This document shows, one piece after another, positions 1 through 64,000 of a stretch of 64,000 bases of DNA. This stretch comes from Lactobacillus johnsonii (GTDB taxonomy: Bacteria > Bacillota > Bacilli > Lactobacillales > Lactobacillaceae): contig NZ_CP059055.1 of NCBI RefSeq assembly GCF_014058685.1, positions 620,001 through 684,000 on the forward strand. The letters are read 5' to 3'. Under the pieces are notes generated by a model. That model was not told where the DNA came from and did no database searches. It worked only from the letters and a program-made list of their open reading frames with translations. Both the position numbers and the translations under genes were made by a program. The stretch's first letter is position 1. Every line of letters begins with the position of its first letter.

Positions 1-1188
1 AAAAAGCAAGACGTGAGTTGAGCCACCAAAGTGAAACATGCCTAATTGGTCTCCTTTATTAACATGTTGACCTACCCGAACGGTAATCTCATCACTAGAT
101 ACTTCGGACATTCCGACTGCAATAAAGGCCATTAAACCAATTTTAGGATTATCAGCTTGAATAAAAATGACAGCTCGTGTTGCTGTTGAAGTAAGAAAGG
201 CTTGCGAATCGTTAGCAGCTGCCGGGTCGGCACCTCTAGGATTTTCGAATCCTTGATATAAACTCTCTGCATAATAAGTGCCTGGTAAATTATATGCTTT
301 GACAATTTTTCCGGAGACAGGACTGTTCCATCTATGATAACTTAGAGCACTTAAAAATGCTTGATATAATGTACCTCCTTCAAATTTGGAAGCCCATGGA
401 TCTCCATCAAGTAGATCAACTAGAGAGTAAGGTTGACCTTTAATCCAAAATTTAGCTTTTAGGGGAAGATTGTGAGCGATGCGAAATGGGGCAGATTCAC
501 AAGCATTAGCAATAGAATCAGCATCATCAGCATTTTGAACAGGACGTACTCCAGGATTAAAAGTTCGGGTAAAAAATTTATCCCATGAAGTAAATCCTAA
601 ATGTTTAGTTTTATCATGATTAGGACAATTAAAGATGTTAAAGAAGTCGTCTCCGTAGGCAACTTTTGACATTTCATTTAGTGCATAGTCACTTAGCCAT
701 CCAGTTTCAGAAGTGTTAAGAACATATGTAGAATCTGCCGTTTGAAGGAACTTTCCCCAATAGTCTAGAATGTTTTTCAAACAAGCATTAACTTTTGGAT
801 TATTGAAAAAGACATAGCCTGCTTTCGTAGCCATAGGGTAATCAAAGATAGCATTAATTGGTGTTCCTACTAATCCAGTTTTATTAAATTCTGGTGCTCT
901 TTGGATAATGCGATTAAGCATTAAAAGCATTTGCTGATAGGTCCGGACTTGCGGAGTACCAGTCGGAGTATCGACATCATTTACTGGAATTTCTGCGAAC
1001 ATTAATTGAGTAATATTGTAAATATATCTATCAGATTCTATTAAATGTTTAAGGGCTTGAACTGGTGGTAAGAGATATTGATTTTCTTCACTTTCTGCTT
1101 CTTTTAAAACTTTTCCAAGCCATTGATTAAAAAATTTTTGATCAGTTGGTAACCATTTACCAACATTATATGGGATTGTTTTTGACAT
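1..1188 (-). CDS. Phosphatidylserine decarboxylase-like / PsiD-like amino-acid decarboxylase, 3' end cut by window edge
   Basis: This reading frame begins at an ATG (complement 1186-1188) after a good AGAGGTG ribosome site and stays open to base 1, giving 396 codons without the C-terminus. The second half carries the phosphatidylserine decarboxylase signature: YHRWNSPV (residues 284-291) and GMFHFGGST, where Ser390 of GGST should be the self-cleavage site that makes the pyruvoyl cofactor. There is no membrane segment. The long N-terminal part (roughly residues 30-190) matches the PSDC-type extension found in soluble family members. From memory, the layout and several stretches (ACES, YHRW, PGTY, GQHVN, GMFHFGGS) resemble the fungal L-tryptophan decarboxylase PsiD more than membrane Psd. 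The enzyme may therefore decarboxylate a free amino acid; that is inference. The family assignment is firm, the substrate is not. Confidence 0.85.
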   Translation of the reverse strand, partial: MSKTIPYNVGKWLPTDQKFFNQWLGKVLKEAESEENQYLLPPVQALKHLIESDRYIYNITQLMFAEIPVNDVDTPTGTPQVRTYQQMLLMLNRIIQRAPEFNKTGLVGTPINAIFDYPMATKAGYVFFNNPKVNACLKNILDYWGKFLQTADSTYVLNTSETGWLSDYALNEMSKVAYGDDFFNIFNCPNHDKTKHLGFTSWDKFFTRTFNPGVRPVQNADDADSIANACESAPFRIAHNLPLKAKFWIKGQPYSLVDLLDGDPWASKFEGGTLYQAFLSALSYHRWNSPVSGKIVKAYNLPGTYYAESLYQGFENPRGADPAAANDSQAFLTSTATRAVIFIQADNPKIGLMAFIAVGMSEVSSDEITVRVGQHVNKGDQLGMFHFGGSTHVLLF

Positions 1189-1265
1189 AATCTAGCACCT
1201 CTATAAAAATACTCTTTCAAATTAAAACTAGTGCTACTTTAGTTTGAAGTCAAAGAAAGTGCATT

Positions 1266-1300
1266 AAAAAAACAGCTGACTTTTACATCAGCTGTTTTTG
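1266..1300. terminator. Bidirectional intrinsic terminator
   Basis: AACAGCTGA (1271-1279) and TCAGCTGTT (1288-1296) form a 9-bp stem, with an A-run on the left and a T-run on the right. It isolates the decarboxylase gene from the beta-galactosidase remnant. Confidence 0.75.
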
Positions 1301-1373
1301 TATACATTTAATTTGAATTTAAATATAAAAAATGGACGAATTGGAGTTTAAAAAAGCGATATGATTATTTTAA

Positions 1374-1996
1374 ATGAGTAAGTCCTACTTAGAAAAAATA
1401 AATAACTATGTTAAGAATGGTGGTAAGATAGTCGGCATTATATTAGCGGAGTTGTTGATGAAAATGATCTTGCCTATATGAATGAATGGCCAAAAGAACT
1501 ACAAAAAATTTACGGACTTGAGCCTCTTGAAACTGATGTTTTATATCCTGGGCAATCGAATTTAATTAATTTTGAAGGAAAAGAATATCCGGTGTATGAT
1601 TATTGCGAAACGCTAATTAACTGTACGGGAAAAGTTCTGGCTACATACAGTATAGATTTTTATCGAAATACACCTGCTATTGTTGAGCATTCCTACGGAG
1701 CTGGCAAAGGCTATTACCTTGCTTGTCGTACTGCTTATTCTTTCTTAGGAAAGTTTTATGAAAAAATAGCTAGTGAATTCGTTCCTGAAATTCCAATTAC
1801 AAAATTTAACAGTAGAGTGTCAATTCAAATACGTGAAAATAAATCAGAAAAATATTGGTTGGTTCAGAATTTTTCTGATAAAGAAGAAAAAATTGAATTG
1901 AGTTGTGAATTAGTTAATTTACTTGAAGATGTGAAAGATAAGGGAATAGTTGGCTTAAAGCCATTTGAGAGTAAAGTTTATAAATTATGTAGATAA
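1374..1996 (+). pseudogene. Remnant of GH42 beta-galactosidase (C-terminal part, frameshifted)
   Basis: From 1374 one frame reads YLEKINNYVKNGGKIVG and then derails. The homologous reading resumes in another frame with YISGVVDENDLAY just before 1478 and continues to 1996. Together these match the middle (trimerisation) and C-terminal domains of GH42 beta-galactosidases, which have a segment like NGG...SGxVDENDLxY. The frame changes near 1436-1447. The catalytic TIM barrel (the first 400 or so residues) is absent and no ribosome site precedes 1374. The 172-codon piece starting at 1478 could be translated only from a poor site. I read this as a dead gene left by a 5' deletion, not a small functional protein. 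Confidence 0.75.
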
Positions 1997-2005
1997 ATAT
2001 TAAAG

Positions 2006-2040
2006 TAAGCATTCAGAATCAAAACGAATGCTTATTTTTA
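2006..2040 (+). terminator. Intrinsic terminator after the GH42 remnant
   Basis: TAAGCATTC (2006-2014) pairs with GAATGCTTA (2026-2034), followed by TTTTT. Confidence 0.8.
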
Positions 2041-2059
2041 CGTAAAGAACTATACCAAT

Positions 2060-2089
2060 TTGACTACTTATTATAAATAGGTATAAAAT
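2060..2089 (+). promoter_or_regulatory. Promoter of the peptide transporter gene
   Basis: TTGACT (2060-2065) is followed by TATAAA (2082-2087, spacer 16) or TAAAAT (2084-2089, spacer 18). Confidence 0.65.
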
Positions 2090-2092
2090 AAA

Positions 2093-2128
2093 CCTTTCTG
2101 TGTATATAAAACACATAATACAGAAAGG
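2093..2128 (+). promoter_or_regulatory. Leader hairpin that would hide the dtpT ribosome site
   Basis: CCTTTCTGT (2093-2101) is a perfect complement of ACAGAAAGG (2120-2128). The right arm is the Shine-Dalgarno sequence for the ATG at 2139. The hairpin lies right after the promoter, so it should be at or near the 5' end of the mRNA. Confidence 0.55.
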
Positions 2129-2138
2129 ATAGTTTTTA

Positions 2139-3632
2139 ATGAATAATTCAACAACAGAGAAGACTTTCTTTGGACAACCTCGTGGCTTGTCCACCTTGTT
2201 CTTCACTGAAATGTGGGAGAGATTTAGTTACTATGGTATGCGTGCTATTTTACTCTTCTACATGTATTATGCCGTAGAACGTGGCGGATTAGGGATGAAT
2301 GAAACCACTGCTGCTTCAATTATGTCTATCTACGGTTCACTTGTTTATCTTTCTACGGTAGCTGGTGGATGGCTAGCAGACAGAATTTGGGGAGCACGTA
2401 GTACTGTCTTCTTTGGTGGTGTCCTTATTATGATTGGACACATTATCTTAGCCCTACCAATGGCAGAGGTAGGTTTATATATTTCGATCGCATTCATTGT
2501 GGTAGGTACAGGTTTACTTAAGCCTAATGTTTCTGATATGGTTGGTGGCCTATACTCATTAGATGATCGAAGACGTGATGCTGGTTTCAGTATCTTTGTT
2601 TTTGGTATTAACTTAGGATCAGCACTTGCTCCATGGTTAGTTCCTTGGGCAAGTGAAGGTTTTGGCCTTAATTTATTTGGAAATCATTTTAACTTCCATG
2701 CTGGTTTCTCTTTGGCAGCAGTTGGAATGTTCTTTGGTTTAGTACAGTATGTTTGGGGTGGTAGAAAGTATCTCTCTGAGGATGGGATGCACCCAACAGA
2801 TCCAATCGATCCAGAAACTCGTAACAAAGTCTTAAAGAGAATCGGTTTAGGAGTTTTAGCTTTAGCAGTAGTATTAGGTTTAATGGCTGCTTTTGGTCAA
2901 TTAAATATTGATAATATTATTACTTTAATTACTATTGTTGCTATTGCCTTACCAATTTATTACTTTGTTTTAATGCTTAGAAGCCCTAAAGTTACAAAAG
3001 AGGAACGCTCAAAAGTTTGGGCTTACATTCCATTATTTATTGCAGCTTCTATTTTCTGGGGAATTGAAGAATCTGGTTCTGTAGTTTTAGCTCTATTTGC
3101 TGCCCAAAGAACAGTACTTCACATCGGAGGATGGCACTTTACCGCTGCTAACTTCCAAACTTTGAACCCAGTATTTATCATGATTTTGACTCCGTTCTTT
3201 GTATGGTTATGGGATAACTGGAAGAAACAACCAAGTGCTGCTGGTAAATTTGCTGCTGGTTTGGTCTTTGCTGGTCTTTCATATATGTGGATGGCCCTTC
3301 CAGGAATGCTTTATGGAACAAACGGACGAGTTAGTCCATTTTGGTTAGTTGGCTCTTGGTTTATTGTTGAAATTGCCGAAATGCTTATTTCTCCAATTGG
3401 CTTATCTGTAACTACACGTTTAGCACCAAAAGCTTTCCGTTCACAAATGATGAGTCTTTGGTTCTTAGCAGATGCCACTGGACAAGCTATCAACTCTCAA
3501 ATTGTTAAATACTACTCAAGTAAAACTGAAGTGGCATACTTCTTAGCAGTGGGAATTGTTAGTGTCTTGTTTGGTGTAGTAATGTTTTTCTTCACTAAGA
3601 AAATTCATAATTTAATGGCAGATGCTGAATAA
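2139..3632 (+). CDS. dtpT: Proton-dependent di/tripeptide transporter, POT family
   Basis: A 497-residue membrane protein with about 12-14 hydrophobic segments. The N-terminus carries the POT/PTR2 signature: FFTEMWERFSYYGMRAIL (residues about 21-38) contains the ExxERFxYYG proton and peptide-binding motif. Length and composition fit Lactobacillus DtpT, which imports di- and tripeptides with protons. It is a single-gene unit with its own promoter and a strong terminator. The next gene is a dipeptidase, so uptake and hydrolysis of peptides lie side by side. The ribosome site (AGAAAGGA) is spaced well from the ATG but lies inside a possible hairpin. Confidence 0.93.
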   Translation: MNNSTTEKTFFGQPRGLSTLFFTEMWERFSYYGMRAILLFYMYYAVERGGLGMNETTAASIMSIYGSLVYLSTVAGGWLADRIWGARSTVFFGGVLIMIGHIILALPMAEVGLYISIAFIVVGTGLLKPNVSDMVGGLYSLDDRRRDAGFSIFVFGINLGSALAPWLVPWASEGFGLNLFGNHFNFHAGFSLAAVGMFFGLVQYVWGGRKYLSEDGMHPTDPIDPETRNKVLKRIGLGVLALAVVLGLMAAFGQLNIDNIITLITIVAIALPIYYFVLMLRSPKVTKEERSKVWAYIPLFIAASIFWGIEESGSVVLALFAAQRTVLHIGGWHFTAANFQTLNPVFIMILTPFFVWLWDNWKKQPSAAGKFAAGLVFAGLSYMWMALPGMLYGTNGRVSPFWLVGSWFIVEIAEMLISPIGLSVTTRLAPKAFRSQMMSLWFLADATGQAINSQIVKYYSSKTEVAYFLAVGIVSVLFGVVMFFFTKKIHNLMADAE

Positions 3633-3653
3633 AACAAACATAATTTAATATTT

Positions 3654-3700
3654 AATAAGGAAAGATTTGATGGATAATTCGAATCTTTCCTTATTTTTTA
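3654..3700 (+). terminator. Intrinsic terminator of dtpT
   Basis: AATAAGGAAAGATT (3654-3667) pairs with AATCTTTCCTTATT (3682-3695), followed by TTTTTA. Confidence 0.85.
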
Positions 3701-3794
3701 TAAAATCATTAGCTCACGCTTTTGAGAATGCGTTTTAGTAAAATTTTTGCGCCTAAGGTAATACAATAAAAAATGAATAAGAAAGGTTATTTAA

Positions 3795-3806
3795 ATGAAA
3801 GTGTGA
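3795..3806 (+). other. Three-codon mini-ORF in frame just upstream of pepD
   Basis: The only good ribosome site here (AGAAAGG, 3779-3785) is spaced 9 bases from an ATG at 3795 that reads ATG AAA GTG TGA. The dipeptidase ATG at 3813 is in the same frame, six bases after the stop. Confidence 0.5.
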
Positions 3807-3812
3807 TATATA

Positions 3813-5219
3813 ATGATTGAAAGTAATCACAGTGCATGTACATCAATTTTAATTGGAAAAAATGCTACAACAGATGGCAGCATTATCATTGGACGTAATG
3901 AAGATGATAAGCCAAACTGTGCTAAGCATTTAGCTTTTCATGAAGAAAAGGATATTCCTAATAATCACTTTAAGTCTAACTTGAATAAGTTTGAAATGGA
4001 TTTACCAACCCATAGATATGCTTATTCTTCAACTCCAAATTGGAGTGACAAGAAGGGTGTTTATGAAGAATCTGGGATTAACCAGTTTGGTGTAGCAATG
4101 AGTGCTACTGAAACTACTTATGCTAATGACCAAGTTCAATCTTTTGATCCATTTAAGAAGACCGGTATCATTGAAGAAGCAATGGTAACTTGTATTTTGC
4201 CTTATGTAAAGACAGCCCGCGAAGCTATTGCCCGCTTTGCTAAGATTATTAAAGATCATACTGCAGGTGAATCAGATGGTATTTTGTTTGCCGATCCTAA
4301 AGAAGCTTGGTACTTCGAAATTGGTACTGCTCACTACTGGGTAGCACAACGTATTCCAGATGATTGCTATGCTGTAGCTGCTAATGAATTAGCCATTCAA
4401 GAAATTGACTTTAATGACTCTGATAACTTCATTACTGCTCCTGGTTTACAAAAATTTGTTGAAGAGCATAATTTATGGCCAAATAATAAGCCATTTAATT
4501 GGCGCCGTATTTTTGGTACACATAATCTGTTAGATTTAACTTATAACACTGCTCGTGTTTGGACTGGTCAAAGAATTTTAAGTCCTTCTATTAAGCAAGA
4601 GCCAAGCAGCTTTGATATTCCATTTATTCAAAAAGCAGACCATCCAATTTCAATTACTGATGCCCAAAGAGTATTAAGAGACCACTATGATGGAACTAAA
4701 TATGATGTAGCAAATCCGGTTAATAAAGATACAGCCGTATATCGTCCAATTAGTGTTGACTTTACTGAAGAATCACACTTATTGCAACTTAAGGGTAAGG
4801 ACTGGATTCACTGGTTATCGTTAGGCATTACTTGTCAAAATGTATATGTTCCTTTCTACCCACAAGGTAGCGTAGTACCAAGCTTCTATAGACACGGAAA
4901 AGATAAGTATGCTTCAAACTCAGCATATTGGATCTACAAGGAAGCACAAGTTTTAGCTGATCGTTCATGGAAAGACTATGGTTTGCAATTGTATCAAGCT
5001 AGAAATGCTACACAACAAAAATTAAGTCAAATGCGGGCAGAATATGATGTCAAAGTTGATAAAGAAAAAGATCCTGCAAAGAAGTTAGACTTAATTAATA
5101 AAGCAAACAAAGACTTAGCTCATACAGCAGTTAAAGACTACCAAGAATTAATTGGTAAGTTAATCACAAAGCAAATAAAGAAATCACCATTGCACTTTAG
5201 AAGAGACCCAGACTTATAA
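3813..5219 (+). CDS. pepD: Dipeptidase, peptidase family C69 (PepD type)
   Basis: A 468-residue cytoplasmic peptidase. The N-terminus SACTSILIGKNATTDGS with Cys9 followed by GRNED is typical of C69 dipeptidases, Ntn-hydrolases in which the Cys becomes the N-terminal nucleophile after removal of a short propeptide. It should hydrolyse dipeptides delivered by the neighbouring peptide transporter. The start at 3813 lacks a good ribosome site: the nearest sits 27 bases upstream and serves an in-frame ATG that is stopped after three codons. Expression may therefore need reinitiation, or the original start was lost by a point mutation. The rest of the frame is intact and full length. Confidence 0.9.
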   Translation: MIESNHSACTSILIGKNATTDGSIIIGRNEDDKPNCAKHLAFHEEKDIPNNHFKSNLNKFEMDLPTHRYAYSSTPNWSDKKGVYEESGINQFGVAMSATETTYANDQVQSFDPFKKTGIIEEAMVTCILPYVKTAREAIARFAKIIKDHTAGESDGILFADPKEAWYFEIGTAHYWVAQRIPDDCYAVAANELAIQEIDFNDSDNFITAPGLQKFVEEHNLWPNNKPFNWRRIFGTHNLLDLTYNTARVWTGQRILSPSIKQEPSSFDIPFIQKADHPISITDAQRVLRDHYDGTKYDVANPVNKDTAVYRPISVDFTEESHLLQLKGKDWIHWLSLGITCQNVYVPFYPQGSVVPSFYRHGKDKYASNSAYWIYKEAQVLADRSWKDYGLQLYQARNATQQKLSQMRAEYDVKVDKEKDPAKKLDLINKANKDLAHTAVKDYQELIGKLITKQIKKSPLHFRRDPDL

Positions 5220-5309
5220 TCTAGGATTGTAAATCATAAAAAAACGAGTAGAATAAGTTCTGAAGAAATAATTGAATGACAGAGAGCATTCATTTTGGAG
5301 GAATTTAAT

Positions 5310-6548
5310 ATGGATACAATGGTTAAGCACAGACATACTCTAAGCAAAAATCAGAAGTGGGTTATTGCATCTACTTCATCAGGTTTTGCGCTTGAGAATA
5401 TGGATGTGCTTTTTTTATCGTTTGCAATGAGTTCGATGATTGCTGATCTTCACTTGTCAGGTGGGGAGGCTGGTTTTATTTCAACGATTACTAATTTAGG
5501 AATGTTAGTTGGTGGAATCGCCTTTGGAATTTTAGGTGATAAGATTGGTCGAGTTAAAACTTTTAGCCATACAGTAATTATTTTTGCAATTGCGACAGCT
5601 TTGATGGCATTTGCCAATAATATTTATCTTATCTATGCCCTTCGGTTTTTAGCAGGAATTGGAGCAGGTGGAGAATATGGTGTTGGAATTGCTTTAATTG
5701 CTGAGAACTTTCATAAAGAACAAATTGGTAAAATGACCTCAGTAGCAGCGATTGGTGGCCAAATTGGAGCAATTTTAGCGGCTTTAATTGCAGCTTGGAT
5801 TATTCCAGCAGCAGGTTGGCATATGCTATTTTTAGTAGGGATTCTTCCAGTAATTTTAACCATCTTCATTAGAAAACACGTCCATGAAAGTGAACAATTT
5901 ATTAGGGTTCAAGCTAGTGAAAGTAATTCTTTATTATCGGATGTCGCTAAAAAAATGTTTTCAACACTACATCTTGCTTGGCAAACCGTGGGTCTAATGA
6001 TTATGATGACAGTTCAAATTGCTGGATACTTTGGTTTAATGAACTGGCTTCCCACAATTGTGCAAAAGCAATTGAATTTAAATGTTTCAAATTCTAGTCT
6101 TTGGATGATTTCTACGATTATTGGAATGAGCATTGGTATGATGACATTTGGCTCAATTTTTGACTACTTTGGCCCGAGAAGAGCCTTTGCAATTTTCTTA
6201 ATTGGTTCAGCTTTAATGGTTTATACATTAAGTTTGGCCCAAAATATGACCATGCTCTTGATTATTGGAGCTGTAGTTGGCTTTTTCTCAAATGGGATGT
6301 TTGGTGGCTATGGCGCTGTAATCAGTAGATTATATCCAACAGAAATTCGGTCGAGTGCCAATAATATTATTGTTAATGTCGGCAGAGCAATCGGTGGATT
6401 TTCATCAGTAGTAATAGGTATTTTAATGGATAAATATAACTTAGGCGTAGTAATGGGCTTTTTATCAGCTTTATACTTACTTAGCTTTGTTGTGATGATT
6501 ACTTTACCAGGCTTAAAAACTTTAACAAAAGAAGCTAAAAGAAACTAA
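5310..6548 (+). CDS. MFS transporter (sugar/organic-acid:proton symporter type)
   Basis: A 412-residue protein with 12 predicted membrane segments. It has the MFS loop motif GDKIGR between segments 2 and 3 (about residues 70-78) and RFLAGIGAGGEYG in segment 4, as in the aromatic-acid/sialate/niacin branch of the superfamily. I place the start at ATG 5310, eight bases after GGAGG; an in-frame TTG at 5295 has no ribosome site. The gap to pepD is short, with a small hairpin (GAATG...CATTC near 5275-5294) but no clear terminator, so the two may be cotranscribed. The substrate cannot be told from the sequence. Confidence 0.85.
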   Translation: MDTMVKHRHTLSKNQKWVIASTSSGFALENMDVLFLSFAMSSMIADLHLSGGEAGFISTITNLGMLVGGIAFGILGDKIGRVKTFSHTVIIFAIATALMAFANNIYLIYALRFLAGIGAGGEYGVGIALIAENFHKEQIGKMTSVAAIGGQIGAILAALIAAWIIPAAGWHMLFLVGILPVILTIFIRKHVHESEQFIRVQASESNSLLSDVAKKMFSTLHLAWQTVGLMIMMTVQIAGYFGLMNWLPTIVQKQLNLNVSNSSLWMISTIIGMSIGMMTFGSIFDYFGPRRAFAIFLIGSALMVYTLSLAQNMTMLLIIGAVVGFFSNGMFGGYGAVISRLYPTEIRSSANNIIVNVGRAIGGFSSVVIGILMDKYNLGVVMGFLSALYLLSFVVMITLPGLKTLTKEAKRN

Positions 6549-6588
6549 ATATAGCTTTTAACGATGGGAAACTAGTAAGAATAAATAT

Positions 6589-6617
6589 TTTTCAATTGAT
6601 AATTGTCCTTGTATACT
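6589..6617 (+). promoter_or_regulatory. Promoter of the DUF915 lipoprotein gene
   Basis: TTTTCA (6589-6594), 17-bp spacer, TATACT (6612-6617). The -10 is good and the -35 fair. Confidence 0.5.
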
Positions 6618-6647
6618 GGAGAAAAGTAAGTGTGAGAGGAAATAATT

Positions 6648-7502
6648 ATGAAGAAGAAAAAGATTTATCTTGCTAGTTTTTTTATTGCATTATTTTTATT
6701 TGTGTTAGCGGGATGTGGTCAAAAAGCTCAAAATATTCCTGCTAAAAGGGTTACTGTATCTTTAACCAATACTAAAACAATTCCCACATTTTTCTTTCAT
6801 GGTTGGGGGTCAAGTGCAAATGCGGAGACCCAAATGGCGAATGCCGCAAAAAAGGCTGGTGTAAGTAATACAATTATTCAAGCAGATGTAAGTAAAAATG
6901 GCACTGTTAAACTTAAAGGCACGATCCCAAAAAATGCAAAAAATCCAATTATCAAAGTTAATCTAGAAGATAATCAGAGTGGAAAAACATCATATGTAAA
7001 AGATGTAATAACTGCAATCTCTAATAAATATCATTATGCAAAGATTAATTTAGTTGGTCATTCAATGGGAAATCTACAAATTGCTAACTACATTAATGAA
7101 AACTATGACAATAAAAAATTGCCTAAGATTAATAAAGTAGTTTCAATTGCAGGGCATTACGATGGCTATCTTGGTGAAGAAGCTGGCCAAAAGGCTAAGA
7201 TCAAAAATAAGAAAACAGGTGAACCGGATATTTATAATGATGGTTTTAAGCAATTATTACCTTTACGGAAACACTATCCGAGACAAATTGAGGTCTTAAA
7301 TATCTATGGTAATAAAGAGGACGGTTCAAATTCTGACGGATCAGTTTCTGTAGCCTCAGCACAAAGTTATAAATATTTAATTAATGGCCGTGCCAAATCA
7401 TACCGTGAAGTAGAAATTAAGGGTAAGAATGCACAACATAGCAAATTACACGAAAATAAAGAAGTTGATAAACTTTTAATTAATTTTTTATGGAAAGAAT
7501 AA
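6648..7502 (+). CDS. Secreted alpha/beta-hydrolase lipoprotein, DUF915 family
   Basis: A 284-residue protein with a signal peptide ending in the lipobox LAGC (Cys23), so it should be lipid-anchored outside the membrane. The body is an alpha/beta hydrolase: FFHGWGSS near residue 49 for the oxyanion region, LVGHSMGN with the nucleophile Ser139, and a late QHSKLHEN that may supply the catalytic His. This pattern and length fit the DUF915 cell-surface hydrolases of lactobacilli, whose substrates are mostly unknown. It is a single gene with its own promoter. The next promoter begins within 15 bases of the stop codon, and the palindrome at 7521-7569 may also act as its terminator. Confidence 0.82.
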   Translation: MKKKKIYLASFFIALFLFVLAGCGQKAQNIPAKRVTVSLTNTKTIPTFFFHGWGSSANAETQMANAAKKAGVSNTIIQADVSKNGTVKLKGTIPKNAKNPIIKVNLEDNQSGKTSYVKDVITAISNKYHYAKINLVGHSMGNLQIANYINENYDNKKLPKINKVVSIAGHYDGYLGEEAGQKAKIKNKKTGEPDIYNDGFKQLLPLRKHYPRQIEVLNIYGNKEDGSNSDGSVSVASAQSYKYLINGRAKSYREVEIKGKNAQHSKLHENKEVDKLLINFLWKE

Positions 7503-7512
7503 TAAAAAGTTA

Positions 7513-7569
7513 TTGACAATAGTCTCTGTGGATACTAATATAGTTAATTAATTAGTATCTACAGAGACT
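7513..7569 (+). promoter_or_regulatory. Promoter with a 19-bp-arm operator for the MarR regulator
   Basis: TTGACA (7513-7518), 17-bp spacer, TAATAT (7536-7541). AGTCTCTGTGGATACTAAT (7521-7539) and ATTAGTATCTACAGAGACT (7551-7569) form an inverted repeat with one mismatch. The left arm covers the spacer and the start of the -10, so a bound repressor would block RNA polymerase. TTTTT follows the right arm, so the same hairpin could also stop transcripts from upstream. Confidence 0.85.
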
Positions 7570-7587
7570 ATTTTTGTGAGGTGAAGT

Positions 7588-8025
7588 ATGGAATTAACTG
7601 CTACCGAAAAGTTGAATTTTGCAATTATCCGAGGTGGAAAAGCTTATGCAGAGTGGGATAGACAACATGGCATGCCAAGTTATCTAACCATTATTTTGTA
7701 TGAACTATTAATGCGCCAAAGATTAACGCAAAAAGATCTGGTCAACTTAAGTGACTTACCAAAGCAATCTATTAATAAAGGAATTCACCGCTTACTAGAA
7801 CAAGATTATCTAGAACTGACAATTGATCCAGAAGATAATCGGGTTAAGTATTGCCAGCTAACTGCTTCAGGGAAAAAATACGCTAAAAAGAAAATGACTC
7901 CTTTATTTGAAATTGAAAAGCAAATTGCACAAAAAATGGGCGCACAAAAGATGGAACAGTTAGTGGCTCTAAATGAAGAGTGGAGTGATACCTTTTGGGA
8001 GCTTTTAAGAAAGAAGGGAGAATAA
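7588..8025 (+). CDS. MarR-family transcriptional regulator
   Basis: A 145-residue winged-helix protein. RLTQKDLVNLSDLPKQSINKGIHRLLEQDYLEL (about residues 50-82) is the helix-turn-helix, and DPEDNRVKYCQLTASGKK (about 84-101) is the wing, as in MarR/SlyA proteins. It is the first gene of an operon with two ABC exporter genes (gap of 3 bases to the next) and lies directly after a large palindromic operator, so autoregulation and control of the exporter by a ligand, perhaps an antibiotic or bile acid, are likely. The ligand is unknown. Confidence 0.9.
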   Translation: MELTATEKLNFAIIRGGKAYAEWDRQHGMPSYLTIILYELLMRQRLTQKDLVNLSDLPKQSINKGIHRLLEQDYLELTIDPEDNRVKYCQLTASGKKYAKKKMTPLFEIEKQIAQKMGAQKMEQLVALNEEWSDTFWELLRKKGE

Positions 8026-8028
8026 TAG

Positions 8029-9762
8029 ATGCAAATTTTGAAGCCACACTTCAAAAATTATCGTAAAGAAATAATTTTAGCGATTATTACAATTCTAATT
8101 TCTGCTTTTGCAACCTTATGGCAGCCAAGATTATTAGAAAATATCCAAAAAGCAATTTTGGCGGATAACCAGAGTGTTGTCTTAAGAGATGGAATTGGAT
8201 TAGTTGTACTCGGTTTATTAGCAATTATTGCTGGTATTTTTAACGTATATTATGCTGCAAAAATTGCCCAGGGAATAACCTCAGATTTACGTGAAGAAAC
8301 TTATGCTAAGATTCAAAGTTTTTCTTTTGGAAATATTGAAAAATTCTCTAGTGGTTCATTAGTTGTTCGTTTAATTAATGATATGAACCAAGTTATGAAT
8401 ATGATGATGATCTTATTCATGCAATTACTCAGAATGCCAATTATTTTAATTGGATCATTTGTACTGAGTATTATTACAATTCCTCAGTATTGGTGGGCTC
8501 CAGTGTTGATGCTATCTTTAATGATGGGAGTTGGATACATTGTTATTCAAAATATGAATAAACTTTTTGCTAAATTCCAACATTATATGGATAAAATTTC
8601 TACTCGGGTTAAAGAAAATTTACAGGGTGTACGTGTAGTTAAGTCATTTAATCAAGGCGAAAATGAGATTAAGAGATTTAACAAAACTTCCGATGATTTA
8701 AACGAATTAAATATTAAAATTGGCTACTGGATTTCTACTATTATGCCCGCGTTTATGTTAATTGCTTATTTAGTAATTGCTTTAGTTGTCTTTTTAGTAG
8801 GTCGGAGTGCCAATTTAACTCCAACTGATGTTGCAGTCATATCACCATATGTTTCTTATATTTTAACTTTGCTTTTTGCAATTTTAATTGGTGGCTTTGT
8901 AATTATGAACTTTACTCGTGGTATGGTTTCTCTACGAAGAATTAAAGAAGTTCTTGATACTGAACCAGATGTTAAGTTTGATCCTAATGCACCGACTGCA
9001 CCAGAAAAGGGTAGTATTGAATTTGAAAATGTTTCTTTCACTTATCCTGATGGAGATAAGCCAACCTTGAAGAATATTTCATTTAAGGTAAAACCAGGTG
9101 AAATGGTTGGTATTGTTGGAGCAACCGGATCTGGTAAAAGTACGCTTGCACAACTTATTCCACGTCTCTATGATCCGACTAAAGGAACAATAAAAATTGG
9201 TGGCAAAGACTTAAAGACAATTGGTGAAAAATCACTACGTAATACTGTTTCAATGGTTTTACAAAAAGCAATTTTATTCTCTGGAACAATTGCTTCTAAC
9301 TTGCGTCAAGGAAAAGAAGATGCGACCGATTATGAATTAAAACGTGCTTCAGAAATTGCCCAAGCACAGGAATTTGTTGGTCAATATCCGGATCAATTTG
9401 ACCATGAAGTAGAAGAAAGATCAGCTAACTTCTCTGGTGGTCAAAAGCAACGTTTATCAATTGCTCGTGGTGTTATTGGTCAGCCACCGATTTTAATTTT
9501 AGATGACTCCACTTCAGCCTTAGATGCTAAGTCTGAAAAATTAGTTCAAGAAGCTTTAGAGCATGACTTAAAAGATACAACAACAGTAATTATTGCTGAA
9601 AAGATAGTATCAGTGATGAATGCAGACAAAATTTTAGTTTTAGATGATGGTAAATTGGTTGCTGAAGGAACTCATGAAGAATTACTAAAGACTTCGCCAA
9701 TTTATCAAGATATTTATCGTACACAGAAAGCTAAAGAAAAGAGAGGTGAAATTGATGAGTAA
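8029..9762 (+). CDS. ABC exporter half-transporter, degenerate-site subunit (BmrC/LmrC type)
   Basis: A 577-residue fusion of six membrane segments (residues 1-300) and an ATPase domain (330-577). Walker A is GATGSGKST and the signature is the standard FSGGQKQRLS. Walker B ends LDDST, so the catalytic Glu is Asp, and the switch His is replaced: IIAEK instead of IIAHR. This marks the subunit whose own Walker site does not hydrolyse ATP in heterodimeric multidrug exporters such as BmrCD and LmrCD. It overlaps the next gene by 8 bases and is translationally coupled to it. The upstream MarR regulator fits a drug or bile-acid efflux pump. The substrate is inferred only. Confidence 0.92.
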   Translation: MQILKPHFKNYRKEIILAIITILISAFATLWQPRLLENIQKAILADNQSVVLRDGIGLVVLGLLAIIAGIFNVYYAAKIAQGITSDLREETYAKIQSFSFGNIEKFSSGSLVVRLINDMNQVMNMMMILFMQLLRMPIILIGSFVLSIITIPQYWWAPVLMLSLMMGVGYIVIQNMNKLFAKFQHYMDKISTRVKENLQGVRVVKSFNQGENEIKRFNKTSDDLNELNIKIGYWISTIMPAFMLIAYLVIALVVFLVGRSANLTPTDVAVISPYVSYILTLLFAILIGGFVIMNFTRGMVSLRRIKEVLDTEPDVKFDPNAPTAPEKGSIEFENVSFTYPDGDKPTLKNISFKVKPGEMVGIVGATGSGKSTLAQLIPRLYDPTKGTIKIGGKDLKTIGEKSLRNTVSMVLQKAILFSGTIASNLRQGKEDATDYELKRASEIAQAQEFVGQYPDQFDHEVEERSANFSGGQKQRLSIARGVIGQPPILILDDSTSALDAKSEKLVQEALEHDLKDTTTVIIAEKIVSVMNADKILVLDDGKLVAEGTHEELLKTSPIYQDIYRTQKAKEKRGEIDE

Positions 9763-11524
9763 TACTAAAAAAGCATTAAAATACTTTGCCAAGTATTTAA
9801 AGAATTATTGGAAAGGCGTTACAATTGTTATCGTCTTATCCTTGATTTCGACTTTGAGTCAAGTACTTGGTCCTCTTTTCCTAGGAAATGCTGTTCAAGA
9901 ATTAACTAAGGCAGTTAACAAAGTAGCTAGCCGTACTCATGATTTAAGTAGCTTTTATCAGGCTTTAGGATCAATGGTGGGTGTATATGCAGCTGGAATT
10001 ATCGCATCATTTATTGCATGGATGGTAATGTCAAAATTCACTGCAAATGCTACTAATGATATGAGAGAAAACTTATTTGCTAAGTTTCAAAGAATGTTAA
10101 TTCGCTACTTTGATACTCATCAAGATGGAAAACTATTATCTCTATTTAATTCAGACTTAGATAATATTTTTAATGCCTTGAATAATGCAATTTTTGAAAT
10201 TATTTCTCAAGGCGCATTATTAATCGGAACTATCATTATGATGTTTATCGTAAACCCAACTATGGCCCTATTTACGGTAGCAACAACGCCATTTATTTTG
10301 ATTATTAGTTTAGTCATTATGAAGAAGGCGAGAATTTACTTAGATAAGCAACAGGATAAAATTAGTGATCTTAATGGTTATGTAAATGAACAGATCAATG
10401 GTGAAAAAGTAATTATTACTAACGGCTTACAAGAAGAATCTGTTCAAAACTTTAAAAAGTACAATAACGATGTTCGTAGCGCTATGTTCAAAGGTCAATT
10501 TTATTCTGGGATGCTCTTCCCCTTGCTACAAGGAATCTCTTTACTGAATTTAGCCATTGTAATTGGTGGAGGGGCATGGCTGATTGTTAGTGGCCAAGTC
10601 AGTCAAGCAATTGGTTTGGGATTAATTGTTGCCTTTGTTGAATATTCACAAACATATTTCCAACCACTAACCCAACTCACTTCAATTTATTCAATGACAC
10701 AGCTTGCTTTAACTGGTGCTAGAAGATTGGCAACTGTTGAAGAACAAGATGAGGAGAATACGGTACCTGATGGAAAAGTTCTTAAAGGAATCAAAAAGGG
10801 CGTTAAATTAGAAAACGTTCATTTTGGCTATAACGCTGATAAAGAAATCTTGCACGGTGTTTCAATTGATGTCGATAAAGGTAAGTCAGTTGCTGTAGTT
10901 GGACCAACGGGTTCAGGTAAAACTACAATCATGAACCTAATTAATCGCTTCTACGATGTAAATAGTGGGAAAGTAACTTTTGATGGCGTTGATGTGCGTG
11001 ATATTACTCTTGAATCTTTAAGAAATAATGTTGGTATTGTTTTACAGGATTCGGTTCTATTTACTGGAACCGTTGAAGATAATATTAAATATGGTAAACC
11101 AGATGCGAGCCGAGATGAGGTGATTGCGGCCGCAAAAGAAGCTAATATTCATGACTTCATTACGACCCTACCTGATGGTTATGATACGCAAGTTTCAGAA
11201 GAGAATTCCGTCTTTTCTACTGGTCAAAAGCAATTAATTTCAATTGCTCGAACAATCTTAACTGACCCAGAATTTTTGATTTTGGATGAGGCTACTTCTA
11301 ATGTAGACACTGTTACTGAGGCTAAGATTCAAAAAGCTATGGACGCGGTTATTGCAGGTAGAACTAGTTTTGTTATTGCTCACCGTTTGAAGACTATCTT
11401 AAATTCAGATAAAATAGTAGTGTTGAAAGATGGAAATGTCATTGAAGAAGGAAATCACGATGAATTAATTAAGAAGCGTGGTTTTTACTATGGCTTGTAT
11501 ACTAATCAAATGGCATTTGAATAA
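9755..11524 (+). CDS. ABC exporter half-transporter, catalytic-site subunit (BmrD/LmrD type)
   Basis: A 589-residue exporter half with six membrane segments and an ATPase domain. Walker A is GPTGSGKTT, Walker B ends LDEAT with the catalytic Glu, and the switch is VIAHRL with its His. Its signature motif is FSTGQKQLIS rather than FSGGQ, so it contributes the weak signature to the degenerate site and the working Walker motifs to the other. This is the exact complement of the partner gene. I chose ATG 9755 (AGAGGTG six bases upstream) over an in-frame GTG at 9746 that lies inside that ribosome site. A terminator follows directly. Confidence 0.92.
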   Translation: MSNTKKALKYFAKYLKNYWKGVTIVIVLSLISTLSQVLGPLFLGNAVQELTKAVNKVASRTHDLSSFYQALGSMVGVYAAGIIASFIAWMVMSKFTANATNDMRENLFAKFQRMLIRYFDTHQDGKLLSLFNSDLDNIFNALNNAIFEIISQGALLIGTIIMMFIVNPTMALFTVATTPFILIISLVIMKKARIYLDKQQDKISDLNGYVNEQINGEKVIITNGLQEESVQNFKKYNNDVRSAMFKGQFYSGMLFPLLQGISLLNLAIVIGGGAWLIVSGQVSQAIGLGLIVAFVEYSQTYFQPLTQLTSIYSMTQLALTGARRLATVEEQDEENTVPDGKVLKGIKKGVKLENVHFGYNADKEILHGVSIDVDKGKSVAVVGPTGSGKTTIMNLINRFYDVNSGKVTFDGVDVRDITLESLRNNVGIVLQDSVLFTGTVEDNIKYGKPDASRDEVIAAAKEANIHDFITTLPDGYDTQVSEENSVFSTGQKQLISIARTILTDPEFLILDEATSNVDTVTEAKIQKAMDAVIAGRTSFVIAHRLKTILNSDKIVVLKDGNVIEEGNHDELIKKRGFYYGLYTNQMAFE

Positions 11525-11525
11525 T

Positions 11526-11555
11526 AAATTAGAGGGATGCTTTCCCTCTAATTTT
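11526..11555 (+). terminator. Intrinsic terminator of the MarR-ABC operon
   Basis: AAATTAGAGGGA (11526-11537) pairs with TCCCTCTAATTT (11543-11554). No clear promoter lies between this and the binding-protein gene at 11578. Confidence 0.8.
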
Positions 11556-11577
11556 AGTTAGGGGGAAAGTTTAAAAA

Positions 11578-12399
11578 GTGAAGAGAAAGCTACGATTCTT
11601 TTCTTTATTTGTTGTCTTATTTAGCGTTTTTTTACTTTCGGCATGTCAAAAAAATACTCGTAACGTCTACCAAGAAGTTAAAAAAAGTGATGAAATTACT
11701 TGGGGTGTTAAGGCGGATACCCGTTTATTTGGTTTAATGAGTATTAAAACCGGAAAAATTGAAGGTTTTGAAGTTGATTTAGCAAATGCTTTAACTAAGG
11801 AAATACTAGGAAAAAATGCTAAGGCAAACTTTGTACAAACTACTGCAAAAACAAAAATTCCACTTTTGAAAAATGGAAATATTGATGCAGTTTTAGCGGC
11901 AATGACGATTACGCCAGAACGCAAAAAGCAAATTGATTTTAGCGATCCATATTTTTATGCTGGACAATCACTTCTTGTAAAAGATGATTCAACAATCAAG
12001 AGCATTAAAGATATGAATGGTAAAACTGCATTAGCTGTAAAAGGTACAACAGCAGTTGCCAATGTTAAAAAATTTGCACCTAAGGCTAAAGTATTAGAAT
12101 TTGATGATTATGGTCAAGCATTTACTGCGCTTAAAGCCGGTCAAGGTCAAGCCATGACTACTGATAATGGTTTGCTTGCCGGAATTGCAACAGAAAACAA
12201 GGGCTATAAACTTGTAGGGGGCACCTATACTAAGGAACCCTATGGAATTGCTGTCAATAAAGGACAGACACAAATGAAAAATGCAATTAATCGTGCACTA
12301 GTAAAATTAAAAAAAGATGGGACGTATGATGCCTTGGTAAAGAAGTGGTTTAGCGGTATTCCGGGCTTTAATATTAAAGAGGCCGAAGGTGAAAAATAA
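11578..12399 (+). CDS. Amino-acid ABC transporter substrate-binding lipoprotein, copy 1
   Basis: A 273-residue lipoprotein (lipobox LSAC, Cys23) of solute-binding family 3. ITWGVKADTRLFGLM, IEGFEVDLA, AMTITPERK and AVKGTT are the usual ligand-binding landmarks for polar amino acids. The start is GTG 11578 with GGGGGAAAG upstream. It is very similar to the protein at 13594-14418, so one arose by duplication. It stands apart from the permease operon, before the T-box, so it would not be under the same amino-acid control. It follows a strong terminator without an obvious promoter, so its expression may depend on read-through. Asp, Glu or Gln is the most likely ligand. Confidence 0.88.
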   Translation: MKRKLRFFSLFVVLFSVFLLSACQKNTRNVYQEVKKSDEITWGVKADTRLFGLMSIKTGKIEGFEVDLANALTKEILGKNAKANFVQTTAKTKIPLLKNGNIDAVLAAMTITPERKKQIDFSDPYFYAGQSLLVKDDSTIKSIKDMNGKTALAVKGTTAVANVKKFAPKAKVLEFDDYGQAFTALKAGQGQAMTTDNGLLAGIATENKGYKLVGGTYTKEPYGIAVNKGQTQMKNAINRALVKLKKDGTYDALVKKWFSGIPGFNIKEAEGEK

Positions 12400-12465
12400 A
12401 ATTTTTACTTGCCTTTTTTGAAAAAATATTATTAAATGTAATCAACATTTAAATTTAAAAAGCGA

Positions 12466-12730
12466 TAAAAAGAAAAGTAGGTAATCTATTTCTTTTAGTG
12501 AGTTAACGGTAGTGGAAAAGTTAGCAGACCCTGGATTATTGAAAGACACTTTTATAATGCTGCTGGCCGAAATCTTTTAAGAGAGTAAGTTTAGCCGTAA
12601 GCGGTACGTTATCTAGCCGCTGGAGCATGGTTGTGCTCTAGTCAAGTTGGTCTTTAATTAGACAATTTAGGTGGTACCGCGGAAAAAAGCCTTTCGTCCT
12701 GAGTAATTTAGGAGCGAAGGGCTTTTTTTC
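12466..12730 (+). promoter_or_regulatory. T-box riboswitch leader (probably aspartate-specific)
   Basis: The conserved T-box AGGTGGTACCGCGG lies at 12669-12682. It is followed by a terminator (AGCCTTTCGTCCT at 12688-12700 with AGGAGCGAAGGGCT at 12710-12723, then T7). Stem I can be drawn: AAAAG (12473-12477) pairs with CTTTT (12549-12553), and GGTAATC (12480-12486) with GATTATT (12534-12540). The 3' side of the specifier loop is then GAAAGACA (12541-12548). Read with the usual following A, the specifier is GAC (Asp, 12545-12547). Uncharged tRNA would favour readthrough into the transporter operon. The bulge triplet TGGT pairs best with an A discriminator, whereas bacterial tRNA-Asp usually has G, so the specificity needs checking. 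Confidence 0.9.
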
Positions 12731-12842
12731 TTTGCTCCAATCAGGAAATAAAGGGGTATGCAACAGATATAACTACAGAAGTTAATTTTAAGAAGTTTTA
12801 GAGTAGAATGGAAAAGTGAGTAAAAAAGAGAGGGGAAGCACA

Positions 12843-13592
12843 ATGGCTGCAATTATTGATTTTAAGCATGTAAATAAGTACTATGGTAAGTTCCATGCTT
12901 TAAAGGATATTAATTTGAGTATTGAAGAGGGTCAAGTTGTTTCAATTATCGGCCCGTCTGGTTCTGGTAAGAGTACTTTGATTCGTACAATGAATGGATT
13001 AGAGCGAATTAATTCTGGTACTTTGATGGTTACTGGCTATGATTTGGCAGATAAGCATACGGATTTAAATAAAATTCGTAAGAATGTGGGAATGGTTTTC
13101 CAACATTTTAACTTATACGACAACCACACTGTGCTTGAAAATATAACTTTAGCTCCTAAGATTGTTTTGCATAGACCAGATAAGGAAAATAATGATATTG
13201 CCATGGATCTTCTAAAAAAAGTTGGTCTTGAAGAAAAGGCAAATATGTATCCAAGACAATTGTCTGGTGGACAAAAGCAACGTGTTGCAATTGCTCGTTC
13301 ATTAGCTATGAGACCAAAGGCAATTTTGTTTGATGAACCAACTAGTGCTCTTGATCCAGAAATGATTCAAGATGTGTTAGATGTTATGAAATACGTAGCA
13401 GATCAAGGAATTACAATGGTTGTTGTAACTCACGAAATGGGATTTGCTCGTGAAGTTGGGGACAGATTAATTTTCTTTGATCAAGGTAGAATTTTAGAGG
13501 ATGAAAAACCAGAAGAATTCTTTGCACATCCTAAGACTGAACGTGCACGTCAATTTTTAAGTAAGGTTATTACTGAAAAGCTAGGTGGCTAA
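12843..13592 (+). CDS. Polar amino-acid ABC transporter ATP-binding protein
   Basis: A 249-residue ATPase: Walker [11 protein letters not shown]-loop VFQHFNLY, signature [10 protein letters not shown], Walker [13 protein letters not shown], switch THEMG. The last motif is typical of GlnQ/HisP-type amino-acid importers. The start is ATG 12843 after GAGAGGGGAAG; an in-frame GTG upstream is unsupported. It is the first gene of a four-gene operon behind the T-box, followed by the binding protein and two permeases, which makes a complete importer. Confidence 0.93.
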
Positions 13593-13593
13593 A

Positions 13594-14418
13594 ATGAAAA
13601 AATCAACTAAGATTTTTATTTTGCCTCTGGTACTAGCTTTATTAGTTACTTTGACCGGCTGTGCCAAGAAGCAGAAATCAAGTAATGTTTATGATCAGGT
13701 TAAAGAGAGTAAGACAATTACTTGGGGAGTTAAGGCTGATACTCGTTTATTTGGTTTAATGAGTATTAAAACTGGAAAAATCGAAGGCTTTGAAGTTGAT
13801 TTAGCAAAGGCCTTAACTAAGCAAATGTTGGGCAAAGACGCAAAAGCTGAATTTGTACAAACAACTCCCAAAACAAGAATACCGTTATTAAAAAATGGAA
13901 ATATTGATGCAATTTTAGCAACAATGACTATTACGCCTGATCGAAAAAAACAAGTAACTTTTAGTGAACCATATTTTACTGCTGGACAATCACTACTTGT
14001 AAAAGATGATTCTTCAATCAAAAATGTTAGAGACTTGAATGGTAAAACTGCCTTAGCTGTTAAAGGAACAACAGCAGTTGATAATGTTAAGAAGTTTGCG
14101 CCTAAAGCAAAAGTTTTGGAATATGATGATTATGGTCAAGCATTTACTGCATTAAAAGCTGGTCAAGGACAAGCAATGACTACCGATAACGGATTACTTG
14201 CCGGTATTGCTAGTGAAAATAAAGGTTATAAATTAGTAGGGGGAACTTACACAAGTGAACCTTACGGTATTGCGGTAGAAAAAGGTCAAACTGATTTTGC
14301 TGATCATATTAATAAGGCACTAAATGAATTAAAGAAAAATGGAACGTATCATCGTCTATTAGTTAAATGGTTTGACGGTATTCCAGGATTTAATATTAAG
14401 GAGGTTGAAAATTCGTGA
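13594..14418 (+). CDS. Amino-acid ABC transporter substrate-binding lipoprotein, copy 2
   Basis: A 274-residue lipoprotein (lipobox LTGC, Cys23). Ligand landmarks are the same as in copy 1 at 11578 (TWGVKADTRLFGLM, IEGFEVDLA, TMTITPDRK, KGTTAV, YGIAVEKGQT), and most residues match. The start is ATG 13594, preceded by AGGTGG at the end of the ATPase gene; the GTG at 13585 lies in that ribosome site. It overlaps the first permease by 4 bases (GTGA). Being inside the T-box operon, it should be the copy induced on amino-acid starvation. Confidence 0.9.
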   Translation: MKKSTKIFILPLVLALLVTLTGCAKKQKSSNVYDQVKESKTITWGVKADTRLFGLMSIKTGKIEGFEVDLAKALTKQMLGKDAKAEFVQTTPKTRIPLLKNGNIDAILATMTITPDRKKQVTFSEPYFTAGQSLLVKDDSSIKNVRDLNGKTALAVKGTTAVDNVKKFAPKAKVLEYDDYGQAFTALKAGQGQAMTTDNGLLAGIASENKGYKLVGGTYTSEPYGIAVEKGQTDFADHINKALNELKKNGTYHRLLVKWFDGIPGFNIKEVENS

Positions 14419-15053
14419 TAGGAATTTTAACAAATCATTGGTCTGAATTCTTATCAGGCTTTTGGAACACAATTTTATGTAGTGTAATTGCCCTATTCTT
14501 TAGTTTGATCCTTGGGGTAGGTTTTGCTTTGTTAGAAGTTGCACCAAATAAGTTTGGTAGAGCAGTAGCACATGTCTACATTGAAATTTTCCGTAACATT
14601 CCTTTGTTAGTTATTACAATGATCTTTTATCTGGTTGTACCTCAAATTTGGTTCAAGGTATCTGGATTTGCAGCAGGTACAATTGGATTAACATTATATA
14701 CTTCAGCATTTATTGCAGAAACAGTTAGAGCGGGAATTAACTCAGTTGGTGATGGTCAAATGGAAGGTGCCCGCTCAAATGGGATGACTTATACGCAAGC
14801 TATGCGGTATGTTATCTTGCCACAAGCTTTAAAGATTGTCATTCCGCCATTAGGTAACCAGTTCATTAACTTAATTAAGAACTCATCTGTTTTAGCCTTT
14901 GTAGCAGGTTTTGATTTGATGTATCAAGCAGACGTAATTGCATTCTCATCATTTGAAACAATCAATACTTATGTTGTTGTAGGGTTATTTTACTTAGTAC
15001 TAACCCTCCCATTAAGTTACTACATGCGTCACTTAGAAAAGAAATTAGCCTAG
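14415..15053 (+). CDS. Polar amino-acid ABC transporter permease 1
   Basis: A 212-residue permease of the HisM/GlnP family with about five membrane segments. It has the EAA loop: GQMEGARSNGMTYTQAMRYVILPQALKIVIPPLGN (about residues 114-148), which docks onto the ATPase. The GTG start overlaps the stop of the binding-protein gene, with AAGGAGG upstream. Confidence 0.92.
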   Translation: MIGILTNHWSEFLSGFWNTILCSVIALFFSLILGVGFALLEVAPNKFGRAVAHVYIEIFRNIPLLVITMIFYLVVPQIWFKVSGFAAGTIGLTLYTSAFIAETVRAGINSVGDGQMEGARSNGMTYTQAMRYVILPQALKIVIPPLGNQFINLIKNSSVLAFVAGFDLMYQADVIAFSSFETINTYVVVGLFYLVLTLPLSYYMRHLEKKLA

Positions 15054-15066
15054 GAAGGAGAAAAAG

Positions 15067-15717
15067 ATGGAAAACTTTATTCATGCATATTCTTGGATTA
15101 ACATTCGCTTTCTCTTACAAGGTTTGTGGGTGACCATATATGTATCTTTGATCTCAATTGCTTTAAGTTTTGTATTAGGACTAGTATTTGGTTTTATCCG
15201 TTACGTGAAAATTAAATATCTTTCAGCAATTGTTGGATTTGTAATTGATATTATTAGAAACCTACCGCTATTGTTAATTATCTTCTTTACGTATTTTGGA
15301 TTACCAGAATTAGGGATTATTACCAATCCAACGGTTGCTTCTATTATTGCCTTGGTAGTATTTGAAGGGGCAATGCTAGCTGAAATTGTGAGAAGTGGGA
15401 TTGCTGCTGTTGATCCAGGCCAAATGGAAGGTGCTCGGTCAAACGGTATGACATATATGCAGGCAATGTATCATGTAATTATTCCGCAAGCCCTCAATAA
15501 GATGATTCCATCACTTTTATCACAATTTGTTTCATTAGTTAAGGATACGTCTTTAGCAACAATTATTGTTTTGCCGGAATTATTATTCCATGCACAAATT
15601 ATTTATAGTCAAAATACTACTTACTTAATTCCAATGTATGTAATTATTGCGATTATGTACTTCATTGTTTGTTTCTCACTTTCAATGGTTGCTAAGCATT
15701 TACAAAGTAAATATTAA
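15067..15717 (+). CDS. Polar amino-acid ABC transporter permease 2
   Basis: A 216-residue permease, homologous to its neighbour, with the EAA loop GQMEGARSNGMTYMQAMYHVIIPQALNKMIPSL. It starts 13 bases after permease 1 behind AAGGAG and completes the membrane heterodimer. A terminator follows. Confidence 0.92.
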   Translation: MENFIHAYSWINIRFLLQGLWVTIYVSLISIALSFVLGLVFGFIRYVKIKYLSAIVGFVIDIIRNLPLLLIIFFTYFGLPELGIITNPTVASIIALVVFEGAMLAEIVRSGIAAVDPGQMEGARSNGMTYMQAMYHVIIPQALNKMIPSLLSQFVSLVKDTSLATIIVLPELLFHAQIIYSQNTTYLIPMYVIIAIMYFIVCFSLSMVAKHLQSKY

Positions 15718-15723
15718 AAAATT

Positions 15724-15755
15724 AAACCACATGAAAAAATTCATGTGGTTTTTAT
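15724..15755 (+). terminator. Intrinsic terminator of the amino-acid transporter operon
   Basis: AAACCACATGAA (15724-15735) and TTCATGTGGTTT (15740-15751), a 12-bp stem with a 4-base loop, then TT. Confidence 0.88.
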
Positions 15756-15788
15756 TATGCCGTTTGAGTAGCAATAATTGTATATTTA

Positions 15789-15857
15789 ACCGAATTGGTA
15801 AAAAAATGAACTGGTTTGGTATTTTTTGTATTTTTATTTTAAAGAAAGGAATAAAAT
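15789..15857 (+). promoter_or_regulatory. Quorum-sensing-type promoter outside the bacteriocin locus
   Basis: ACCGAATTGGT (15789-15799) and ACTGGTTTGGT (15810-15820) are two copies of the 11-bp box found in the bacteriocin locus, start to start 21 bp. A -10-like TAAAAT (15852-15857) begins 42 bp after the second box, and no good -35 exists. The geometry equals that of the four sites at 22978, 32187, 36476 and 37282. The pair can also fold as a weak hairpin with a T-run, so a terminator is the alternative. Confidence 0.55.
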
Positions 15858-15903
15858 ACAGGTATAAATATATAAGAAAAAATAAAATGTGAGGAAATTA
15901 ATT

Positions 15904-16293
15904 ATGAAAAATTGGGGTTTAACAGCCATGTACATTGTCGTAATGTTACTAGGCTTCTTTGAATTGTATCGTACCTTCAGATTTTATAAGTGGGATAAAA
16001 AGGCAAAACAACTTGCAACTGCACCTTATGTAATATACTTTGGAACCTTCATTAGTGCAGTATTGATTATCGTACCAGTCATGTTCTTGTTAGGGGATAC
16101 GAATCCTTATATTCCACACTTTTTATATGTTATTCTAGGAATTATTTTAATTATCGTATCACTTTTAATGTACTGGCGTGGACATCAAATGGCTAAAAAG
16201 TTGGGCAAGGATGATAGTAATTTAGCCGTTTGGCAAATTTATTTAATTAGTACAGTAATTCTATTTAGTGGATTTGTAAATTTCTTTAAGTAA
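15904..16293 (+). CDS. Small four-segment membrane protein of unknown function
   Basis: A 129-residue protein with four hydrophobic segments (about residues 4-22, 41-65, 70-92 and 108-127), positive loops and no signal peptide. I do not recognise the family. The start is ATG 15904 after GTGAGG; an in-frame ATG at 15889 lies over that site. The promoter in front has the paired boxes of the bacteriocin regulon, and proteins of this size and shape often act as bacteriocin immunity proteins. A role in self-protection or the competence/bacteriocin response is therefore a reasonable guess, no more. Confidence 0.7.
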   Translation: MKNWGLTAMYIVVMLLGFFELYRTFRFYKWDKKAKQLATAPYVIYFGTFISAVLIIVPVMFLLGDTNPYIPHFLYVILGIILIIVSLLMYWRGHQMAKKLGKDDSNLAVWQIYLISTVILFSGFVNFFK

Positions 16294-16305
16294 ATTATCT
16301 AGTAA

Positions 16306-16347
16306 AAAGAGCAACTACACATGAAAATATATGTGAAGTTGCTCTTT
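16306..16347. terminator. Bidirectional terminator between convergent genes
   Basis: AAAGAGCAACT (16306-16316) and AGTTGCTCTTT (16337-16347), with an extra inner stem ACACAT/ATGTG. It serves the membrane protein gene and treC. Confidence 0.85.
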
Positions 16348-16352
16348 ATTTA

Positions 16353-18011
16353 CTATATTTTAATTGCTAAAGCTTCATATGGCTTTAACTCAAGTGTTGA
16401 AGAAAGAGTAACAATCTCTTCATCATAATTTTGAATTAAAATTTCACCGTCACGATCTATATATTCCGTAGGAACTTCAACCTTTGTTTCTTTGCCATAG
16501 AAGTTAGCAAAGACTAATAATTTTTCGTCAGAGTTATCTAAGTGGCGTTCATATGCCATAACCTGGGGATGATCCATCAAAAGTGGCTTAATGTGACCAG
16601 CTGAAATTAATTCTTCGCTTTTTCTAAGTTTAATTAACTTTTGGTAAAAATTAAATATTTCTCCTTCACGTAATTCCTTTTCAACATTCACCTTGTCTTG
16701 GTCAGTTGGCATCAGCCAAGGCTTACTTTCACTAAAACCAGCATATTTAGAATTATCCCAATGCATTGGGACTCTTGAATTATCACGAGCTTTTGATTGA
16801 ACGATTTCAAAAGCTTCTTTTTCATGCATCCCTTTAGCAATGAGTGCATCATATGCATTTAGTGCCTCAATATCAACATAATCTTTCATCGAAGTATAGT
16901 GTGGATCCATCATACCGATTTCTTCACCCATGTAGATATAAGGTGTTCCGCGCAGTAGGTGAAGAGCGAGAGCTAACACTTCAGCAGATTTGTCATGATA
17001 TTTACCGATATCGCCAAACCGATTTAAAGCCCAAGGTTGATCATGATTGTTCCAAAATAGAGCTTGCCAACCGCCACCTTGGTCAATTTTGCTGTTCCAA
17101 GTAAGCATAATGTCTTTTAATTTTTTGAAATCAAAAGGCATCTTTGACCACTTTTCTCCATTTTTGTAGTCAACTTTGAGATGGTGGAAAGTAAATACCA
17201 TTGAGAGTTCATGATCTTGGGGACGAGTATAAGCAATTGAATTTTCAATTGTAGTAGAGGACATTTCTCCAACAGTGACAGACTCTGGATCTTGACCAAA
17301 GGACTTAGCGTTTAATTCTTTTAGATATTGCTGCACTACTGGAGTATCAGTATAGAGTGATTTTTCTTGGACTGGATCAGTTGAATCAACTAGGACAGTA
17401 TCTTTTCCTGTTACATTAATTACGTCAAAGCGGAAACCGTGAACACCTTTACTGCGCCAAAAGTTTACTACATCAATTAAGGCAGCGCGAACCTCTGGAT
17501 TGTGCCAGTCAAGATCTGCTTGAGTTGGATCATAAAGGTGGAGGTAGTAATAATCTGTGTCACCAAATTTTGACCAGGCAGGGCCACCAAATTTAGATTG
17601 CCAATTGTTAGGCAACTTTCCATCTTTACCTTTTCTGAGATAGAAGAATTTTTGATATTTTTTATCACCAGCAAGAGCCTTTTTGAACCATTCATGTTCA
17701 GTAGAACAGTGGTTTAAGACCATATCAAGCATGACATTAACATTTATATCTTTTAGTTTAGCCACTAATTCTTCAAAGTCGGCCATAGTTCCAAAGCGAG
17801 GATCAATTTTTTTATAATTGGCGATGTCATAGCCGTTATCATTTTGCGGGGAAACAAAAAAAGGATTGAACCAAATAAAGTCTACGTTTAGCTTCTTAAT
17901 ATAGTCAATTTTTTGGATAATTCCACGTAAATCACCGATGCCATCATTATTTGAGTCATAAAAAGATTTTGGATAAATTTGGTAAATTACTTTATTGCCT
18001 AAATTATTCAT
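16353..18011 (-). CDS. treC: Trehalose-6-phosphate hydrolase, GH13
   Basis: A 552-residue cytoplasmic enzyme that splits trehalose 6-phosphate into glucose and glucose 6-phosphate. GH13 regions are visible: DMVLNH (96-101), GFRFDVIN with nucleophile Asp196, VGEMS with acid/base Glu249 and NNHDQPW with Asp324. The start QIYPKSFYDSNNDGIGDLRGI is that of the oligo-1,6-glucosidase/TreC branch. It is read from the same strand as treR, 15 bases downstream of it, and lies opposite the trehalose PTS gene. That neighbourhood makes TreC much more likely than an isomaltase. Confidence 0.93.
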   Translation of the reverse strand: MNNLGNKVIYQIYPKSFYDSNNDGIGDLRGIIQKIDYIKKLNVDFIWFNPFFVSPQNDNGYDIANYKKIDPRFGTMADFEELVAKLKDINVNVMLDMVLNHCSTEHEWFKKALAGDKKYQKFFYLRKGKDGKLPNNWQSKFGGPAWSKFGDTDYYYLHLYDPTQADLDWHNPEVRAALIDVVNFWRSKGVHGFRFDVINVTGKDTVLVDSTDPVQEKSLYTDTPVVQQYLKELNAKSFGQDPESVTVGEMSSTTIENSIAYTRPQDHELSMVFTFHHLKVDYKNGEKWSKMPFDFKKLKDIMLTWNSKIDQGGGWQALFWNNHDQPWALNRFGDIGKYHDKSAEVLALALHLLRGTPYIYMGEEIGMMDPHYTSMKDYVDIEALNAYDALIAKGMHEKEAFEIVQSKARDNSRVPMHWDNSKYAGFSESKPWLMPTDQDKVNVEKELREGEIFNFYQKLIKLRKSEELISAGHIKPLLMDHPQVMAYERHLDNSDEKLLVFANFYGKETKVEVPTEYIDRDGEILIQNYDEEIVTLSSTLELKPYEALAIKI

Positions 18012-18026
18012 TGATATAGTACCTTT

Positions 18027-18752
18027 CTAAAACTTAATCTTTTTTCTACGAGCAAAATCAATAAATTTGAACTTATCGGGTCTGTGATAAGACAAAGTTA
18101 ATTGAAATTTAGTTGTATTAGCTAAGTAATTACGGCTTGCAACTAAAACTGCAAGATCATTGTCGAGTTGAAGTAAGTCTTGAATTCTTTTATCAACTTT
18201 GCAGACAGAAATTTCTTTTGTTGCGTATGAAATATCTAATTTTTGTTTATTTTCTAAATAGTCATAGATAGAAGTCTCAGCAGCTTCCTGTGGAAGAGAA
18301 TTAACTGGAGGGGAGAGTAAATAGTCACAATCCAATACATCTGCCTGCCCACCTATTAAACGTAATCGTTCAAGATGAAAACCGATGCTATTTTCTTCTT
18401 CAGGAAAATACTTTATAAATTGCGCTGGTAATTTATCTTCTTTTTGTAGAAGTAATACTTTTGTCTCAGCTTTTAATCCTAATTGGTTATTCAATTCCGC
18501 AAAACTAGTAATTCCGGAAATTGGAAAAGTATAACGATCTAAATTCAATACAATTGAACCTTTTCCTCTAATTTTTTGGATCAGTCCTAGGTCAGTTAAG
18601 CTGTTAAGAGCTTTTCGAATTGTCTCACGAGAAGCGCCATATAAATCCATTAATTGATGTTCACTTGGGAGATAGTCGCCAGGCTGATATTGTTGATGTT
18701 TGATTTTATCAACTAAGTCTTGGGCGATTACTCCAACTTTAGATTGAGCCAT
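18027..18752 (-). CDS. treR: GntR-family trehalose operon repressor
   Basis: A 241-residue regulator. The N-terminal winged helix has YLPSEHQLMDLYGASRETIRKALNSLTDLGLIQKIRGKGSIV (about residues 28-69), a textbook GntR/HutC DNA-binding domain. Residues about 90-240 form the UTRA ligand domain, which in TreR senses trehalose 6-phosphate. It starts at complement ATG 18750-18752 after GGAGGA. It is the first gene of the treR-treC operon, divergent from the PTS gene, and each promoter carries an ACTTGt-N4-ACAAGT operator. Confidence 0.92.
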   Translation of the reverse strand: MAQSKVGVIAQDLVDKIKHQQYQPGDYLPSEHQLMDLYGASRETIRKALNSLTDLGLIQKIRGKGSIVLNLDRYTFPISGITSFAELNNQLGLKAETKVLLLQKEDKLPAQFIKYFPEEENSIGFHLERLRLIGGQADVLDCDYLLSPPVNSLPQEAAETSIYDYLENKQKLDISYATKEISVCKVDKRIQDLLQLDNDLAVLVASRNYLANTTKFQLTLSYHRPDKFKFIDFARRKKIKF

Positions 18753-18773
18753 AAAAATCCTCCTTTGTCTTTA

Positions 18774-18801
18774 ATTATATACACTTGATTAGACAAGTAA
18801 A
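18774..18801 (-). promoter_or_regulatory. treRC promoter with TreR operator
   Basis: On the minus strand TTTACT (18796-18801), 16-bp spacer, TATAAT (18774-18779). The operator ACTTGATTAGACAAGT (18783-18798) fills the spacer. It differs at one arm position from the operator of the PTS promoter. Confidence 0.7.
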
Positions 18802-18865
18802 GAAAAATATTTTTAACTATAAAATATTGATTTAAAAGAAAAGTAAGCTTTTTCATAAAAATATA

Positions 18866-18894
18866 TTGACAACTTGTACAGACAAGTATAATAT
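18866..18894 (+). promoter_or_regulatory. Trehalose PTS promoter with TreR operator
   Basis: TTGACA (18866-18871) and TAATAT (18889-18894, spacer 17) or TATAAT (18887-18892, spacer 15). The perfect inverted repeat ACTTGT-ACAG-ACAAGT (18872-18887) lies exactly between the hexamers. Confidence 0.82.
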
Positions 18895-18909
18895 TGAAAT
18901 CAAGATAAA

Positions 18910-18927
18910 TGAAAGCGGATACTTTCA
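18910..18927 (+). promoter_or_regulatory. Possible cre (CcpA) site in the PTS leader
   Basis: TGAAAGCGGATACTTTCA has 6-bp inverted arms around a central CG and approximates the CcpA consensus with about two mismatches. It lies just downstream of the transcription start, a usual place for catabolite roadblock. Confidence 0.5.
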
Positions 18928-18944
18928 AAGAGGAGAATGAAATT

Positions 18945-20873
18945 ATGGTACAAGATACTACTAATTTATTAGCTCCAGCAACTGGAGCGGTTATTGCTTT
19001 GGCTAAAACTTCCGATCCAATCTTTTCACAGGGAACAATGGGGGATGGGTTTGGATTAACTCCAACTATTGGAAAGGTTGTAGCACCTGTTTCAGGGAAA
19101 ATCAGTATGGTTGCTGACACTAAACATGCTGTTGGTATCGTAACTGAAGAAGGACTAGAAGTGTTAGTTCATATGGGTGTGGACACCGTTGGCTTAAAGG
19201 GAGCTCCATTTACCATTAAGATTGAAAATAGTCAGGAAGTTAAGGCTGGCCAAGAAATTGCTGAAATGAACTTAGATGAAATTAAAGCCAAAGGATTAGA
19301 TACAACAATTATGGTTTTAATTACTAATTCAGCAGATAAGCTTTCAGGACTAGATGTAACTGAAGGTGAAGCAAAAGCTGGTGAAGTAGTAGCAACTGCA
19401 TACTTGAAAGAAGCAGGAGCTGAGGATACTTCAAGCAAAAAGTTATCTTATCCAGAATTAGCTACCTTTATTATTAAAAATGTTGGAGGTAAGGATAATG
19501 TTAATAATGTGATTCACTGTATTACACGTTTGCGTTTTTACTTAAAGGATGAAAGTAAAGCAAATGATGAAGCTTTGAAAAATCAGCGTGGAATTTTAGA
19601 TGTAATGCATGCTTCGGGTCAATATCAAGTGGTAATCGGTAATGAGGTTACTAATGTTTTTGATAAAGTAGTTAAACAATTAGGACCGTTAGATAGTGAA
19701 GCAGCACCAGCTGCAGAAGATGATGGTAAAAATCCAGTTTCAAGAGCTTTTGGTAATCTAATTGGCTTTATTACTGGTTCAATGAGTCCAATTATTGGGG
19801 TAATTGCTGCAGCTGGTATTATTAAGGGTATATTAGCCCTCCTAACTCTTCCTCAATTAGGGAGTTTGCTTAGTGTAAAGAGTACAGCTTATATTACAAC
19901 TAGTGCAATCGCTGATTCCGCATTCTTCTTCCTACCAATTTTAGTAGGATATTGTGCAGCTAAAAGATTAAATTCTGATCCAATTATTGCCGCAGTTATT
20001 GGTGGTGTGCTTGTTTATCCGCAATTAGTTGATTGGGGTAAAGCTTTCAAGACCATGTTTGAAATTGGCGGAATTAAGTTTGAGTTTTTGAACTACACGT
20101 ACTCAATTTTCCCAATGATTTTAGCTGCATGGCTTGCTAAAAAATGTGAAGATTGGCTTAAAAAGTGGCTACCATCATACTTACAAATGATTTTTATTCC
20201 ATTAATTACTGTTCTAGTTGTATCAGCATTAACTTTGATGGTAACTGGTCCAATTATTCAAGGTGTTGCCAACGGTATTGCTGTCTTCATTAACTGGTTA
20301 GTTCATGCATCTGGCTGGGTTGGCGGATTCATTATTGGTGGTTTCTACCAAGTATTGGTTATCTTTGGTCTTCACTGGGGTGTTGTGCCACTTGTTGCTC
20401 AACAAATTGCTGGAACTGGTGAAAGTGCATTAAACGCAATTATTTGTTCATCAATGATTGCCCAAGGTGCTGCAGTATTAGCTGTTGCTATTAAGTCTAA
20501 GAAAGAAGACTTAAAGGAATTAGGTTTTGCTTCAACAATTTCTGCAATGTGCGGTGTAACAGAACCAGCCGTTTATGGTATTAGTTTAAGATATAAGAAA
20601 GTATTTATTTCTGGATGTATCGGTTCTGCCTTTGGTGGATTAGTTACTGGCTTAATGCACGGAACAATGTATGGCTTTACTGGTGGTTTGATTGGATTCT
20701 CATCATTCTTCAATCCAAAACATCCAACTGATTTATCTAGTTTCTACACATTCTTAATTGCTAGTGCTGTAACTATTGTAGTTTCATTTATTGTAACTTG
20801 GGTATGGGGCTACAATGACAAGATGGTACAAGGTGCTAAGGTAGCAAAGAAGAAGAGGCCAGGTAGTAAGTAA
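18945..20873 (+). CDS. Trehalose PTS transporter, fused EIIA-EIIB-EIIC
   Basis: A 642-residue sugar phosphotransferase protein in the order IIA (1-150), IIB (165-245), IIC (270-630). The IIA domain has LVHMGVDTV with active His76, and IIB has HCITRLRF with phospho-Cys192. IIC carries the GITEPA-like segment MCGVTEPAVYGI. It imports trehalose as the 6-phosphate, the substrate of TreC encoded opposite. The N-terminal position of IIA is unusual (most glucose-family PTS proteins have it at the end) but is known in Lactobacillus. The start is ATG 18945 after GAGGAG; the upstream in-frame ATG at 18909 lies only about 8 bases after the promoter start point. Substrate is inferred from the neighbours. 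Confidence 0.9.
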   Translation: MVQDTTNLLAPATGAVIALAKTSDPIFSQGTMGDGFGLTPTIGKVVAPVSGKISMVADTKHAVGIVTEEGLEVLVHMGVDTVGLKGAPFTIKIENSQEVKAGQEIAEMNLDEIKAKGLDTTIMVLITNSADKLSGLDVTEGEAKAGEVVATAYLKEAGAEDTSSKKLSYPELATFIIKNVGGKDNVNNVIHCITRLRFYLKDESKANDEALKNQRGILDVMHASGQYQVVIGNEVTNVFDKVVKQLGPLDSEAAPAAEDDGKNPVSRAFGNLIGFITGSMSPIIGVIAAAGIIKGILALLTLPQLGSLLSVKSTAYITTSAIADSAFFFLPILVGYCAAKRLNSDPIIAAVIGGVLVYPQLVDWGKAFKTMFEIGGIKFEFLNYTYSIFPMILAAWLAKKCEDWLKKWLPSYLQMIFIPLITVLVVSALTLMVTGPIIQGVANGIAVFINWLVHASGWVGGFIIGGFYQVLVIFGLHWGVVPLVAQQIAGTGESALNAIICSSMIAQGAAVLAVAIKSKKEDLKELGFASTISAMCGVTEPAVYGISLRYKKVFISGCIGSAFGGLVTGLMHGTMYGFTGGLIGFSSFFNPKHPTDLSSFYTFLIASAVTIVVSFIVTWVWGYNDKMVQGAKVAKKKRPGSK

Positions 20874-20959
20874 TATAATAGAAAAAATTATGGCCATTAT
20901 TTGATCTTAGAAGGGGCAATTAGTAGATTTGATAACCAAATTAAGTTGATAAAATTGAT

Positions 20960-20992
20960 AAAACAGCGTTGATAATTCAGCGCTGTTTTTTT
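20960..20992 (+). terminator. Intrinsic terminator of the trehalose PTS gene
   Basis: AAAACAGCG (20960-20968) pairs with CGCTGTTTT (20981-20989), followed by more T. Confidence 0.8.
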
Positions 20993-21072
20993 GAATTCAA
21001 TAGTTGAAAATATTAAATCTTATTAATATAATTAATAATAATTTAATTGTGTCGTAGATTGGGGGAAAGGCT

Positions 21073-21867
21073 ATGATCTTTGAAAAGCTTTTTTCTAAAG
21101 AAAATAAAAAAGATGAGATTGTTAGGGTAAAAATAAGTGACGAAGAATTCAACGAATTGAAAATAAAATTAAGTAGCGGGGATGTAACAGTTGAACAAGG
21201 AGAACGTTTTGCAGTTAACTTTATAGGTAAACGGCACTACTTACCTATTGTTCAATTGGAAAATGGAAAGTTACAGCTTAAGCAGAGAATTAATTTAATT
21301 GATAATGGTGAAGCGCATCTTAAAGTCTTTGTACCAGCAGATGTAACTTTAGATAGGCTTGATGTTCAAACTAATAGTGGTGATATTGAAATTGTTGATA
21401 CCAAAGTGGAAAAAGCATATCTTAAATCGACTGAGGGAAGAGTTAGAGTAAGACGTGTTGCAATTGCTGAATCTCTTCTAGAATCGACAGATGGTAATGT
21501 AACCGTGAGAAACAGCGATTTAGCTGATGGGAAGCTTGCTACATATGATGGAGAAATTAAAGTCTCAGGATCTACCTTATCTCAAATTTCATTGAATGTT
21601 ACCGATGGAGACATGAATTTAACTGACGTAACTATTGATGGTGGAAGTGCAAACTTAAAGGCTGGTAATTTCACCTTAGATCATGCTGTCTTTAAGAGCG
21701 ATTATGAGATTAATAATATTGAAGGGAATAATACTGTCTGGAGTGCAAATTTAAAGTACGCCCGTGTCAGGACAGCTAATGGACTAAATAATATTTCATT
21801 TGATCCGCAACCATCTGGAGTGATCTTAACAATGACAACAGTAGATGGAGATAATGTGGTGGAATAG
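21073..21867 (+). CDS. DUF4097-type beta-helix protein
   Basis: A 264-residue protein without signal peptide or membrane segment. From about residue 20 it is a run of short beta-strands with repeated motifs such as LKISSGDV, VQTNSGDIEI, LKSTEGRVRV, LESTDGNVTV and TYDGEIKV. That is the DUF4097 right-handed beta-helix repeat (LxxxxGDIxV). In Firmicutes such genes often accompany PspC/LiaI-type envelope-stress membrane proteins, and here a small two-segment membrane protein follows 7 bases later. Role unknown; envelope-stress sensing is the usual suggestion. It starts after GGGGGAAAGG. Confidence 0.75.
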   Translation: MIFEKLFSKENKKDEIVRVKISDEEFNELKIKLSSGDVTVEQGERFAVNFIGKRHYLPIVQLENGKLQLKQRINLIDNGEAHLKVFVPADVTLDRLDVQTNSGDIEIVDTKVEKAYLKSTEGRVRVRRVAIAESLLESTDGNVTVRNSDLADGKLATYDGEIKVSGSTLSQISLNVTDGDMNLTDVTIDGGSANLKAGNFTLDHAVFKSDYEINNIEGNNTVWSANLKYARVRTANGLNNISFDPQPSGVILTMTTVDGDNVVE

Positions 21868-21874
21868 GAGAAGA

Positions 21875-22102
21875 ATGGTGAAAAGAGAGAAATCTAAGCA
21901 GAAAAATTTAGGAATTTATAGTAGCTTGAAATCAGTTATTATTAATACAGTCTCATTCTTTGTAATGAGTTCTATAGTAGTGGGAATTTCTAATTGGAGT
22001 GAATCTCAAAGCTTAATACTGAAAACGTCAGAATATCTTGGATTAATAGGTGGAAGTCTGATTGCTGGAATTATAATGAGTTTCTTTTTTGGTGAAAAAT
22101 AA
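21875..22102 (+). CDS. Small two-segment membrane protein
   Basis: 75 residues: a basic N-terminus (MVKREKSKQK) and two hydrophobic segments (about residues 20-40 and 50-72). The start is ATG 21875 behind TAGGAGAAG. It is probably cotranscribed with the DUF4097 gene. No family recognised. Confidence 0.65.
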   Translation: MVKREKSKQKNLGIYSSLKSVIINTVSFFVMSSIVVGISNWSESQSLILKTSEYLGLIGGSLIAGIIMSFFFGEK

Positions 22103-22131
22103 CCCCGTGGAAAACCACGAGGTTATTTTTA
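22099..22131. terminator. Bidirectional terminator
   Basis: AATAACCCCGTGG and CCACGAGGTTATT make a nearly complete stem around AAAA, between convergent genes, with T-runs on both strands. Confidence 0.85.
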
Positions 22132-22764
22132 TTTGACTGTACTTAAAACTGAGCGAATTTTCGTAGTAAGCATATCGATAGCAACATCATTTTCTCCACC
22201 TTCTGGAACAATGATATCAGCATAACGCTTAGTTGGTTCAATGAACTGATTATACATTGGCTTAACTGTTGCTAAGTATTGATTAATTACTGATTTTACA
22301 GAACGGCCACGTTCTTGTGTATCACGCTCTAATCTTCTGATAAAACGAATATCATCATCAGTATCTACAAATACTTTAATACTCATTAAATCACGTAAAT
22401 TCTCTTCGCCTAAAACTAGAATACCTTCTAAGATAATAATATCAGCCGGTTCAGTGTGAATTGTCTTTTCACTTCTTGTATGAGCGGTAAAGTCATAAAC
22501 TGGCATTTCAACTGCCTTATAGTCCATTAATTGACGTAATTGTTCAACAAGAAGGGGCATGTCAAAGGCATCAGGATGGTCGTAGTTGATTTTTTTACGG
22601 TCTGCCATTGATAAGTTGTCGTTGTTCTTGTAGTAAGAATCTTGCGTCATAATTAAGATATGGTCGTCTTGTTGTAATTGGTCATAAATTTCATGAGCGA
22701 TGGTTGTTTTACCACTACCAGAACCACCAGCAATTCCAATGATAATAGGGCGTTTACTTTGCAC
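22129..22764 (-). CDS. udk: Uridine/cytidine kinase
   Basis: A 211-residue enzyme that phosphorylates uridine and cytidine. The P-loop [12 protein letters not shown] (residues 9-20), QDSYYKN (about 42-48), YDHPDAFD and [12 protein letters not shown] are typical Udk motifs. It starts with GTG (complement 22762-22764) after AGGAGA and ends in a terminator shared with the opposite gene. Confidence 0.93.
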
Positions 22765-22977
22765 AATAAAATCTCCTTTTTTAAACTATTACAATAATAC
22801 CTTAAAATTATGCGCTATGATAGCTTTCTGAGCAATAATCTTGACAAATATGTTTTTTATAGTGATATATTTTGGAACTAGTTAAAAATAAATACCTTGT
22901 TCACTATTAATATTTATAAAATTAATTCTCTTTCAAAAATATCTATATTTACTAGTAGTGCATTATAGAAAAAGAAT
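22765..22977. other. AT-rich gap with no gene
   Basis: No open frame with a ribosome site was found on either strand. A TTGACA at 22841-22846 followed by GATATA is a possible plus-strand promoter, but nothing coding follows it before the quorum box at 22978. On the minus strand the region must contain the udk promoter, which I could not place convincingly. Confidence 0.5.
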
Positions 22978-23046
22978 ACCAAATCAGTCATCCAATTGAC
23001 CAATTTGGTATTTTTTGGCTTTTTAGATAGTAAAAGATGGTAATAT
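22978..23046 (+). promoter_or_regulatory. Quorum-sensing promoter of the inducing-peptide operon
   Basis: ACCAAATCAGT (22978-22988) and ACCAATTTGGT (22999-23009) are spaced 21 bp. TAATAT (23041-23046) begins 42 bp after the second box, with no -35 match. The boxes can also fold into a stem with T6, so this could in addition act as a terminator. The two-repeat, two-turn geometry is that of LytTR-regulator sites in other class II bacteriocin loci. Confidence 0.65.
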
Positions 23047-23092
23047 TTAAGACATAAAAATGTTATTAATTGTTTTAGAGGAGAGAATAACA

Positions 23093-23245
23093 ATGAAAGA
23101 AATTAAAAAAGAAAATATCGTTAAGAAAGTTACTTTAACTGAAGAAGAAATGAATGAAGTTACTGGTGGAGCTAGAGTAAATGGTTTTGTTAATGGAAAT
23201 TGGAATAAAGGTATATTTTACTGGACACGCAACATTTGGAAATAA
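23093..23245 (+). CDS. Bacteriocin inducing peptide precursor (double-glycine leader)
   Basis: A 50-residue precursor. The leader ends EEEMNEVTGG (Gly25-Gly26), the double-glycine signal cut by C39 exporters. The mature peptide, residues 27-50, is 24 residues, basic and aromatic: ARVNGFVNGNWNKGIFYWTR plus NIWK. Size and position, directly before the histidine kinase, are those of a pheromone rather than a killing peptide. It should accumulate outside the cell and activate the kinase encoded at 23248. The start is ATG 23093 after GAGGAGAG; upstream in-frame codons lie before that site. The gene is read from a quorum-box promoter, which would make a positive feedback loop. Confidence 0.85.
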   Translation: MKEIKKENIVKKVTLTEEEMNEVTGGARVNGFVNGNWNKGIFYWTRNIWK

Positions 23246-23247
23246 AA

Positions 23248-24555
23248 ATGTTGTTAGTTTATAGCTTTTTAATGCTTATTTCTGGAGTAACCGATTTATG
23301 GATATTTTTTAGAGTTTCTCAAATTGCAGCTAGTAAAAAAAATATTTTGATTCTCGGTGGAGTGTTATTATTACTTCCTATTGTATGTGTAGGCATTGTT
23401 CAACTAGCTACTTTTTTAGAAATTTTATTTTTTATATTTTATTTTAGAAAAAGTAAAGAAAAAGACGTGGCTGTTGGATCAATTTTGATTGTGGGAGTTG
23501 TAGATTCTATAATAGATATATTAAATAGCATTTTAATGGAACTTTTGCATATTGAGGATATAATTTATCTTGATTTATTGGTCCAAATTAGCATTATAAT
23601 TCTTGCAGTTTTTATTATTGAAACATTATATAAGTTTCTTTACTCATATTTAATGAGTGAAAATCACAATGTGTTTATAGGACTATTGATCTATCTATAT
23701 GTTTCCACTACTTTAACAATGATTTTTTATGCGCAAACTAAGAAGGTTACATCATTAAGTATATTTTTTACAATTTTTGTATTAATTCAAATAGTTTTTG
23801 CTATAGCGACTTACGTGGAACTAATAAATATTCAAAAGCATCTTTTGAAAAAGTCCCAACAAGACAAACTAATAAAAGAGCAAAAACAACTTCAAGAATA
23901 CACGCGATACTTAGAAGAGAGCGAAGATGAACTGCGTGCTTTTCGCCATGATTATCGAAATATGTTTAATTCATTAAAAATCAGTGCACAAGAGGGAGAT
24001 ACGAAGGAACTAATTCAAAAACTAGACGAATATACTAAGACTAATTTAAATGCCAAAGCATTTGAAAAGTATAGAAATGTTAATCACATTAAAGTAAAAT
24101 CTTTGAAAAGCATTATTATTGCTAAGTTAACAGAAATGTATGGATCAAAAATCCCATATAATTTCGAATGTAGAGATGATATTACTAAAATCCCTAACAA
24201 TATTAATGAATTGGATTTAGTTAGAATTATTGGCATCAGTTGTGATAATGCAATTGAAGAAAGTAAAGCATTATTGAAACAGAATAAAAAAGCTCATATT
24301 GAAATTATGATTAGTTCAAATGAGGATGGCGAATTTGAATATGAAATTCAGAATAAAAGAAGAGATTCAGAAATTTCACTTAAACAAATCCAGCAACGTG
24401 GTTATTCAACGAAGAAAAGTCACTCTGGCATGGGTTTAGCCAATATTAATAGTATTAAGAATAAATATGAAAATATGACGATTTCTTATGAGATACCGAA
24501 GGGATACTTTGATTTCTATCTCGTAATTGAACCAGAGGAGCTAATTAACAGTTAA
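23248..24555 (+). CDS. Peptide-pheromone histidine kinase (HPK10 type)
   Basis: A 435-residue membrane kinase. Residues 1-200 form about six membrane segments without a large outer domain, as in AgrC/PlnB/ComD kinases that sense peptides. A coiled coil (205-232) leads to the phospho-acceptor FRHDYRNMFNSL with His234. The ATPase domain has NNINELDLVRIIGISCDNAIEES (N box) and HSGMGLANI (G box). The start ATG 23248 lies 2 bases after the stop of the peptide gene, so it is coupled. The regulator that should follow now lies 3 kb away, beyond two mobile elements. Confidence 0.9.
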   Translation: MLLVYSFLMLISGVTDLWIFFRVSQIAASKKNILILGGVLLLLPIVCVGIVQLATFLEILFFIFYFRKSKEKDVAVGSILIVGVVDSIIDILNSILMELLHIEDIIYLDLLVQISIIILAVFIIETLYKFLYSYLMSENHNVFIGLLIYLYVSTTLTMIFYAQTKKVTSLSIFFTIFVLIQIVFAIATYVELINIQKHLLKKSQQDKLIKEQKQLQEYTRYLEESEDELRAFRHDYRNMFNSLKISAQEGDTKELIQKLDEYTKTNLNAKAFEKYRNVNHIKVKSLKSIIIAKLTEMYGSKIPYNFECRDDITKIPNNINELDLVRIIGISCDNAIEESKALLKQNKKAHIEIMISSNEDGEFEYEIQNKRRDSEISLKQIQQRGYSTKKSHSGMGLANINSIKNKYENMTISYEIPKGYFDFYLVIEPEELINS

Positions 24556-24640
24556 TGAAAATATAGAAATTTATAGAAGAAATAGAAAAAAGCTTATTTA
24601 GAAATGAAGTGCCATAGAAAAGTTAGACATTTATAAAATT

Positions 24641-25456
24641 TTAAAGATTTGATAATACACGATTTCTGTATTTTACAGGAGTCGTGTATTTTAATTTGTT
24701 TGATCTTCTAACATTGTTAAACCAATAAATATAATCTTTCAGAATTTCCTTCATCTCTTCTAAACTTCCAATCTTAAGTCGATTCAGTTTTTCTCTCTTC
24801 ATTAAATTAAATATCGTTTCTCCTGGTGCATTATCATGACAATTTCCTTTTCGGGACATGCTTTGGATTATATTCATTTTCTTTAGTCGAGCCTGATAGC
24901 CTGGATTCTGATATTGAAAGCCTTGATCTGAATGAAGGATAGGAGCAGCTCCTGGTGGAAGATTATCTGCTAGTTCATCTAGCATATTATAAATAGTTTT
25001 CATTTCAGGAGAATAACTTACTGCACAAGCTAGAATCTCCAAAGAAGCCTCATCTACTACAGGAGAAATATAAACTTTCTTGCCGCTAGTTAGTTTATAT
25101 TCAGTTACATCGGTATGAAGAACTTTATAGGGGATTGTTTCATCAAAAGTTTGATTTAGGATATTTGGTGCTTTCTTTCCTACATTACCCTTATACGAAC
25201 TATATTTACCAGTATTTTTATGATAAATTGTTGTTTTTATTCCTAAACTTCTCATTAACTTACGTACTGTTTCTAGAGAAAGTTTAAATCCTTCATCTCT
25301 TAACGCTCCCCACATAGGACGATAACCATATGTTTCTTGTCCTTCATAGCCATAATAGATTTCTTGAATCTTCTCTTTTACTAAAGCATACTTATCAGCT
25401 TGATTAATTCTATTTTTTACATTGTCATAGTAAGTCTTTCTATTTAATTTGAGCAC
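24641..25456 (-). CDS. IS3-family transposase OrfB (DDE integrase core)
   Basis: 271 residues from the first ATG/CTG-type codon; the frame extends further upstream (IQDIRAKHHQIKLKVLFKVLK), as expected for a protein made by -1 frameshifting from OrfA. An HTH_21-like region is followed by the rve catalytic core with DDE residues in VLHTDVTEYKL, ILHSDQGFQYQ and GETIFNLMKREKL. The core looks intact, so the element may be active. Confidence 0.88.
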   Translation of the reverse strand: MLKLNRKTYYDNVKNRINQADKYALVKEKIQEIYYGYEGQETYGYRPMWGALRDEGFKLSLETVRKLMRSLGIKTTIYHKNTGKYSSYKGNVGKKAPNILNQTFDETIPYKVLHTDVTEYKLTSGKKVYISPVVDEASLEILACAVSYSPEMKTIYNMLDELADNLPPGAAPILHSDQGFQYQNPGYQARLKKMNIIQSMSRKGNCHDNAPGETIFNLMKREKLNRLKIGSLEEMKEILKDYIYWFNNVRRSNKLKYTTPVKYRNRVLSNL

Positions 25457-25509
25457 TTTAAATAAGACCTTAAGTTTAATTTGATGGTGTTTTGCCCGAA
25501 TATCCTGTA

Positions 25510-26043
25510 TTAATTGTGTTTTTTGTTTGTTGGATAACGTGGATATCGGGCAGCCACTTTTTTTAAGACAAGATTTTCCACTCTAAGTCTTTCTAATTCA
25601 GCTTCCTGCTTAAGAATTTTTTCTTCATACTTTTGCTTTTCACTAAGTTCTAACTTTTTAGTTGTCTTCTTACTCTTTTTAGGCACTTTCCTAGGCCGAC
25701 CTTTCTGTTTAGGCAGCAGCCCAGCATATCCTTCTTCATTGAACTTTTTAGCCCAATTGTATACTTGAGAATCACTAATATTAAACTTAGCCGCTACCTT
25801 TGAAACTCCAATAGAATGTGTTAAATAGTAGCGTACCACATTTAGCCTAAAGTCAGAAGAATAAGTAGTTTTAGTATGTTTAACAGATAAGGCAGCTAAA
25901 CCTTGACACTTAGCCTTATCAATCCATCTACGAATAAGAGTCCAATGAATATTATATCGTTTAGCTAAACCTTTTATTGAATCTTCATGATTTAAATATT
26001 TGGAAACAATTTCAATTTTTAATTCAGTCGAATATTTGGTCAT
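25510..26043 (-). CDS. IS3-family transposase OrfA
   Basis: 177 residues with two helix-turn-helix units (KGLAKRYNIHWTLIRRWIDKAK and SKVAAKFNISDSQVYNWAKKF) and a C-terminal basic region with a leucine-zipper-like coiled coil (KILKQEAELERLRVENLVLKK). The start is the ATG at complement 26041-26043 after ATGAGG; the more upstream ATG is not supported. It ends next to an A-rich stretch where frameshifting into OrfB could occur. Confidence 0.85.
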   Translation of the reverse strand: MTKYSTELKIEIVSKYLNHEDSIKGLAKRYNIHWTLIRRWIDKAKCQGLAALSVKHTKTTYSSDFRLNVVRYYLTHSIGVSKVAAKFNISDSQVYNWAKKFNEEGYAGLLPKQKGRPRKVPKKSKKTTKKLELSEKQKYEEKILKQEAELERLRVENLVLKKVAARYPRYPTNKKHN

Positions 26044-26194
26044 AAAAAAATACCTCATAATTATTAGATTTTATGTCTAACAATTATGAGGCACTTCAAA
26101 AGTTAAACATGGAAAATAAGCTTTAATTTAATATTTACTTGTTTTGCTTTCCTTCCTTAGATAAACTTATGTTTGTATTTAAGGAGGTGAAGAA

Positions 26195-27352
26195 ATGATT
26201 AAAACACAAGTAGTTAAGCTAAAAGTTAATAAAACAATGCAAAAGCATCTTGATAATTTGTGCGACTATCGTAGGTATTGCTGGAACAAAGGATTAGAAA
26301 CTTGGCAATTAATGTATGAAGCTCATACATTAAATAAAAAAGATAATCCTAGCCCTAATGAACGCAGGGTCCGTGATGAATTAGTAGCTAAGAAAGAAGA
26401 TTGGCAGTATGAATTATCTGCACGTTGTCTTCAATTAGTGGTTAAAGATTTGGCTAATGCTTGGAAGAACTTCTTTGATAAGGCTCAATCTGATTGGGGT
26501 AAGCCTAGTTTCAAATCAAAGAAAGCCCCTAGACAAAGCTTTAAAACTGATCGAGCTAAGATTGTTAATGGCAAGCTTCGACTTGATAAACCTAGAAGTG
26601 TCTCAAAAGAAGATTGGTTTGATTTGTCTAGTTATGGGGCCTTAAAGATGAGTGAAGTTAAAGTAGTAAGTATCTTCAAAGAAAAAAACGCTTATTATGC
26701 GGCTCTTCCCTATGAAGAAAAGATTGAATATAAATCTAAAACTCATCAAAAGACAGCAGTTGATGTCAATGTCGGTCACTTTAATTACACAGATGGACAA
26801 ATCAATGTTTTGCCTGTTAAACTGCAAAAACTATATAAACGTATCAAGCATTATCAAAGGATGCTAGCCCGTAAAAGAGAAATTAATGGGAAATCAGCTA
26901 TTAAATCAAATAATTACTCTGCAGTGAGAACCAAACTGCAAAGAGATTATCGCAAGGTAGCTAATATTCAAAATGATCTTTTACAGAAGTTTACTACTAA
27001 GCTTGTAGATAATTACGACCAAATCGTAATTGAAGACTTAGCAGTCAAAGACATGATGATGACGCACGTAGCTTCAAAAGGTATGCAGAGGTCTTTATTT
27101 AGTAAGTTTAGACAGATATTAACTTATAAGTGTGATTGGTATGGCAAAGAATTAATCTTAGCTGATAAAACATATCCATCAACACAAAGATGCGCTAAAT
27201 GCGGATACGTCAAAACGGGTGATGAAAAAATTACTTTGCAAGGCAATCAAAAGCATGGCACCAAACATAATGAGTATATCTGTTATAAGTGTGATTACAG
27301 TAATGATCGAGATGAAAATGCAGTTTTAAACCTTTTAGCTTTAGCAAGATAA
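26195..27352 (+). CDS. tnpB: TnpB RNA-guided endonuclease
   Basis: A 385-residue TnpB of normal length. N-terminal OrfB_IS605 domain (1-120), then the split RuvC nuclease: TAVDVNVGHF (Asp190), IVIEDLAV (Glu280) and SNDRDENAVLNL (Asp371/Asp373). The zinc ribbon uses Cys333, Cys336, Cys363 and Cys366 (CAKC...CYKC). All catalytic residues are present, so the protein could be an active nuclease guided by an omega RNA from the element's right end. It starts after AAGGAGG. Note AVDVNVGHF where many TnpBs have GIDLG. Confidence 0.92.
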   Translation: MIKTQVVKLKVNKTMQKHLDNLCDYRRYCWNKGLETWQLMYEAHTLNKKDNPSPNERRVRDELVAKKEDWQYELSARCLQLVVKDLANAWKNFFDKAQSDWGKPSFKSKKAPRQSFKTDRAKIVNGKLRLDKPRSVSKEDWFDLSSYGALKMSEVKVVSIFKEKNAYYAALPYEEKIEYKSKTHQKTAVDVNVGHFNYTDGQINVLPVKLQKLYKRIKHYQRMLARKREINGKSAIKSNNYSAVRTKLQRDYRKVANIQNDLLQKFTTKLVDNYDQIVIEDLAVKDMMMTHVASKGMQRSLFSKFRQILTYKCDWYGKELILADKTYPSTQRCAKCGYVKTGDEKITLQGNQKHGTKHNEYICYKCDYSNDRDENAVLNLLALAR

Positions 27353-27420
27353 AAAAATAAAAACAAAGGGGCTGGCTAGGCCCTAAAGCTGTGAGAGCTA
27401 GTCAATGTGATTACTCCTAA
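27353..27420 (+). ncRNA. Putative omega RNA scaffold at the tnpB right end
   Basis: Right after tnpB a GC-richer stretch stands out from its AT-rich surroundings: GGGGCTGGCTAGGCCC (27368-27383), AGCTGTGAGAGCT and TAGTCAATGTGATTA can form consecutive short hairpins. In this family the RNA guide is read from the end of tnpB through the right end and into flanking DNA. The limits and the guide boundary are inferred. Confidence 0.5.
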
Positions 27421-27549
27421 ATGGAATATCAGAATACTAATGAAGACAACAGTAAATAAAACAAAGAAAGGGAAAATATATCTTTCTGATATGTAGAAAA
27501 TACATATTCTTCTACATATTTCCATGTTTTATATAGCAGTGAAAAAATA

Positions 27550-28347
27550 TTGAAATATCCAGTAATTATTTGTGATGATGATAGAACACTAGCAAATAAT
27601 TTAGCAAACAATGTGAAATACGCAGCTGAGAATTTAGTGGAAGACAATACAGCTTATGAAAATGTGGAGATTAGTGTAGAGCAAGTTGCCACTACCTTTG
27701 AGCAAGTCGTAAGTTATGTAGTGGCTAAGGATATTCAAAATGCAATTTACTTCTTAGATATTGAATTAAGTCAAAATTCTGAAGCTAAGAATGGAGTAGA
27801 TTTAGCAGAATTCATCAAAAAACAAGATCCGAATGCTCAGATTATTTTTGTTACTGCTTATGATAAATATGCCCCCTTAACTTATCGAAGACGAATTGGT
27901 GCAATTGATTATATTAATAAAGCACTAGACCAAAATGATATGATGAAGCGTCTAGAAGAAACAATTACTGGGGCGATTCAAAGTATTAACAATCTTACAA
28001 AGTCTGGAAGAAAAGAGCTTGTTTATAAAGTAGGCCGCAGGATAAATAAGGTAGAAGATACTAATATCTATTATCTTGAAAATAGCCCTACACAACATAA
28101 AGTTACGTTAATAACTGAAACTGGTTCAGCCGAATTTAGAAGTAATATTTCAAAAATTAGTGATGAAAATGACTTTCTTGTTAAAGTATCTCAATCTTGC
28201 GTAGTCAATCCAAATAATATTGATAGCATTGATTTTTCGAAAAAGACAATAACATTTCCTAATGGTGACGAAGTAATATTTGCTCGTAGTTGTAGAAAAA
28301 ATGTCAAAAATTTACTAAGTAAATATCCAGAAATTAACGTTAAATAA
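27550..28347 (+). CDS. LytTR-family response regulator of the bacteriocin locus
   Basis: A 265-residue regulator. The receiver domain (1-135) has acidic CDDDR near the start, the phospho-acceptor in YFLDIEL (Asp70), FVTAYD and a late conserved Lys (INKAL). The C-terminal LytTR domain (150-255) has VYYLEN-type and FLVKVSQSCVVNPNNI strands typical of AgrA/PlnC regulators, which bind paired direct repeats. The start is TTG 27550, with no convincing ribosome site (only AGTGA nearby), probably because mobile elements inserted between it and the kinase. It is the likely reader of the paired 11-bp boxes listed in this window. Confidence 0.88.
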   Translation: MKYPVIICDDDRTLANNLANNVKYAAENLVEDNTAYENVEISVEQVATTFEQVVSYVVAKDIQNAIYFLDIELSQNSEAKNGVDLAEFIKKQDPNAQIIFVTAYDKYAPLTYRRRIGAIDYINKALDQNDMMKRLEETITGAIQSINNLTKSGRKELVYKVGRRINKVEDTNIYYLENSPTQHKVTLITETGSAEFRSNISKISDENDFLVKVSQSCVVNPNNIDSIDFSKKTITFPNGDEVIFARSCRKNVKNLLSKYPEINVK

Positions 28348-28359
28348 AAGGTAAGACTT

Positions 28360-30519
28360 ATGTTATTCAAATATAAATCTGTTTATGTACCTCAAGTAGA
28401 TGAGATGGATTGCGGAGTTGCTTGTTTAGCGATGATCTTAAAACAATATCATTCTCGTATATCTTTAGCTCATTTACGTCATGAAGCGCGTACTAATCTT
28501 GAAGGAACAACTGCTTTAGGGTTAGTTAAAACAGCCCAGAAATTTAATTTAAAAACAGAAGCCGTAAAGGCAGATATGTCTTTATTTAATGATGACGGTA
28601 TTCAGTATCCTTTTATTGCTCACGTACTTAAACAGGGAGAATTGCTTCACTATTATGTGGTGCTAAAAAATACTAAAAATTATTTATTAATTGCCGATCC
28701 AGATCCTTCAGTTGGTGTGATAAAAATGCCTAAAGATAGGTTCGCTCAAGAATGGACAGGGATTGCACTCTTTATGGTTCCCAATGAAAACTTTGAACCA
28801 ATTAAAGAAAAGAAGAATAACCTATGGTCTCTCTTTCCATATATGTTTAAACAAAAGCGGCTAATGATTAATATCATTCTAGCCGCTTTATTAATGACCA
28901 TAATTAGTATCTGTAGTTCATATTTTGTTCAAGGAATAATTGATACTTATATTCCAAGTGGTACTTATCAGACTTTATCAATCTTAGCAGTCGGATTGTT
29001 AATTGCTTATGTCTTTAATTCTATCTTCTCCTATGGACAGAATTTTTTGCTAAATGTTTTAGGACAAAGATTAAGTATTGATTTAAATCTTCAATATATT
29101 AGACATATTTTTGAATTACCGATGGAATTTTTTGTAACAAGAAGAACGGGTGAAATTACTTCACGTTTTTCTGATGCAAGTAGAATTATTGATGCTTTGG
29201 CAAGTACGGTTATCTCGCTTTTCTTAGATCTATCAATTGTAATCGTAATGGGATTAGTATTAGCGGCTCAGAGTATGACTTTGTTTGGAATCACATTATT
29301 GGCTTTACCTATTTATGCAGTTGTAATTCTAGGTTTTACTAAAAAGTTTGAAAAATTAAATAATGAGCAAATGGAAAGTAATGCTGTTTTGAGTTCTTCA
29401 GTTATTGAAGACATTCAAGGAATTGAAACAATTAAAGCATTAAATAGTGAGAATACAAGGTATAGAAGAATCGATAGTCAGTTTGTAGATTACTTAAAAA
29501 AATCTTTTAAATACAGCAAAACTGAGAGCTTGCAGACAGCACTCAAGACATTTATTCAATTATCTCTTAATGTAATTATTCTTTGGGTTGGTGCAAAAGT
29601 TGTAATGCAAGGACAATTGAGCATTGGTCAGTTGATGACTTTTAATGCGTTGCTGGCATATTTTATTGATCCACTGCAAAATATTATTAATCTGCAACCG
29701 CGACTTCAATCAGCTAGTGTTGCTCAAAATCGATTGAATGAGGTCTATCAAGTAAAAAGTGAATTCAATCAGAAGACTGCTATTGAAGATTGTAAGCTCC
29801 TAGAAGGAAATATTGAATATAAGAATGTGGATTATCGCTATGGTTATGGTGCAGATGTCTTAAAAGATATTAATCTAAAAATTAACCAGGGCGAAAAATT
29901 AACGATTGTTGGAATGAGTGGATCTGGAAAATCAACAATGGTTAAGTTGTTAGTAGATTTCTTTTCGCCAAGTAAGGGTCAAGTCATTTTAAATGGCCAT
30001 GCAACAAGTGAGATTAATAAGCATAGCTTGCGATCATATGTGAATTATGTACCTCAAACCCCATATATCTTTTCTGGAACAGTTAGAGAGAATTTGTTGT
30101 TAGGTTGTAGGCCAGATATCACTGAAGAAGATGTAATAGAGGCTTGTCAGATTGCTGAGATTGACCAAGAAATAGCTAATCTACCTTTGCAATTTGAAAC
30201 AAAATTAGATGAAAATGCAAAAATTCTATCTGGTGGACAAAAACAAAGGTTAACAATTGCTCGGGCATTATTATCTCCTGCAAAGGTATTTATCTTTGAT
30301 GAAGTAACAAGTGGCTTAGATACAATTACTGAGAAGAGAGTAATTGATAATTTGATGAAGCTCAAAGATAAGACAATTATTTTTATCGCACACCGTCTGG
30401 CAATTGCGGAACGAGCAGATAAGGTTGTTGTAATTGATCGTGGCCAGATAGTTGAAGAAGGCAGTCACAGCGAATTGATGAATATGCATGGCTTTTATTA
30501 TGACTTAGTGAAGGGATAG
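28360..30519 (+). CDS. Bacteriocin ABC exporter with C39 leader peptidase
   Basis: A 719-residue exporter that cleaves double-glycine leaders and secretes the peptides. The C39 peptidase domain (1-135) has Cys18 in DEMDCGVACL, His97 in LLHYYVVLK and Asp113 in IADPDP. Six membrane segments (165-450) and an ATPase domain (490-719) follow, with [31 protein letters not shown] and IAHRL. It starts 12 bases after the regulator and is followed 10 bases later by the accessory protein. It should process the inducing peptide, LafA, LafX and the peptide at 34568. Confidence 0.94.
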   Translation: MLFKYKSVYVPQVDEMDCGVACLAMILKQYHSRISLAHLRHEARTNLEGTTALGLVKTAQKFNLKTEAVKADMSLFNDDGIQYPFIAHVLKQGELLHYYVVLKNTKNYLLIADPDPSVGVIKMPKDRFAQEWTGIALFMVPNENFEPIKEKKNNLWSLFPYMFKQKRLMINIILAALLMTIISICSSYFVQGIIDTYIPSGTYQTLSILAVGLLIAYVFNSIFSYGQNFLLNVLGQRLSIDLNLQYIRHIFELPMEFFVTRRTGEITSRFSDASRIIDALASTVISLFLDLSIVIVMGLVLAAQSMTLFGITLLALPIYAVVILGFTKKFEKLNNEQMESNAVLSSSVIEDIQGIETIKALNSENTRYRRIDSQFVDYLKKSFKYSKTESLQTALKTFIQLSLNVIILWVGAKVVMQGQLSIGQLMTFNALLAYFIDPLQNIINLQPRLQSASVAQNRLNEVYQVKSEFNQKTAIEDCKLLEGNIEYKNVDYRYGYGADVLKDINLKINQGEKLTIVGMSGSGKSTMVKLLVDFFSPSKGQVILNGHATSEINKHSLRSYVNYVPQTPYIFSGTVRENLLLGCRPDITEEDVIEACQIAEIDQEIANLPLQFETKLDENAKILSGGQKQRLTIARALLSPAKVFIFDEVTSGLDTITEKRVIDNLMKLKDKTIIFIAHRLAIAERADKVVVIDRGQIVEEGSHSELMNMHGFYYDLVKG

Positions 30520-30529
30520 GTGAGTACAG

Positions 30530-31123
30530 ATGGATGCAAAGAATTATGAAAGTACCGAATTCTATTCCTATAAGTATAGAAATTTTTCGACTATGATTAT
30601 TATTCCAGCAGCTATTTTTGTCTTACTTTTATTTGTTGGATCTTTTTTTGCAGTTAGGCAGAATACAGTCTCTTCGGTTGGCGTTGTTGAACCAACGGTT
30701 GTAATTAAGCGGAAAAATGTTAACTATGATGAGGGACAAGTCGTTACGAAATATGGTCAAAAGTGGGTAGCTCATGTTGATCAAGGTGGTGGGATTAGTT
30801 TAATGCCTGTTATGAAACCTAAAAGCAAAGTAAAAATTGTAACTTATGTGACAAGTGATAAAATCTCGACTATTAAAAAGGGACAGTCGTTAACCTTTTC
30901 TGTACCTACTGGAGATGGCTTAACTAGACACTTGACTGGTAAGGTAAAGGAAATTGGAGTCTATCCTGTGAACATGAATAAACAAAATATGTACGAAATT
31001 ATTTCGACTGCAAAAGTTAATGATGAGAATATTAAATATGGGATGCAGGGGAATGTGACGATAATGACCGGTAGGAGTACGTATTTAAAATATCTTTTGG
31101 ATAAGGTAAGGAATAATAAGTAA
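30530..31123 (+). CDS. Short bacteriocin secretion accessory protein, copy 1
   Basis: A 197-residue protein with one N-terminal membrane segment (about residues 20-42) and an outer beta-rich domain ending [12 protein letters not shown]...YEIISTAKV...[12 protein letters not shown]. The C-terminal half resembles the beta-barrel end of HlyD/LcnD-type membrane-fusion proteins. Those are normally about 450 residues with a coiled coil, which is missing here. A paralogue of the same length lies at 33825, so the short form is a stable variant and not a fresh truncation. It probably assists the exporter just upstream. Confidence 0.82.
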
Positions 31124-31249
31124 AAAATACTAATTTAGTTAATAAAAGTAATTTTAGACACAAATAGAACAATATTGGTCAATTTTATATCTTAAGATGA
31201 TAACTTTAGTAAGCTATGCATATAAATAAAATTTTAGGAGGTTTCTATC

Positions 31250-31477
31250 ATGAAACAATTTAATTATTTATCACATAAAGATTTAGCAGTCGTTGTTGGT
31301 GGAAGAAATAATTGGCAAACAAATGTGGGAGGAGCAGTGGGATCAGCTATGATTGGGGCTACAGTTGGTGGTACAATTTGTGGACCTGCATGTGCTGTAG
31401 CTGGTGCCCATTATCTTCCTATTTTATGGACAGGGGTTACAGCTGCAACAGGTGGTTTTGGCAAGATAAGAAAGTAG
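31250..31477 (+). CDS. lafA: Lactacin F subunit LafA precursor
   Basis: A 75-residue precursor whose 18-residue leader (MKQFNYLSHKDLAVVVGG) ends in double glycine. The 57-residue mature part starts RNNWQTNVGGAVGSAMIGAT and is rich in glycine and GxxxG motifs. I recognise it as LafA of lactacin F, a two-peptide class IIb pore-former of L. johnsonii. It follows the strong ribosome site TTAGGAGG. The lafX gene follows 10 bases after the stop codon. Confidence 0.96.
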   Translation: MKQFNYLSHKDLAVVVGGRNNWQTNVGGAVGSAMIGATVGGTICGPACAVAGAHYLPILWTGVTAATGGFGKIRK

Positions 31478-31487
31478 GATTTTGACA

Positions 31488-31676
31488 ATGAAATTAAATG
31501 ACAAAGAATTATCAAAGATTGTTGGTGGAAATCGATGGGGAGATACTGTTTTATCAGCTGCTAGTGGCGCAGGAACTGGTATTAAAGCATGTAAAAGTTT
31601 TGGCCCATGGGGAATGGCAATTTGTGGTGTAGGAGGTGCAGCAATAGGAGGTTATTTTGGCTATACTCATAATTAA
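31488..31676 (+). CDS. lafX: Lactacin F subunit LafX precursor
   Basis: A 62-residue precursor with the 14-residue leader MKLNDKELSKIVGG and a 48-residue mature peptide beginning NRWGDTVLSAASGAG. It matches LafX, the partner of LafA; both are needed for full lactacin F activity and pair through GxxxG motifs in a membrane helix dimer. The start is ATG 31488 with TAGGA eight bases upstream; an in-frame TTG at 31482 is ignored. Confidence 0.95.
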   Translation: MKLNDKELSKIVGGNRWGDTVLSAASGAGTGIKACKSFGPWGMAICGVGGAAIGGYFGYTHN

Positions 31677-31691
31677 ACTATAGTCAATTAA

Positions 31692-31735
31692 AGTAAAACA
31701 GTGATGATTTGATATTTAGCACTGCATTACTTTAT
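31692..31735 (+). terminator. Imperfect hairpin between lafX and the immunity gene
   Basis: AAAGTA and CAGTG pair with CACTG and TACTTT with small internal bulges. The T-run is poor, so partial attenuation rather than full termination is more likely. Confidence 0.35.
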
Positions 31736-31762
31736 TCATAGATTCATTAGTAGGTAGTTTAA

Positions 31763-32137
31763 ATGACTAAACATTATAAAATTATTGGTCTAAGGATATT
31801 GTCATGGGTAATTACGATTACTGGATTGATAATATTTATCGGAAATGTTCATGAGTATGGCTTACATTTTACTTATAATCAAGTATTGGCAATAATTATT
31901 GTGATTTTACTTTTAGTTACTACTATGTATTTTTCAGTTACACCCAAATTATTGAAATGGAATGAAAAATATGAGCTTGTATGGTGGTTATGCTATTTAT
32001 GTGCTCCTATATATCTCTTTTTAACTAATTTATATAATTCAACAGATCTTGGTTATACTATCAAGTTTTGGCTTTTCTTTGGTGGAGGAGCAGCTTTAAT
32101 AATCATAAGTAAGTATATTTTGAAAAACAAAAAATAA
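31763..32137 (+). CDS. Lactacin F immunity protein candidate (third gene of the laf operon)
   Basis: A 124-residue membrane protein with four hydrophobic segments (about residues 8-28, 37-58, 73-91 and 97-118). It occupies the place of the gene called ORFZ in the published lactacin F operon (lafA-lafX-ORFZ), which is thought to protect the producer. There is no clear sequence signature. It starts at 31763 with TAGGTAG upstream. Confidence 0.78.
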   Translation: MTKHYKIIGLRILSWVITITGLIIFIGNVHEYGLHFTYNQVLAIIIVILLLVTTMYFSVTPKLLKWNEKYELVWWLCYLCAPIYLFLTNLYNSTDLGYTIKFWLFFGGGAALIIISKYILKNKK

Positions 32138-32186
32138 AGTCTAAATAATTTATCTATTTCAATCGTATATAAATAAAAATTAGAAT

Positions 32187-32254
32187 ACCAAATTGGTCTG
32201 TAAAACGACTAATTTGGTATTTTTTATCTTATGAAATTTTGAACCTGATAAAAT
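32187..32254 (+). promoter_or_regulatory. Quorum-sensing promoter before the truncated ORF
   Basis: ACCAAATTGGT (32187-32197) and ACTAATTTGGT (32208-32218) are spaced 21 bp, and TAAAAT (32249-32254) begins 41 bp after the second box. The pair also forms a strong stem (AATACCAAATTGGTC with GACTAATTTGGTATT) plus T6, so it can double as the laf operon terminator. Confidence 0.65.
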
Positions 32255-32287
32255 TTTTAATAAGGTAAAAAAGAGAGCGTGATAAAA

Positions 32288-32413
32288 ATGGAAATAATTA
32301 AAAATAATGAAAAGATAGCATCAAATAAAGAAAAATGGATAACACTAATTCTAGCTGCTGCTTTTGGATATTCAATGAATAAATTTTTTTCGCTGATTGT
32401 AAAATTAAATTGA
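32288..32413 (+). pseudogene. Small ORF truncated by the IS30-family element
   Basis: 41 codons: MEIIKNNEKIASNKEKWITL, then a hydrophobic stretch (ILAAAFGYS), ending with a stop codon (32411-32413) that lies inside the IS terminal repeat. It has a quorum promoter and a ribosome-site region (AAGAGAG...GATAAAAATGG) like that of the gene at 36569, so it was probably one of the small membrane proteins of this locus before the insertion cut it. Confidence 0.6.
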
Positions 32414-33563
32414 ACACTTGATAAAAAATAAAAAGTCCATTCGGACCTGTTTGATAGAATGTTAATAACCACAAAAACTTTCTATTGGAGGTCAAAATGG
32501 ACTCTTTACATTCTACCATGAACCAGCACGTTAAAGGCAAGCATTTATCATTTGAAGAGCGAGTTATTATTCAATTGCGTTTGAAAGATGGCTATTCTTT
32601 GCGTGCAATTGCCCGTGAACTTAACTGTTCTCCTTCTACTATCAGCTATGAGGTTAAGCGTGGCACTGTAAAACTGTATCATGGTAAAGTCAAAAAATAT
32701 AAGGCTACTCAAGGGCATGATGCATATAAAGCTCATCGTAAAAATTGTGGGCGCAAATCAGACTTTCTCAGGAAAGCTCAATTCATGCGCTATGTCCACA
32801 AGCATTTTTTTAAAGATGGCTGGTCGCTTGATGTGTGCAGTAATCGTGCTACTGCTGTTGGCGAATTCGCTAGCAGCGATGTTGTCTGCACCAAAACTCT
32901 TTATAATTACGTTGATCAAGGCTTATTAGGAATTTATAATTACGACTTGCCAGAGAAGCTTAAACGCAATACTAAGCTTCATCGTATTCGCAAAAATAAG
33001 AAAAAACTTGGCAGAAGCATTGAAGAACGTCCTAAAGAGATCAATAAACGTAATGAATTCGGTCATTGGGAATGCGATTTAGTTCTCGGACATAAGAGCA
33101 AAGATGATGAGGTACTGCTAACCTTATCTGAGCGTATGAGTCGTGAGTTTTTAATTCTTCGTATTCCTGACAAGACTTCTGTCAGTGTCATGCAGGCCTT
33201 TAAAGAACTCCAAAGGCAATACAGCGAACATTGGAATGATATTTTTAAAACCATTACCACTGATAATGGCTCAGAGTTTGCAGATCTTTCCAACCTAGAA
33301 AAAGTATCCAATACACTGGTTTACTATGCCCATCCTTACACTTCTTGTGATAAGGGAACAGTTGAAAGACACAATGGTCTTATTCGCAGATTCATTCCTA
33401 AGGGAGAAGCAATAGCTAACTATTCTTTACAAGACATCATTAATATTGAAACCTGGTGCAATTCTTTGCCAAGAAAGATACTGGCCTATCATACACCAGA
33501 TGAAATCTTTGAAAGAGAATTAGATCTAATCTATCAAGCAGCTTAACTAAAAGTGTTCAATTT
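32407..33563 (+). mobile_element. IS30-family insertion sequence
   Basis: AAATTGAACACTT (32407-32419) and AAGTGTTCAATTT (33551-33563) are perfect 13-bp terminal inverted repeats around one transposase gene. The left junction cuts a small ORF and the right junction adjoins a 77-codon tail of an exporter gene. The DNA between must have been deleted at or after insertion. Confidence 0.9.
32497..33546 (+). CDS. IS30-family transposase
   Basis: 349 residues. N-terminal helix-turn-helix: GYSLRAIARELNCSPSTISYEVKRG (about residues 31-55). Catalytic core with HWECDLVLG, TITTDNGSEF and GTVERHNGLIRRF for the DDE triad, the last being the IS30 E-box. Start ATG 32497 after GGAGG; the upstream in-frame ATG is inside the leader. 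The frame is complete, so the element may be mobile. Confidence 0.93.
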   Translation: MDSLHSTMNQHVKGKHLSFEERVIIQLRLKDGYSLRAIARELNCSPSTISYEVKRGTVKLYHGKVKKYKATQGHDAYKAHRKNCGRKSDFLRKAQFMRYVHKHFFKDGWSLDVCSNRATAVGEFASSDVVCTKTLYNYVDQGLLGIYNYDLPEKLKRNTKLHRIRKNKKKLGRSIEERPKEINKRNEFGHWECDLVLGHKSKDDEVLLTLSERMSREFLILRIPDKTSVSVMQAFKELQRQYSEHWNDIFKTITTDNGSEFADLSNLEKVSNTLVYYAHPYTSCDKGTVERHNGLIRRFIPKGEAIANYSLQDIINIETWCNSLPRKILAYHTPDEIFERELDLIYQAA

Positions 33564-33577
33564 ATTATTGCAATTTG

Positions 33578-33814
33578 CGAGTTTTTATCTTTGATGAAGT
33601 AACCAGTGGTTTAGACACAATTACAGAAAAAAGAGTAGTTGACAATCTTATGAAATTAAAAGATAAAACAATTATTTTTATTGCACACCGTTTAGCTATT
33701 GCAGAACGTGCAGATAAGGTCGTTGTAATTGACCATGGAAAGATTGTTGAAGAAGGAAGTCATGAAGAGCTTATGGAGCAACATGGTTTTTATTATGACT
33801 TAGTAAAGGGATAG
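33578..33814 (+). pseudogene. 3' fragment of a second bacteriocin ABC exporter
   Basis: From VFIFDEVTSGLD onward this frame matches the last 77 residues of the exporter at 28360-30519 with about six differences, through IAHRL to HGFYYDLVKG. Everything before Walker B is missing, and homology begins about 14 bases after the IS30 right repeat. The junction to the next gene is conserved too: GGGATAGGTGAGTA then ATGGA. It is the tail of a duplicated exporter destroyed by the IS event. Confidence 0.92.
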
Positions 33815-33824
33815 GTGAGTATAA

Positions 33825-34418
33825 ATGGACGCAAAAGACTATGAAAGTACAGAATTCTATTCCTATAAATTCAAAAATTTTTCGACAATGATTATTATTC
33901 CAGCGGCTATTCTTGTCTTCCTTGTATTTATTGGTTCCTTTTTTGCCATGAGACAGAGTACAGTTTCTTCAGTCGGAGTTATTGAGCCAGTGAGTGTGAT
34001 TAAACAAAAAGCTGCTAATTATGATGAAGGACAAATTGTCACAAAACATGGGCAAAAATGGGTAGCTCATATTGATCAAGATGATGCAGTAAATTTGATG
34101 CCCATGATAGCAGCCAAGAAAAAGGTGAAGATAATCACTTATGTACCAAGTAATAAGGTTTCGACTATTAAAAAAGGACAAACGATAAACTTTTCTGTCC
34201 CAACAGGAGATGGCTTGACCAGTAGATTAATTGGTAAAGTGAGAGAAATTGGCGTTTATCCAGTAAATATAAATAAGCAGAGTGGCTATGAGATCATTTC
34301 GACTGCGAAAATTAATGATGAGAATGTTAAGTATGGGATGCAGGGAAATGCGACAATTGTCACGGGTAGTAGCACTTATTTTGAATACTTTTTAGATAAG
34401 GTATTGAATAAGAGATGA
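33825..34418 (+). CDS. Short bacteriocin secretion accessory protein, copy 2
   Basis: 197 residues, the same length as copy 1 at 30530 and roughly 70 percent identical by eye, with one N-terminal membrane segment and the same outer domain. It lost its own exporter to the IS30 event but remains open. It could work with the intact exporter upstream or be drifting. Its divergence from copy 1 shows that the duplication is old, not a recent copy. Confidence 0.82.
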
Positions 34419-34567
34419 ATTTGGTCAGAGAATGCAAAATTAGTATTAAAGCCTACAAGTTTAATCCATTTTAACATTACATTATAGCTATTTAATATTA
34501 TAGATATTGAAGGTTAGCAAAAAGCTAATCCAAAGTTTATATTATAATTTAAGGAGAATTATATATT

Positions 34568-34762
34568 ATGAGTAAATTTCAACAATTAACACCAGAAGAT
34601 TTGATGGAAACTAAGGGTGGTAAAATTTATCATGCAACCCCTTGGCAAATTTGTAACTCTAAGACCCATAAATGTTGGGCTGATAATGCAGCTATTGCTA
34701 GAACGTGTGGTAGAGTTATTGTAAACGGTTGGCTTCAACATGGTCCTTGGGGAGCAAGATAG
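34568..34762 (+). CDS. Pediocin-like bacteriocin precursor lacking the YGNGV box
   Basis: A 64-residue precursor. The leader MSKFQQLTPEDLMETKGG ends in double glycine (17-18), giving a 46-residue mature peptide. Its C-terminal half, CGRVIVNGWLQHGPWGAR, closely resembles the end of class IIa peptides such as penocin A (from memory: ...GKIIVNGWTQHGPWAHR). The N-terminal half is different: KIYHATPWQIC replaces KYYGNGVxC, and the first two cysteines (mature 11 and 18) are six residues apart instead of four. A third cysteine lies at 29. An immunity-type gene follows. It starts after TAAGGAG. Confidence 0.8.
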   Translation: MSKFQQLTPEDLMETKGGKIYHATPWQICNSKTHKCWADNAAIARTCGRVIVNGWLQHGPWGAR

Positions 34763-34785
34763 TTTTTCATTTTTAAGTAATAGCT

Positions 34786-34825
34786 ACATAAATACTCCAT
34801 GATAGTTATCATGGAGTATTTATGT
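34786..34825 (+). terminator. Long hairpin between bacteriocin and immunity genes
   Basis: ACATAAATACTCCATGATA (34786-34804) is the exact complement of TATCATGGAGTATTTATGT (34807-34825). A weak T-run follows (AAAATTTTTT). It may act as a partial terminator or as an mRNA-stabilising end that sets more bacteriocin than immunity mRNA. Confidence 0.6.
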
Positions 34826-34874
34826 AAAATTTTTTAGTAAACTACAGTAATAATTATAAGAGATGAGGAAAATT

Positions 34875-35165
34875 ATGAAAATAAATGACTCTAGTCTTAA
34901 AGAAATACTTATAAAAGCAAAGAACCAATCGGATGTAGTAACTGATTTAAAAGCTCAGGAGCTAATAGAAGGAGCTCTTGAAAAATTAGATAAGAAAACA
35001 AACGTGAAAAGAGTAATTTTTAATCTAAAGCAAGATATTAATATGTATTCTGTAGCGCATGGATTTAAACTACCAGAAACTCTGACAAAGTTACAGCTTT
35101 TATTAGATAAAGATCCTGATAAATGGGCTGGTGCTGGAGAAACTTTGTCACTGACTAATTTTTAG
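34875..35165 (+). CDS. Class IIa-type bacteriocin immunity protein candidate
   Basis: A 96-residue soluble, mostly helical protein (no membrane segment), directly downstream of the pediocin-like peptide. Length, charge and helix pattern fit the EntA_Immun four-helix-bundle family that protects producers of pediocin-like bacteriocins by binding the mannose PTS-bacteriocin complex. No single motif proves it. The start is ATG 34875 after GATGAGG. It is the likely partner of the peptide at 34568. Confidence 0.65.
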   Translation: MKINDSSLKEILIKAKNQSDVVTDLKAQELIEGALEKLDKKTNVKRVIFNLKQDINMYSVAHGFKLPETLTKLQLLLDKDPDKWAGAGETLSLTNF

Positions 35166-35249
35166 AAAAATACTTTTATTAATTTAAATAAATAACAAAA
35201 TTAAGGAGTGCTAAGGAGTACTCTACAGGCCTATAGGGGGGAGATAAAG

Positions 35250-36473
35250 ATGGATAATACACAGCAAAAAATAAAAAAGCTTCAATTAATCATTAATATC
35301 TTCTTTGCCATATGGTGTATATATTATGAAGGTAAAAATATCTTTAAAAACTGGAATATTTGGAATCCGGTTTTTATTTTAAGTGGATTGGTAATAGCAG
35401 CTATTCTATTTATTTTAAGATCAAGAGGACCAATCTTAGCTAATATTTCAAAATTAGTTGACATAATCTTTTTGCCATTTAGTTTTATTTATCTTTTTAA
35501 TTTTGTCTGTGTGGCTCTTGGGGATTATCTTAATTCTAATTTTTTCTTTGATTTATTATATGTAATTGCGCCATTATTTATTTTTATTCCGGTAGTAAAA
35601 GTAGATTATGAAAATATTCAATCTAATTTAGGACGAATACTTTCTATCCAAATTATTTGCGAAATTTTTGTATTAACTAATTATAAGGTCGATTCTAATA
35701 AGATTTTAGATAATGTTAACCGTAGTCAAATTATCTTCTCTATATTTTTAGTATTATTTCCCTATCTTGTTTTAAAGGGATGGGGCTATCATTTTTACCT
35801 GGGCTTAAAACTAAACAATCAATTTCAGTGGAAAGTATTTATTCCCATTCTACTTTTTGGCTTCTATATGGTTTTCTTCAATGCCTTTTTAACAACCAAT
35901 CCTAAATCAATTGGAGAATTGATTTGGAAATGGAATTTTGAATGGTTGAATCCAGCAGAATCACAGTATTTTGGTAGTTCACTAGAAGTATTCTTAAATG
36001 CTGCGGATGCTGGTATTACCGAGGAAGTTTGGCGATATCTTACAATTGTTATTCTTTTAGTAATGCTTAAAAATAATAAACATAAGATATCTTTGACGAT
36101 TCTAATTAGTAGCTTACTGTTTGGATTACTTCATTTTAATCAGCTGCTATCACCAGATAGAAATTTAACCGATGTAATTATTCAATCGCTGGGAGCAGTT
36201 GGATTAGGTATCTTTTTAGGAAGCTTATTTCTATACTCAGGGCAGATCTGGCTCAATGTTCTATTTCACTTCTTATTTGATTTAGTTGTGTTTTCGCTTA
36301 CTCCACTTAGCTTTGTAGGGAGCGGCATTTTAACTATCTTTAATTCACCAGCTTTAGCTCACGTTATAATAACTTCGGGATTATTTATACTTGTTAGCGT
36401 AATTTTAATAACGGGAAAAAGAAGAAAATGTGTTGAAAATAATATTGAGAGATTAATAATGCACGAAAATTAA
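35250..36473 (+). CDS. CPBP-family intramembrane protease (Abi)
   Basis: A 407-residue membrane protein with about ten segments. The C-terminal third holds the CPBP/Rce1-like motifs: ITEEVWRYL (EExxxR), FGLLHFN (FxxxH) and VLFHFLFDL (HxxxD), the residues that bind the catalytic metal. Such proteins are frequent in class II bacteriocin loci (PlnI, PlnP, SkkI), where some give immunity. It starts at ATG 35250 after GGGGGAG. The stop lies at the edge of the next quorum box. Immunity is the likely role, processing a possible one. Confidence 0.85.
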   Translation: MDNTQQKIKKLQLIINIFFAIWCIYYEGKNIFKNWNIWNPVFILSGLVIAAILFILRSRGPILANISKLVDIIFLPFSFIYLFNFVCVALGDYLNSNFFFDLLYVIAPLFIFIPVVKVDYENIQSNLGRILSIQIICEIFVLTNYKVDSNKILDNVNRSQIIFSIFLVLFPYLVLKGWGYHFYLGLKLNNQFQWKVFIPILLFGFYMVFFNAFLTTNPKSIGELIWKWNFEWLNPAESQYFGSSLEVFLNAADAGITEEVWRYLTIVILLVMLKNNKHKISLTILISSLLFGLLHFNQLLSPDRNLTDVIIQSLGAVGLGIFLGSLFLYSGQIWLNVLFHFLFDLVVFSLTPLSFVGSGILTIFNSPALAHVIITSGLFILVSVILITGKRRKCVENNIERLIMHEN

Positions 36474-36475
36474 GT

Positions 36476-36543
36476 ACCAAATTGGTCATAAAAAAGACTG
36501 ATTTGGTCTTTTTTATCTTTAGTGAGTTTTTGAATGATAGAAT
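36476..36543 (+). promoter_or_regulatory. Quorum-sensing promoter of the small membrane-protein operon
   Basis: ACCAAATTGGT (36476-36486) and ACTGATTTGGT (36497-36507) are spaced 21 bp, with TAGAAT (36538-36543) 41 bp after the second box. The DNA from the T-run to the start codon closely resembles that of the site at 32187, so the whole promoter cassette is repeated. Confidence 0.62.
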
Positions 36544-36568
36544 TATAAACAAGGAAAGGATGATAAAA

Positions 36569-36844
36569 ATGGTCATAGGATATATGCCAATTATTTTACT
36601 TTTAATAATTGCTTTAGGTAATATTGCTGTTTCATTAAAAGTGCATAAGATAGTCAGAACATCTGACGCCTCAAATATCTTAGTGCTTGGAATAGTGACC
36701 ATGGTTATTTTTGCCTTAAAAGATTTAAATGCATTTTCTTGGAGTTCAGCAATTGCTTGTGTTTTTATGAGCATCGTTGTTTTTAAAGATTTGTACGATG
36801 AGTATCAAATACAAATAAAGAATAAGTCTGAGGAACAGAACTAA
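36569..36844 (+). CDS. Small three-segment membrane protein, paralogue of 37719
   Basis: 91 residues with three hydrophobic segments (about 3-22, 34-54 and 56-72) and a charged tail (LYDEYQIQIKNKSEEQN). It shares the pattern VSLKVHK after segment 1 and EYxxQxxN...EE at the end with the protein at 37719-38003. Function unknown; a locus-specific immunity or helper protein is plausible. The start is ATG 36569 behind AAGGAAAGG. It overlaps the next start by 1 base (TAATG). Confidence 0.65.
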   Translation: MVIGYMPIILLLIIALGNIAVSLKVHKIVRTSDASNILVLGIVTMVIFALKDLNAFSWSSAIACVFMSIVVFKDLYDEYQIQIKNKSEEQN

Positions 36845-37062
36845 TGGGAAAGTCATTAACGTTTAGATGCATCTTTGCGGGAGTTGCTTTTTGTTTACTT
36901 CAAACTCTAGGAGATATATTGGTTGGTAGTCAACTAACTCTTTGGATAATTCTGGGAAATATTCTGTGGGGAGCGATTTTTGCTTACTTAATGTTTAAAT
37001 TATTAAAAAGAATGCAAATGCGGAAGGATCATAAAAGGAAAGGTACAGATGAAATTTATTGA
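36844..37062 (+). CDS. Small two-segment membrane protein
   Basis: 72 residues: two hydrophobic segments (about 8-27 and 32-54) and a basic tail (KLLKRMQMRKDHKRKG). Its ATG shares a base with the preceding stop and its end overlaps the next gene by 14 bases, so all three genes are translated together. No family recognised. Confidence 0.6.
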   Translation: MGKSLTFRCIFAGVAFCLLQTLGDILVGSQLTLWIILGNILWGAIFAYLMFKLLKRMQMRKDHKRKGTDEIY

Positions 37063-37279
37063 AGCTAGCAAGAAGAAAGATGCCCATACTGAGGAATGGA
37101 TCGTAATTATTCTCAGTGTGATCTTTGCATATTTGATTAATAAACTATTTTTATCTTTGACTAATAGTACTAGTATTACAGCAAGTCTTGTAGTTCTAAT
37201 TGCGAGCATGAGTATTTTTTCAATCACTTACTATTATGGTAAAGATAAACTCCAACAAAGATTAAAAAGCAAAAAGTAA
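37049..37279 (+). CDS. Small two-segment membrane protein
   Basis: 76 residues with a charged N-terminus (MKFIEASKKKDAHTEEW), two hydrophobic segments (about 18-36 and 43-60) and a basic end. It starts after AAGGAAAGG inside the previous gene. It is the last gene of the quorum-box operon begun at 36569. No family recognised. Confidence 0.6.
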   Translation: MKFIEASKKKDAHTEEWIVIILSVIFAYLINKLFLSLTNSTSITASLVVLIASMSIFSITYYYGKDKLQQRLKSKK

Positions 37280-37281
37280 GA

Positions 37282-37349
37282 ACCAAATTGGTTGTAAAAA
37301 GGGCTAAATCTGTTAAATTATCATTTTTATTAAAAAATTATAGTAAAAT
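37282..37349 (+). promoter_or_regulatory. Quorum-sensing promoter, degenerate second box
   Basis: ACCAAATTGGT (37282-37292) is perfect. GCTAAATCTGT (37303-37313) matches 7 of 11 positions exactly 21 bp later, and TAAAAT (37344-37349) follows 41 bp after it. Unlike the other sites it cannot form a terminator hairpin, which favours a protein-binding role for the family. Confidence 0.55.
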
Positions 37350-37401
37350 TAATAAATGAATGATAATATTTAAACAATATAATCCTTTGGAGGACAAAAA
37401 C

Positions 37402-37716
37402 ATGAAAAATGAATTGGCACAAGTATTGAATGATTTCATTTCACTTGCTAAGACTCATTATGATCGAAAAGGTAACGAATACTTATTAGAACAATTAGAG
37501 ATTGCCTTAGATAAGACGAATAACAATGTTCAAGATGCGGTAAACGAAGCACGAACAACCTATCAAAATGTGAATACGATTTGTTTAGTAAACCATCTCC
37601 ATTTAGAAAAAGATGAAGAGGCATTACTTGAAAAAATTAAAGAAATTTCAATGAGTAAAGGCTGGCTTGGTGGCTTAAACAGCTGGAATACTACCAATAC
37701 TTGGCCTGGAAGGTAG
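37402..37716 (+). CDS. Class IIa (PedB/EntA-type) bacteriocin immunity protein
   Basis: A 104-residue soluble helical protein. The end, SKGWLGGLNSWNTTNTWPGR, is nearly the C-terminus of pediocin immunity protein PedB (from memory: ...KGWGEFNMLDTTNTWPSQ). The flexible tail of this family decides which bacteriocin is recognised. The start is ATG 37402 after TTTGGAGG. No bacteriocin gene precedes it, so it is either an orphan that protects against competitors' pediocins or a second guard for the peptide at 34568. Confidence 0.85.
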   Translation: MKNELAQVLNDFISLAKTHYDRKGNEYLLEQLEIALDKTNNNVQDAVNEARTTYQNVNTICLVNHLHLEKDEEALLEKIKEISMSKGWLGGLNSWNTTNTWPGR

Positions 37717-37718
37717 GA

Positions 37719-38003
37719 ATGAAAATGCAAGCTTTTTATTATGCAATGCCAACTTTAGCAGTAATTGTAATTGCAGCATATATTTTTACTTCAGTTAAGA
37801 TTCATAAGTTTATCTGGTTTTCACCAGTTGTTTATTTAGCTTTGATAGGAAGTATAGGACTCTGGATTAAAATTGGTACAAATATTTTTTCTACCTCAGA
37901 AACTGGAGTTTTCGGATTGCTTACACTAGAAGCAATTCTCTTAGAGGGAATTATTGAAGAATATAGATATCAAAAACAGAATCTTGAAAAGAATGAAGAG
38001 TAG
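37719..38003 (+). CDS. Small three-segment membrane protein, paralogue of 36569
   Basis: 94 residues with three hydrophobic segments (about 7-25, 34-52 and 60-78) and a charged tail (EEYRYQKQNLEKNEE). FTSVKIHK after segment 1 and the tail match the protein at 36569. It starts two bases after the immunity gene, at ATG 37719 or 37725 (AGGTAGGA suits the second). It is part of the immunity operon. Confidence 0.65.
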   Translation: MKMQAFYYAMPTLAVIVIAAYIFTSVKIHKFIWFSPVVYLALIGSIGLWIKIGTNIFSTSETGVFGLLTLEAILLEGIIEEYRYQKQNLEKNEE

Positions 38004-38023
38004 CAAAGTAGCTACTCTTTTTT
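37998..38023 (+). terminator. Terminator closing the bacteriocin region
   Basis: GAGTAGC (37998-38004) and GCTACTC (38011-38017), followed by T6. Confidence 0.75.
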
Positions 38024-38066
38024 AATATATCAACTTTATGTGCATCTTTTCTCAAAGTGAACTAAA

Positions 38067-40898
38067 ATGGAGCTGGAAAAAGGAATAGAAGTGATAACTT
38101 TGACTGAAAAAGATGATGAAGACGATGAGATAATTAAGGTAGCTCAATTATCTGTCGAAGATGCATTAAAAGAATTAAATACAGAGCAAGCTGGTTTAAC
38201 TATTGATGAAGTACATACCTTGCAGCAAACATATGGAAAAAATGTTTTTGCTAAAGCAAAACAAGAACCACTGTGGAAGAAGTTTATAGCTAACTTTACA
38301 AGCTTAATGGCGATTTTACTTTGGGTAGCAGGGATAATAGCTTTCTGCGCAAATTTAGTACAACTAGGAATTGCCATTTGGGCTGTAAACATTATTAATG
38401 GGATTTTTAGTTTTTGGCAGGAATTTCAAGCTGATAAGGCAACCGAAGCTTTAGCGAATATGTTACCTTCATATACTCGTGTTGTGAGAAATGGTAAAGA
38501 AGAAAAAATTCTAGCTAAAGACTTAGTACCAGGTGACATAGTTAAACTAGAAGAGGGAGACGATATTCCAGCTGATATTCGTGTGATTGCAGCAACAAGT
38601 GCTCAAGTGGATCAATCATCCCTAACTGGTGAAGTAAATCCAGTGCATAAAGATGCACATCGAATTGAAAACGTCGAAAAGAAAAATCATGCTGATCTTA
38701 ATAACATGATTTTTTCTGGTACAAACATGATGAAAGGAAATGTTACAGGTGCTGTTGTTAAGACAGGAATGAATACTGACTTTGGTAAAATTGCTGAATT
38801 GACACAAAATGTTAAGCAACAAAAGAGTCCACTTGAAAAAGAACTTGATACTTTAACGAAACAAATTTCAATTCTAGCAATTTCTATTGGTATTATTTTC
38901 TTCTTAGTTGCAACTTTCTTTGTACATTATCCTTTAGTAAAAGCCTTTGTTTTTGCTTTAGGGATGATTGTGGCTTTTATTCCAGAAGGATTAGAGCCAA
39001 CTGTTACATTGTCCTTAGCCGGAGCAGTTCAAAGAATGGCAAAAAAGCATGCCTTGATTAAGCGTTTATCTAGTGTTGAAACGCTAGGGTCAACTTCTGT
39101 CATTTGTTCTGATAAAACAGGTACTTTAACTAAGAACGAAATGACCGTAAAAGAACTTTGGACTTTAGAGAAGAGCTATCATGTTTCTGGTGAAGGTTAT
39201 GCAGTGCGGGGTCATATTAAAGAAGGACCAACGCATATTTTTGCAAAAGATAATGACACCTTGAAGGAAGTATTACTTGGTGGTGTTTTTGCAGATAATG
39301 CAAGAATTCAAAAGCCTAATCAGCAACATTCACGCTACCAAATCTTAGGTGATCCAACTGAAGCTTGTCTTGAAGTCGTTGCAAGGAAAGGAAAGATAGA
39401 TGTTGAAGCAGAAGTAGAAAAAACGCCACGCGTTAAAGAATTGCCATTTGATTCAAGTAGAAAAATGATGACAGTGATTCAGAGCTCCGATGGTACACAC
39501 CGTTTCAATACCTATACTAAGGGTGCCCCAAATTGTGTGGTTGATAAATGTACTTCTTACCTATGTGATGGTAAAATTCAGCCTATTACCCAGGAAATAA
39601 AAGATAAGATTATGCGAGCAAATGACGGCTATGCTAAAGATGGCTTGCGTGTCTTAGCAGTTGCTGGCCGTAATCTTGATCAAAAGATAATGGATAATTT
39701 AGATCTTGCAACAATTGATACAGTTGAAAGAGATCTCACCTTCTTAGGGTTAACCGTTATGATGGATCCGCCAAGAGCCGAAGTTTATAAGGCGGCACGT
39801 GAATGCCGCAAGGCTGGAATTAAAGTTACGATGGTTACTGGTGACTATGGTTTGACCGCTAAGAGTATTGCTCGTGAAATTGGCTTGACTGATCCGGATA
39901 AACCGCTGACAGTCATTACTGGGGATGCTTTAAAGACGATGCCTGATGAAGAGTTAAGACATTATCTTGAAGGTGAAGTTGTTTTTGCTAGAATGGCCCC
40001 TGAACAAAAATACCGTGTTGTTTCGATGTATGAAAAAATGGGTAAAATCGTTGCTGCTACTGGAGATGGCGTTAATGACGCACCTGCTTTAAAGAAAGCA
40101 AATATTGGTATCGCTATGGGTGGAACGGGTACTGATGTTGCAAAAGAAGCAGCCGATATGATTTTGACTGATGATAATTTTGCTTCTATTATAGGTGCTA
40201 TTAAAGAAGGACGCGGTGTATACAGCAATATTCGTAAGTTTTTAATTTACATTTTGAACTCAAATATGCCTGAAGCCGTTCCATCTGTTCTGTTCTTACT
40301 TTCAGGTGGGGCAATTCCATTGGCTTTGACTGTAATGGAAATTTTATTTATTGATCTAGGTACTGACATGATTCCAGCTCTAGGTTTAGGACGAGAAGAT
40401 CCTGAAAAAGGAATTATGGATCGGCCTCCAAGATCACCAAAGGATCATTTGATTAATAAAGATGTCTTGGCAAAAGCCTTTCTCTGGTATGGTTTAATTG
40501 CTTCGATAATTGCGACAGCTGCCTTCTTCATTGCGAACTTTTATCGTGGTCATATTTTTCCTAATTTGCCAGCAAGCGGCTGGGACTATCGCCAAGCAAC
40601 TACTGTAACTTTAGCGGCAATTATTTTTTGTCAGATTGCGGCAGTCTTAAATATTCGGTATGCTAGACAGTCAATGTTTAACAAATATTTCTTTAAGAAT
40701 TCGATGATTTTTATTGGGATCATTATGGAAATTGTCTTACTGCTATGCATTTCTTATGTGCCAGTCTTTCAGTCATTTTTTGGTACGGAGCCGCTTAATG
40801 CACATGATTGGATTATGTTAGTATGTATTCCGTTGCCTCTGATTTTAATTGATGAGTTAAGAAAATGGATTTTAAGAAAAGAGTCAAAAAATAAATAA
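38067..40898 (+). CDS. P-type cation-transporting ATPase (P2 class)
   Basis: A 943-residue ion pump. N-terminal cation-ATPase domain (30-90), TGE actuator motif (SSLTGEVNPV), PEGLEPTVT in segment M4, phosphorylation site CSDKTGTLTKNEMTV with Asp349, KGAPN in the nucleotide domain, and TGDGVNDAPALKKANIGIAM. VETLGSTSVICSDKTGT and PEGL resemble P2A/P2C pumps (Ca2+ or Na+/K+ type); the transported ion is not certain. The ATG at 38067 has a poor ribosome site. An in-frame GTG at 38091 with AAAGGAAT upstream may be the true start, which would remove 8 residues. Confidence 0.92.
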   Translation: MELEKGIEVITLTEKDDEDDEIIKVAQLSVEDALKELNTEQAGLTIDEVHTLQQTYGKNVFAKAKQEPLWKKFIANFTSLMAILLWVAGIIAFCANLVQLGIAIWAVNIINGIFSFWQEFQADKATEALANMLPSYTRVVRNGKEEKILAKDLVPGDIVKLEEGDDIPADIRVIAATSAQVDQSSLTGEVNPVHKDAHRIENVEKKNHADLNNMIFSGTNMMKGNVTGAVVKTGMNTDFGKIAELTQNVKQQKSPLEKELDTLTKQISILAISIGIIFFLVATFFVHYPLVKAFVFALGMIVAFIPEGLEPTVTLSLAGAVQRMAKKHALIKRLSSVETLGSTSVICSDKTGTLTKNEMTVKELWTLEKSYHVSGEGYAVRGHIKEGPTHIFAKDNDTLKEVLLGGVFADNARIQKPNQQHSRYQILGDPTEACLEVVARKGKIDVEAEVEKTPRVKELPFDSSRKMMTVIQSSDGTHRFNTYTKGAPNCVVDKCTSYLCDGKIQPITQEIKDKIMRANDGYAKDGLRVLAVAGRNLDQKIMDNLDLATIDTVERDLTFLGLTVMMDPPRAEVYKAARECRKAGIKVTMVTGDYGLTAKSIAREIGLTDPDKPLTVITGDALKTMPDEELRHYLEGEVVFARMAPEQKYRVVSMYEKMGKIVAATGDGVNDAPALKKANIGIAMGGTGTDVAKEAADMILTDDNFASIIGAIKEGRGVYSNIRKFLIYILNSNMPEAVPSVLFLLSGGAIPLALTVMEILFIDLGTDMIPALGLGREDPEKGIMDRPPRSPKDHLINKDVLAKAFLWYGLIASIIATAAFFIANFYRGHIFPNLPASGWDYRQATTVTLAAIIFCQIAAVLNIRYARQSMFNKYFFKNSMIFIGIIMEIVLLLCISYVPVFQSFFGTEPLNAHDWIMLVCIPLPLILIDELRKWILRKESKNK

Positions 40899-40903
40899 AC
40901 TTT

Positions 40904-40932
40904 AACTGCTAGTTTTAACTAGCAGTTTTTTC
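40904..40932 (+). terminator. Intrinsic terminator of the P-type ATPase gene
   Basis: AACTGCTAG (40904-40912) and CTAGCAGTT (40919-40927), then T-run. Confidence 0.85.
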
Positions 40933-40968
40933 TTGCTAAAATAGTAAAAATACGGAGGTGGCGAAAGT

Positions 40969-41817
40969 ATGAAAAAAGGATTAGTAATAGAAGGTGGCGC
41001 AATGCGCTGCATGTTTACTGCTGGAGTCATCGATACTCTGATGAAAGCAGGCATTGATTTTGATGGTGCAATAGGTGTATCAGCTGGAGCTGCTTTTGGA
41101 TGCAATTATAAGTCAAGACAAATCGGAAGAGTTCTGCGCTATAACGTAAAATATGCTAGTGACCCACGTTTATCTAGTTGGCAATCATGGCTAAAGACTG
41201 GTGATTTATATGGAGCTGACTTTTGTTATCGAGAATTACCAGTAGAATTAGATGTATTTGATACCGCTGCTTTTCAAAAAAATCCCATAGATTTTTGGTG
41301 TGTGGCAACTGACATTAATAATGGTGAAGCAGTATATCATAAATTGATTTCAGGTAAAGAAGCAGATTTGCAATGGATTCGCGCCTCTTCATCCATTCCA
41401 GTTTTTGCGCGGCCAGTTGAAATTGGGAGTCGTAAGTATTGGGATGGTGGAATTAGTGATTCAATTCCAATTAAATTTTTTGAAAAAATTGGCTATGACA
41501 AGAACGTTGTCATTTTAACGCAGCCCCTCTCTTATCGAAAAGAAGCAAGTAAACTATATCCAGCTTTAGAATTAGTCTTACATCAATATCCTGCTGTCTT
41601 GAAAAAATTAAAGACAAGAGCAAAAGATTATAATGATGTACTTAATTACATTAGAAAAAAAGAAGTACAAGGCAAAATGTTAGTTATCAGACCGCCTTAT
41701 CCTTTAGAAATTGGCACAATGGAGAAAGATCCCCAAGAATTGAGGCGCGTATACCAAATTGGTGTAAAAGAAGCTAAGAAAAATTTACAAGCAATAAAAA
41801 CTTATTTGAGTGAATAA
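40969..41817 (+). CDS. Patatin-like phospholipase (RssA/YlbK type)
   Basis: A 282-residue acyl hydrolase. Oxyanion loop VIEGGAMR (6-13), nucleophile elbow GVSAG with Ser38 and catalytic DGG with Asp159, the Ser-Asp dyad of patatin. No signal peptide, so it is cytoplasmic. It should release fatty acids from lipid substrates; the natural one is unknown. A single gene after a terminator, with GGAGG upstream. The coding sequence contains ACCAAATTGGT near 41756, which I take as chance. Confidence 0.9.
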   Translation: MKKGLVIEGGAMRCMFTAGVIDTLMKAGIDFDGAIGVSAGAAFGCNYKSRQIGRVLRYNVKYASDPRLSSWQSWLKTGDLYGADFCYRELPVELDVFDTAAFQKNPIDFWCVATDINNGEAVYHKLISGKEADLQWIRASSSIPVFARPVEIGSRKYWDGGISDSIPIKFFEKIGYDKNVVILTQPLSYRKEASKLYPALELVLHQYPAVLKKLKTRAKDYNDVLNYIRKKEVQGKMLVIRPPYPLEIGTMEKDPQELRRVYQIGVKEAKKNLQAIKTYLSE

Positions 41818-41831
41818 TCTTCTTGAATGAC

Positions 41832-41861
41832 TTGTCTAGATTACATTTCATTCGCTATAAT
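41832..41861 (+). promoter_or_regulatory. Promoter of the amino-acid ABC operon
   Basis: TTGTCT (41832-41837), 18-bp spacer, TATAAT (41856-41861). Confidence 0.65.
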
Positions 41862-41917
41862 TAACAAAAGCTTAAATTTTCAGTTTTTTAATAGTAATTG
41901 TAGAGGGAATGAATGTA

Positions 41918-43411
41918 ATGAAAAAAACAAAACTGTTAAGCTTTTTCTTTGCACTTTTGATGTTTTTCTCACTCGGTGCTACTTTTATCAAGCCAGCTCA
42001 AGCGGCTAGCCAAAAGCAAGTAGCAGAAGGTAGTGTCTTGAAGAAGATTAAAAAGAGTGGAGAATTAGTAGTCGGTACATCTGCTGATTATCCGCCACTA
42101 GAATTTACCGCAAGTGAAAATGGTAAGACTAAATATGTTGGAGTAGATATTGAACTAGCCAAAGATATCGCCAAAGACTTGGGCGTGAAGTTAGTTATTA
42201 AGAATATGTCTTTTGACTCATTGTTAGTTGCACTCGAAACAGGAAAAGTAGACATGGTTATTTCGGCAATGACGCCTACTCCTGAAAGAAAGCAAAGTGT
42301 AGCATTTTCAAAAATTTACTATAAGCCAAGTGGTGAATATTTCTTAGTAAATAAAAAGGATAAAGACAAGTACACAAGTATTCAAAGTCTTAAAGGTCAA
42401 ACGGTTGGAGCACAAACGGGGAGTAACCAATATAATTTAGTTAAATCTCAAATGAAAGATTCTAAATTAAAGGGTCTTGGGAAAATTAACAATCTTGTTT
42501 TAGCCTTGCAATCAGGCAAGGTTTCTGCAGTAGTAGTAGAAGAATTAATTGCTAAAGCATATGCCGAAAATAATAGTGGCTTAGCTGCAGTTCATTCAAA
42601 CTTAAAAGAAACTCAAGCGGGAAATGCAGTTGCAATTGCTAAAGGACAAGATGATTTAGTAGCTCAAGTAAATAAGACAATTGATCAAGTTCAGAAGAAA
42701 GATTTGATTAGTAAAGAATATTTACCAGCGGCTGCTAAATATATGAAGACAGAAAAGAAAAGTAATACTTTTGCCAAGTACATTCCATATTTCTTTAAGG
42801 GTATTTGGTACACAATCGTAATTACTATTTTTTCAGTAATTATTGGTATTGTTTTAGGTATCATTTTAGCTTTGATGCGTTTATCAAAGAATCCAATTTT
42901 ACACTGGCTTGCTGTTTGCTACATTGAATTTATCCGTGGTACGCCGCAAATGGTACAAATTTTATTTGTTTACTTCGGAATTGGATATTTGATTTCTAAT
43001 CTTTCCGCTTTAGTTGCAGGTATTATTGCGATTGGACTTAATTCTGGAGCCTATGTGGCTGAAGATATTAGGTCAGGAATTGATTCTTTACCAAAAGGCC
43101 AGATGGAAGCAGCTCGCTCACTTGGTTTAAGCCGTCAAAAAGCCTTTAGATATGTCATTATTCCGCAGGCAATTAAGAACATTTGGCCAGCTTTAGGCAA
43201 TGAATTTATTACTTTATTAAAGGATAGTTCGTTAGTTTCAGTAATTGGAGTTGCAGAACTAATGTATCAAACACAATTAGTTCAAACTTCAACTTATAAG
43301 GGTGTTCTACCATTATTTATTGCCATGATTATTTACTTTATTATGACTTTCTCATTAACGAGATTATTGAATCACTTTGAAAAGAGGATGAAGCGTAATG
43401 ACAATGATTAA
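41918..43411 (+). CDS. Amino-acid ABC transporter, fused binding protein and permease
   Basis: A 497-residue fusion. A signal peptide ending AQA-AS (about residue 32) leads to a solute-binding family 3 domain (35-270) with [21 protein letters not shown] and [10 protein letters not shown] permease domain (285-495) follows with about five membrane segments and the EAA loop [35 protein letters not shown]. This GlnPH-type architecture, with the binding domain tethered outside the membrane, is usual in lactic acid bacteria for Gln/Glu/Asn/His uptake. The start is ATG 41918, ten bases after AGAGGG. The ATPase gene overlaps its end by 14 bases. Confidence 0.92.
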
Positions 43412-44129
43412 GGTTGAACATTTAAAGAAGAGTTTTGGAAAAAAAGAAGTCCTCAAAGATATTTCTGCAAATGTTGAGAAGGGAAAAGTTATTAGTATCA
43501 TTGGTCCATCAGGTTCAGGTAAGAGTACATTTTTACGCTGTCTTAATGTACTTGAGACACCAACAAGCGGCAAGATAATTTTTGATGGGCAAGATTTAAC
43601 ACATATTAGTGAAAAGGAATTAGATATTTTAAGAGAAAAAATGGGAATGGTTTTCCAAAGCTTTAATCTTTTTCCAAATATGAATGTAGTTGAAAACGTT
43701 AAATTAGCTCCGATGAAAGTTAAAGGCGTAAGTGAAGAAGAAGCTGAAAAGCAGGCTTTAGAATTGCTTGATAAAGTGGGTTTGAAAGATCGGGCTAAGC
43801 AATATCCTTCTAGTTTGTCTGGTGGGCAGCAGCAACGTGTTGCGATTGCTAGAGCTTTAGCAATGGACCCCGAAGTAATGCTATTTGATGAACCAACAAG
43901 TGCCTTAGACCCAGAAATGGTTGGCGAAGTTTTAAAGACAATGCAAGACTTGGCAGATTCAGGTATGACAATGGTTATTGTTACTCATGAAATGGGATTT
44001 GCCCGTGAAGTTTCTGATGAAGTGTGGTTTATGGCAGATGGATATTTGCAGGAACAAGGAAGTCCAGAACAAATTTTTGAAAATCCGCAAACTCCTCGTG
44101 CAAAAGATTTTCTTTCTAAAGTACTTTAA
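43398..44129 (+). CDS. glnQ: Amino-acid ABC transporter ATP-binding protein (GlnQ type)
   Basis: A 243-residue ATPase with [41 protein letters not shown] and THEMG, typical of GlnQ. It starts inside the end of the fused permease gene with AGAGGA upstream. The two genes form a complete importer. Unlike the operon at 12843, no T-box is seen. Confidence 0.92.
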
Positions 44130-44148
44130 ATATTAATATTTTTTTAAA

Positions 44149-44184
44149 TAAGCACTTTCTTTTTACAAGGAGAGTGCTTTTTTT
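44149..44184 (+). terminator. Intrinsic terminator of the glnQ operon
   Basis: AGCACTTTCT (44151-44160) pairs with GGAGAGTGCT (44169-44178) including two G-U pairs, then T-run. Confidence 0.8.
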
Positions 44185-44223
44185 ATAATAGTTGCGTTAG
44201 AAAAGTTAAAGGGGATGAGTTTA

Positions 44224-44745
44224 ATGAAGATTAGACAAGCTACAATGGATGATTATGATCAAATTATGACAATTTTAAAGGATGGTGCTAACCAACTAGC
44301 AGAACGTGGAGTTGACCAATGGCAAGGAGACTATCCTTCACCAGATCAAATTAAAGAAGATATTGAAAAAGGTTTTGCCTATTTAGCTGTTTCAGCTGAT
44401 GGGGAAACAGTAGGTGCTATTTCTATAGTTGAAGCACCAGATCATTCTTATGATGATTTGAAAGGTGAGTGGCTTCTAGATACTGATAAATATGTTGTAA
44501 TTCACCGCGTTGCCATTCATTCAAAGCACGCAGGTCATGGTTATGCTACTAAGCTTTTGACTGAAGTAATTGATTATATTCGTGATCACCGTAAAGATAT
44601 TGATAGCATTCGAATTGATACACATGAAAACAATAGCGCAATGCAACATCTAATTGATAAGATGAATTTCACTAAAGTGGGAGAATTGCATGGAGTTTAT
44701 CGTCCAGATGAAATTTCATACGTTTATGAGAATGTTAGAGAATAA
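44224..44745 (+). CDS. GNAT-family N-acetyltransferase
   Basis: A 173-residue GNAT protein. KIRQATMDDYDQIMTILKDG at the start and VHRVAIHSKHAGHGYATKLL (about residues 98-117, the acetyl-CoA pyrophosphate loop) define it. YVYENV at the end is the usual beta-strand. Substrate unknown. The start is ATG 44224 after AAAGGGG; the upstream ATG overlaps that site. Confidence 0.85.
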   Translation: MKIRQATMDDYDQIMTILKDGANQLAERGVDQWQGDYPSPDQIKEDIEKGFAYLAVSADGETVGAISIVEAPDHSYDDLKGEWLLDTDKYVVIHRVAIHSKHAGHGYATKLLTEVIDYIRDHRKDIDSIRIDTHENNSAMQHLIDKMNFTKVGELHGVYRPDEISYVYENVRE

Positions 44746-44753
44746 ATAAATTT

Positions 44754-44782
44754 TAGCTAGGTTGAAAAATCTAGCTTTTTTG
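44754..44782 (+). terminator. Intrinsic terminator of the acetyltransferase gene
   Basis: AGCTAG (44755-44760) and CTAGCT (44771-44776), then T6. Confidence 0.7.
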
Positions 44783-44862
44783 TTGAGTTTAAGCATTCTG
44801 TTGACAGGTACTAATATGATAGAATATTCTTGTTGAATACTGTAAATTACATGGAGAAATCG

Positions 44863-45732
44863 ATGAGAAAAAATTTTAAATTTAAAATAGCCGCTGTTTG
44901 TGGACTGCTAGCTATTTTAATCGGACTTACAGGCTGTGCTAACAATAATAGCAATAAGATTACTGTTGTTGGATCTAGTGCCATGCAACTTTTAGCTGAG
45001 CAAGCTGGAAATGACTATCGTCTGTCTCATCCTGACAGTAATATTGTTGTTCAAGGAGGAGGTTCGGGAACTGGTCTTAGCCAAGTACAGGCAGGAGCAG
45101 TTGAAATTGGAACTTCCGATGTTTTTGCTGAAACTCAAAAGGGAATAGATGCTAAGAAATTACAAAATCATCTTGTTGCCGTTGTAGGTATTGTTCCTAT
45201 TGTCAATAAGAGTGCCGGTGTAAGCAATTTGAGTAAGCAGCAATTGAGTGATATTTTTACAGGTAAAATTACTAACTGGAAACAAGTTGGTGGTAAGAAA
45301 CAAACTATCACTGTAATTAACCGTTCTAAGGGTAGTGGTACTCGTGGAACTTTTGAGGGTTTAGTTCTAAATGGAAAAAAGCCAATTCAGGCTCAAGAAC
45401 AAGATTCTAACGGTACTGTACGTAAAATTGTCAGTTCTACACCAGGGACAATTTCTTATATCTCATTCCCGTATGCTAATGATGAAAATATTCAAAAATT
45501 AAGTATTGATGGGATAAAGCCTACGAATAAGAATGTCGAGACAAATCGCTGGCACCTTTGGTCTTATGAACATATCTATACTAAGGGTAAACCTAACAAG
45601 AATGTTCAAAAATTTATTGATTATATGCTTGGAAGTAAGGTACAAAATGATTTAGTACCTAAACTAGGCTATATTAGTATCGATAAGATGCAGGTCGAAC
45701 GTGATAGTAATAATCATGTTGTTCAAAAATAA
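44863..45732 (+). CDS. pstS: Phosphate ABC transporter binding lipoprotein
   Basis: A 289-residue lipoprotein (lipobox LTGC, Cys25). Phosphate-binding landmarks: VGSSAMQLL, GGGSGTGLSQVQAGAVEIGTSDVF and NRSKGSGTRGTF. First gene of pstS-C-A-B1-B2-phoU. TTGACA at 44801-44806 may be part of its promoter. The start is ATG 44863 after TGGAGAAA; in-frame codons from 44830 precede that site. Confidence 0.94.
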   Translation: MRKNFKFKIAAVCGLLAILIGLTGCANNNSNKITVVGSSAMQLLAEQAGNDYRLSHPDSNIVVQGGGSGTGLSQVQAGAVEIGTSDVFAETQKGIDAKKLQNHLVAVVGIVPIVNKSAGVSNLSKQQLSDIFTGKITNWKQVGGKKQTITVINRSKGSGTRGTFEGLVLNGKKPIQAQEQDSNGTVRKIVSSTPGTISYISFPYANDENIQKLSIDGIKPTNKNVETNRWHLWSYEHIYTKGKPNKNVQKFIDYMLGSKVQNDLVPKLGYISIDKMQVERDSNNHVVQK

Positions 45733-45748
45733 AGAATAGGACGTTTTG

Positions 45749-46741
45749 ATGAATAACAAAGATCTTAAAAAAGTAGTTGAGTCTGCTTTAGATAAGCAAA
45801 AAGTTCCTCATGTTAAATTAAAGAAGATAGGTGCAAGTAAGGTTGATGTTGCCAGCTTAACTGAGCCATCAAAAGAAACACGACAGGAATATTGGGGTAA
45901 AGGGTTAACTTACTGCGCCATTATTTTAATTATTATTTTGGTTGCTTCAATTATTGGTTTTATTGGATTTCATGGACTAGAAACTTTTACTAAAGATCAT
46001 GTGAATGTTTTTCAATTTTTGACTTCTAGTGATTGGGATCCAGGTGAAGGAAAGAATCATGTTGGAGCAGCAGCAATGATTGTAACTTCATTTTCTGTAA
46101 CCTTATTAGCTGCTTTAGTAGCAACCCCGTTTGCAATTGCAGTAGCCTTATTTATGACTGAGTATTCTTCTAAAAAGGGTGCACGCTTTTTGCAATCAGT
46201 AATTGAATTATTGGTAGGAATTCCCTCTGTTGTTTATGGATTCTTGGGATTAACAGTTATTGTTCCTTTTATTAGAAATATTTTTGGTGGAACTGGGTTT
46301 GGTATTTTATCAGCGACTTTAGTTTTATTTGTCATGGTTTTACCGACAATTACTTCGCTAACTGTTGATAGTTTAAAAGCTGTACCATCTGATTACCGTA
46401 AAGCTTCTTTAGCTTTAGGAGCAACTAAATGGCAAACAATCTATAAAGTGATTTTGCGAGTTGCCTCTCCTAGAATTATGACAGCGGTAATTTTTGGGAT
46501 GGCTAGAGCCTTTGGTGAAGCCTTAGCTGTACAGATGGTTATTGGTAATGCAGTTTTAATGCCAGCTAACTTAGTGAGTCCATCTGCTACTTTAACTAGT
46601 CAATTAACTAGTCAAATGGGAAACACAGTTATGGGAACATTACCAAATAATGCACTTTGGTCATTAGCGCTTCTATTGTTAATTATGTCTTTGGTCTTTA
46701 ACTTCTTAGTCCGCTTAATTGGAAAGAGAGGACAGAAATAA
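45749..46741 (+). CDS. pstC: Phosphate ABC transporter permease PstC
   Basis: A 330-residue permease with about six membrane segments and a hydrophilic N-terminal 50 residues. KAVPSDYRKASLALGATKWQTIYKVILRVASPRI is the EAA loop. The position between pstS and pstA settles the name. The start ATG 45749 is spaced from AATAGGAC. Its stop overlaps the pstA start by 1 base. Confidence 0.94.
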   Translation: MNNKDLKKVVESALDKQKVPHVKLKKIGASKVDVASLTEPSKETRQEYWGKGLTYCAIILIIILVASIIGFIGFHGLETFTKDHVNVFQFLTSSDWDPGEGKNHVGAAAMIVTSFSVTLLAALVATPFAIAVALFMTEYSSKKGARFLQSVIELLVGIPSVVYGFLGLTVIVPFIRNIFGGTGFGILSATLVLFVMVLPTITSLTVDSLKAVPSDYRKASLALGATKWQTIYKVILRVASPRIMTAVIFGMARAFGEALAVQMVIGNAVLMPANLVSPSATLTSQLTSQMGNTVMGTLPNNALWSLALLLLIMSLVFNFLVRLIGKRGQK

Positions 46742-47631
46742 TGAATGCAAAAACTCGTAATAATATTGCTACTGCTGGTATTTATACTTTAGTGAGTATT
46801 GTGGTCATAATCCTCTTTGGGATTTTAGGTGATATTCTAATTTCAGGTGTGCCGCATCTTTCATGGCATTTTTTATCTTCTGAAGCTTCTTCTTATCAAG
46901 CTGGCGGAGGAGTAAGAGATCAGCTATTTAATTCCTTATATTTGTTAGTTTTAACCTTAATTATTTCACTTCCAATTGCGTTAGGGGCCGGTATTTATCT
47001 AGCAGAATATGCTAAAGATAATTGGTTTACTAACTTGATTAGAACAACAATTGAAATTTTAAGCTCACTTCCTTCAATTGTTGTTGGTTTATTTGGTTAT
47101 TTATTATTTGTAGTACAGTTTGGATTTGGTTTTTCAATTATTTCTGGTGCCTTGGCTCTTACATTCTTTAATTTACCAACGCTAACTAGTAATATTGAAC
47201 AAGCTATTGAAGGTGTTCCGCAAGCACAAAGAGATGCGGGACTTGCCTTGGGCTTATCTAACTGGAAAACAATTCGCGGGATCGTTTTGCCAGCAGCCTT
47301 ACCAGGAATTTTAACTGGTATTATTTTGAGTGCTGGTAGAATTTTTGGTGAAGCCGCTGCCTTAATTTATACTGCAGGTCAAAGTGGATCTACAATTGAC
47401 TATAGTAATTGGAATCCATTTAGTCCAACTAGTTTTTTAAATGTGATGCGTCCAGCAGAAACTTTAGCTGTTCATATTTGGAAGGTTAATACTGAAGGGA
47501 TTATTCCCGATGCAACAATTGTTTCAGCTGCAACTTCTGCGTTGTTAATTATTGTGGTGATTTTATTCAATCTTGGAGCACGTGCCTTGGGTAATCATTT
47601 ATACCGCAAATTAACAGCTGCTAAGTCATAA
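46741..47631 (+). CDS. pstA: Phosphate ABC transporter permease PstA
   Basis: A 296-residue permease with six membrane segments. The EAA loop EGVPQAQRDAGLALGLSNWKTIRGIVLPAALPGI and LSSLPSIVVGLFG are typical of PstA. Its start ATG shares the last base of the pstC stop, so the two are coupled. Confidence 0.94.
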   Translation: MNAKTRNNIATAGIYTLVSIVVIILFGILGDILISGVPHLSWHFLSSEASSYQAGGGVRDQLFNSLYLLVLTLIISLPIALGAGIYLAEYAKDNWFTNLIRTTIEILSSLPSIVVGLFGYLLFVVQFGFGFSIISGALALTFFNLPTLTSNIEQAIEGVPQAQRDAGLALGLSNWKTIRGIVLPAALPGILTGIILSAGRIFGEAAALIYTAGQSGSTIDYSNWNPFSPTSFLNVMRPAETLAVHIWKVNTEGIIPDATIVSAATSALLIIVVILFNLGARALGNHLYRKLTAAKS

Positions 47632-47641
47632 GGAGAAATTT

Positions 47642-48442
47642 ATGCAAAATGTAAATGAAGCCCCGACATATATTCATCAATTTGATAAAGATGAGCAGAT
47701 TATTTCGACGCAAGACCTTAGTGTTTTTTATGGAGGTAGCGTTCAAAAGCTTTTTAATGCTAGTCTTCAATTTAAGAAAAAAACTATCACAGCCTTAATT
47801 GGAGGATCTGGTTCAGGAAAGTCTACTTTTTTACGTTGTCTTAATAGAATGAATGATAAAGTGGCTCGAGTAGACGGTGAAATTTGGTACCATGGCTTAG
47901 ATATCAATAAAAACAATATTAACGTTTACCAGTTAAGAAAAAATATTGGAATGGTTTTCCAAAAGCCTAATCCATTTCCAAAATCAATTAGAGAAAATAT
48001 TACTTATGCTCTAAAAGCAAATGGTGAAAATGATAAGCAAAAATTAGATCAAATTGTAGAAGAAAGTTTAAGAGCAGCTGCTTTATGGGATGAGGTGAAG
48101 GACAAGTTAGATAAGAGTGCATTGGCAATGTCTGGTGGTCAACAGCAGCGCTTATGTATTGCGCGAGCTCTTGCATTGAAGCCTGAAATTTTGCTGCTTG
48201 ATGAGCCTGCTAGTGCTCTTGATCCTGTTTCTACTTCTAAACTTGAGGATACACTTAAGCAGTTGAGAACTGACTATACAATGATCATGGTAACGCACAA
48301 TATGCAACAAGCTAGTCGTATTAGTGATTACACAGCTTTCTTTCATTTAGGTCATGTTTTAGAGTATGACACTACTGAAAATATTTTTACTAATCCTAAA
48401 GGTGAAATTACGGAAGACTACATTCGCGGAAGTTTTGGATAA
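47642..48442 (+). CDS. pstB: Phosphate ABC transporter ATPase, first copy
   Basis: A 266-residue Pst[57 protein letters not shown] and [17 protein letters not shown]. The N-terminal 25 residues extend beyond the usual start. Paired with a second PstB, a common arrangement in Gram-positives. Confidence 0.94.
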
Positions 48443-48452
48443 GGGGTTTACT

Positions 48453-49208
48453 GTGGAAAATATTATTACAAGTAAAGATGTTCACCTAAGCTATGGAAAT
48501 GTTGAAGCTTTACACGGCATTAGCTTAGACTTTGAAGAAAAAGAACTTACTGCCTTAATCGGTCCTTCAGGATGCGGAAAATCAACCTTTCTTCGTTGTT
48601 TGAACAGAATGAATGACGACATACCTAATATTCATATTAGTGGTGAGATTAAATTTGAAAATAAGAATATTTATGGCCCTAAAATGGATTTGGTAGAATT
48701 GCGTAAAGATGTTGGAATGGTGTTCCAGCAGGCAAGTCCTTTTCCATTTTCTGTTTATGACAATATTGCTTACGGTCTTAGAATTGCTGGGATTAAAGAT
48801 AAAGAATTGATCGACCAGCGAGTTGAAGAAAGTTTAAAGCAAGCTGCAATTTGGAAAGAGACTAAAGATAATTTAGATCGAAACGCTCAAGCATTTTCTG
48901 GAGGACAACAACAGAGAATTTGTATTGCTCGTGCTTTAGCGGTTCGTCCAAAAGTAGTTTTGCTTGATGAGCCTACAAGTGCTCTGGATCCAATTTCAAG
49001 TAGTGAGATTGAAGAGACTCTTCTTGAATTAAAGCATGATTTTACTTTTATCATGGTAACGCACAACTTACAACAAGCCTCTCGAATTAGCGACTATACT
49101 GCTTTCTTAATGAGTGGGGACTTAATTGAGTATGGTAAGACCTCAGATATGTTTATGAATCCGAAAAAGCAGATTACTAGTGATTATCTGAATGGACGTT
49201 TTGGTTAA
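48453..49208 (+). CDS. pstB: Phosphate ABC transporter ATPase, second copy
   Basis: A 251-residue PstB paralogue: [53 protein letters not shown] and [16 protein letters not shown]. Starts at GTG 48453, six bases after AAGGGG. The two ATPases may serve as a heterodimer or under different phosphate supply. Confidence 0.94.
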
Positions 49209-49224
49209 TAAAGGAGTTTTTAAG

Positions 49225-49908
49225 ATGCATGAAGTTTTTTTAGATGAATTACGTAAGTTGAATACTCGTTTCATGGGAATGGGTATTGATGTTAGTGAAG
49301 CGATTGAAGAAGCAACACAAGCTTTTGTTGAACATGATAAAAAACTAGCGCAAAGCCTAGTTAAAGATGATCAAAAAGTGTCACGTGCTGCTACAAAAGT
49401 TGAAAAAAGAACCTTAAAATTAATGGCTCTTCAACAACCAGTTGCTAGTGACTTTAGAAATGTTATTAGTATCTTAAAAGCTACTAATGATTTAGAACGA
49501 ATTGGTGAAAATGCTAATTCAATCGCTTGGGAAACAATTCGAGTAAAGGGAAATCCTCGTATTCCAGAAGTTGAAGCAATTATTAAGTCAATGTCCAAGA
49601 AAGTTAACTTTATGTTAGACCAAGTTTTAAAGGCCTATGTACAAGGTGATGAAAAATTGGCTCGTGAAGTTGCTAAAAAAGATGATGAAGTAGATGAGGA
49701 TTATGTAAAGGCTCGTAAGTTAATTATTTCTGGAATTAAGCAAGATCCAGAAGCAGCGGTCGCTTCTTCAAGCTACTTTATGGTAATTCGTTTACTTGAA
49801 CGTATTGGTGACCACGTCGTTAATTTAGCACAATGGGTTATCTATAAAATGTCAGGAGAATTAGTAGATTTAAATACTAAGGATACTGATGAGATGACCG
49901 AATTATAA
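49225..49908 (+). CDS. phoU: Phosphate transport regulator PhoU
   Basis: A 227-residue all-helical protein with two PhoU repeats. ATNDLERIGENANSIA and VIRLLERIGDHVVNLAQW hold the metal-binding E/DxxxD motifs. It restrains the Pst transporter and phosphate signalling. The start is ATG 49225 after AAAGGAG. Last gene of the operon. Confidence 0.94.
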   Translation: MHEVFLDELRKLNTRFMGMGIDVSEAIEEATQAFVEHDKKLAQSLVKDDQKVSRAATKVEKRTLKLMALQQPVASDFRNVISILKATNDLERIGENANSIAWETIRVKGNPRIPEVEAIIKSMSKKVNFMLDQVLKAYVQGDEKLAREVAKKDDEVDEDYVKARKLIISGIKQDPEAAVASSSYFMVIRLLERIGDHVVNLAQWVIYKMSGELVDLNTKDTDEMTEL

Positions 49909-49981
49909 AATTGAATATTTTTATGAAGCCGGCCAACAATTGATTGATATGGTTGGTCTACTTAAAAAATTTGAATATAGA

Positions 49982-50018
49982 AAAATAAGAACCTTCAATT
50001 TGAGGGTTCTTATTTTTA
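49982..50018 (+). terminator. Intrinsic terminator of the pst operon
   Basis: AAATAAGAACCTTC pairs with GAGGGTTCTTATTT around AATTT with one bulge, then T-run. Confidence 0.82.
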
Positions 50019-50039
50019 TTTAACTTTATATCCCTCAGT

Positions 50040-50077
50040 TGTAAGCGCGTGCAAAAAGTAAAAAAGAAATCTATAAT
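50040..50077 (+). promoter_or_regulatory. Promoter with cre site for the YfcC-family carrier
   Basis: TGTAAGCGCGTGCA (50040-50053) fits the CcpA operator with two mismatches. TATAAT (50072-50077) is the -10, and a 17-bp spacer puts the -35 at 50049-50054, inside the cre, so CcpA should repress on glucose. Confidence 0.6.
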
Positions 50078-50118
50078 AAAACTATAAATTAAGCTGTAAT
50101 ACTAAGTAGGGGGAAGTT

Positions 50119-51657
50119 ATGCGCGATATAGTACAAAAAAAGAAGAGACATCAATTTCCAACAGCATATACAGTTATCATTATTGTTCTATTATTGGTAC
50201 AGATTTTAACGTTTTTTATACCGTCGGGTAATTATGCAACGCTTGAATATGATCAACCAAGTAAAGAGTTTGTAATTACAAAACCAAATGGTAGCAAGCA
50301 TAAAGAAGCAGCAACCCAAAAAACGTTAGATAAATATAAAGTTAAGATTGATGTTAAAAAGTTTACCAGTGGGACGATCTATAAACCGGTAGCCATTCCT
50401 GATTCCTATGAAAAAATTAATCAGAAAAAGCCAGGACTTGGCGGAGCAATTTATCAATTTCTTTCTTCACAAGTAAACGGAATTGCTCAAAGTATCGATA
50501 TTATTGCCTTTGTTTTAATTCTAGGTGGTTGTATTGGAGTCGTCCATGCAAATGGTGCAATTGATGCTGGAATGCAGGCACTTTCTAAAAAAATTAAAGG
50601 TAAACAGGTTTTATTGATTGTCTTAGTAATGGGATTAATTGCTATTGGGGGAACAACATTTGGTTTAGCTGAAGAAACAATGGCTTTTTATCCGATCCTA
50701 ATCCCAGTCTTCTTATTAGCAGGGTTTGATAGGATGACAGTTGTTGCGACGATCTTTTTAGGTACAAGTATTGGGACGATGGCATCAACTATTAACACAT
50801 TTTCAACTGTAATTGCTTCAAATACGGCTGGGGTCAATTTTACAGATGCATTGCCGCTTAGAATTTGTATGTGGGCAACTTGTGTGATTGTAGGGATGAT
50901 TTATGTGATTCTTTATGCTAAAAAAGTGCAAAAGAATCCTAAAGCTTCATATGTTTATAATGACTTCGCTAAAGAAGATCAAGAATATATGAATCAGAAT
51001 CAAAGTATGCAAGAAAGTAAATTTACTTGGCGTCAAAAGTTAACTTTACTTGTCTTTGCGATTGCCTTTATCGTAATGATTTGGGGTGTTCAACAAAAGG
51101 GATGGTACTTTACTGAAATTGCCGTTGTCTTCCTAGCAACGGGCTATATTTTCGCCTTTATTTCAGGCTTAAGTGAGCATAAATTTGTTGAGAGCTTTGT
51201 AAATGGTGCGGCAGATTTATTGGGTGTAGCTTTAACAATTGGCCTAGCACGTGCTGTTTCAATTGTGATGGAAGAAAGTCATACAAGTGATACAATTATG
51301 AATTTCTTTAGTCAGCAAGTTTCTGGAATGCCACCATTATTGTTTATTTGGTTTATGTTTTTAGTCTACATTGTTCTTGGTTTCTTTATTCAGTCATCTT
51401 CTGGCTTAGCCGTTCTTTCAATGCCTATTATGGCACCGCTAGCTAACGTGGTTGGAATTGATCGCGCAAGCATTATTGATGCCTATAATTGGGGTCAAGG
51501 ATTTATTAGTTTAATTGCACCAACTGGATTAATTTTAATGAGCTTAATGATGGTAAATATTGGGTTCAATAAATGGTTTAAGTTTTGTTGGAAACTGTTA
51601 GTTATTGAATTTGGAATTTGTTTAGCCTTTTTGGCAATTGGTTTAGTTGTTTACTAA
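50119..51657 (+). CDS. YfcC-family (DcuC/ArcD-like) membrane carrier
   Basis: A 512-residue transporter with about 12-13 membrane segments and an outer loop after the first (residues 40-105). GGTTFGLAEETMAFYPILIP (about 172-191) is the hallmark of YfcC proteins, which are thought to be basic amino-acid or C4-dicarboxylate antiporters. Single gene after a terminator, with AGGGGGAAG upstream and a cre-overlapped promoter, so use in late growth or without glucose is likely. Substrate unproven. Confidence 0.85.
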   Translation: MRDIVQKKKRHQFPTAYTVIIIVLLLVQILTFFIPSGNYATLEYDQPSKEFVITKPNGSKHKEAATQKTLDKYKVKIDVKKFTSGTIYKPVAIPDSYEKINQKKPGLGGAIYQFLSSQVNGIAQSIDIIAFVLILGGCIGVVHANGAIDAGMQALSKKIKGKQVLLIVLVMGLIAIGGTTFGLAEETMAFYPILIPVFLLAGFDRMTVVATIFLGTSIGTMASTINTFSTVIASNTAGVNFTDALPLRICMWATCVIVGMIYVILYAKKVQKNPKASYVYNDFAKEDQEYMNQNQSMQESKFTWRQKLTLLVFAIAFIVMIWGVQQKGWYFTEIAVVFLATGYIFAFISGLSEHKFVESFVNGAADLLGVALTIGLARAVSIVMEESHTSDTIMNFFSQQVSGMPPLLFIWFMFLVYIVLGFFIQSSSGLAVLSMPIMAPLANVVGIDRASIIDAYNWGQGFISLIAPTGLILMSLMMVNIGFNKWFKFCWKLLVIEFGICLAFLAIGLVVY

Positions 51658-51740
51658 CTAAGCAAATAAGTAGCTTTTAGTATTTTTTATAGTTATGATG
51701 AAGTTAAAGACATTGTTTAATATTTTAAGGAGGATTTTGT

Positions 51741-52208
51741 ATGGCTTATCCAAAAACTAAAAAAATTATGAATGAAATTGTTGCTGATTTAACTCAAACT
51801 CACATGGTTGTCCACCAACACCATTGGTATATGCTTGGAAGAGGATTTCTAAAATTGCACCCATATTTAGATGGTGTAATGGAAGAATTAGCTGAGCAAC
51901 AAGATGGGGTTGCTGAAAGATTAATTGCTATTAATGGTAATCCGATTTCTACCTATGAAGAAGTATTAGAAGAAACCAATGTTCCAGATCAAATCGGTAG
52001 CTGGGACTTATCAATTGAAGAAAGATTCCAATTAATTATAAATGCATACAAACAATTGCGAGATGATTATGAAAGAGGGATCAAGATTAGTGAAGGAGAA
52101 GGAGACGACTCAACTAATGACCTATTGATTTCCTATCATACCGCGATCGAAAAAAGAATTTGGATGATGTCAGCTGAACTTGGTCAACGTCCAGGTGAAG
52201 GTGAATAG
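51741..52208 (+). CDS. dps: Dps-family iron-storage/DNA-protection protein
   Basis: A 155-residue ferritin-like four-helix protein. QTHMVVHQHHWYMLGRGFLKLHPYLDGVMEELAEQQDGVAERL holds the Dps ferroxidase residues (His, then DxxxE). Dodecamers oxidise Fe2+ with H2O2 and shield DNA. The short tail means direct DNA binding is uncertain. Ribosome site AAGGAGG. Confidence 0.88.
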   Translation: MAYPKTKKIMNEIVADLTQTHMVVHQHHWYMLGRGFLKLHPYLDGVMEELAEQQDGVAERLIAINGNPISTYEEVLEETNVPDQIGSWDLSIEERFQLIINAYKQLRDDYERGIKISEGEGDDSTNDLLISYHTAIEKRIWMMSAELGQRPGEGE

Positions 52209-52225
52209 GAAAAATATATTTATGC

Positions 52226-52254
52226 AAAGCATTCCGTGTATGGAATGCTTTTTT
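52226..52254 (+). terminator. Intrinsic terminator of dps
   Basis: AAGCATTCC (52227-52235) and GGAATGCTT (52242-52250), then T-run. Confidence 0.88.
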
Positions 52255-52297
52255 GCTATAATTAAAGTAAATATTGCCATACAGGGAAGGAAATACC

Positions 52298-53224
52298 ATG
52301 AATAAAGTTACAATTGTTGGGTCAATTAACGTTGATAATATTATGCATATTAAGAAACTTCCTCAACCAGGAGAAACAATAGCAATGTCTGAATTTTCAA
52401 AAGCTGCTGGTGGTAAGGGAGCAAATCAAGCCGTAGCAAGTAGTCGAGCAAAAAATGAAACAATTTTTGTTGGACGTGTTGGGGATGATGACAATGGGCG
52501 CTTTATGCTTGAGCAATTTAAAGAAAATGGAATTAATGTCGACCATGTAGCTATAACTCCAAACCAACAAACTGGACAAGCTTATATTTTGCTTCAAGAG
52601 ACAGGGCAAAATTCAATTATTATTCAACATGGTGCAAATTTTGACGTAACAGCAGAAGATGTTAGAAATGCGAAAAGTCAAATTGAAGATAGTGATTTTG
52701 TGATTGCTCAATTTGAAACACCAATTGAAGCAACTATTGAAGCTTTTAAGATTGCTAGAGAAGCTGGTAAAATTACTATTTTAAATCCTGCGCCTGCCCG
52801 TACTGATATCCCAGAAGAATTATTAGAGTTAACCGACTTGATTACTCCTAATGAAACTGAGGCTGAGAGTATTACAGGAATTAAAGTTGACAGTGAAGAG
52901 TCAATGAAGAAGAGTAGCGAAATTTTTCATCAAATGGGAATTAAGGGTGTAATTATCACAATTGGTGAACGTGGATCTTATGTTTCTTATGAAGACATTG
53001 AAGAGATTGTTCCAGCTTTCAAAGTAAAGGCAGTTGATACAACAGCAGCTGGTGATACATTCTTAGGTGCTTTATCTAGCGAATTGAAGCCTGATTTAAG
53101 TAACTTAAGAGATAGTGTAATTTATGCATCCAAATCATCCTCATTTACAGTTCAAAAATTAGGTGCATTTCCATCTATTCCAACTAGAGAAGTAGTTGAA
53201 GAAGCTTTGAAGGAGAAAAACTAA
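52298..53224 (+). CDS. rbsK: Ribokinase
   Basis: A 308-residue PfkB-family kinase. VGSINVDNIMHIKKLPQPGETI, GGKGANQAVASSRA and DTTAAGDTFLGAL (catalytic Asp in AAGD) are ribokinase signatures. It makes ribose 5-phosphate. Start ATG 52298 after GGGAAGGA. Its stop shares a base with the rpiA start (TAATG), linking ribose phosphorylation to isomerisation. Confidence 0.92.
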   Translation: MNKVTIVGSINVDNIMHIKKLPQPGETIAMSEFSKAAGGKGANQAVASSRAKNETIFVGRVGDDDNGRFMLEQFKENGINVDHVAITPNQQTGQAYILLQETGQNSIIIQHGANFDVTAEDVRNAKSQIEDSDFVIAQFETPIEATIEAFKIAREAGKITILNPAPARTDIPEELLELTDLITPNETEAESITGIKVDSEESMKKSSEIFHQMGIKGVIITIGERGSYVSYEDIEEIVPAFKVKAVDTTAAGDTFLGALSSELKPDLSNLRDSVIYASKSSSFTVQKLGAFPSIPTREVVEEALKEKN

Positions 53225-53922
53225 TGAATAAGACAGAGCAAGATCAATTAAAAAAAGAAGCGGCTACTAAAGCAGCTAAGATGGTAGAGCCTAATTCTGT
53301 TTTAGGAGTTGGAACAGGTTCAACAGTTGCATTTTTTATCGATGCATTAGGCGAACGCAAAGAAAAAGAAGGTTTTAGTTTAAAGCATATTGTTACTACT
53401 TCTAACCGTAGTAAGAAGCAACTTGAAGGACTGGGCTTTAAGGTTGATGAATTAGCAGATATTGATCAAGCCGATTTAACAGTAGATGGCGCTGATCGAG
53501 TAGACGATAATTTAGATGGAATCAAAGGCGGCGGTGGTGCCTTAACTCTAGAAAAAAATGTCGCTATCAACTCAAAGAAGATTATTTGGATTGTTGATGA
53601 ATCAAAACTTGTTCATCACTTAAGTGGCTTTCCGCTTCCAGTTGAAGTATTACCAGTGTCTGCTGAACAAAACTTTAAGCGTTTTGAAGAAGAAGGTTTG
53701 AAGCCTCAATGGCGTTTAGATGATGAGGGTAAGCGTTATGTAACGCATTACGGTAATTACATCATTGATTTAGCTGCTGATCCAACTCCAGTACCACACG
53801 GTTTAGCTGATTATCTAGACCACACAGTTGGTGTAGTTGAGCATGGCTTGTTTTTAGACATGTGTGATGAAGTCATCATTGCACATAGTGATGGTACAAT
53901 TGAAGATAAGAAGAGAAAATAA
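53224..53922 (+). CDS. rpiA: Ribose-5-phosphate isomerase A
   Basis: A 232-residue isomerase. GVGTGSTVAFFIDALG (phosphate loop), DLTVDGADRVDDNLDGIKGGGGALTLEK (catalytic acid region with Glu) and GHYGNY-like YVTHYGNYIIDL are typical of RpiA. It converts ribose 5-P to ribulose 5-P. Coupled to rbsK. Confidence 0.94.
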   Translation: MNKTEQDQLKKEAATKAAKMVEPNSVLGVGTGSTVAFFIDALGERKEKEGFSLKHIVTTSNRSKKQLEGLGFKVDELADIDQADLTVDGADRVDDNLDGIKGGGGALTLEKNVAINSKKIIWIVDESKLVHHLSGFPLPVEVLPVSAEQNFKRFEEEGLKPQWRLDDEGKRYVTHYGNYIIDLAADPTPVPHGLADYLDHTVGVVEHGLFLDMCDEVIIAHSDGTIEDKKRK

Positions 53923-53951
53923 TTATTTTTTCAAAAACTAATATAATTTTT

Positions 53952-53983
53952 AAAAGACTTGATCAGTTCAAGTCTTTTTTTGT
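53952..53983 (+). terminator. Intrinsic terminator of rbsK-rpiA
   Basis: AAAAGACTTGA (53952-53962) and TTCAAGTCTTTT, 4-base loop, then T-run. Confidence 0.9.
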
Positions 53984-54038
53984 AACAAATCTTAGTTCAT
54001 AATAAATATGATACGTAAATTTAGAAAGAAGGACCTTT

Positions 54039-54962
54039 ATGTCAAAAAAGCCCTTAATTATTAGTACAGATCCAGGTATTGACGATATTGCTGCAATGAC
54101 AATCAGTCTTTTTGCAGATGAACTTGATGTTAAAATGATTGTTCCAACCTGGGGAAATGTTTCTTTAGCTCACACTTTACAAAACACTCTTGATTTAGAG
54201 AACTTTTTACACACAAAAGTTCCTGTAGTCAAGGGCGCTAATCAGCCGTTAGTACGTCCAGCAATTAGTGCAGCTTCTGTTCATGGTGAAACAGGAATTG
54301 CTGGCTTTAAATTTGAAAAAGCTAATGATGATTTATTAGAGCCGGGACTTGCTGCTACTAAGATGTATGAAGCAATTAAAAACAGTCCTGAAAAAGTTAC
54401 TTTATTAGGAGTTGGTCCTTTAACTGACTTTGCCCTTTTATTTAAGCAGTACCCTGATGTGGTAGAAAATGTTGCTGAAGTTTATATTATGGGTGGAAAT
54501 ATTGGGCATGGAAACCATAGTCCATTTGCGGAATATAATATTGCAGGTGATCCAGAAGCAGCACAGATAGTTTTCCATTCCGGCTTGCCAGTTTATGTAG
54601 CTCCACTTGAAATTGGAGATAAAGCTCATTTAACTCAAGATCAGATGGACAAGATTAAAGAATGCGGCGAAGTTGGTAAAATGCTTTATTCGATGTTTTC
54701 TAATATTCATGAACCTGATGGAGATACTCGAATTAAGATTTATGATCCGACAGCGGTTGGAATTATGCTTCATCCTGAATTCTTTACTTTAAAGCCAGCT
54801 AATGTTGAAATTGAATTAGCGGGACGCTATACATATGGTGCTAGTGTGATGGATTTCTTAAGTGAAAAACATAATGCACAAATTGCAACAGACGTTGATA
54901 CAGAGAAGTTTGCAGCTTGGTTCATTGATAGTATCAAGACTGCTAATAATGGGAGAAAATAA
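54039..54962 (+). CDS. Inosine-uridine-preferring nucleoside hydrolase
   Basis: A 307-residue hydrolase. ISTDPGIDDIAAM at the N-terminus is the Ca2+-binding DxDxxxDD cluster of the family. VYIMGGNIGHGNHSPFAEYNIAGDPEAAQIVF (about residues 147-178) is the second signature. It frees ribose and base from nucleosides; the ribose can go to the ribokinase encoded just upstream. Its stop overlaps the start of the GntR gene. Confidence 0.92.
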   Translation: MSKKPLIISTDPGIDDIAAMTISLFADELDVKMIVPTWGNVSLAHTLQNTLDLENFLHTKVPVVKGANQPLVRPAISAASVHGETGIAGFKFEKANDDLLEPGLAATKMYEAIKNSPEKVTLLGVGPLTDFALLFKQYPDVVENVAEVYIMGGNIGHGNHSPFAEYNIAGDPEAAQIVFHSGLPVYVAPLEIGDKAHLTQDQMDKIKECGEVGKMLYSMFSNIHEPDGDTRIKIYDPTAVGIMLHPEFFTLKPANVEIELAGRYTYGASVMDFLSEKHNAQIATDVDTEKFAAWFIDSIKTANNGRK

Positions 54963-55690
54963 TGACTGATTTAGTCTATCGCTCAGTAATGCGCGATATT
55001 AAACAAAAAATACTTAATAATGAATATGAAGATATGCGTTTGCCTGATGAGCGTAGCCTAAGCGACTATTATCATGTAAGTCGTTCATCGATGAAGCGCG
55101 CTTTAGGTTTGCTTGCTCAGCAAGGAATAGTTTTTAAAAAAAGAGGTAGCGGAACATTTATTAATCCGCTATATTTGAAAAATCAGGCACTTTTTAAGTA
55201 TGAGGGATCAAATTTAGGTATTACTGATTCCTTTAGTGTTCCCGGTAAGAAGCAAAGTATTGAGCTGTTAGACTATCAAGTAATTAAGGCCGACGAAGAT
55301 TTGAGACAGGACTTGTTTTTAAAAGATTCAGATTTTGTTTATCAAATAAAACGGCTTCGTTTGTTAGATGATCAACCATTTTTAATTGAAACAGGGTTTA
55401 TTCCTATTAAGATTACTCCAGAATTAAATCCGGATATTCTTAAAGGATCCCTCTTTAACTACTTAGAAGATACACAAAATAAAACTGTAACACGTTCATT
55501 CTTAACAATTACAGTTGAGCCATCAACTTTAGAAGATCAATCTAAACTGATGCTGGCACCTAATGAACCTGTAGGTGTAATGGAAGGTATTTTCTTTTTA
55601 GATGATGGAACTCCATTTGAAGTTTCAAATATGAGAATTCATTATAAATACATGAAGTACAATACTTTTGTTAACTTAAGTCAAGAATAA
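54962..55690 (+). CDS. GntR-family regulator (HutC/UTRA type)
   Basis: A 242-residue regulator. Winged helix MRLPDERSLSDYYHVSRSSMKRALGLLAQQGIVFKKRGSGTFI (about residues 20-62), then a UTRA ligand domain (about 85-235). Coupled by TAATG to the nucleoside hydrolase, which it probably controls together with the ribose genes. The effector is unknown. Confidence 0.9.
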   Translation: MTDLVYRSVMRDIKQKILNNEYEDMRLPDERSLSDYYHVSRSSMKRALGLLAQQGIVFKKRGSGTFINPLYLKNQALFKYEGSNLGITDSFSVPGKKQSIELLDYQVIKADEDLRQDLFLKDSDFVYQIKRLRLLDDQPFLIETGFIPIKITPELNPDILKGSLFNYLEDTQNKTVTRSFLTITVEPSTLEDQSKLMLAPNEPVGVMEGIFFLDDGTPFEVSNMRIHYKYMKYNTFVNLSQE

Positions 55691-55693
55691 AAA

Positions 55694-55739
55694 TAAGCCA
55701 TTGTTTTTCTCGGGGGGATGAGAGAAACAATGGCTTTTT
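55694..55739. terminator. Bidirectional terminator
   Basis: AAGCCATTGTTT (55695-55706) and AAACAATGGCTT, extended inward by TCTC/GAGA, between convergent genes. Confidence 0.85.
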
Positions 55740-55755
55740 GTATGGGACGAGTAGC

Positions 55756-56082
55756 TTAATCAAATTGCAAACTATCGTCAACCGGGGACAGATATACATA
55801 GTTTAAGTTAGTATTTTTACATTGCTCACTGAGGGAATTAATTAAAGTATCTTGTTCCTTAGTAATCGGAATTTGCTTAAGTACTATTTGAGATTGCAAA
55901 TACATAACTAACTTATTGCTCCAAGCAGCTGCGTCATCGTGGTTTTCAGCTTTGGCTATGACTTTTAAAATTGTCTGCTCAAGCGGAAGATATGCTTTAA
56001 TTTGAACTTTATTGAAACTAGTATATAAATCTTTTAATACTATGATAATTTCATCGTGCTTTGTAATAGATTTTTCTAACAT
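55756..56082 (-). CDS. Small helical cytoplasmic protein of unknown function
   Basis: 108 residues, mainly helical and acidic, no membrane segment or known motif. ATG at complement 56080-56082 with GTGAGG upstream. Its size and helix pattern recall the four-helix bacteriocin immunity proteins at 34875 and 37402, but I see no matching sequence, so I leave it unnamed. Confidence 0.65.
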   Translation of the reverse strand: MLEKSITKHDEIIIVLKDLYTSFNKVQIKAYLPLEQTILKVIAKAENHDDAAAWSNKLVMYLQSQIVLKQIPITKEQDTLINSLSEQCKNTNLNYVYLSPVDDSLQFD

Positions 56083-56203
56083 GATAAAGACCTCACTATC
56101 TTAAATAATTTAACTGATTTCTGGGCCCACTAAAATACTAGCATCTTTCATGCTTGAAAAGCCTATTTTGTATGAAAGTAGCGGTTTTTGCTAAGTGTTT
56201 ATC

Positions 56204-56315
56204 TTGATTTAAATAACATTATACTGATTTAAATCAGTGAATCATTTCTTAAATACTGATTAATCCTTAAAATAAAGCTCTAAATACAGATAAATACGTA
56301 AAATGAAAGAGCTTT
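56204..56315 (+). promoter_or_regulatory. Repeated operator-like motifs upstream of the DeoR gene
   Basis: TTGATTTAAATAA (56204-56216), the perfect palindrome ACTGATTTAAATCAGT (56223-56238), ACTGATTAATC (56255-56265) and ACAGATAAATAC (56286-56297) are variants of one GATTTAAAT-like motif. AAAGCTCT (56274-56281) and AGAGCTTT (56308-56315) add an inverted repeat. DeoR regulators often bind several such repeats and loop the DNA. Confidence 0.55.
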
Positions 56316-56346
56316 CTGATAAGATTAGACATATGAGGTGAGATAA

Positions 56347-57132
56347 ATGCAATCACAAGTTGAAAGATTAGATTTAATTAGACAAAAATTAGATGAGAAA
56401 AAAACAATTAGTACACGTGAAATTATGAAATTGTGTCATGTCTCTTTTGATACGGCTAGGAGGGATGTAATTAAATTAACCAGCACCGGTCAAGCGATTC
56501 GAATTCATGGCGGATTGATGAAAATTAAACAGGGGACAGTGCCAGATTATAATTCTCGCGTCCATGTTTTGTCGCCTATAAAGAATAAAATAGCTAAGAT
56601 GACAGCAAAATATTTAACAGCTGATAAGTTGATATATTTGAATGCTTCGACGACTATTTCGCAATTATGTCGCTACCTTAACGGGTTAAATGCAACAGTG
56701 ATGACAAATTCGATTGATAATGCGGGTGCCTTAATGATGGATAACTTGCCTAATGTTATCTTATTAGGCGGCTATTTGAATAAAGAGAACCACTATACAT
56801 CTTCTTTAAATAGTTTAAAAGAAATAGATCAATATGAATTTGATATTGCAGTAATCGGGACATCATCGGTTAATAAAAATGGAGTTTTTGTAGTTAATCA
56901 CTCTGATGCACAAATTGAAAGAGAAGTAGTTAATCGAACAAAAACAGTTATTTTATTGGCAGAAGAATATAAATTTAAAGAAGATAGATCTTCTCCGTAT
57001 AAGGTCATGGATTGCAAACAAGCTGATATTTTGATTACAGATAATAAGCTTGATCCCCAGTATCGAAAATATTTTAAAAAGAATATTAAGATTCGGGAAG
57101 TACTTGAGGAGGAAAATATAAAAAGTAAGTAA
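56347..57132 (+). CDS. DeoR-family sugar-phosphate-responsive regulator
   Basis: A 261-residue regulator. The N-terminal helix-turn-helix with STREIMKLCHVSFDTARRDVIKLTSTGQAIRIHGGL (about residues 20-55) is the DeoR signature. The rest is the DeoRC sugar-phosphate sensor with YLNASTTISQLCRYLNG and LLGGYLN. It lies 106 bp upstream of the phosphoketolase gene in the same direction, so it probably controls xpk and itself. Confidence 0.9.
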   Translation: MQSQVERLDLIRQKLDEKKTISTREIMKLCHVSFDTARRDVIKLTSTGQAIRIHGGLMKIKQGTVPDYNSRVHVLSPIKNKIAKMTAKYLTADKLIYLNASTTISQLCRYLNGLNATVMTNSIDNAGALMMDNLPNVILLGGYLNKENHYTSSLNSLKEIDQYEFDIAVIGTSSVNKNGVFVVNHSDAQIEREVVNRTKTVILLAEEYKFKEDRSSPYKVMDCKQADILITDNKLDPQYRKYFKKNIKIREVLEEENIKSK

Positions 57133-57164
57133 TTATAATTGGACCGTCCCAATGTTTTTAAAAG

Positions 57165-57193
57165 TTGAATTTTTGCACTTGATGCTATATGAT
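57165..57193 (+). promoter_or_regulatory. Promoter of the phosphoketolase gene
   Basis: TTGAAT (57165-57170), 17-bp spacer, TATGAT (57188-57193). Confidence 0.6.
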
Positions 57194-57238
57194 ATTACTG
57201 TAATAAGGAAATGAAAACTATTTCAAGGAGATATAGCT

Positions 57239-59644
57239 ATGGCAGTAAATTACGATTCTCAAGAATACTTAAAGAGTGTTGACGCATACTGGCGTGCAGC
57301 TAACTACTTATCAGTGGGACAATTATTTTTAATGAATAATCCTTTACTTAAAAGAGAATTAAAGGCAGAAGATGTAAAACCTAAGCCAATTGGTCACTGG
57401 GGTACAATTGTGCCGCAAAACTTTATTTATGCACATTTAAATCGTGCAATTAAGAAATATGATTTAAACATGTTCTACATTGAAGGTTCTGGTCACGGTG
57501 GTCAAGTAATGGTATCGAACTCATATTTAGATGGTTCTTATACTGAACGCTACCCAGAAATTACTCAAGATGAAAAGGGAATGGCTAAGTTATTTAAGCA
57601 ATTTAGTTTTCCAGGTGGAGTTGCGTCTCATGCTGCTCCAGAAACTCCTGGATCAATCCATGAAGGTGGAGAATTAGGCTACTCACTATCTCATGGTGTT
57701 GGTGCAATTTTAGACAATCCAGATGTAATTGCTGCAGTTGAAATTGGTGACGGTGAATCAGAGACTGGTCCACTTGCTACTTCTTGGTTTTCAAGTAAGT
57801 TCATTAATCCAATTAAAGATGGTGCAGTTATTCCTATCTTGCAAATCAATGGCTTTAAGATTTCTAACCCAACTATCGTTTCTAGAATGAGTGACGAAGA
57901 CTTAACTAAGTACTTTGAAGGAATGGGTTGGAAGCCATACTTTGTTTCTGCATATAAAGACGGTGAATTTAATGGGTATAAAGACCACATGGAAGTTCAC
58001 CAAGAAATGGCAAAGACAATGGACGAAGTTGTTGAAGAGATTAAGGCTATTCAAAAGCATGCGCGCGAAAACAACGATGATTCCTTAGTGAAGTGGCCAA
58101 TGATTGTCTTTAGAGTACCTAAGGGTTGGACGGGTCCAAAATTTGATCTAGATGGCAATCCAATTGAAAATAGTTTCCGTGCTCACCAAATTCCAATTCC
58201 TGTTGCTCAAGATGACATGACTCATAAAGAAATGCTTACTGATTGGATGGAAAGCTATAAGCCAGAAGAATTATTCAATGAAGATGGCTTACCAAAAGAT
58301 ATTGTTAAGGAAAATACCTTATCAGGCAACCAAAGAATGGCTATGAATCCAGTAACCAATGGTGGTATTGATCCAAAAGTCTTAAATATGCCTGATTACC
58401 GCGACTTTGCAATTAAATTTGATAAACCTGGCTCTGTTGAAAAACAAGATATGGCTGAATGGGCAAAATATTTAGATAAGATGTCTGACTTGAACCCAAC
58501 TAATTTCCGCGGTTTTGGTCCAGATGAAACTAAGTCTAATCGTTTGTTCCAACTTTTAGATAATCAAAAACGTCAATGGATGGAAAATATTCATACTCCA
58601 AACGATGAAAACTTGGCTCACGAGGGTCGTGTAATTGACTCACAATTGTCAGAACACCAAGATGAAGGTTGGCTTGAAGGATATGTATTAACTGGTCGTC
58701 ACGGATTCTTTGCTACTTATGAAGCATTTGGTCGTGTAGTTGATTCAATGCTTACGCAACATATGAAATGGTTGAGAAAAGCCAAAGAACAATCTTGGAG
58801 ACATGATTATCCAGCCTTAAACTTAGTTGATACTTCAACTGTTTTCCAACAAGACCACAATGGCTATACTCACCAAGATCCCGGTATGTTGACTCATTTG
58901 TATGAAAAGAATCGTCCAGATTTAATTCACGAATACTTGCCAGCGGATACTAATTCACTTCTTGCTGTATCTGATAAGGCATTTAGAGATCGTGAATGCA
59001 TCAATGTGTTAGTAACTTCTAAACAACCTCGTCCTCAGTGGTTCTCAATTGAAGAAGCTAAGAAATTAGTTGATAAAGGTCTTGGCTATGTTGACTGGGC
59101 ATCAACTGATAAGGGCGCTAAGCCAGATGTTGTTTTTGCTTCAACTGGTACTGAACCAACAATTGAATCTTTAGCTGCCATTGACTTACTTCATAAGAAA
59201 TTCCCAGACTTAAAGATTCGCTATATTAATGTGATTGATGTAATGAAGTTAATGTCACCAGAAAAGAATCCAAATGCAATCAGTAATGAAGAATTCAACC
59301 GTCTTTTCCCTAAAGGTACACCAGTTATCTTTGCATGGCATGGATTTAAGCCAATGATGGAATCAATTTGGTTTGATCGCGGCCGTGGTAAAGATGATGT
59401 TCATATTCATGGCTATGAAGAAAATGGTAACATTACTACTCCTTTTGATATGCGTGTCTTAAACCACATGGATCGCTATGACTTAGCAAAAGATGTAGTA
59501 GAAAGTATTCCTGAGCTAAATGAAAAGAATGCGGATTTCATTGATGAGATGGATAGCTTGCTTGCTAAACACCATCAATATATCCGTGATAACGGTAAAG
59601 ATATGCCTGAAGTTACTGAATGGCAATGGAATGGTTTAAAATAA
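57239..59644 (+). CDS. xpk: Xylulose-5-P/fructose-6-P phosphoketolase
   Basis: An 801-residue thiamine-diphosphate enzyme of full length. [42 protein letters not shown] and the cofactor-binding [16 protein letters not shown] are all present. It splits xylulose 5-P (and perhaps fructose 6-P) with phosphate into glyceraldehyde 3-P (erythrose 4-P) and acetyl phosphate. It is the end of the pentose branch fed by rbsK and rpiA upstream. An epimerase is needed between and is not in this window. Ribosome site AAGGAG. Confidence 0.96.
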
Positions 59645-59657
59645 ATATATTATTTTT

Positions 59658-59690
59658 TTAAGATCGGATTAATTTCCGATCTTTTTTAAT
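59658..59690 (+). terminator. Intrinsic terminator of xpk
   Basis: AAGATCGGA (59660-59668) and TCCGATCTT (59675-59683), then T-run. Confidence 0.9.
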
Positions 59691-59804
59691 TGTAGTTATT
59701 AAAAAATCATTGTATTGTTAGTGTGACATTTATTGTTATAATATATTGAGGAAAGTAAGTGTAATTATTAATAAATAAAAGATATTGTAGGAAGGGATGA
59801 TGAG

Positions 59805-60461
59805 ATGGATTTTAAAGATGTTTTAGCAAGTGAACATGCAACAAGAAAGTTTACTGATCAAAGAGTAAGCGAAAAAACTGTGATTAAGGTAATCGAAGAG
59901 GCTCAAAGAACGCCATCATTACTAAATTCACAACCATGGCGAATTTATGTGGCTGAAGGTGAGGTTGCAAAAGCAATAAGAAAAGATCATGAAGATAAGG
60001 TCTTGGCTCATGAAAAACCACATGAAGATTTTGCTTCATTGCTAAAAGTTGAGTGGGATACGTTTCCAAGTAAGAATATGGCAACAATGAGTGAAACTTT
60101 AGATTACTTTTTACGTGGTGAATCTGATGCTTTCGATCAAGCTCAAATAAAATTGTTTAACGCTCCGGTGATAGTATTTTTGACTATTCCTAAAAAATCT
60201 CCAGCTTGGTCAATTTTTGACTTAGGTGCGTTTTCGCAAACCTTAATGTTAGCTGCTAATAATCGTGGTTTAAGTACAATGCCAGCTCATGCTTTCGTTA
60301 AGTACCCAGATGTAATAAGAAAATATTTGGATATTCCAGAAGATGAATCAATTGGAATTGGTATTGGTTTAGGATATCCGAACAAGAAAGCAGCAATCAA
60401 TAATTATAAGTCTAAACGTGTATCGTTAGATGAAGTTTTAAAGATTAAAAAAGATATCTAA
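59805..60461 (+). CDS. Nitroreductase-family oxidoreductase
   Basis: A 218-residue flavoprotein. HATRKFTDQRVSE and TPSLLNSQPWRIYV supply the FMN-phosphate and ring contacts. GAFSQTLMLAANNRGLSTMP and GIGIGLGYPN complete the fold. It would reduce nitro or quinone compounds with NAD(P)H. Single gene after GGAAGGGATGATGAG. Confidence 0.88.
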   Translation: MDFKDVLASEHATRKFTDQRVSEKTVIKVIEEAQRTPSLLNSQPWRIYVAEGEVAKAIRKDHEDKVLAHEKPHEDFASLLKVEWDTFPSKNMATMSETLDYFLRGESDAFDQAQIKLFNAPVIVFLTIPKKSPAWSIFDLGAFSQTLMLAANNRGLSTMPAHAFVKYPDVIRKYLDIPEDESIGIGIGLGYPNKKAAINNYKSKRVSLDEVLKIKKDI

Positions 60462-60465
60462 TTAA

Positions 60466-60527
60466 GAAACTCTTGAAGAAGTTAAAGTCTAGCTAATTTA
60501 TTAGATGAATTCTTTAAGAGTTTTTTA
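60466..60527 (+). terminator. Intrinsic terminator of the nitroreductase gene
   Basis: AAACTCTTGAAGAA pairs with TTCTTTAAGAGTTT across a wide loop that can itself fold, followed by T-run. Confidence 0.65.
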
Positions 60528-60588
60528 TTTGTTTATTTAAAATAAAATTAAAATATGGCATAATTATAAAAAATAAAGGAGAAGAAGA

Positions 60589-61284
60589 ATGATGTTATTA
60601 GTTTCTCCTGAGCAATGGGCTAATTGGGATAAATGGTTTAATTACACATTGACAGGCTATATTTTAATTTTAGGGATAATTTTTTTATTTGTTGGATTGA
60701 TTCCATTTTTATGCGTACATAATAAAATTACTTATACTTTATTTGGGGTGACAACCGTATTTTTAGTAACTTTTCTGGGGATAGCTTATTTTAAAAATAA
60801 GGAATCAAAAGAATATGTCAAAGAAAATCACTATTTAACGGCAATGGTTAGAGAGTATGATGCTCAGATTTTTTCTAATAAATATTATGATCCAGAGGAA
60901 ATCGAGATGTTTAAATATGTAGCTGATATTCAGACCCCGTCTCATTTGCCTTCCGTTTACAAAAAGATACCAATGAAGCAAGAAGTTACCTATCTTGGTA
61001 AAAATGATTATTATGCCTTTATTAAATTAAATGATGTAGTAATGAAGTTCAGTCTGGCAGATTGTAAAAAAATTCCAGGAAGTAAAGCTTACTTTACAGG
61101 CTATCATTTTAAGATTAGAAATAAGAAGTTTTTGAAGTTAGGATTTATTGATTTAAAACATAATTTACGCGATAAAGTAGAACTACCAGCCGATTCCTAT
61201 AACAAGCAAGTTTCAAGTAATATTGAAGAAAATTATAATCATCCCGGATTAGTTGCAAACTGGATCCCTGATTCAGCAAAATAA
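60589..61284 (+). CDS. Membrane protein of unknown function
   Basis: A 231-residue protein with two hydrophobic segments (about residues 20-45 and 50-67) followed by a 160-residue hydrophilic domain that should face the outside or the cytoplasm. The soluble part contains YLGKNDYYAFIKLNDVVMKFSL and GYHFKIRNKKFLKLGFIDLK, beta-rich. I recognise no family. ATG 60589 or 60592 both suit AAGGAGAAG. Confidence 0.75.
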   Translation: MMLLVSPEQWANWDKWFNYTLTGYILILGIIFLFVGLIPFLCVHNKITYTLFGVTTVFLVTFLGIAYFKNKESKEYVKENHYLTAMVREYDAQIFSNKYYDPEEIEMFKYVADIQTPSHLPSVYKKIPMKQEVTYLGKNDYYAFIKLNDVVMKFSLADCKKIPGSKAYFTGYHFKIRNKKFLKLGFIDLKHNLRDKVELPADSYNKQVSSNIEENYNHPGLVANWIPDSAK

Positions 61285-61334
61285 TGCTAAAATAGAGATG
61301 TAATTATTTAATATATAAAAAAGGTGAAGATCAC

Positions 61335-62717
61335 TTGTCTACAAGTACTATAACTACTAATTTAATTGTTATTTTCATAACGTTTTTAATTGCAATTTTC
61401 TTTGTTGTTGCTGAATTTGCTTTAGTGCAGACTAGATCGAGTCAGCTAGAAGATATGCTGGCAAACGGGCAAGGCAACCCTAAGAAACTAAAGCGTGCTC
61501 TACACATGGTTCATAATTTGAATGAGTCATTGTCTACCACTCAAGTAGGTACTACTTTAGTTGGTGTTATTTTAGGTTGGATTGGTCAAGGAACTATTGA
61601 AGAACTATTGACCGATGTGTTTAAAATGACACCTTGGTTTGGAGCAAAGACTAGCGGAGTATTAGGAGCAACTTTAGGTGTTGTATTGCTAACTTATTTA
61701 GAAGTTGTTGTAACTGAAATTGTTCCTAAGAATATTGCTATTGACATGCCCGTTAAGTGTTTAATGGCAGTTGTTACTCCTTTAGCTGCTTTCCATACGA
61801 TTGTATATCCATTTGTATGGTTACTTAACCATAGTGCTAATGGATTGCTTCATTTATTAGGGATGCAGTCAGCTGATGAAGAAAGTGAAGTTTATTCACA
61901 ATCTGAAATCTTACGTTTATCTCGTAACGCTGTAACTGGCGGCTCACTTGATAAAGACGATCTTTTGTACATGGAACGTGCTTTTGAATTAAATGATAAA
62001 GTTGCTAAAGATATCATGACAGACCGTACTCAACTTCAAGTTTTAAATGCAACTGATGATGTAAAGACAGCTTTAGAAAAATACATTAAAGATGGTTTCA
62101 GCCGTTTTCCAGTTGTGCGTGATAATGATAAAGATGATGTTGTAGGATACGTTTATGCTTATGATATCGTAAGTCAAGATCAGGAAAATCCTAATGTTCC
62201 GATTACTAGAATTATTAGAGCGATTATTACTGTGCCTGAATCAATGTTAATTCAAGATATTTTGAAATTAATGATTAAAAAGCACACACCAATTGTTTTA
62301 GTAGTTGATGAGTATGGTGGAACAAGTGGAATTGTAACTGATAAAGATATTTATGAAGAACTCTTCGGATCAATTAAGGATGAAATCGATGATGTTTCAG
62401 ACGAATATATTGTCCGCGATGATCATGGAAATATCCATGTTTCAGGAAAGACTACTTTATACGATTTTGAACGTTACTTCCATACTAAGCTGAAAGCATT
62501 CGAAGATAGTGATATTATTACCATCGGTGGTTATATGATGGAACACTATCCTAATTTAAAACGTGGTGAGTCTGTTGATTTAGAAGGCTTTAAGTTTAAG
62601 CTAGTAAACATTGAACAAGGATTCATGCGTTGGTTCATCGTTTCTAAGATCGATCAAGCCAGTGAAAATGATGATTCAGAAAATAGCGATCAAAATGATA
62701 AAGAAAAAGATAAATAA
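61335..62717 (+). CDS. CNNM/CorC-type membrane protein with CBS domains (hemolysin family)
   Basis: A 460-residue protein: CNNM (DUF21) membrane domain (1-195, three to four segments), two CBS domains (about 215-340: DIMTDRTQLQVL...FSRFPVV, then HTPIVLVVDEYGGTSGIVT) and a CorC_HlyC domain (360-445). Members act in Mg2+/Na+ or Co2+ efflux; the name hemolysin is historical. It begins with TTG 61335, five bases after AAGGTGAAG. The acidic tail is low complexity. Confidence 0.9.
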   Translation: MSTSTITTNLIVIFITFLIAIFFVVAEFALVQTRSSQLEDMLANGQGNPKKLKRALHMVHNLNESLSTTQVGTTLVGVILGWIGQGTIEELLTDVFKMTPWFGAKTSGVLGATLGVVLLTYLEVVVTEIVPKNIAIDMPVKCLMAVVTPLAAFHTIVYPFVWLLNHSANGLLHLLGMQSADEESEVYSQSEILRLSRNAVTGGSLDKDDLLYMERAFELNDKVAKDIMTDRTQLQVLNATDDVKTALEKYIKDGFSRFPVVRDNDKDDVVGYVYAYDIVSQDQENPNVPITRIIRAIITVPESMLIQDILKLMIKKHTPIVLVVDEYGGTSGIVTDKDIYEELFGSIKDEIDDVSDEYIVRDDHGNIHVSGKTTLYDFERYFHTKLKAFEDSDIITIGGYMMEHYPNLKRGESVDLEGFKFKLVNIEQGFMRWFIVSKIDQASENDDSENSDQNDKEKDK

Positions 62718-62722
62718 TCGGA

Positions 62723-62751
62723 AAAAGCACCTCAAGATAGGTGCTTTTTTG
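62723..62751 (+). terminator. Intrinsic terminator of the CNNM/CBS gene
   Basis: AAAAAGCACCT (62723-62733) and AGGTGCTTTTTT (62740-62751). Confidence 0.9.
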
Positions 62752-62814
62752 TCTAATTAAATGTTATAATTCTACTATTAACAACGCATTTATAAAAGGA
62801 TATAGAGGGTTAAA

Positions 62815-63384
62815 ATGCAAAATAGTGATAATATTGACAACATTATTGATCGTGTTTTATTTAGTCAAGATGACATCGAAGAGATTTGTCAAAGACTAGG
62901 TAAGCGATTAACTGAGGATTATGCTGGTAAGTTTCCATTAGTCATTGGGGTACTAAAGGGTGCTGTATACTTTATGACTGATTTAACACGCCATATGAAT
63001 GTAAAAATGCAAAATGACTTTATGGATGTTTCAAGCTACGGTGATGGCTTTGAATCAACTGGTAAAGTTAGATTAGATATTGACGTTCAAGCAGATGTTA
63101 AGGGTAGAGATGTATTACTGGTTGAAGATATTGTTGATACTGGTCATACTCTAAAATTTATGAAGGATCTATTAATTGAACGTGGCGCAAAGAGTGTAAA
63201 GTGTTGCGCACTTCTTAATAAGACAGAACGCCGTGAAGATGATGTAGTTGTAGATTACTATGGCTCAAAAGTTGAAAATGAATTTGTAGTTGGCTATGGA
63301 TTAGACTACTTAAATGCATATCGTAATCTACCTTATGTTGGTGTTTTAAAACCAGAAGTTATTCAAGCAAACTTAAACCGTTAA
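62815..63384 (+). CDS. hpt: Hypoxanthine phosphoribosyltransferase
   Basis: A 189-residue purine salvage enzyme. VLLVEDIVDTGHTLKFM (about residues 101-117) is the PRPP-binding motif and GVLKGAVYFMTDL is the pyrophosphate loop. It makes IMP or GMP from bases such as those released by the nucleoside hydrolase encoded upstream. Start after ATAGAGGG. Confidence 0.93.
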   Translation: MQNSDNIDNIIDRVLFSQDDIEEICQRLGKRLTEDYAGKFPLVIGVLKGAVYFMTDLTRHMNVKMQNDFMDVSSYGDGFESTGKVRLDIDVQADVKGRDVLLVEDIVDTGHTLKFMKDLLIERGAKSVKCCALLNKTERREDDVVVDYYGSKVENEFVVGYGLDYLNAYRNLPYVGVLKPEVIQANLNR

Positions 63385-63414
63385 TCATTCAAAATATCTT
63401 TATCATAAAATTAA

Positions 63415-63462
63415 AAAGGGTTGAGACTTTCTCCTTAGCTAGTGGAAGTTTCAACCCTTTAT
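63415..63462. terminator. Bidirectional terminator between hpt and the permease
   Basis: AAAGGGTTGA (63415-63424) and TCAACCCTTT (63451-63460), extended inward by ACTTTC/GGAAGT. Confidence 0.88.
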
Positions 63463-63474
63463 CTATGAGCTTTA

Positions 63475-64000
63475 TTATTGGCGATTATTCTGTTTTTTCA
63501 TATAGTAATAAATAGGAAGGCCCAATAGCGTTAGACCGATACCGGTTATTGAGAGCCAAAATTCATTAATTACAGTACTGATCACAATGAATAAACCACC
63601 ACCAATTGAGATGATCGGGACAATCGGATACCAAGGAACAACATAAGGACGTTCTAGTTTAGGTTCGCGGTAGCGCAAAATTACCACTGCAATTGAAATT
63701 AAGGTGGTAAAGGTCCACATGACGAAGACGAGCATATTAGTTAACAGGTCAAAAGTTCCTAGTAGAATCATTATTAAAGATACCACGAGAATAATTAGGG
63801 CACTAAGAGTAGGTACACCTGTATTAACATTAGTGCGACTAATTTTATCAGAAAATGGTAACATCTTATTTTTGGCTAAAGTATAAGGTATTCTCATTCC
63901 CGTAAGCATAAAACCATTAATTGCGCCATAAACTGAAATTAAAATTCCAATCGTAACTAATTTACCGCCTAAACTACCAAATAGTTTTAACGAAGCTAAA
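63475..64000 (-). CDS. APC-family amino-acid permease, N-terminus beyond the window
   Basis: The frame is open from base 64000 down to the stop at 63475, giving about 175 residues of the C-terminal half. About five to six membrane segments are visible. SVYGAINGFMLTGMRIPYTLAKNKMLPFSDKISRTN is the conserved mid-protein stretch of APC permeases (LAT/SteT-like), and RYREPKLERPYVVPWYPIVPI is the loop before the last segments. Most of the N-terminal half lies outside. Substrate unknown. Confidence 0.88.
   Translation of the reverse strand, partial: LASLKLFGSLGGKLVTIGILISVYGAINGFMLTGMRIPYTLAKNKMLPFSDKISRTNVNTGVPTLSALIILVVSLIMILLGTFDLLTNMLVFVMWTFTTLISIAVVILRYREPKLERPYVVPWYPIVPIISIGGGLFIVISTVINEFWLSITGIGLTLLGLPIYYYMKKQNNRQ

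Follow-up and report, generated by a model that had tools for sequence, protein, structure and literature searches.

A phosphatidylserine decarboxylase-fold protein of Lactobacillus johnsonii as a probable pyruvoyl-dependent arginine decarboxylase

The question raised by this locus is which substrate is decarboxylated by a Lactobacillus protein that carries the domains of phosphatidylserine decarboxylase (Psd): a membrane lipid, an aromatic amino acid or a basic one. The gene (PSD1) was identified as a PSD-fold pyruvoyl decarboxylase gene on the minus strand at positions 1..1188 of the window, by which we mean the whole stretch of 64,000 nucleotides that was analyzed, from a host genome consisting of a single 1.95-Mb contig. 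The window holds codons 1-396 of 428, and the last 32 codons lie beyond it (G000:C1:619902-620000). The full ORF (428 codons/aa, G000:C1:619902-621188, minus strand) is uninterrupted, and its first 396 codons agreed with the window-derived part by direct match. The ATG start codon occupies 1186-1188 and a likely ribosome-binding site, GAGGTG, was read by eye ahead of it (1196..1201, minus strand); a promoter and terminator scan of the upstream region gave chance-level results. PSD1 is under strong purifying selection, with dN/dS of ~0.03 against its orthologs in two other loci (L003 and L004), at a dS of 1.3, which is near saturation. The nearest named relative, among the best 80 of 82 relatives, was from L. 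taiwanensis (93% identical), in support of a Lactobacillus host.

Both domains were detected above the Pfam cut-off, namely the PSDC domain (PF12588, 160.4 bits, residues 41-173) and the PS_Dcarbxylase core (PF02666, 128.5 bits, residues 203-418), and no membrane segment was indicated by hydropathy (highest 19-residue Kyte-Doolittle mean = 1.4). A preliminary description of this DNA had proposed a soluble, PsiD-like, pyruvoyl-type decarboxylase with a PSDC-type N-terminal extension, not acting as a classic Psd, and each of these points agrees with the results given here and below. The core domain, together with plasmid records in which relatives are called 'phosphatidylserine decarboxylase family protein', would fit a canonical Psd making phosphatidylethanolamine. 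Against this, all six Psd-type NCBIfam models listed scored below cut-off (bits/cut-off: NF001941, 85/371; NF002853, 78/307; TIGR00163, 55/112; NF003038, 43/285; NF003685, 23/183; TIGR00164, 23/230), the match to E. coli Psd was 24 bits, and the hydropathy profile lacks the membrane segment. In the window's genome the one PF01066 CDP-alcohol transferase match was PgsA (167 vs 109 bits cut-off), so a Bacillus-type phosphatidylserine synthase is missing, the phospholipase-D type being outside the search. E. coli Psd (6l06, 7cnw) shares the core fold of the C-terminal domain, but has a shorter chain, aligned at most to residues 112-388 of the PSD1 model, and a membrane lipid as substrate. Model scores, phosphatidylserine supply and hydropathy together speak against a canonical Psd, which was rejected and is considered extremely improbable. 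PSD1 is very probably a PLP-independent amino-acid decarboxylase, and not a Psd.

The catalytic residues of PSD1 are intact. Self-cleavage is predicted between G389 and S390 in the motif FGGS, with the codon of Ser390, the future pyruvoyl group, at 19..21 (minus strand). The codon of His285 was located at 334..336 (minus strand); this residue aligned with a His of E. coli Psd, the first of YHRVH, and we take it to have the role in self-cleavage and catalysis that is known for Psd. The codon of Glu231 (motif ACES) was located at 496..498 (minus strand), the residue being aligned with the Asp of the E. coli Psd motif PADG, whereas PsiD and the Aspergillus oryzae arginine decarboxylase (AoADC) likewise have Glu at this position. 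All three residues were invariant in 80/80 bacterial rows. For the invariance counts and the tree, four fragments (L072, L076, L078, L079), the query copy (L001) and rows <400 aa were left out. PsiD chain 8x4q_A terminates at the GG equivalent to the PSD1 cleavage motif, and a separate 42-aa AoADC chain (9jer_E) aligned to profile positions 388-424, right past the cleavage site. Because the site is conserved and relatives have been solved, PSD1 would be expected to cut itself at G389|S390 to give the pyruvoyl cofactor.

To place PSD1 among solved structures, it was compared with all PDB sequences, and the top matches were 9jer (250 bits) and PsiD (8x4q, 229 bits), with E. coli Psd far below. 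A 30-row family profile gave the same order (390 bits for 9jer, 346 for PsiD, 51 for E. coli Psd), and the enzyme of an aguAB-linked relative (L013) scored 263 bits against AoADC vs 229 against PsiD. The titles of 9jer and 9jf5 read 'Arginine decarboxylase in Aspergillus oryzae', that of 9jf5 adding 'complexed with arginine', and PsiD is tryptophan-specific according to its PDB title; structures of the PsiD-like fold are thus available for two specificities, tryptophan and arginine. The 9jer/9jf5 enzyme is presumably that of Murakami et al. 2024. Like PSD1, AoADC has the PSD fold, is PsiD-like, aligns over its full length and carries the same cleavage motif; it differs in being fungal, whereas some of the bacterial genes are linked to an antiporter gene and in certain cases to aguAB, and at R286 and F387 of PSD1 (the latter beside the cleavage site), which are C and S in AoADC. 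A PSD-fold arginine decarboxylase is therefore already known, and published, from one fungus; in the accessible part of PMC12283126 the A. oryzae enzyme is counted among the known pyruvoyl arginine decarboxylases, citing Murakami 2024.

The AF2 model of PSD1 (pLDDT 79, pTM 0.81; five stretches below 50, including 247-252 and 307-335) matched PsiD at Z 34.6 and 9jer at Z 33.3, over 327-330 residues, which is a near tie, and E. coli Psd at Z 15.9. By sequence and structure PSD1 thus falls with PsiD and not with Psd, the resemblance to PsiD being far above chance, and the motifs that the preliminary description had named are present and shared in the alignment with PsiD. Psilocybe PsiD, the L-tryptophan decarboxylase (8x4q, 8zia), shares with PSD1 the fold, the domain layout, the FGG cleavage site and the E and H residues. 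That PsiD and AoADC stand almost level in bits, identity (39.2 vs 39.6%, in effect equal) and Z score is one argument for reading PSD1 as an aromatic amino-acid decarboxylase (tryptophan, phenylalanine, tyrosine), that is, a bacterial PsiD making trace amines. PsiD nevertheless has other residues at 18 columns that are conserved in bacteria and match AoADC (at 95% conservation), including N112, W202, W248, Y275 and Q329, against 14 columns of the opposite kind; at other conservation levels the AoADC:PsiD counts were 6:6, 22:23 and 29:26, and 49/80 bacterial rows were nearer AoADC than PsiD. Given equal identity and split diagnostic columns, sequence alone does not pick arginine or tryptophan. 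Residues invariant in the five agu-linked enzymes were kept in PSD1 at 123/131 positions, in AoADC at 90/121 and in PsiD at 81/118, and the same set was matched at 87-99% (median 95%) in 58 other, unlinked bacterial rows. As the unlinked rows match as well as PSD1 does, this points to a uniform bacterial family and names no substrate.

A contig scan of genomes gave 82 relatives, the best 80 of which (79 distinct loci) were used, and neighbors within 4.5 kb were clustered. The commonest neighbor family was one APC antiporter, linked in at least 12/79 loci (best 80 of 82 relatives), a lower bound because some contigs are short. The other 67/79 loci, where no antiporter of this kind was linked, count against the arginine reading, with the same proviso of short contigs. 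All 12 antiporters are on the decarboxylase's strand, with gaps of ≤250 bases along the gene chain. They were found in Lactobacillus (L004, L005, L007, L012), a Veillonellaceae MAG (L013), Klebsiella sp. (L044), a Pantoea plasmid (L046), Edwardsiella (L049), Erwinia (L055), Pseudomonas (L057) and two Endozoicomonas (L065, L069). Family scoring covered 10 of the 12 loci (all except L005 and L007), and eight antiporters were above the cut-off of TIGR00905 (basic-amino-acid/polyamine). The antiporters of L007 and of genome G067, whose contig equals that of L005 in length (30,029 bases), are 95-97% identical to that of L004, which scored 495 bits with the arginine-ornithine model TIGR03810 vs 182 bits with the AdiC model.

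Agmatine deiminase (aguA) adjoins the decarboxylase gene, above NCBIfam cut-off, in the Veillonellaceae MAG, Klebsiella sp. and both Endozoicomonas loci (L013, L044, L065, L069), and N-carbamoylputrescine amidase (aguB) is linked above cut-off in L013, L044 and L057, while in L065 it was recognized just by its BLAST cluster, so that aguA and/or aguB stand beside the gene in 5/79 loci (best 80 of 82 relatives). The L013 genes run antiporter, aguA, aguB, decarboxylase and are separated by 11-29 bases. Among 22 chosen genomes, in which the linked ones were included on purpose, aguA was present in six, as one copy each: the sole copy is the linked one in G360, G361, G366 and G367, and lies elsewhere in G365 and G368. 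By arithmetic for genomes of 2.0-5.6 Mb, the chance of a single-copy gene falling in a random 9-kb neighborhood is ~0.2-0.5%. The G367 locus is an 8-kb contig with a stated coverage of 1.8. SpeA was above cut-off in G361, G365 and G366 and below it in G360 and G367, and G360 has a full-length OKR_DC; the PSD-like enzyme is therefore not the only possible arginine decarboxylase of G360, G361, G365 and G366. In the tree, agu-linked rows were spread over three distinct clades, the starred branches requiring at least 3 label changes, and L013 was sister to all Lactobacillus rows. The tree was built by a quick method; PsiD and AoADC sit on long branches and do not together make up one side of a branch, the root is unsure, and one row (L167_div, branch length 10) is in the wrong frame or otherwise bad.

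Because aguA, aguB and a basic-amino-acid/amine antiporter fit a route from arginine through agmatine and N-carbamoylputrescine to putrescine, and because the top PDB sequence match is AoADC, PSD1 most likely converts arginine to agmatine, as a pyruvoyl-dependent decarboxylase of the PSD fold. Of the preliminary proposal that a PLP-independent decarboxylase makes trace amines, the amino-acid decarboxylase is very likely right, but tryptophan or phenylalanine is no longer the best reading, given the AoADC match and the agmatine/polyamine genes that are the operon partners in three clades. Neighbor logic of this kind has a precedent: in the available part of Li 2023 (PMC10407285), aguA/aguB neighbors predicted arginine decarboxylases among SpeD homologs, and assay confirmed the prediction. 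Those SpeD-derived arginine/ornithine decarboxylases (Li 2023, PMC10407285) are also bacterial pyruvoyl enzymes recognized by aguA/aguB neighbors, but belong to another protein family, AdoMetDC.

The antiporters bear on a further reading, in which PSD1 decarboxylates another basic amino acid (ornithine, lysine or histidine) and feeds a polyamine antiporter. TIGR00905 is a broad group, and two of the linked antiporters (L044 and L057) were above the PotE (putrescine-ornithine) cut-off. However, the aguA and aguB products would have nothing to act on after ornithine or lysine had been decarboxylated, and the window's genome already has an OKR_DC-family decarboxylase (699-aa frame), so we judge this reading to be quite unlikely. 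Several other neighbors were set aside. In Aeromonas, a YfcC-like antiporter (BLAST cluster) and ArgR/PyrB-like ORFs (by eye) lie ~1-5 kb away and are not operonic, and the arginine link was dropped; a YfcC-like gene that immediately follows the decarboxylase gene of L009 stayed below its model's cut-off (292 vs 500 bits) and was left uncounted. In the Aeromonas caviae record H6 the stretch concerned is unannotated. The Plesiomonas and Mycetohabitans plasmid loci showed no arginine or antiporter link, and the other neighbors in L024, L028, L029, L049, L063, L067 and L071 showed no arginine or antiporter function; one neighbor in L071 matched a polyamine-export model weakly, below its cut-off (106 vs 500 bits).

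For the aromatic reading, two gene associations within Lactobacillus were weighed: a divergent paralog stands beside TyrP-like and TyrDC-type genes, and in the window's genome a tyrosine decarboxylase (TyrDC) lies ~9 kb from PSD1. That genome thus already has a dedicated tyrosine decarboxylase, which with the arginine, agmatine and polyamine partners of the three clades and the 18 AoADC-matching columns argues against an aromatic substrate for PSD1. To our knowledge, PsiD has no arginine or agmatine gene link. We regard the aromatic reading as unlikely, and arginine remains the preferred substrate. The divergent paralog (72% to PSD2) was found at L142:3007-6474, L152:8936-12402 and L162:7930-11397, oriented divergently from the TyrP-like/TyrDC-type genes, both of which were below cut-off in L152. 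The tyrosine decarboxylase of the window's genome is at L084:1099-3000 (G000:C1 ~609.1-611.0 kb, outside the window; TIGR03811, 918 vs 905 bits cut-off), next to a TyrP-like antiporter (444 vs 630 bits cut-off) whose gene runs off the locus end. The window's strain may make tyramine through this PLP enzyme.

The pair of antiporter and decarboxylase was also found on plasmids, side by side in Enterobacter cancerogenus and Photobacterium damselae. The E. cancerogenus plasmid pUPC1 (pair at L169:4442-7242) was typed as conjugative and that of P. damselae as non-mobilizable; the typing of pUPC1 makes the pair look mobile. A second, distant PSD-like clade was observed in Mycetohabitans/Burkholderia-type genomes (L173, L166, L168), with plasmid matches at ~36% identity, and the one region of it that was read gave no arginine link.

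Within Lactobacillus, 23/75 genomes had a match, one of them doubtful (G016, 18.9 bits) and two partial or broken (G010, G023). Across 295 genomes of the order, outside the genus, there were only short weak matches (≤59 bits, frames of 254-298 aa). At E 1e-60, one evenly drawn phylum sample gave 4/398 matches (the centre G361, the already known G362 and two divergent ones) and the other 1/398 (the centre G360 itself). The family is thus patchy. The antiporter is adjacent in 8/22 Lactobacillus genomes with a real match.

Gene content was compared at one chromosomal site, between POT/GH42 genes and MarR/MFS or fetAB/M42 genes. L. taiwanensis carries PSD1-PSD2-antiporter-PSD3 there, a second genome of the same species as the window (G059/L007) carries PSD2-antiporter-PSD3, as do G034 and G024, and G069 carries PSD1 alone. 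In G023 (L163) remnants of PSD2 and PSD3 are left and the antiporter is missing, which looks like the outcome of recombination between these paralogs. In the window's strain, PSD1 stands beside an ISL3 transposase gene (L002:7554-8831), just downstream, where relatives have PSD2, the antiporter and PSD3; the ISL3 element is a possible cause of their loss. In the window's genome the partner antiporter was not found (best match 27% identity), nor was an agmatine deiminase, and aguA was likewise absent from the 12 other Lactobacillus genomes searched (of which G043 and G369 are probably one genome). With aguA missing from the lactobacilli searched, the product there would probably be agmatine itself. 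Two other features of the window were noted. A C-terminal remnant of a GH42 beta-galactosidase lies at 1478-1996; at the GH42 site the same-species genome L007 has an untruncated 679-aa ORF (5667-7706) and L004 a 77-aa remnant. At 11578-15717, judging by the ORF list alone, an ATPase gene stands between two closely similar genes for amino-acid ABC-transporter binding proteins (11578-12399 and 13585-14418), and two permease genes follow.

On the arginine reading, PSD1 would convert L-arginine to agmatine and CO2 with consumption of one proton. In some relatives, an arginine(ornithine)/polyamine-type antiporter would import the amino acid and export the amine, and AguA and AguB would convert agmatine to putrescine. 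AdiA/AdiC is an arginine-agmatine acid-resistance system in which a decarboxylase works with an antiporter. Decarboxylase plus antiporter would resemble AdiA/AdiC-type acid resistance and energy gain, and in both cases the decarboxylase gene is paired with that of an APC-family amino acid/amine antiporter, but AdiA is a PLP enzyme and the bacterial PSD-like decarboxylase is of the pyruvoyl type with the PSD fold. As the antiporter is absent from the window's strain, agmatine there would have to be exported in some other way or be used intracellularly.

Among titles and abstract starts of the open literature, no bacterial PSD-like protein was found linked to arginine decarboxylation, and none was linked to tryptamine in Lactobacillus. 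Agmatine is a neuroactive and immunoactive amine. We lean, with some reserve, towards a wider view in which a mobile module for acid resistance and agmatine formation, independent of PLP, is present in bacteria, both in lactobacilli and on plasmids. It would consist of a pyruvoyl arginine decarboxylase of the PSD fold and a dedicated arginine/amine antiporter, and the label 'phosphatidylserine decarboxylase' would have hidden it; PsiD, of the psilocybin pathway, and the arginine decarboxylase of fungi would have branched off from this family, in which the substrate was changed by reshaping one pocket, and agmatine output in Lactobacillus would vary with the paralogs and transporter kept. In the accessible parts of a census from 2025 that covered the amino-acid decarboxylases of human gut bacteria (PMC12484125), the pyruvoyl types are only histidine, aspartate-1 and some arginine decarboxylases, and 'phosphatidylserine' is absent from its main text as far as that was available; surveys can miss PSD-like amino-acid decarboxylases. 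If the arginine reading is true, lactobacilli and other bacteria produce agmatine through a family whose present annotation is that of a lipid enzyme, and the bacterial enzyme, A. oryzae ADC and PsiD would form a natural series in which one pyruvoyl scaffold switches between arginine and tryptophan, useful for enzyme design and for understanding the origin of psilocybin biosynthesis.
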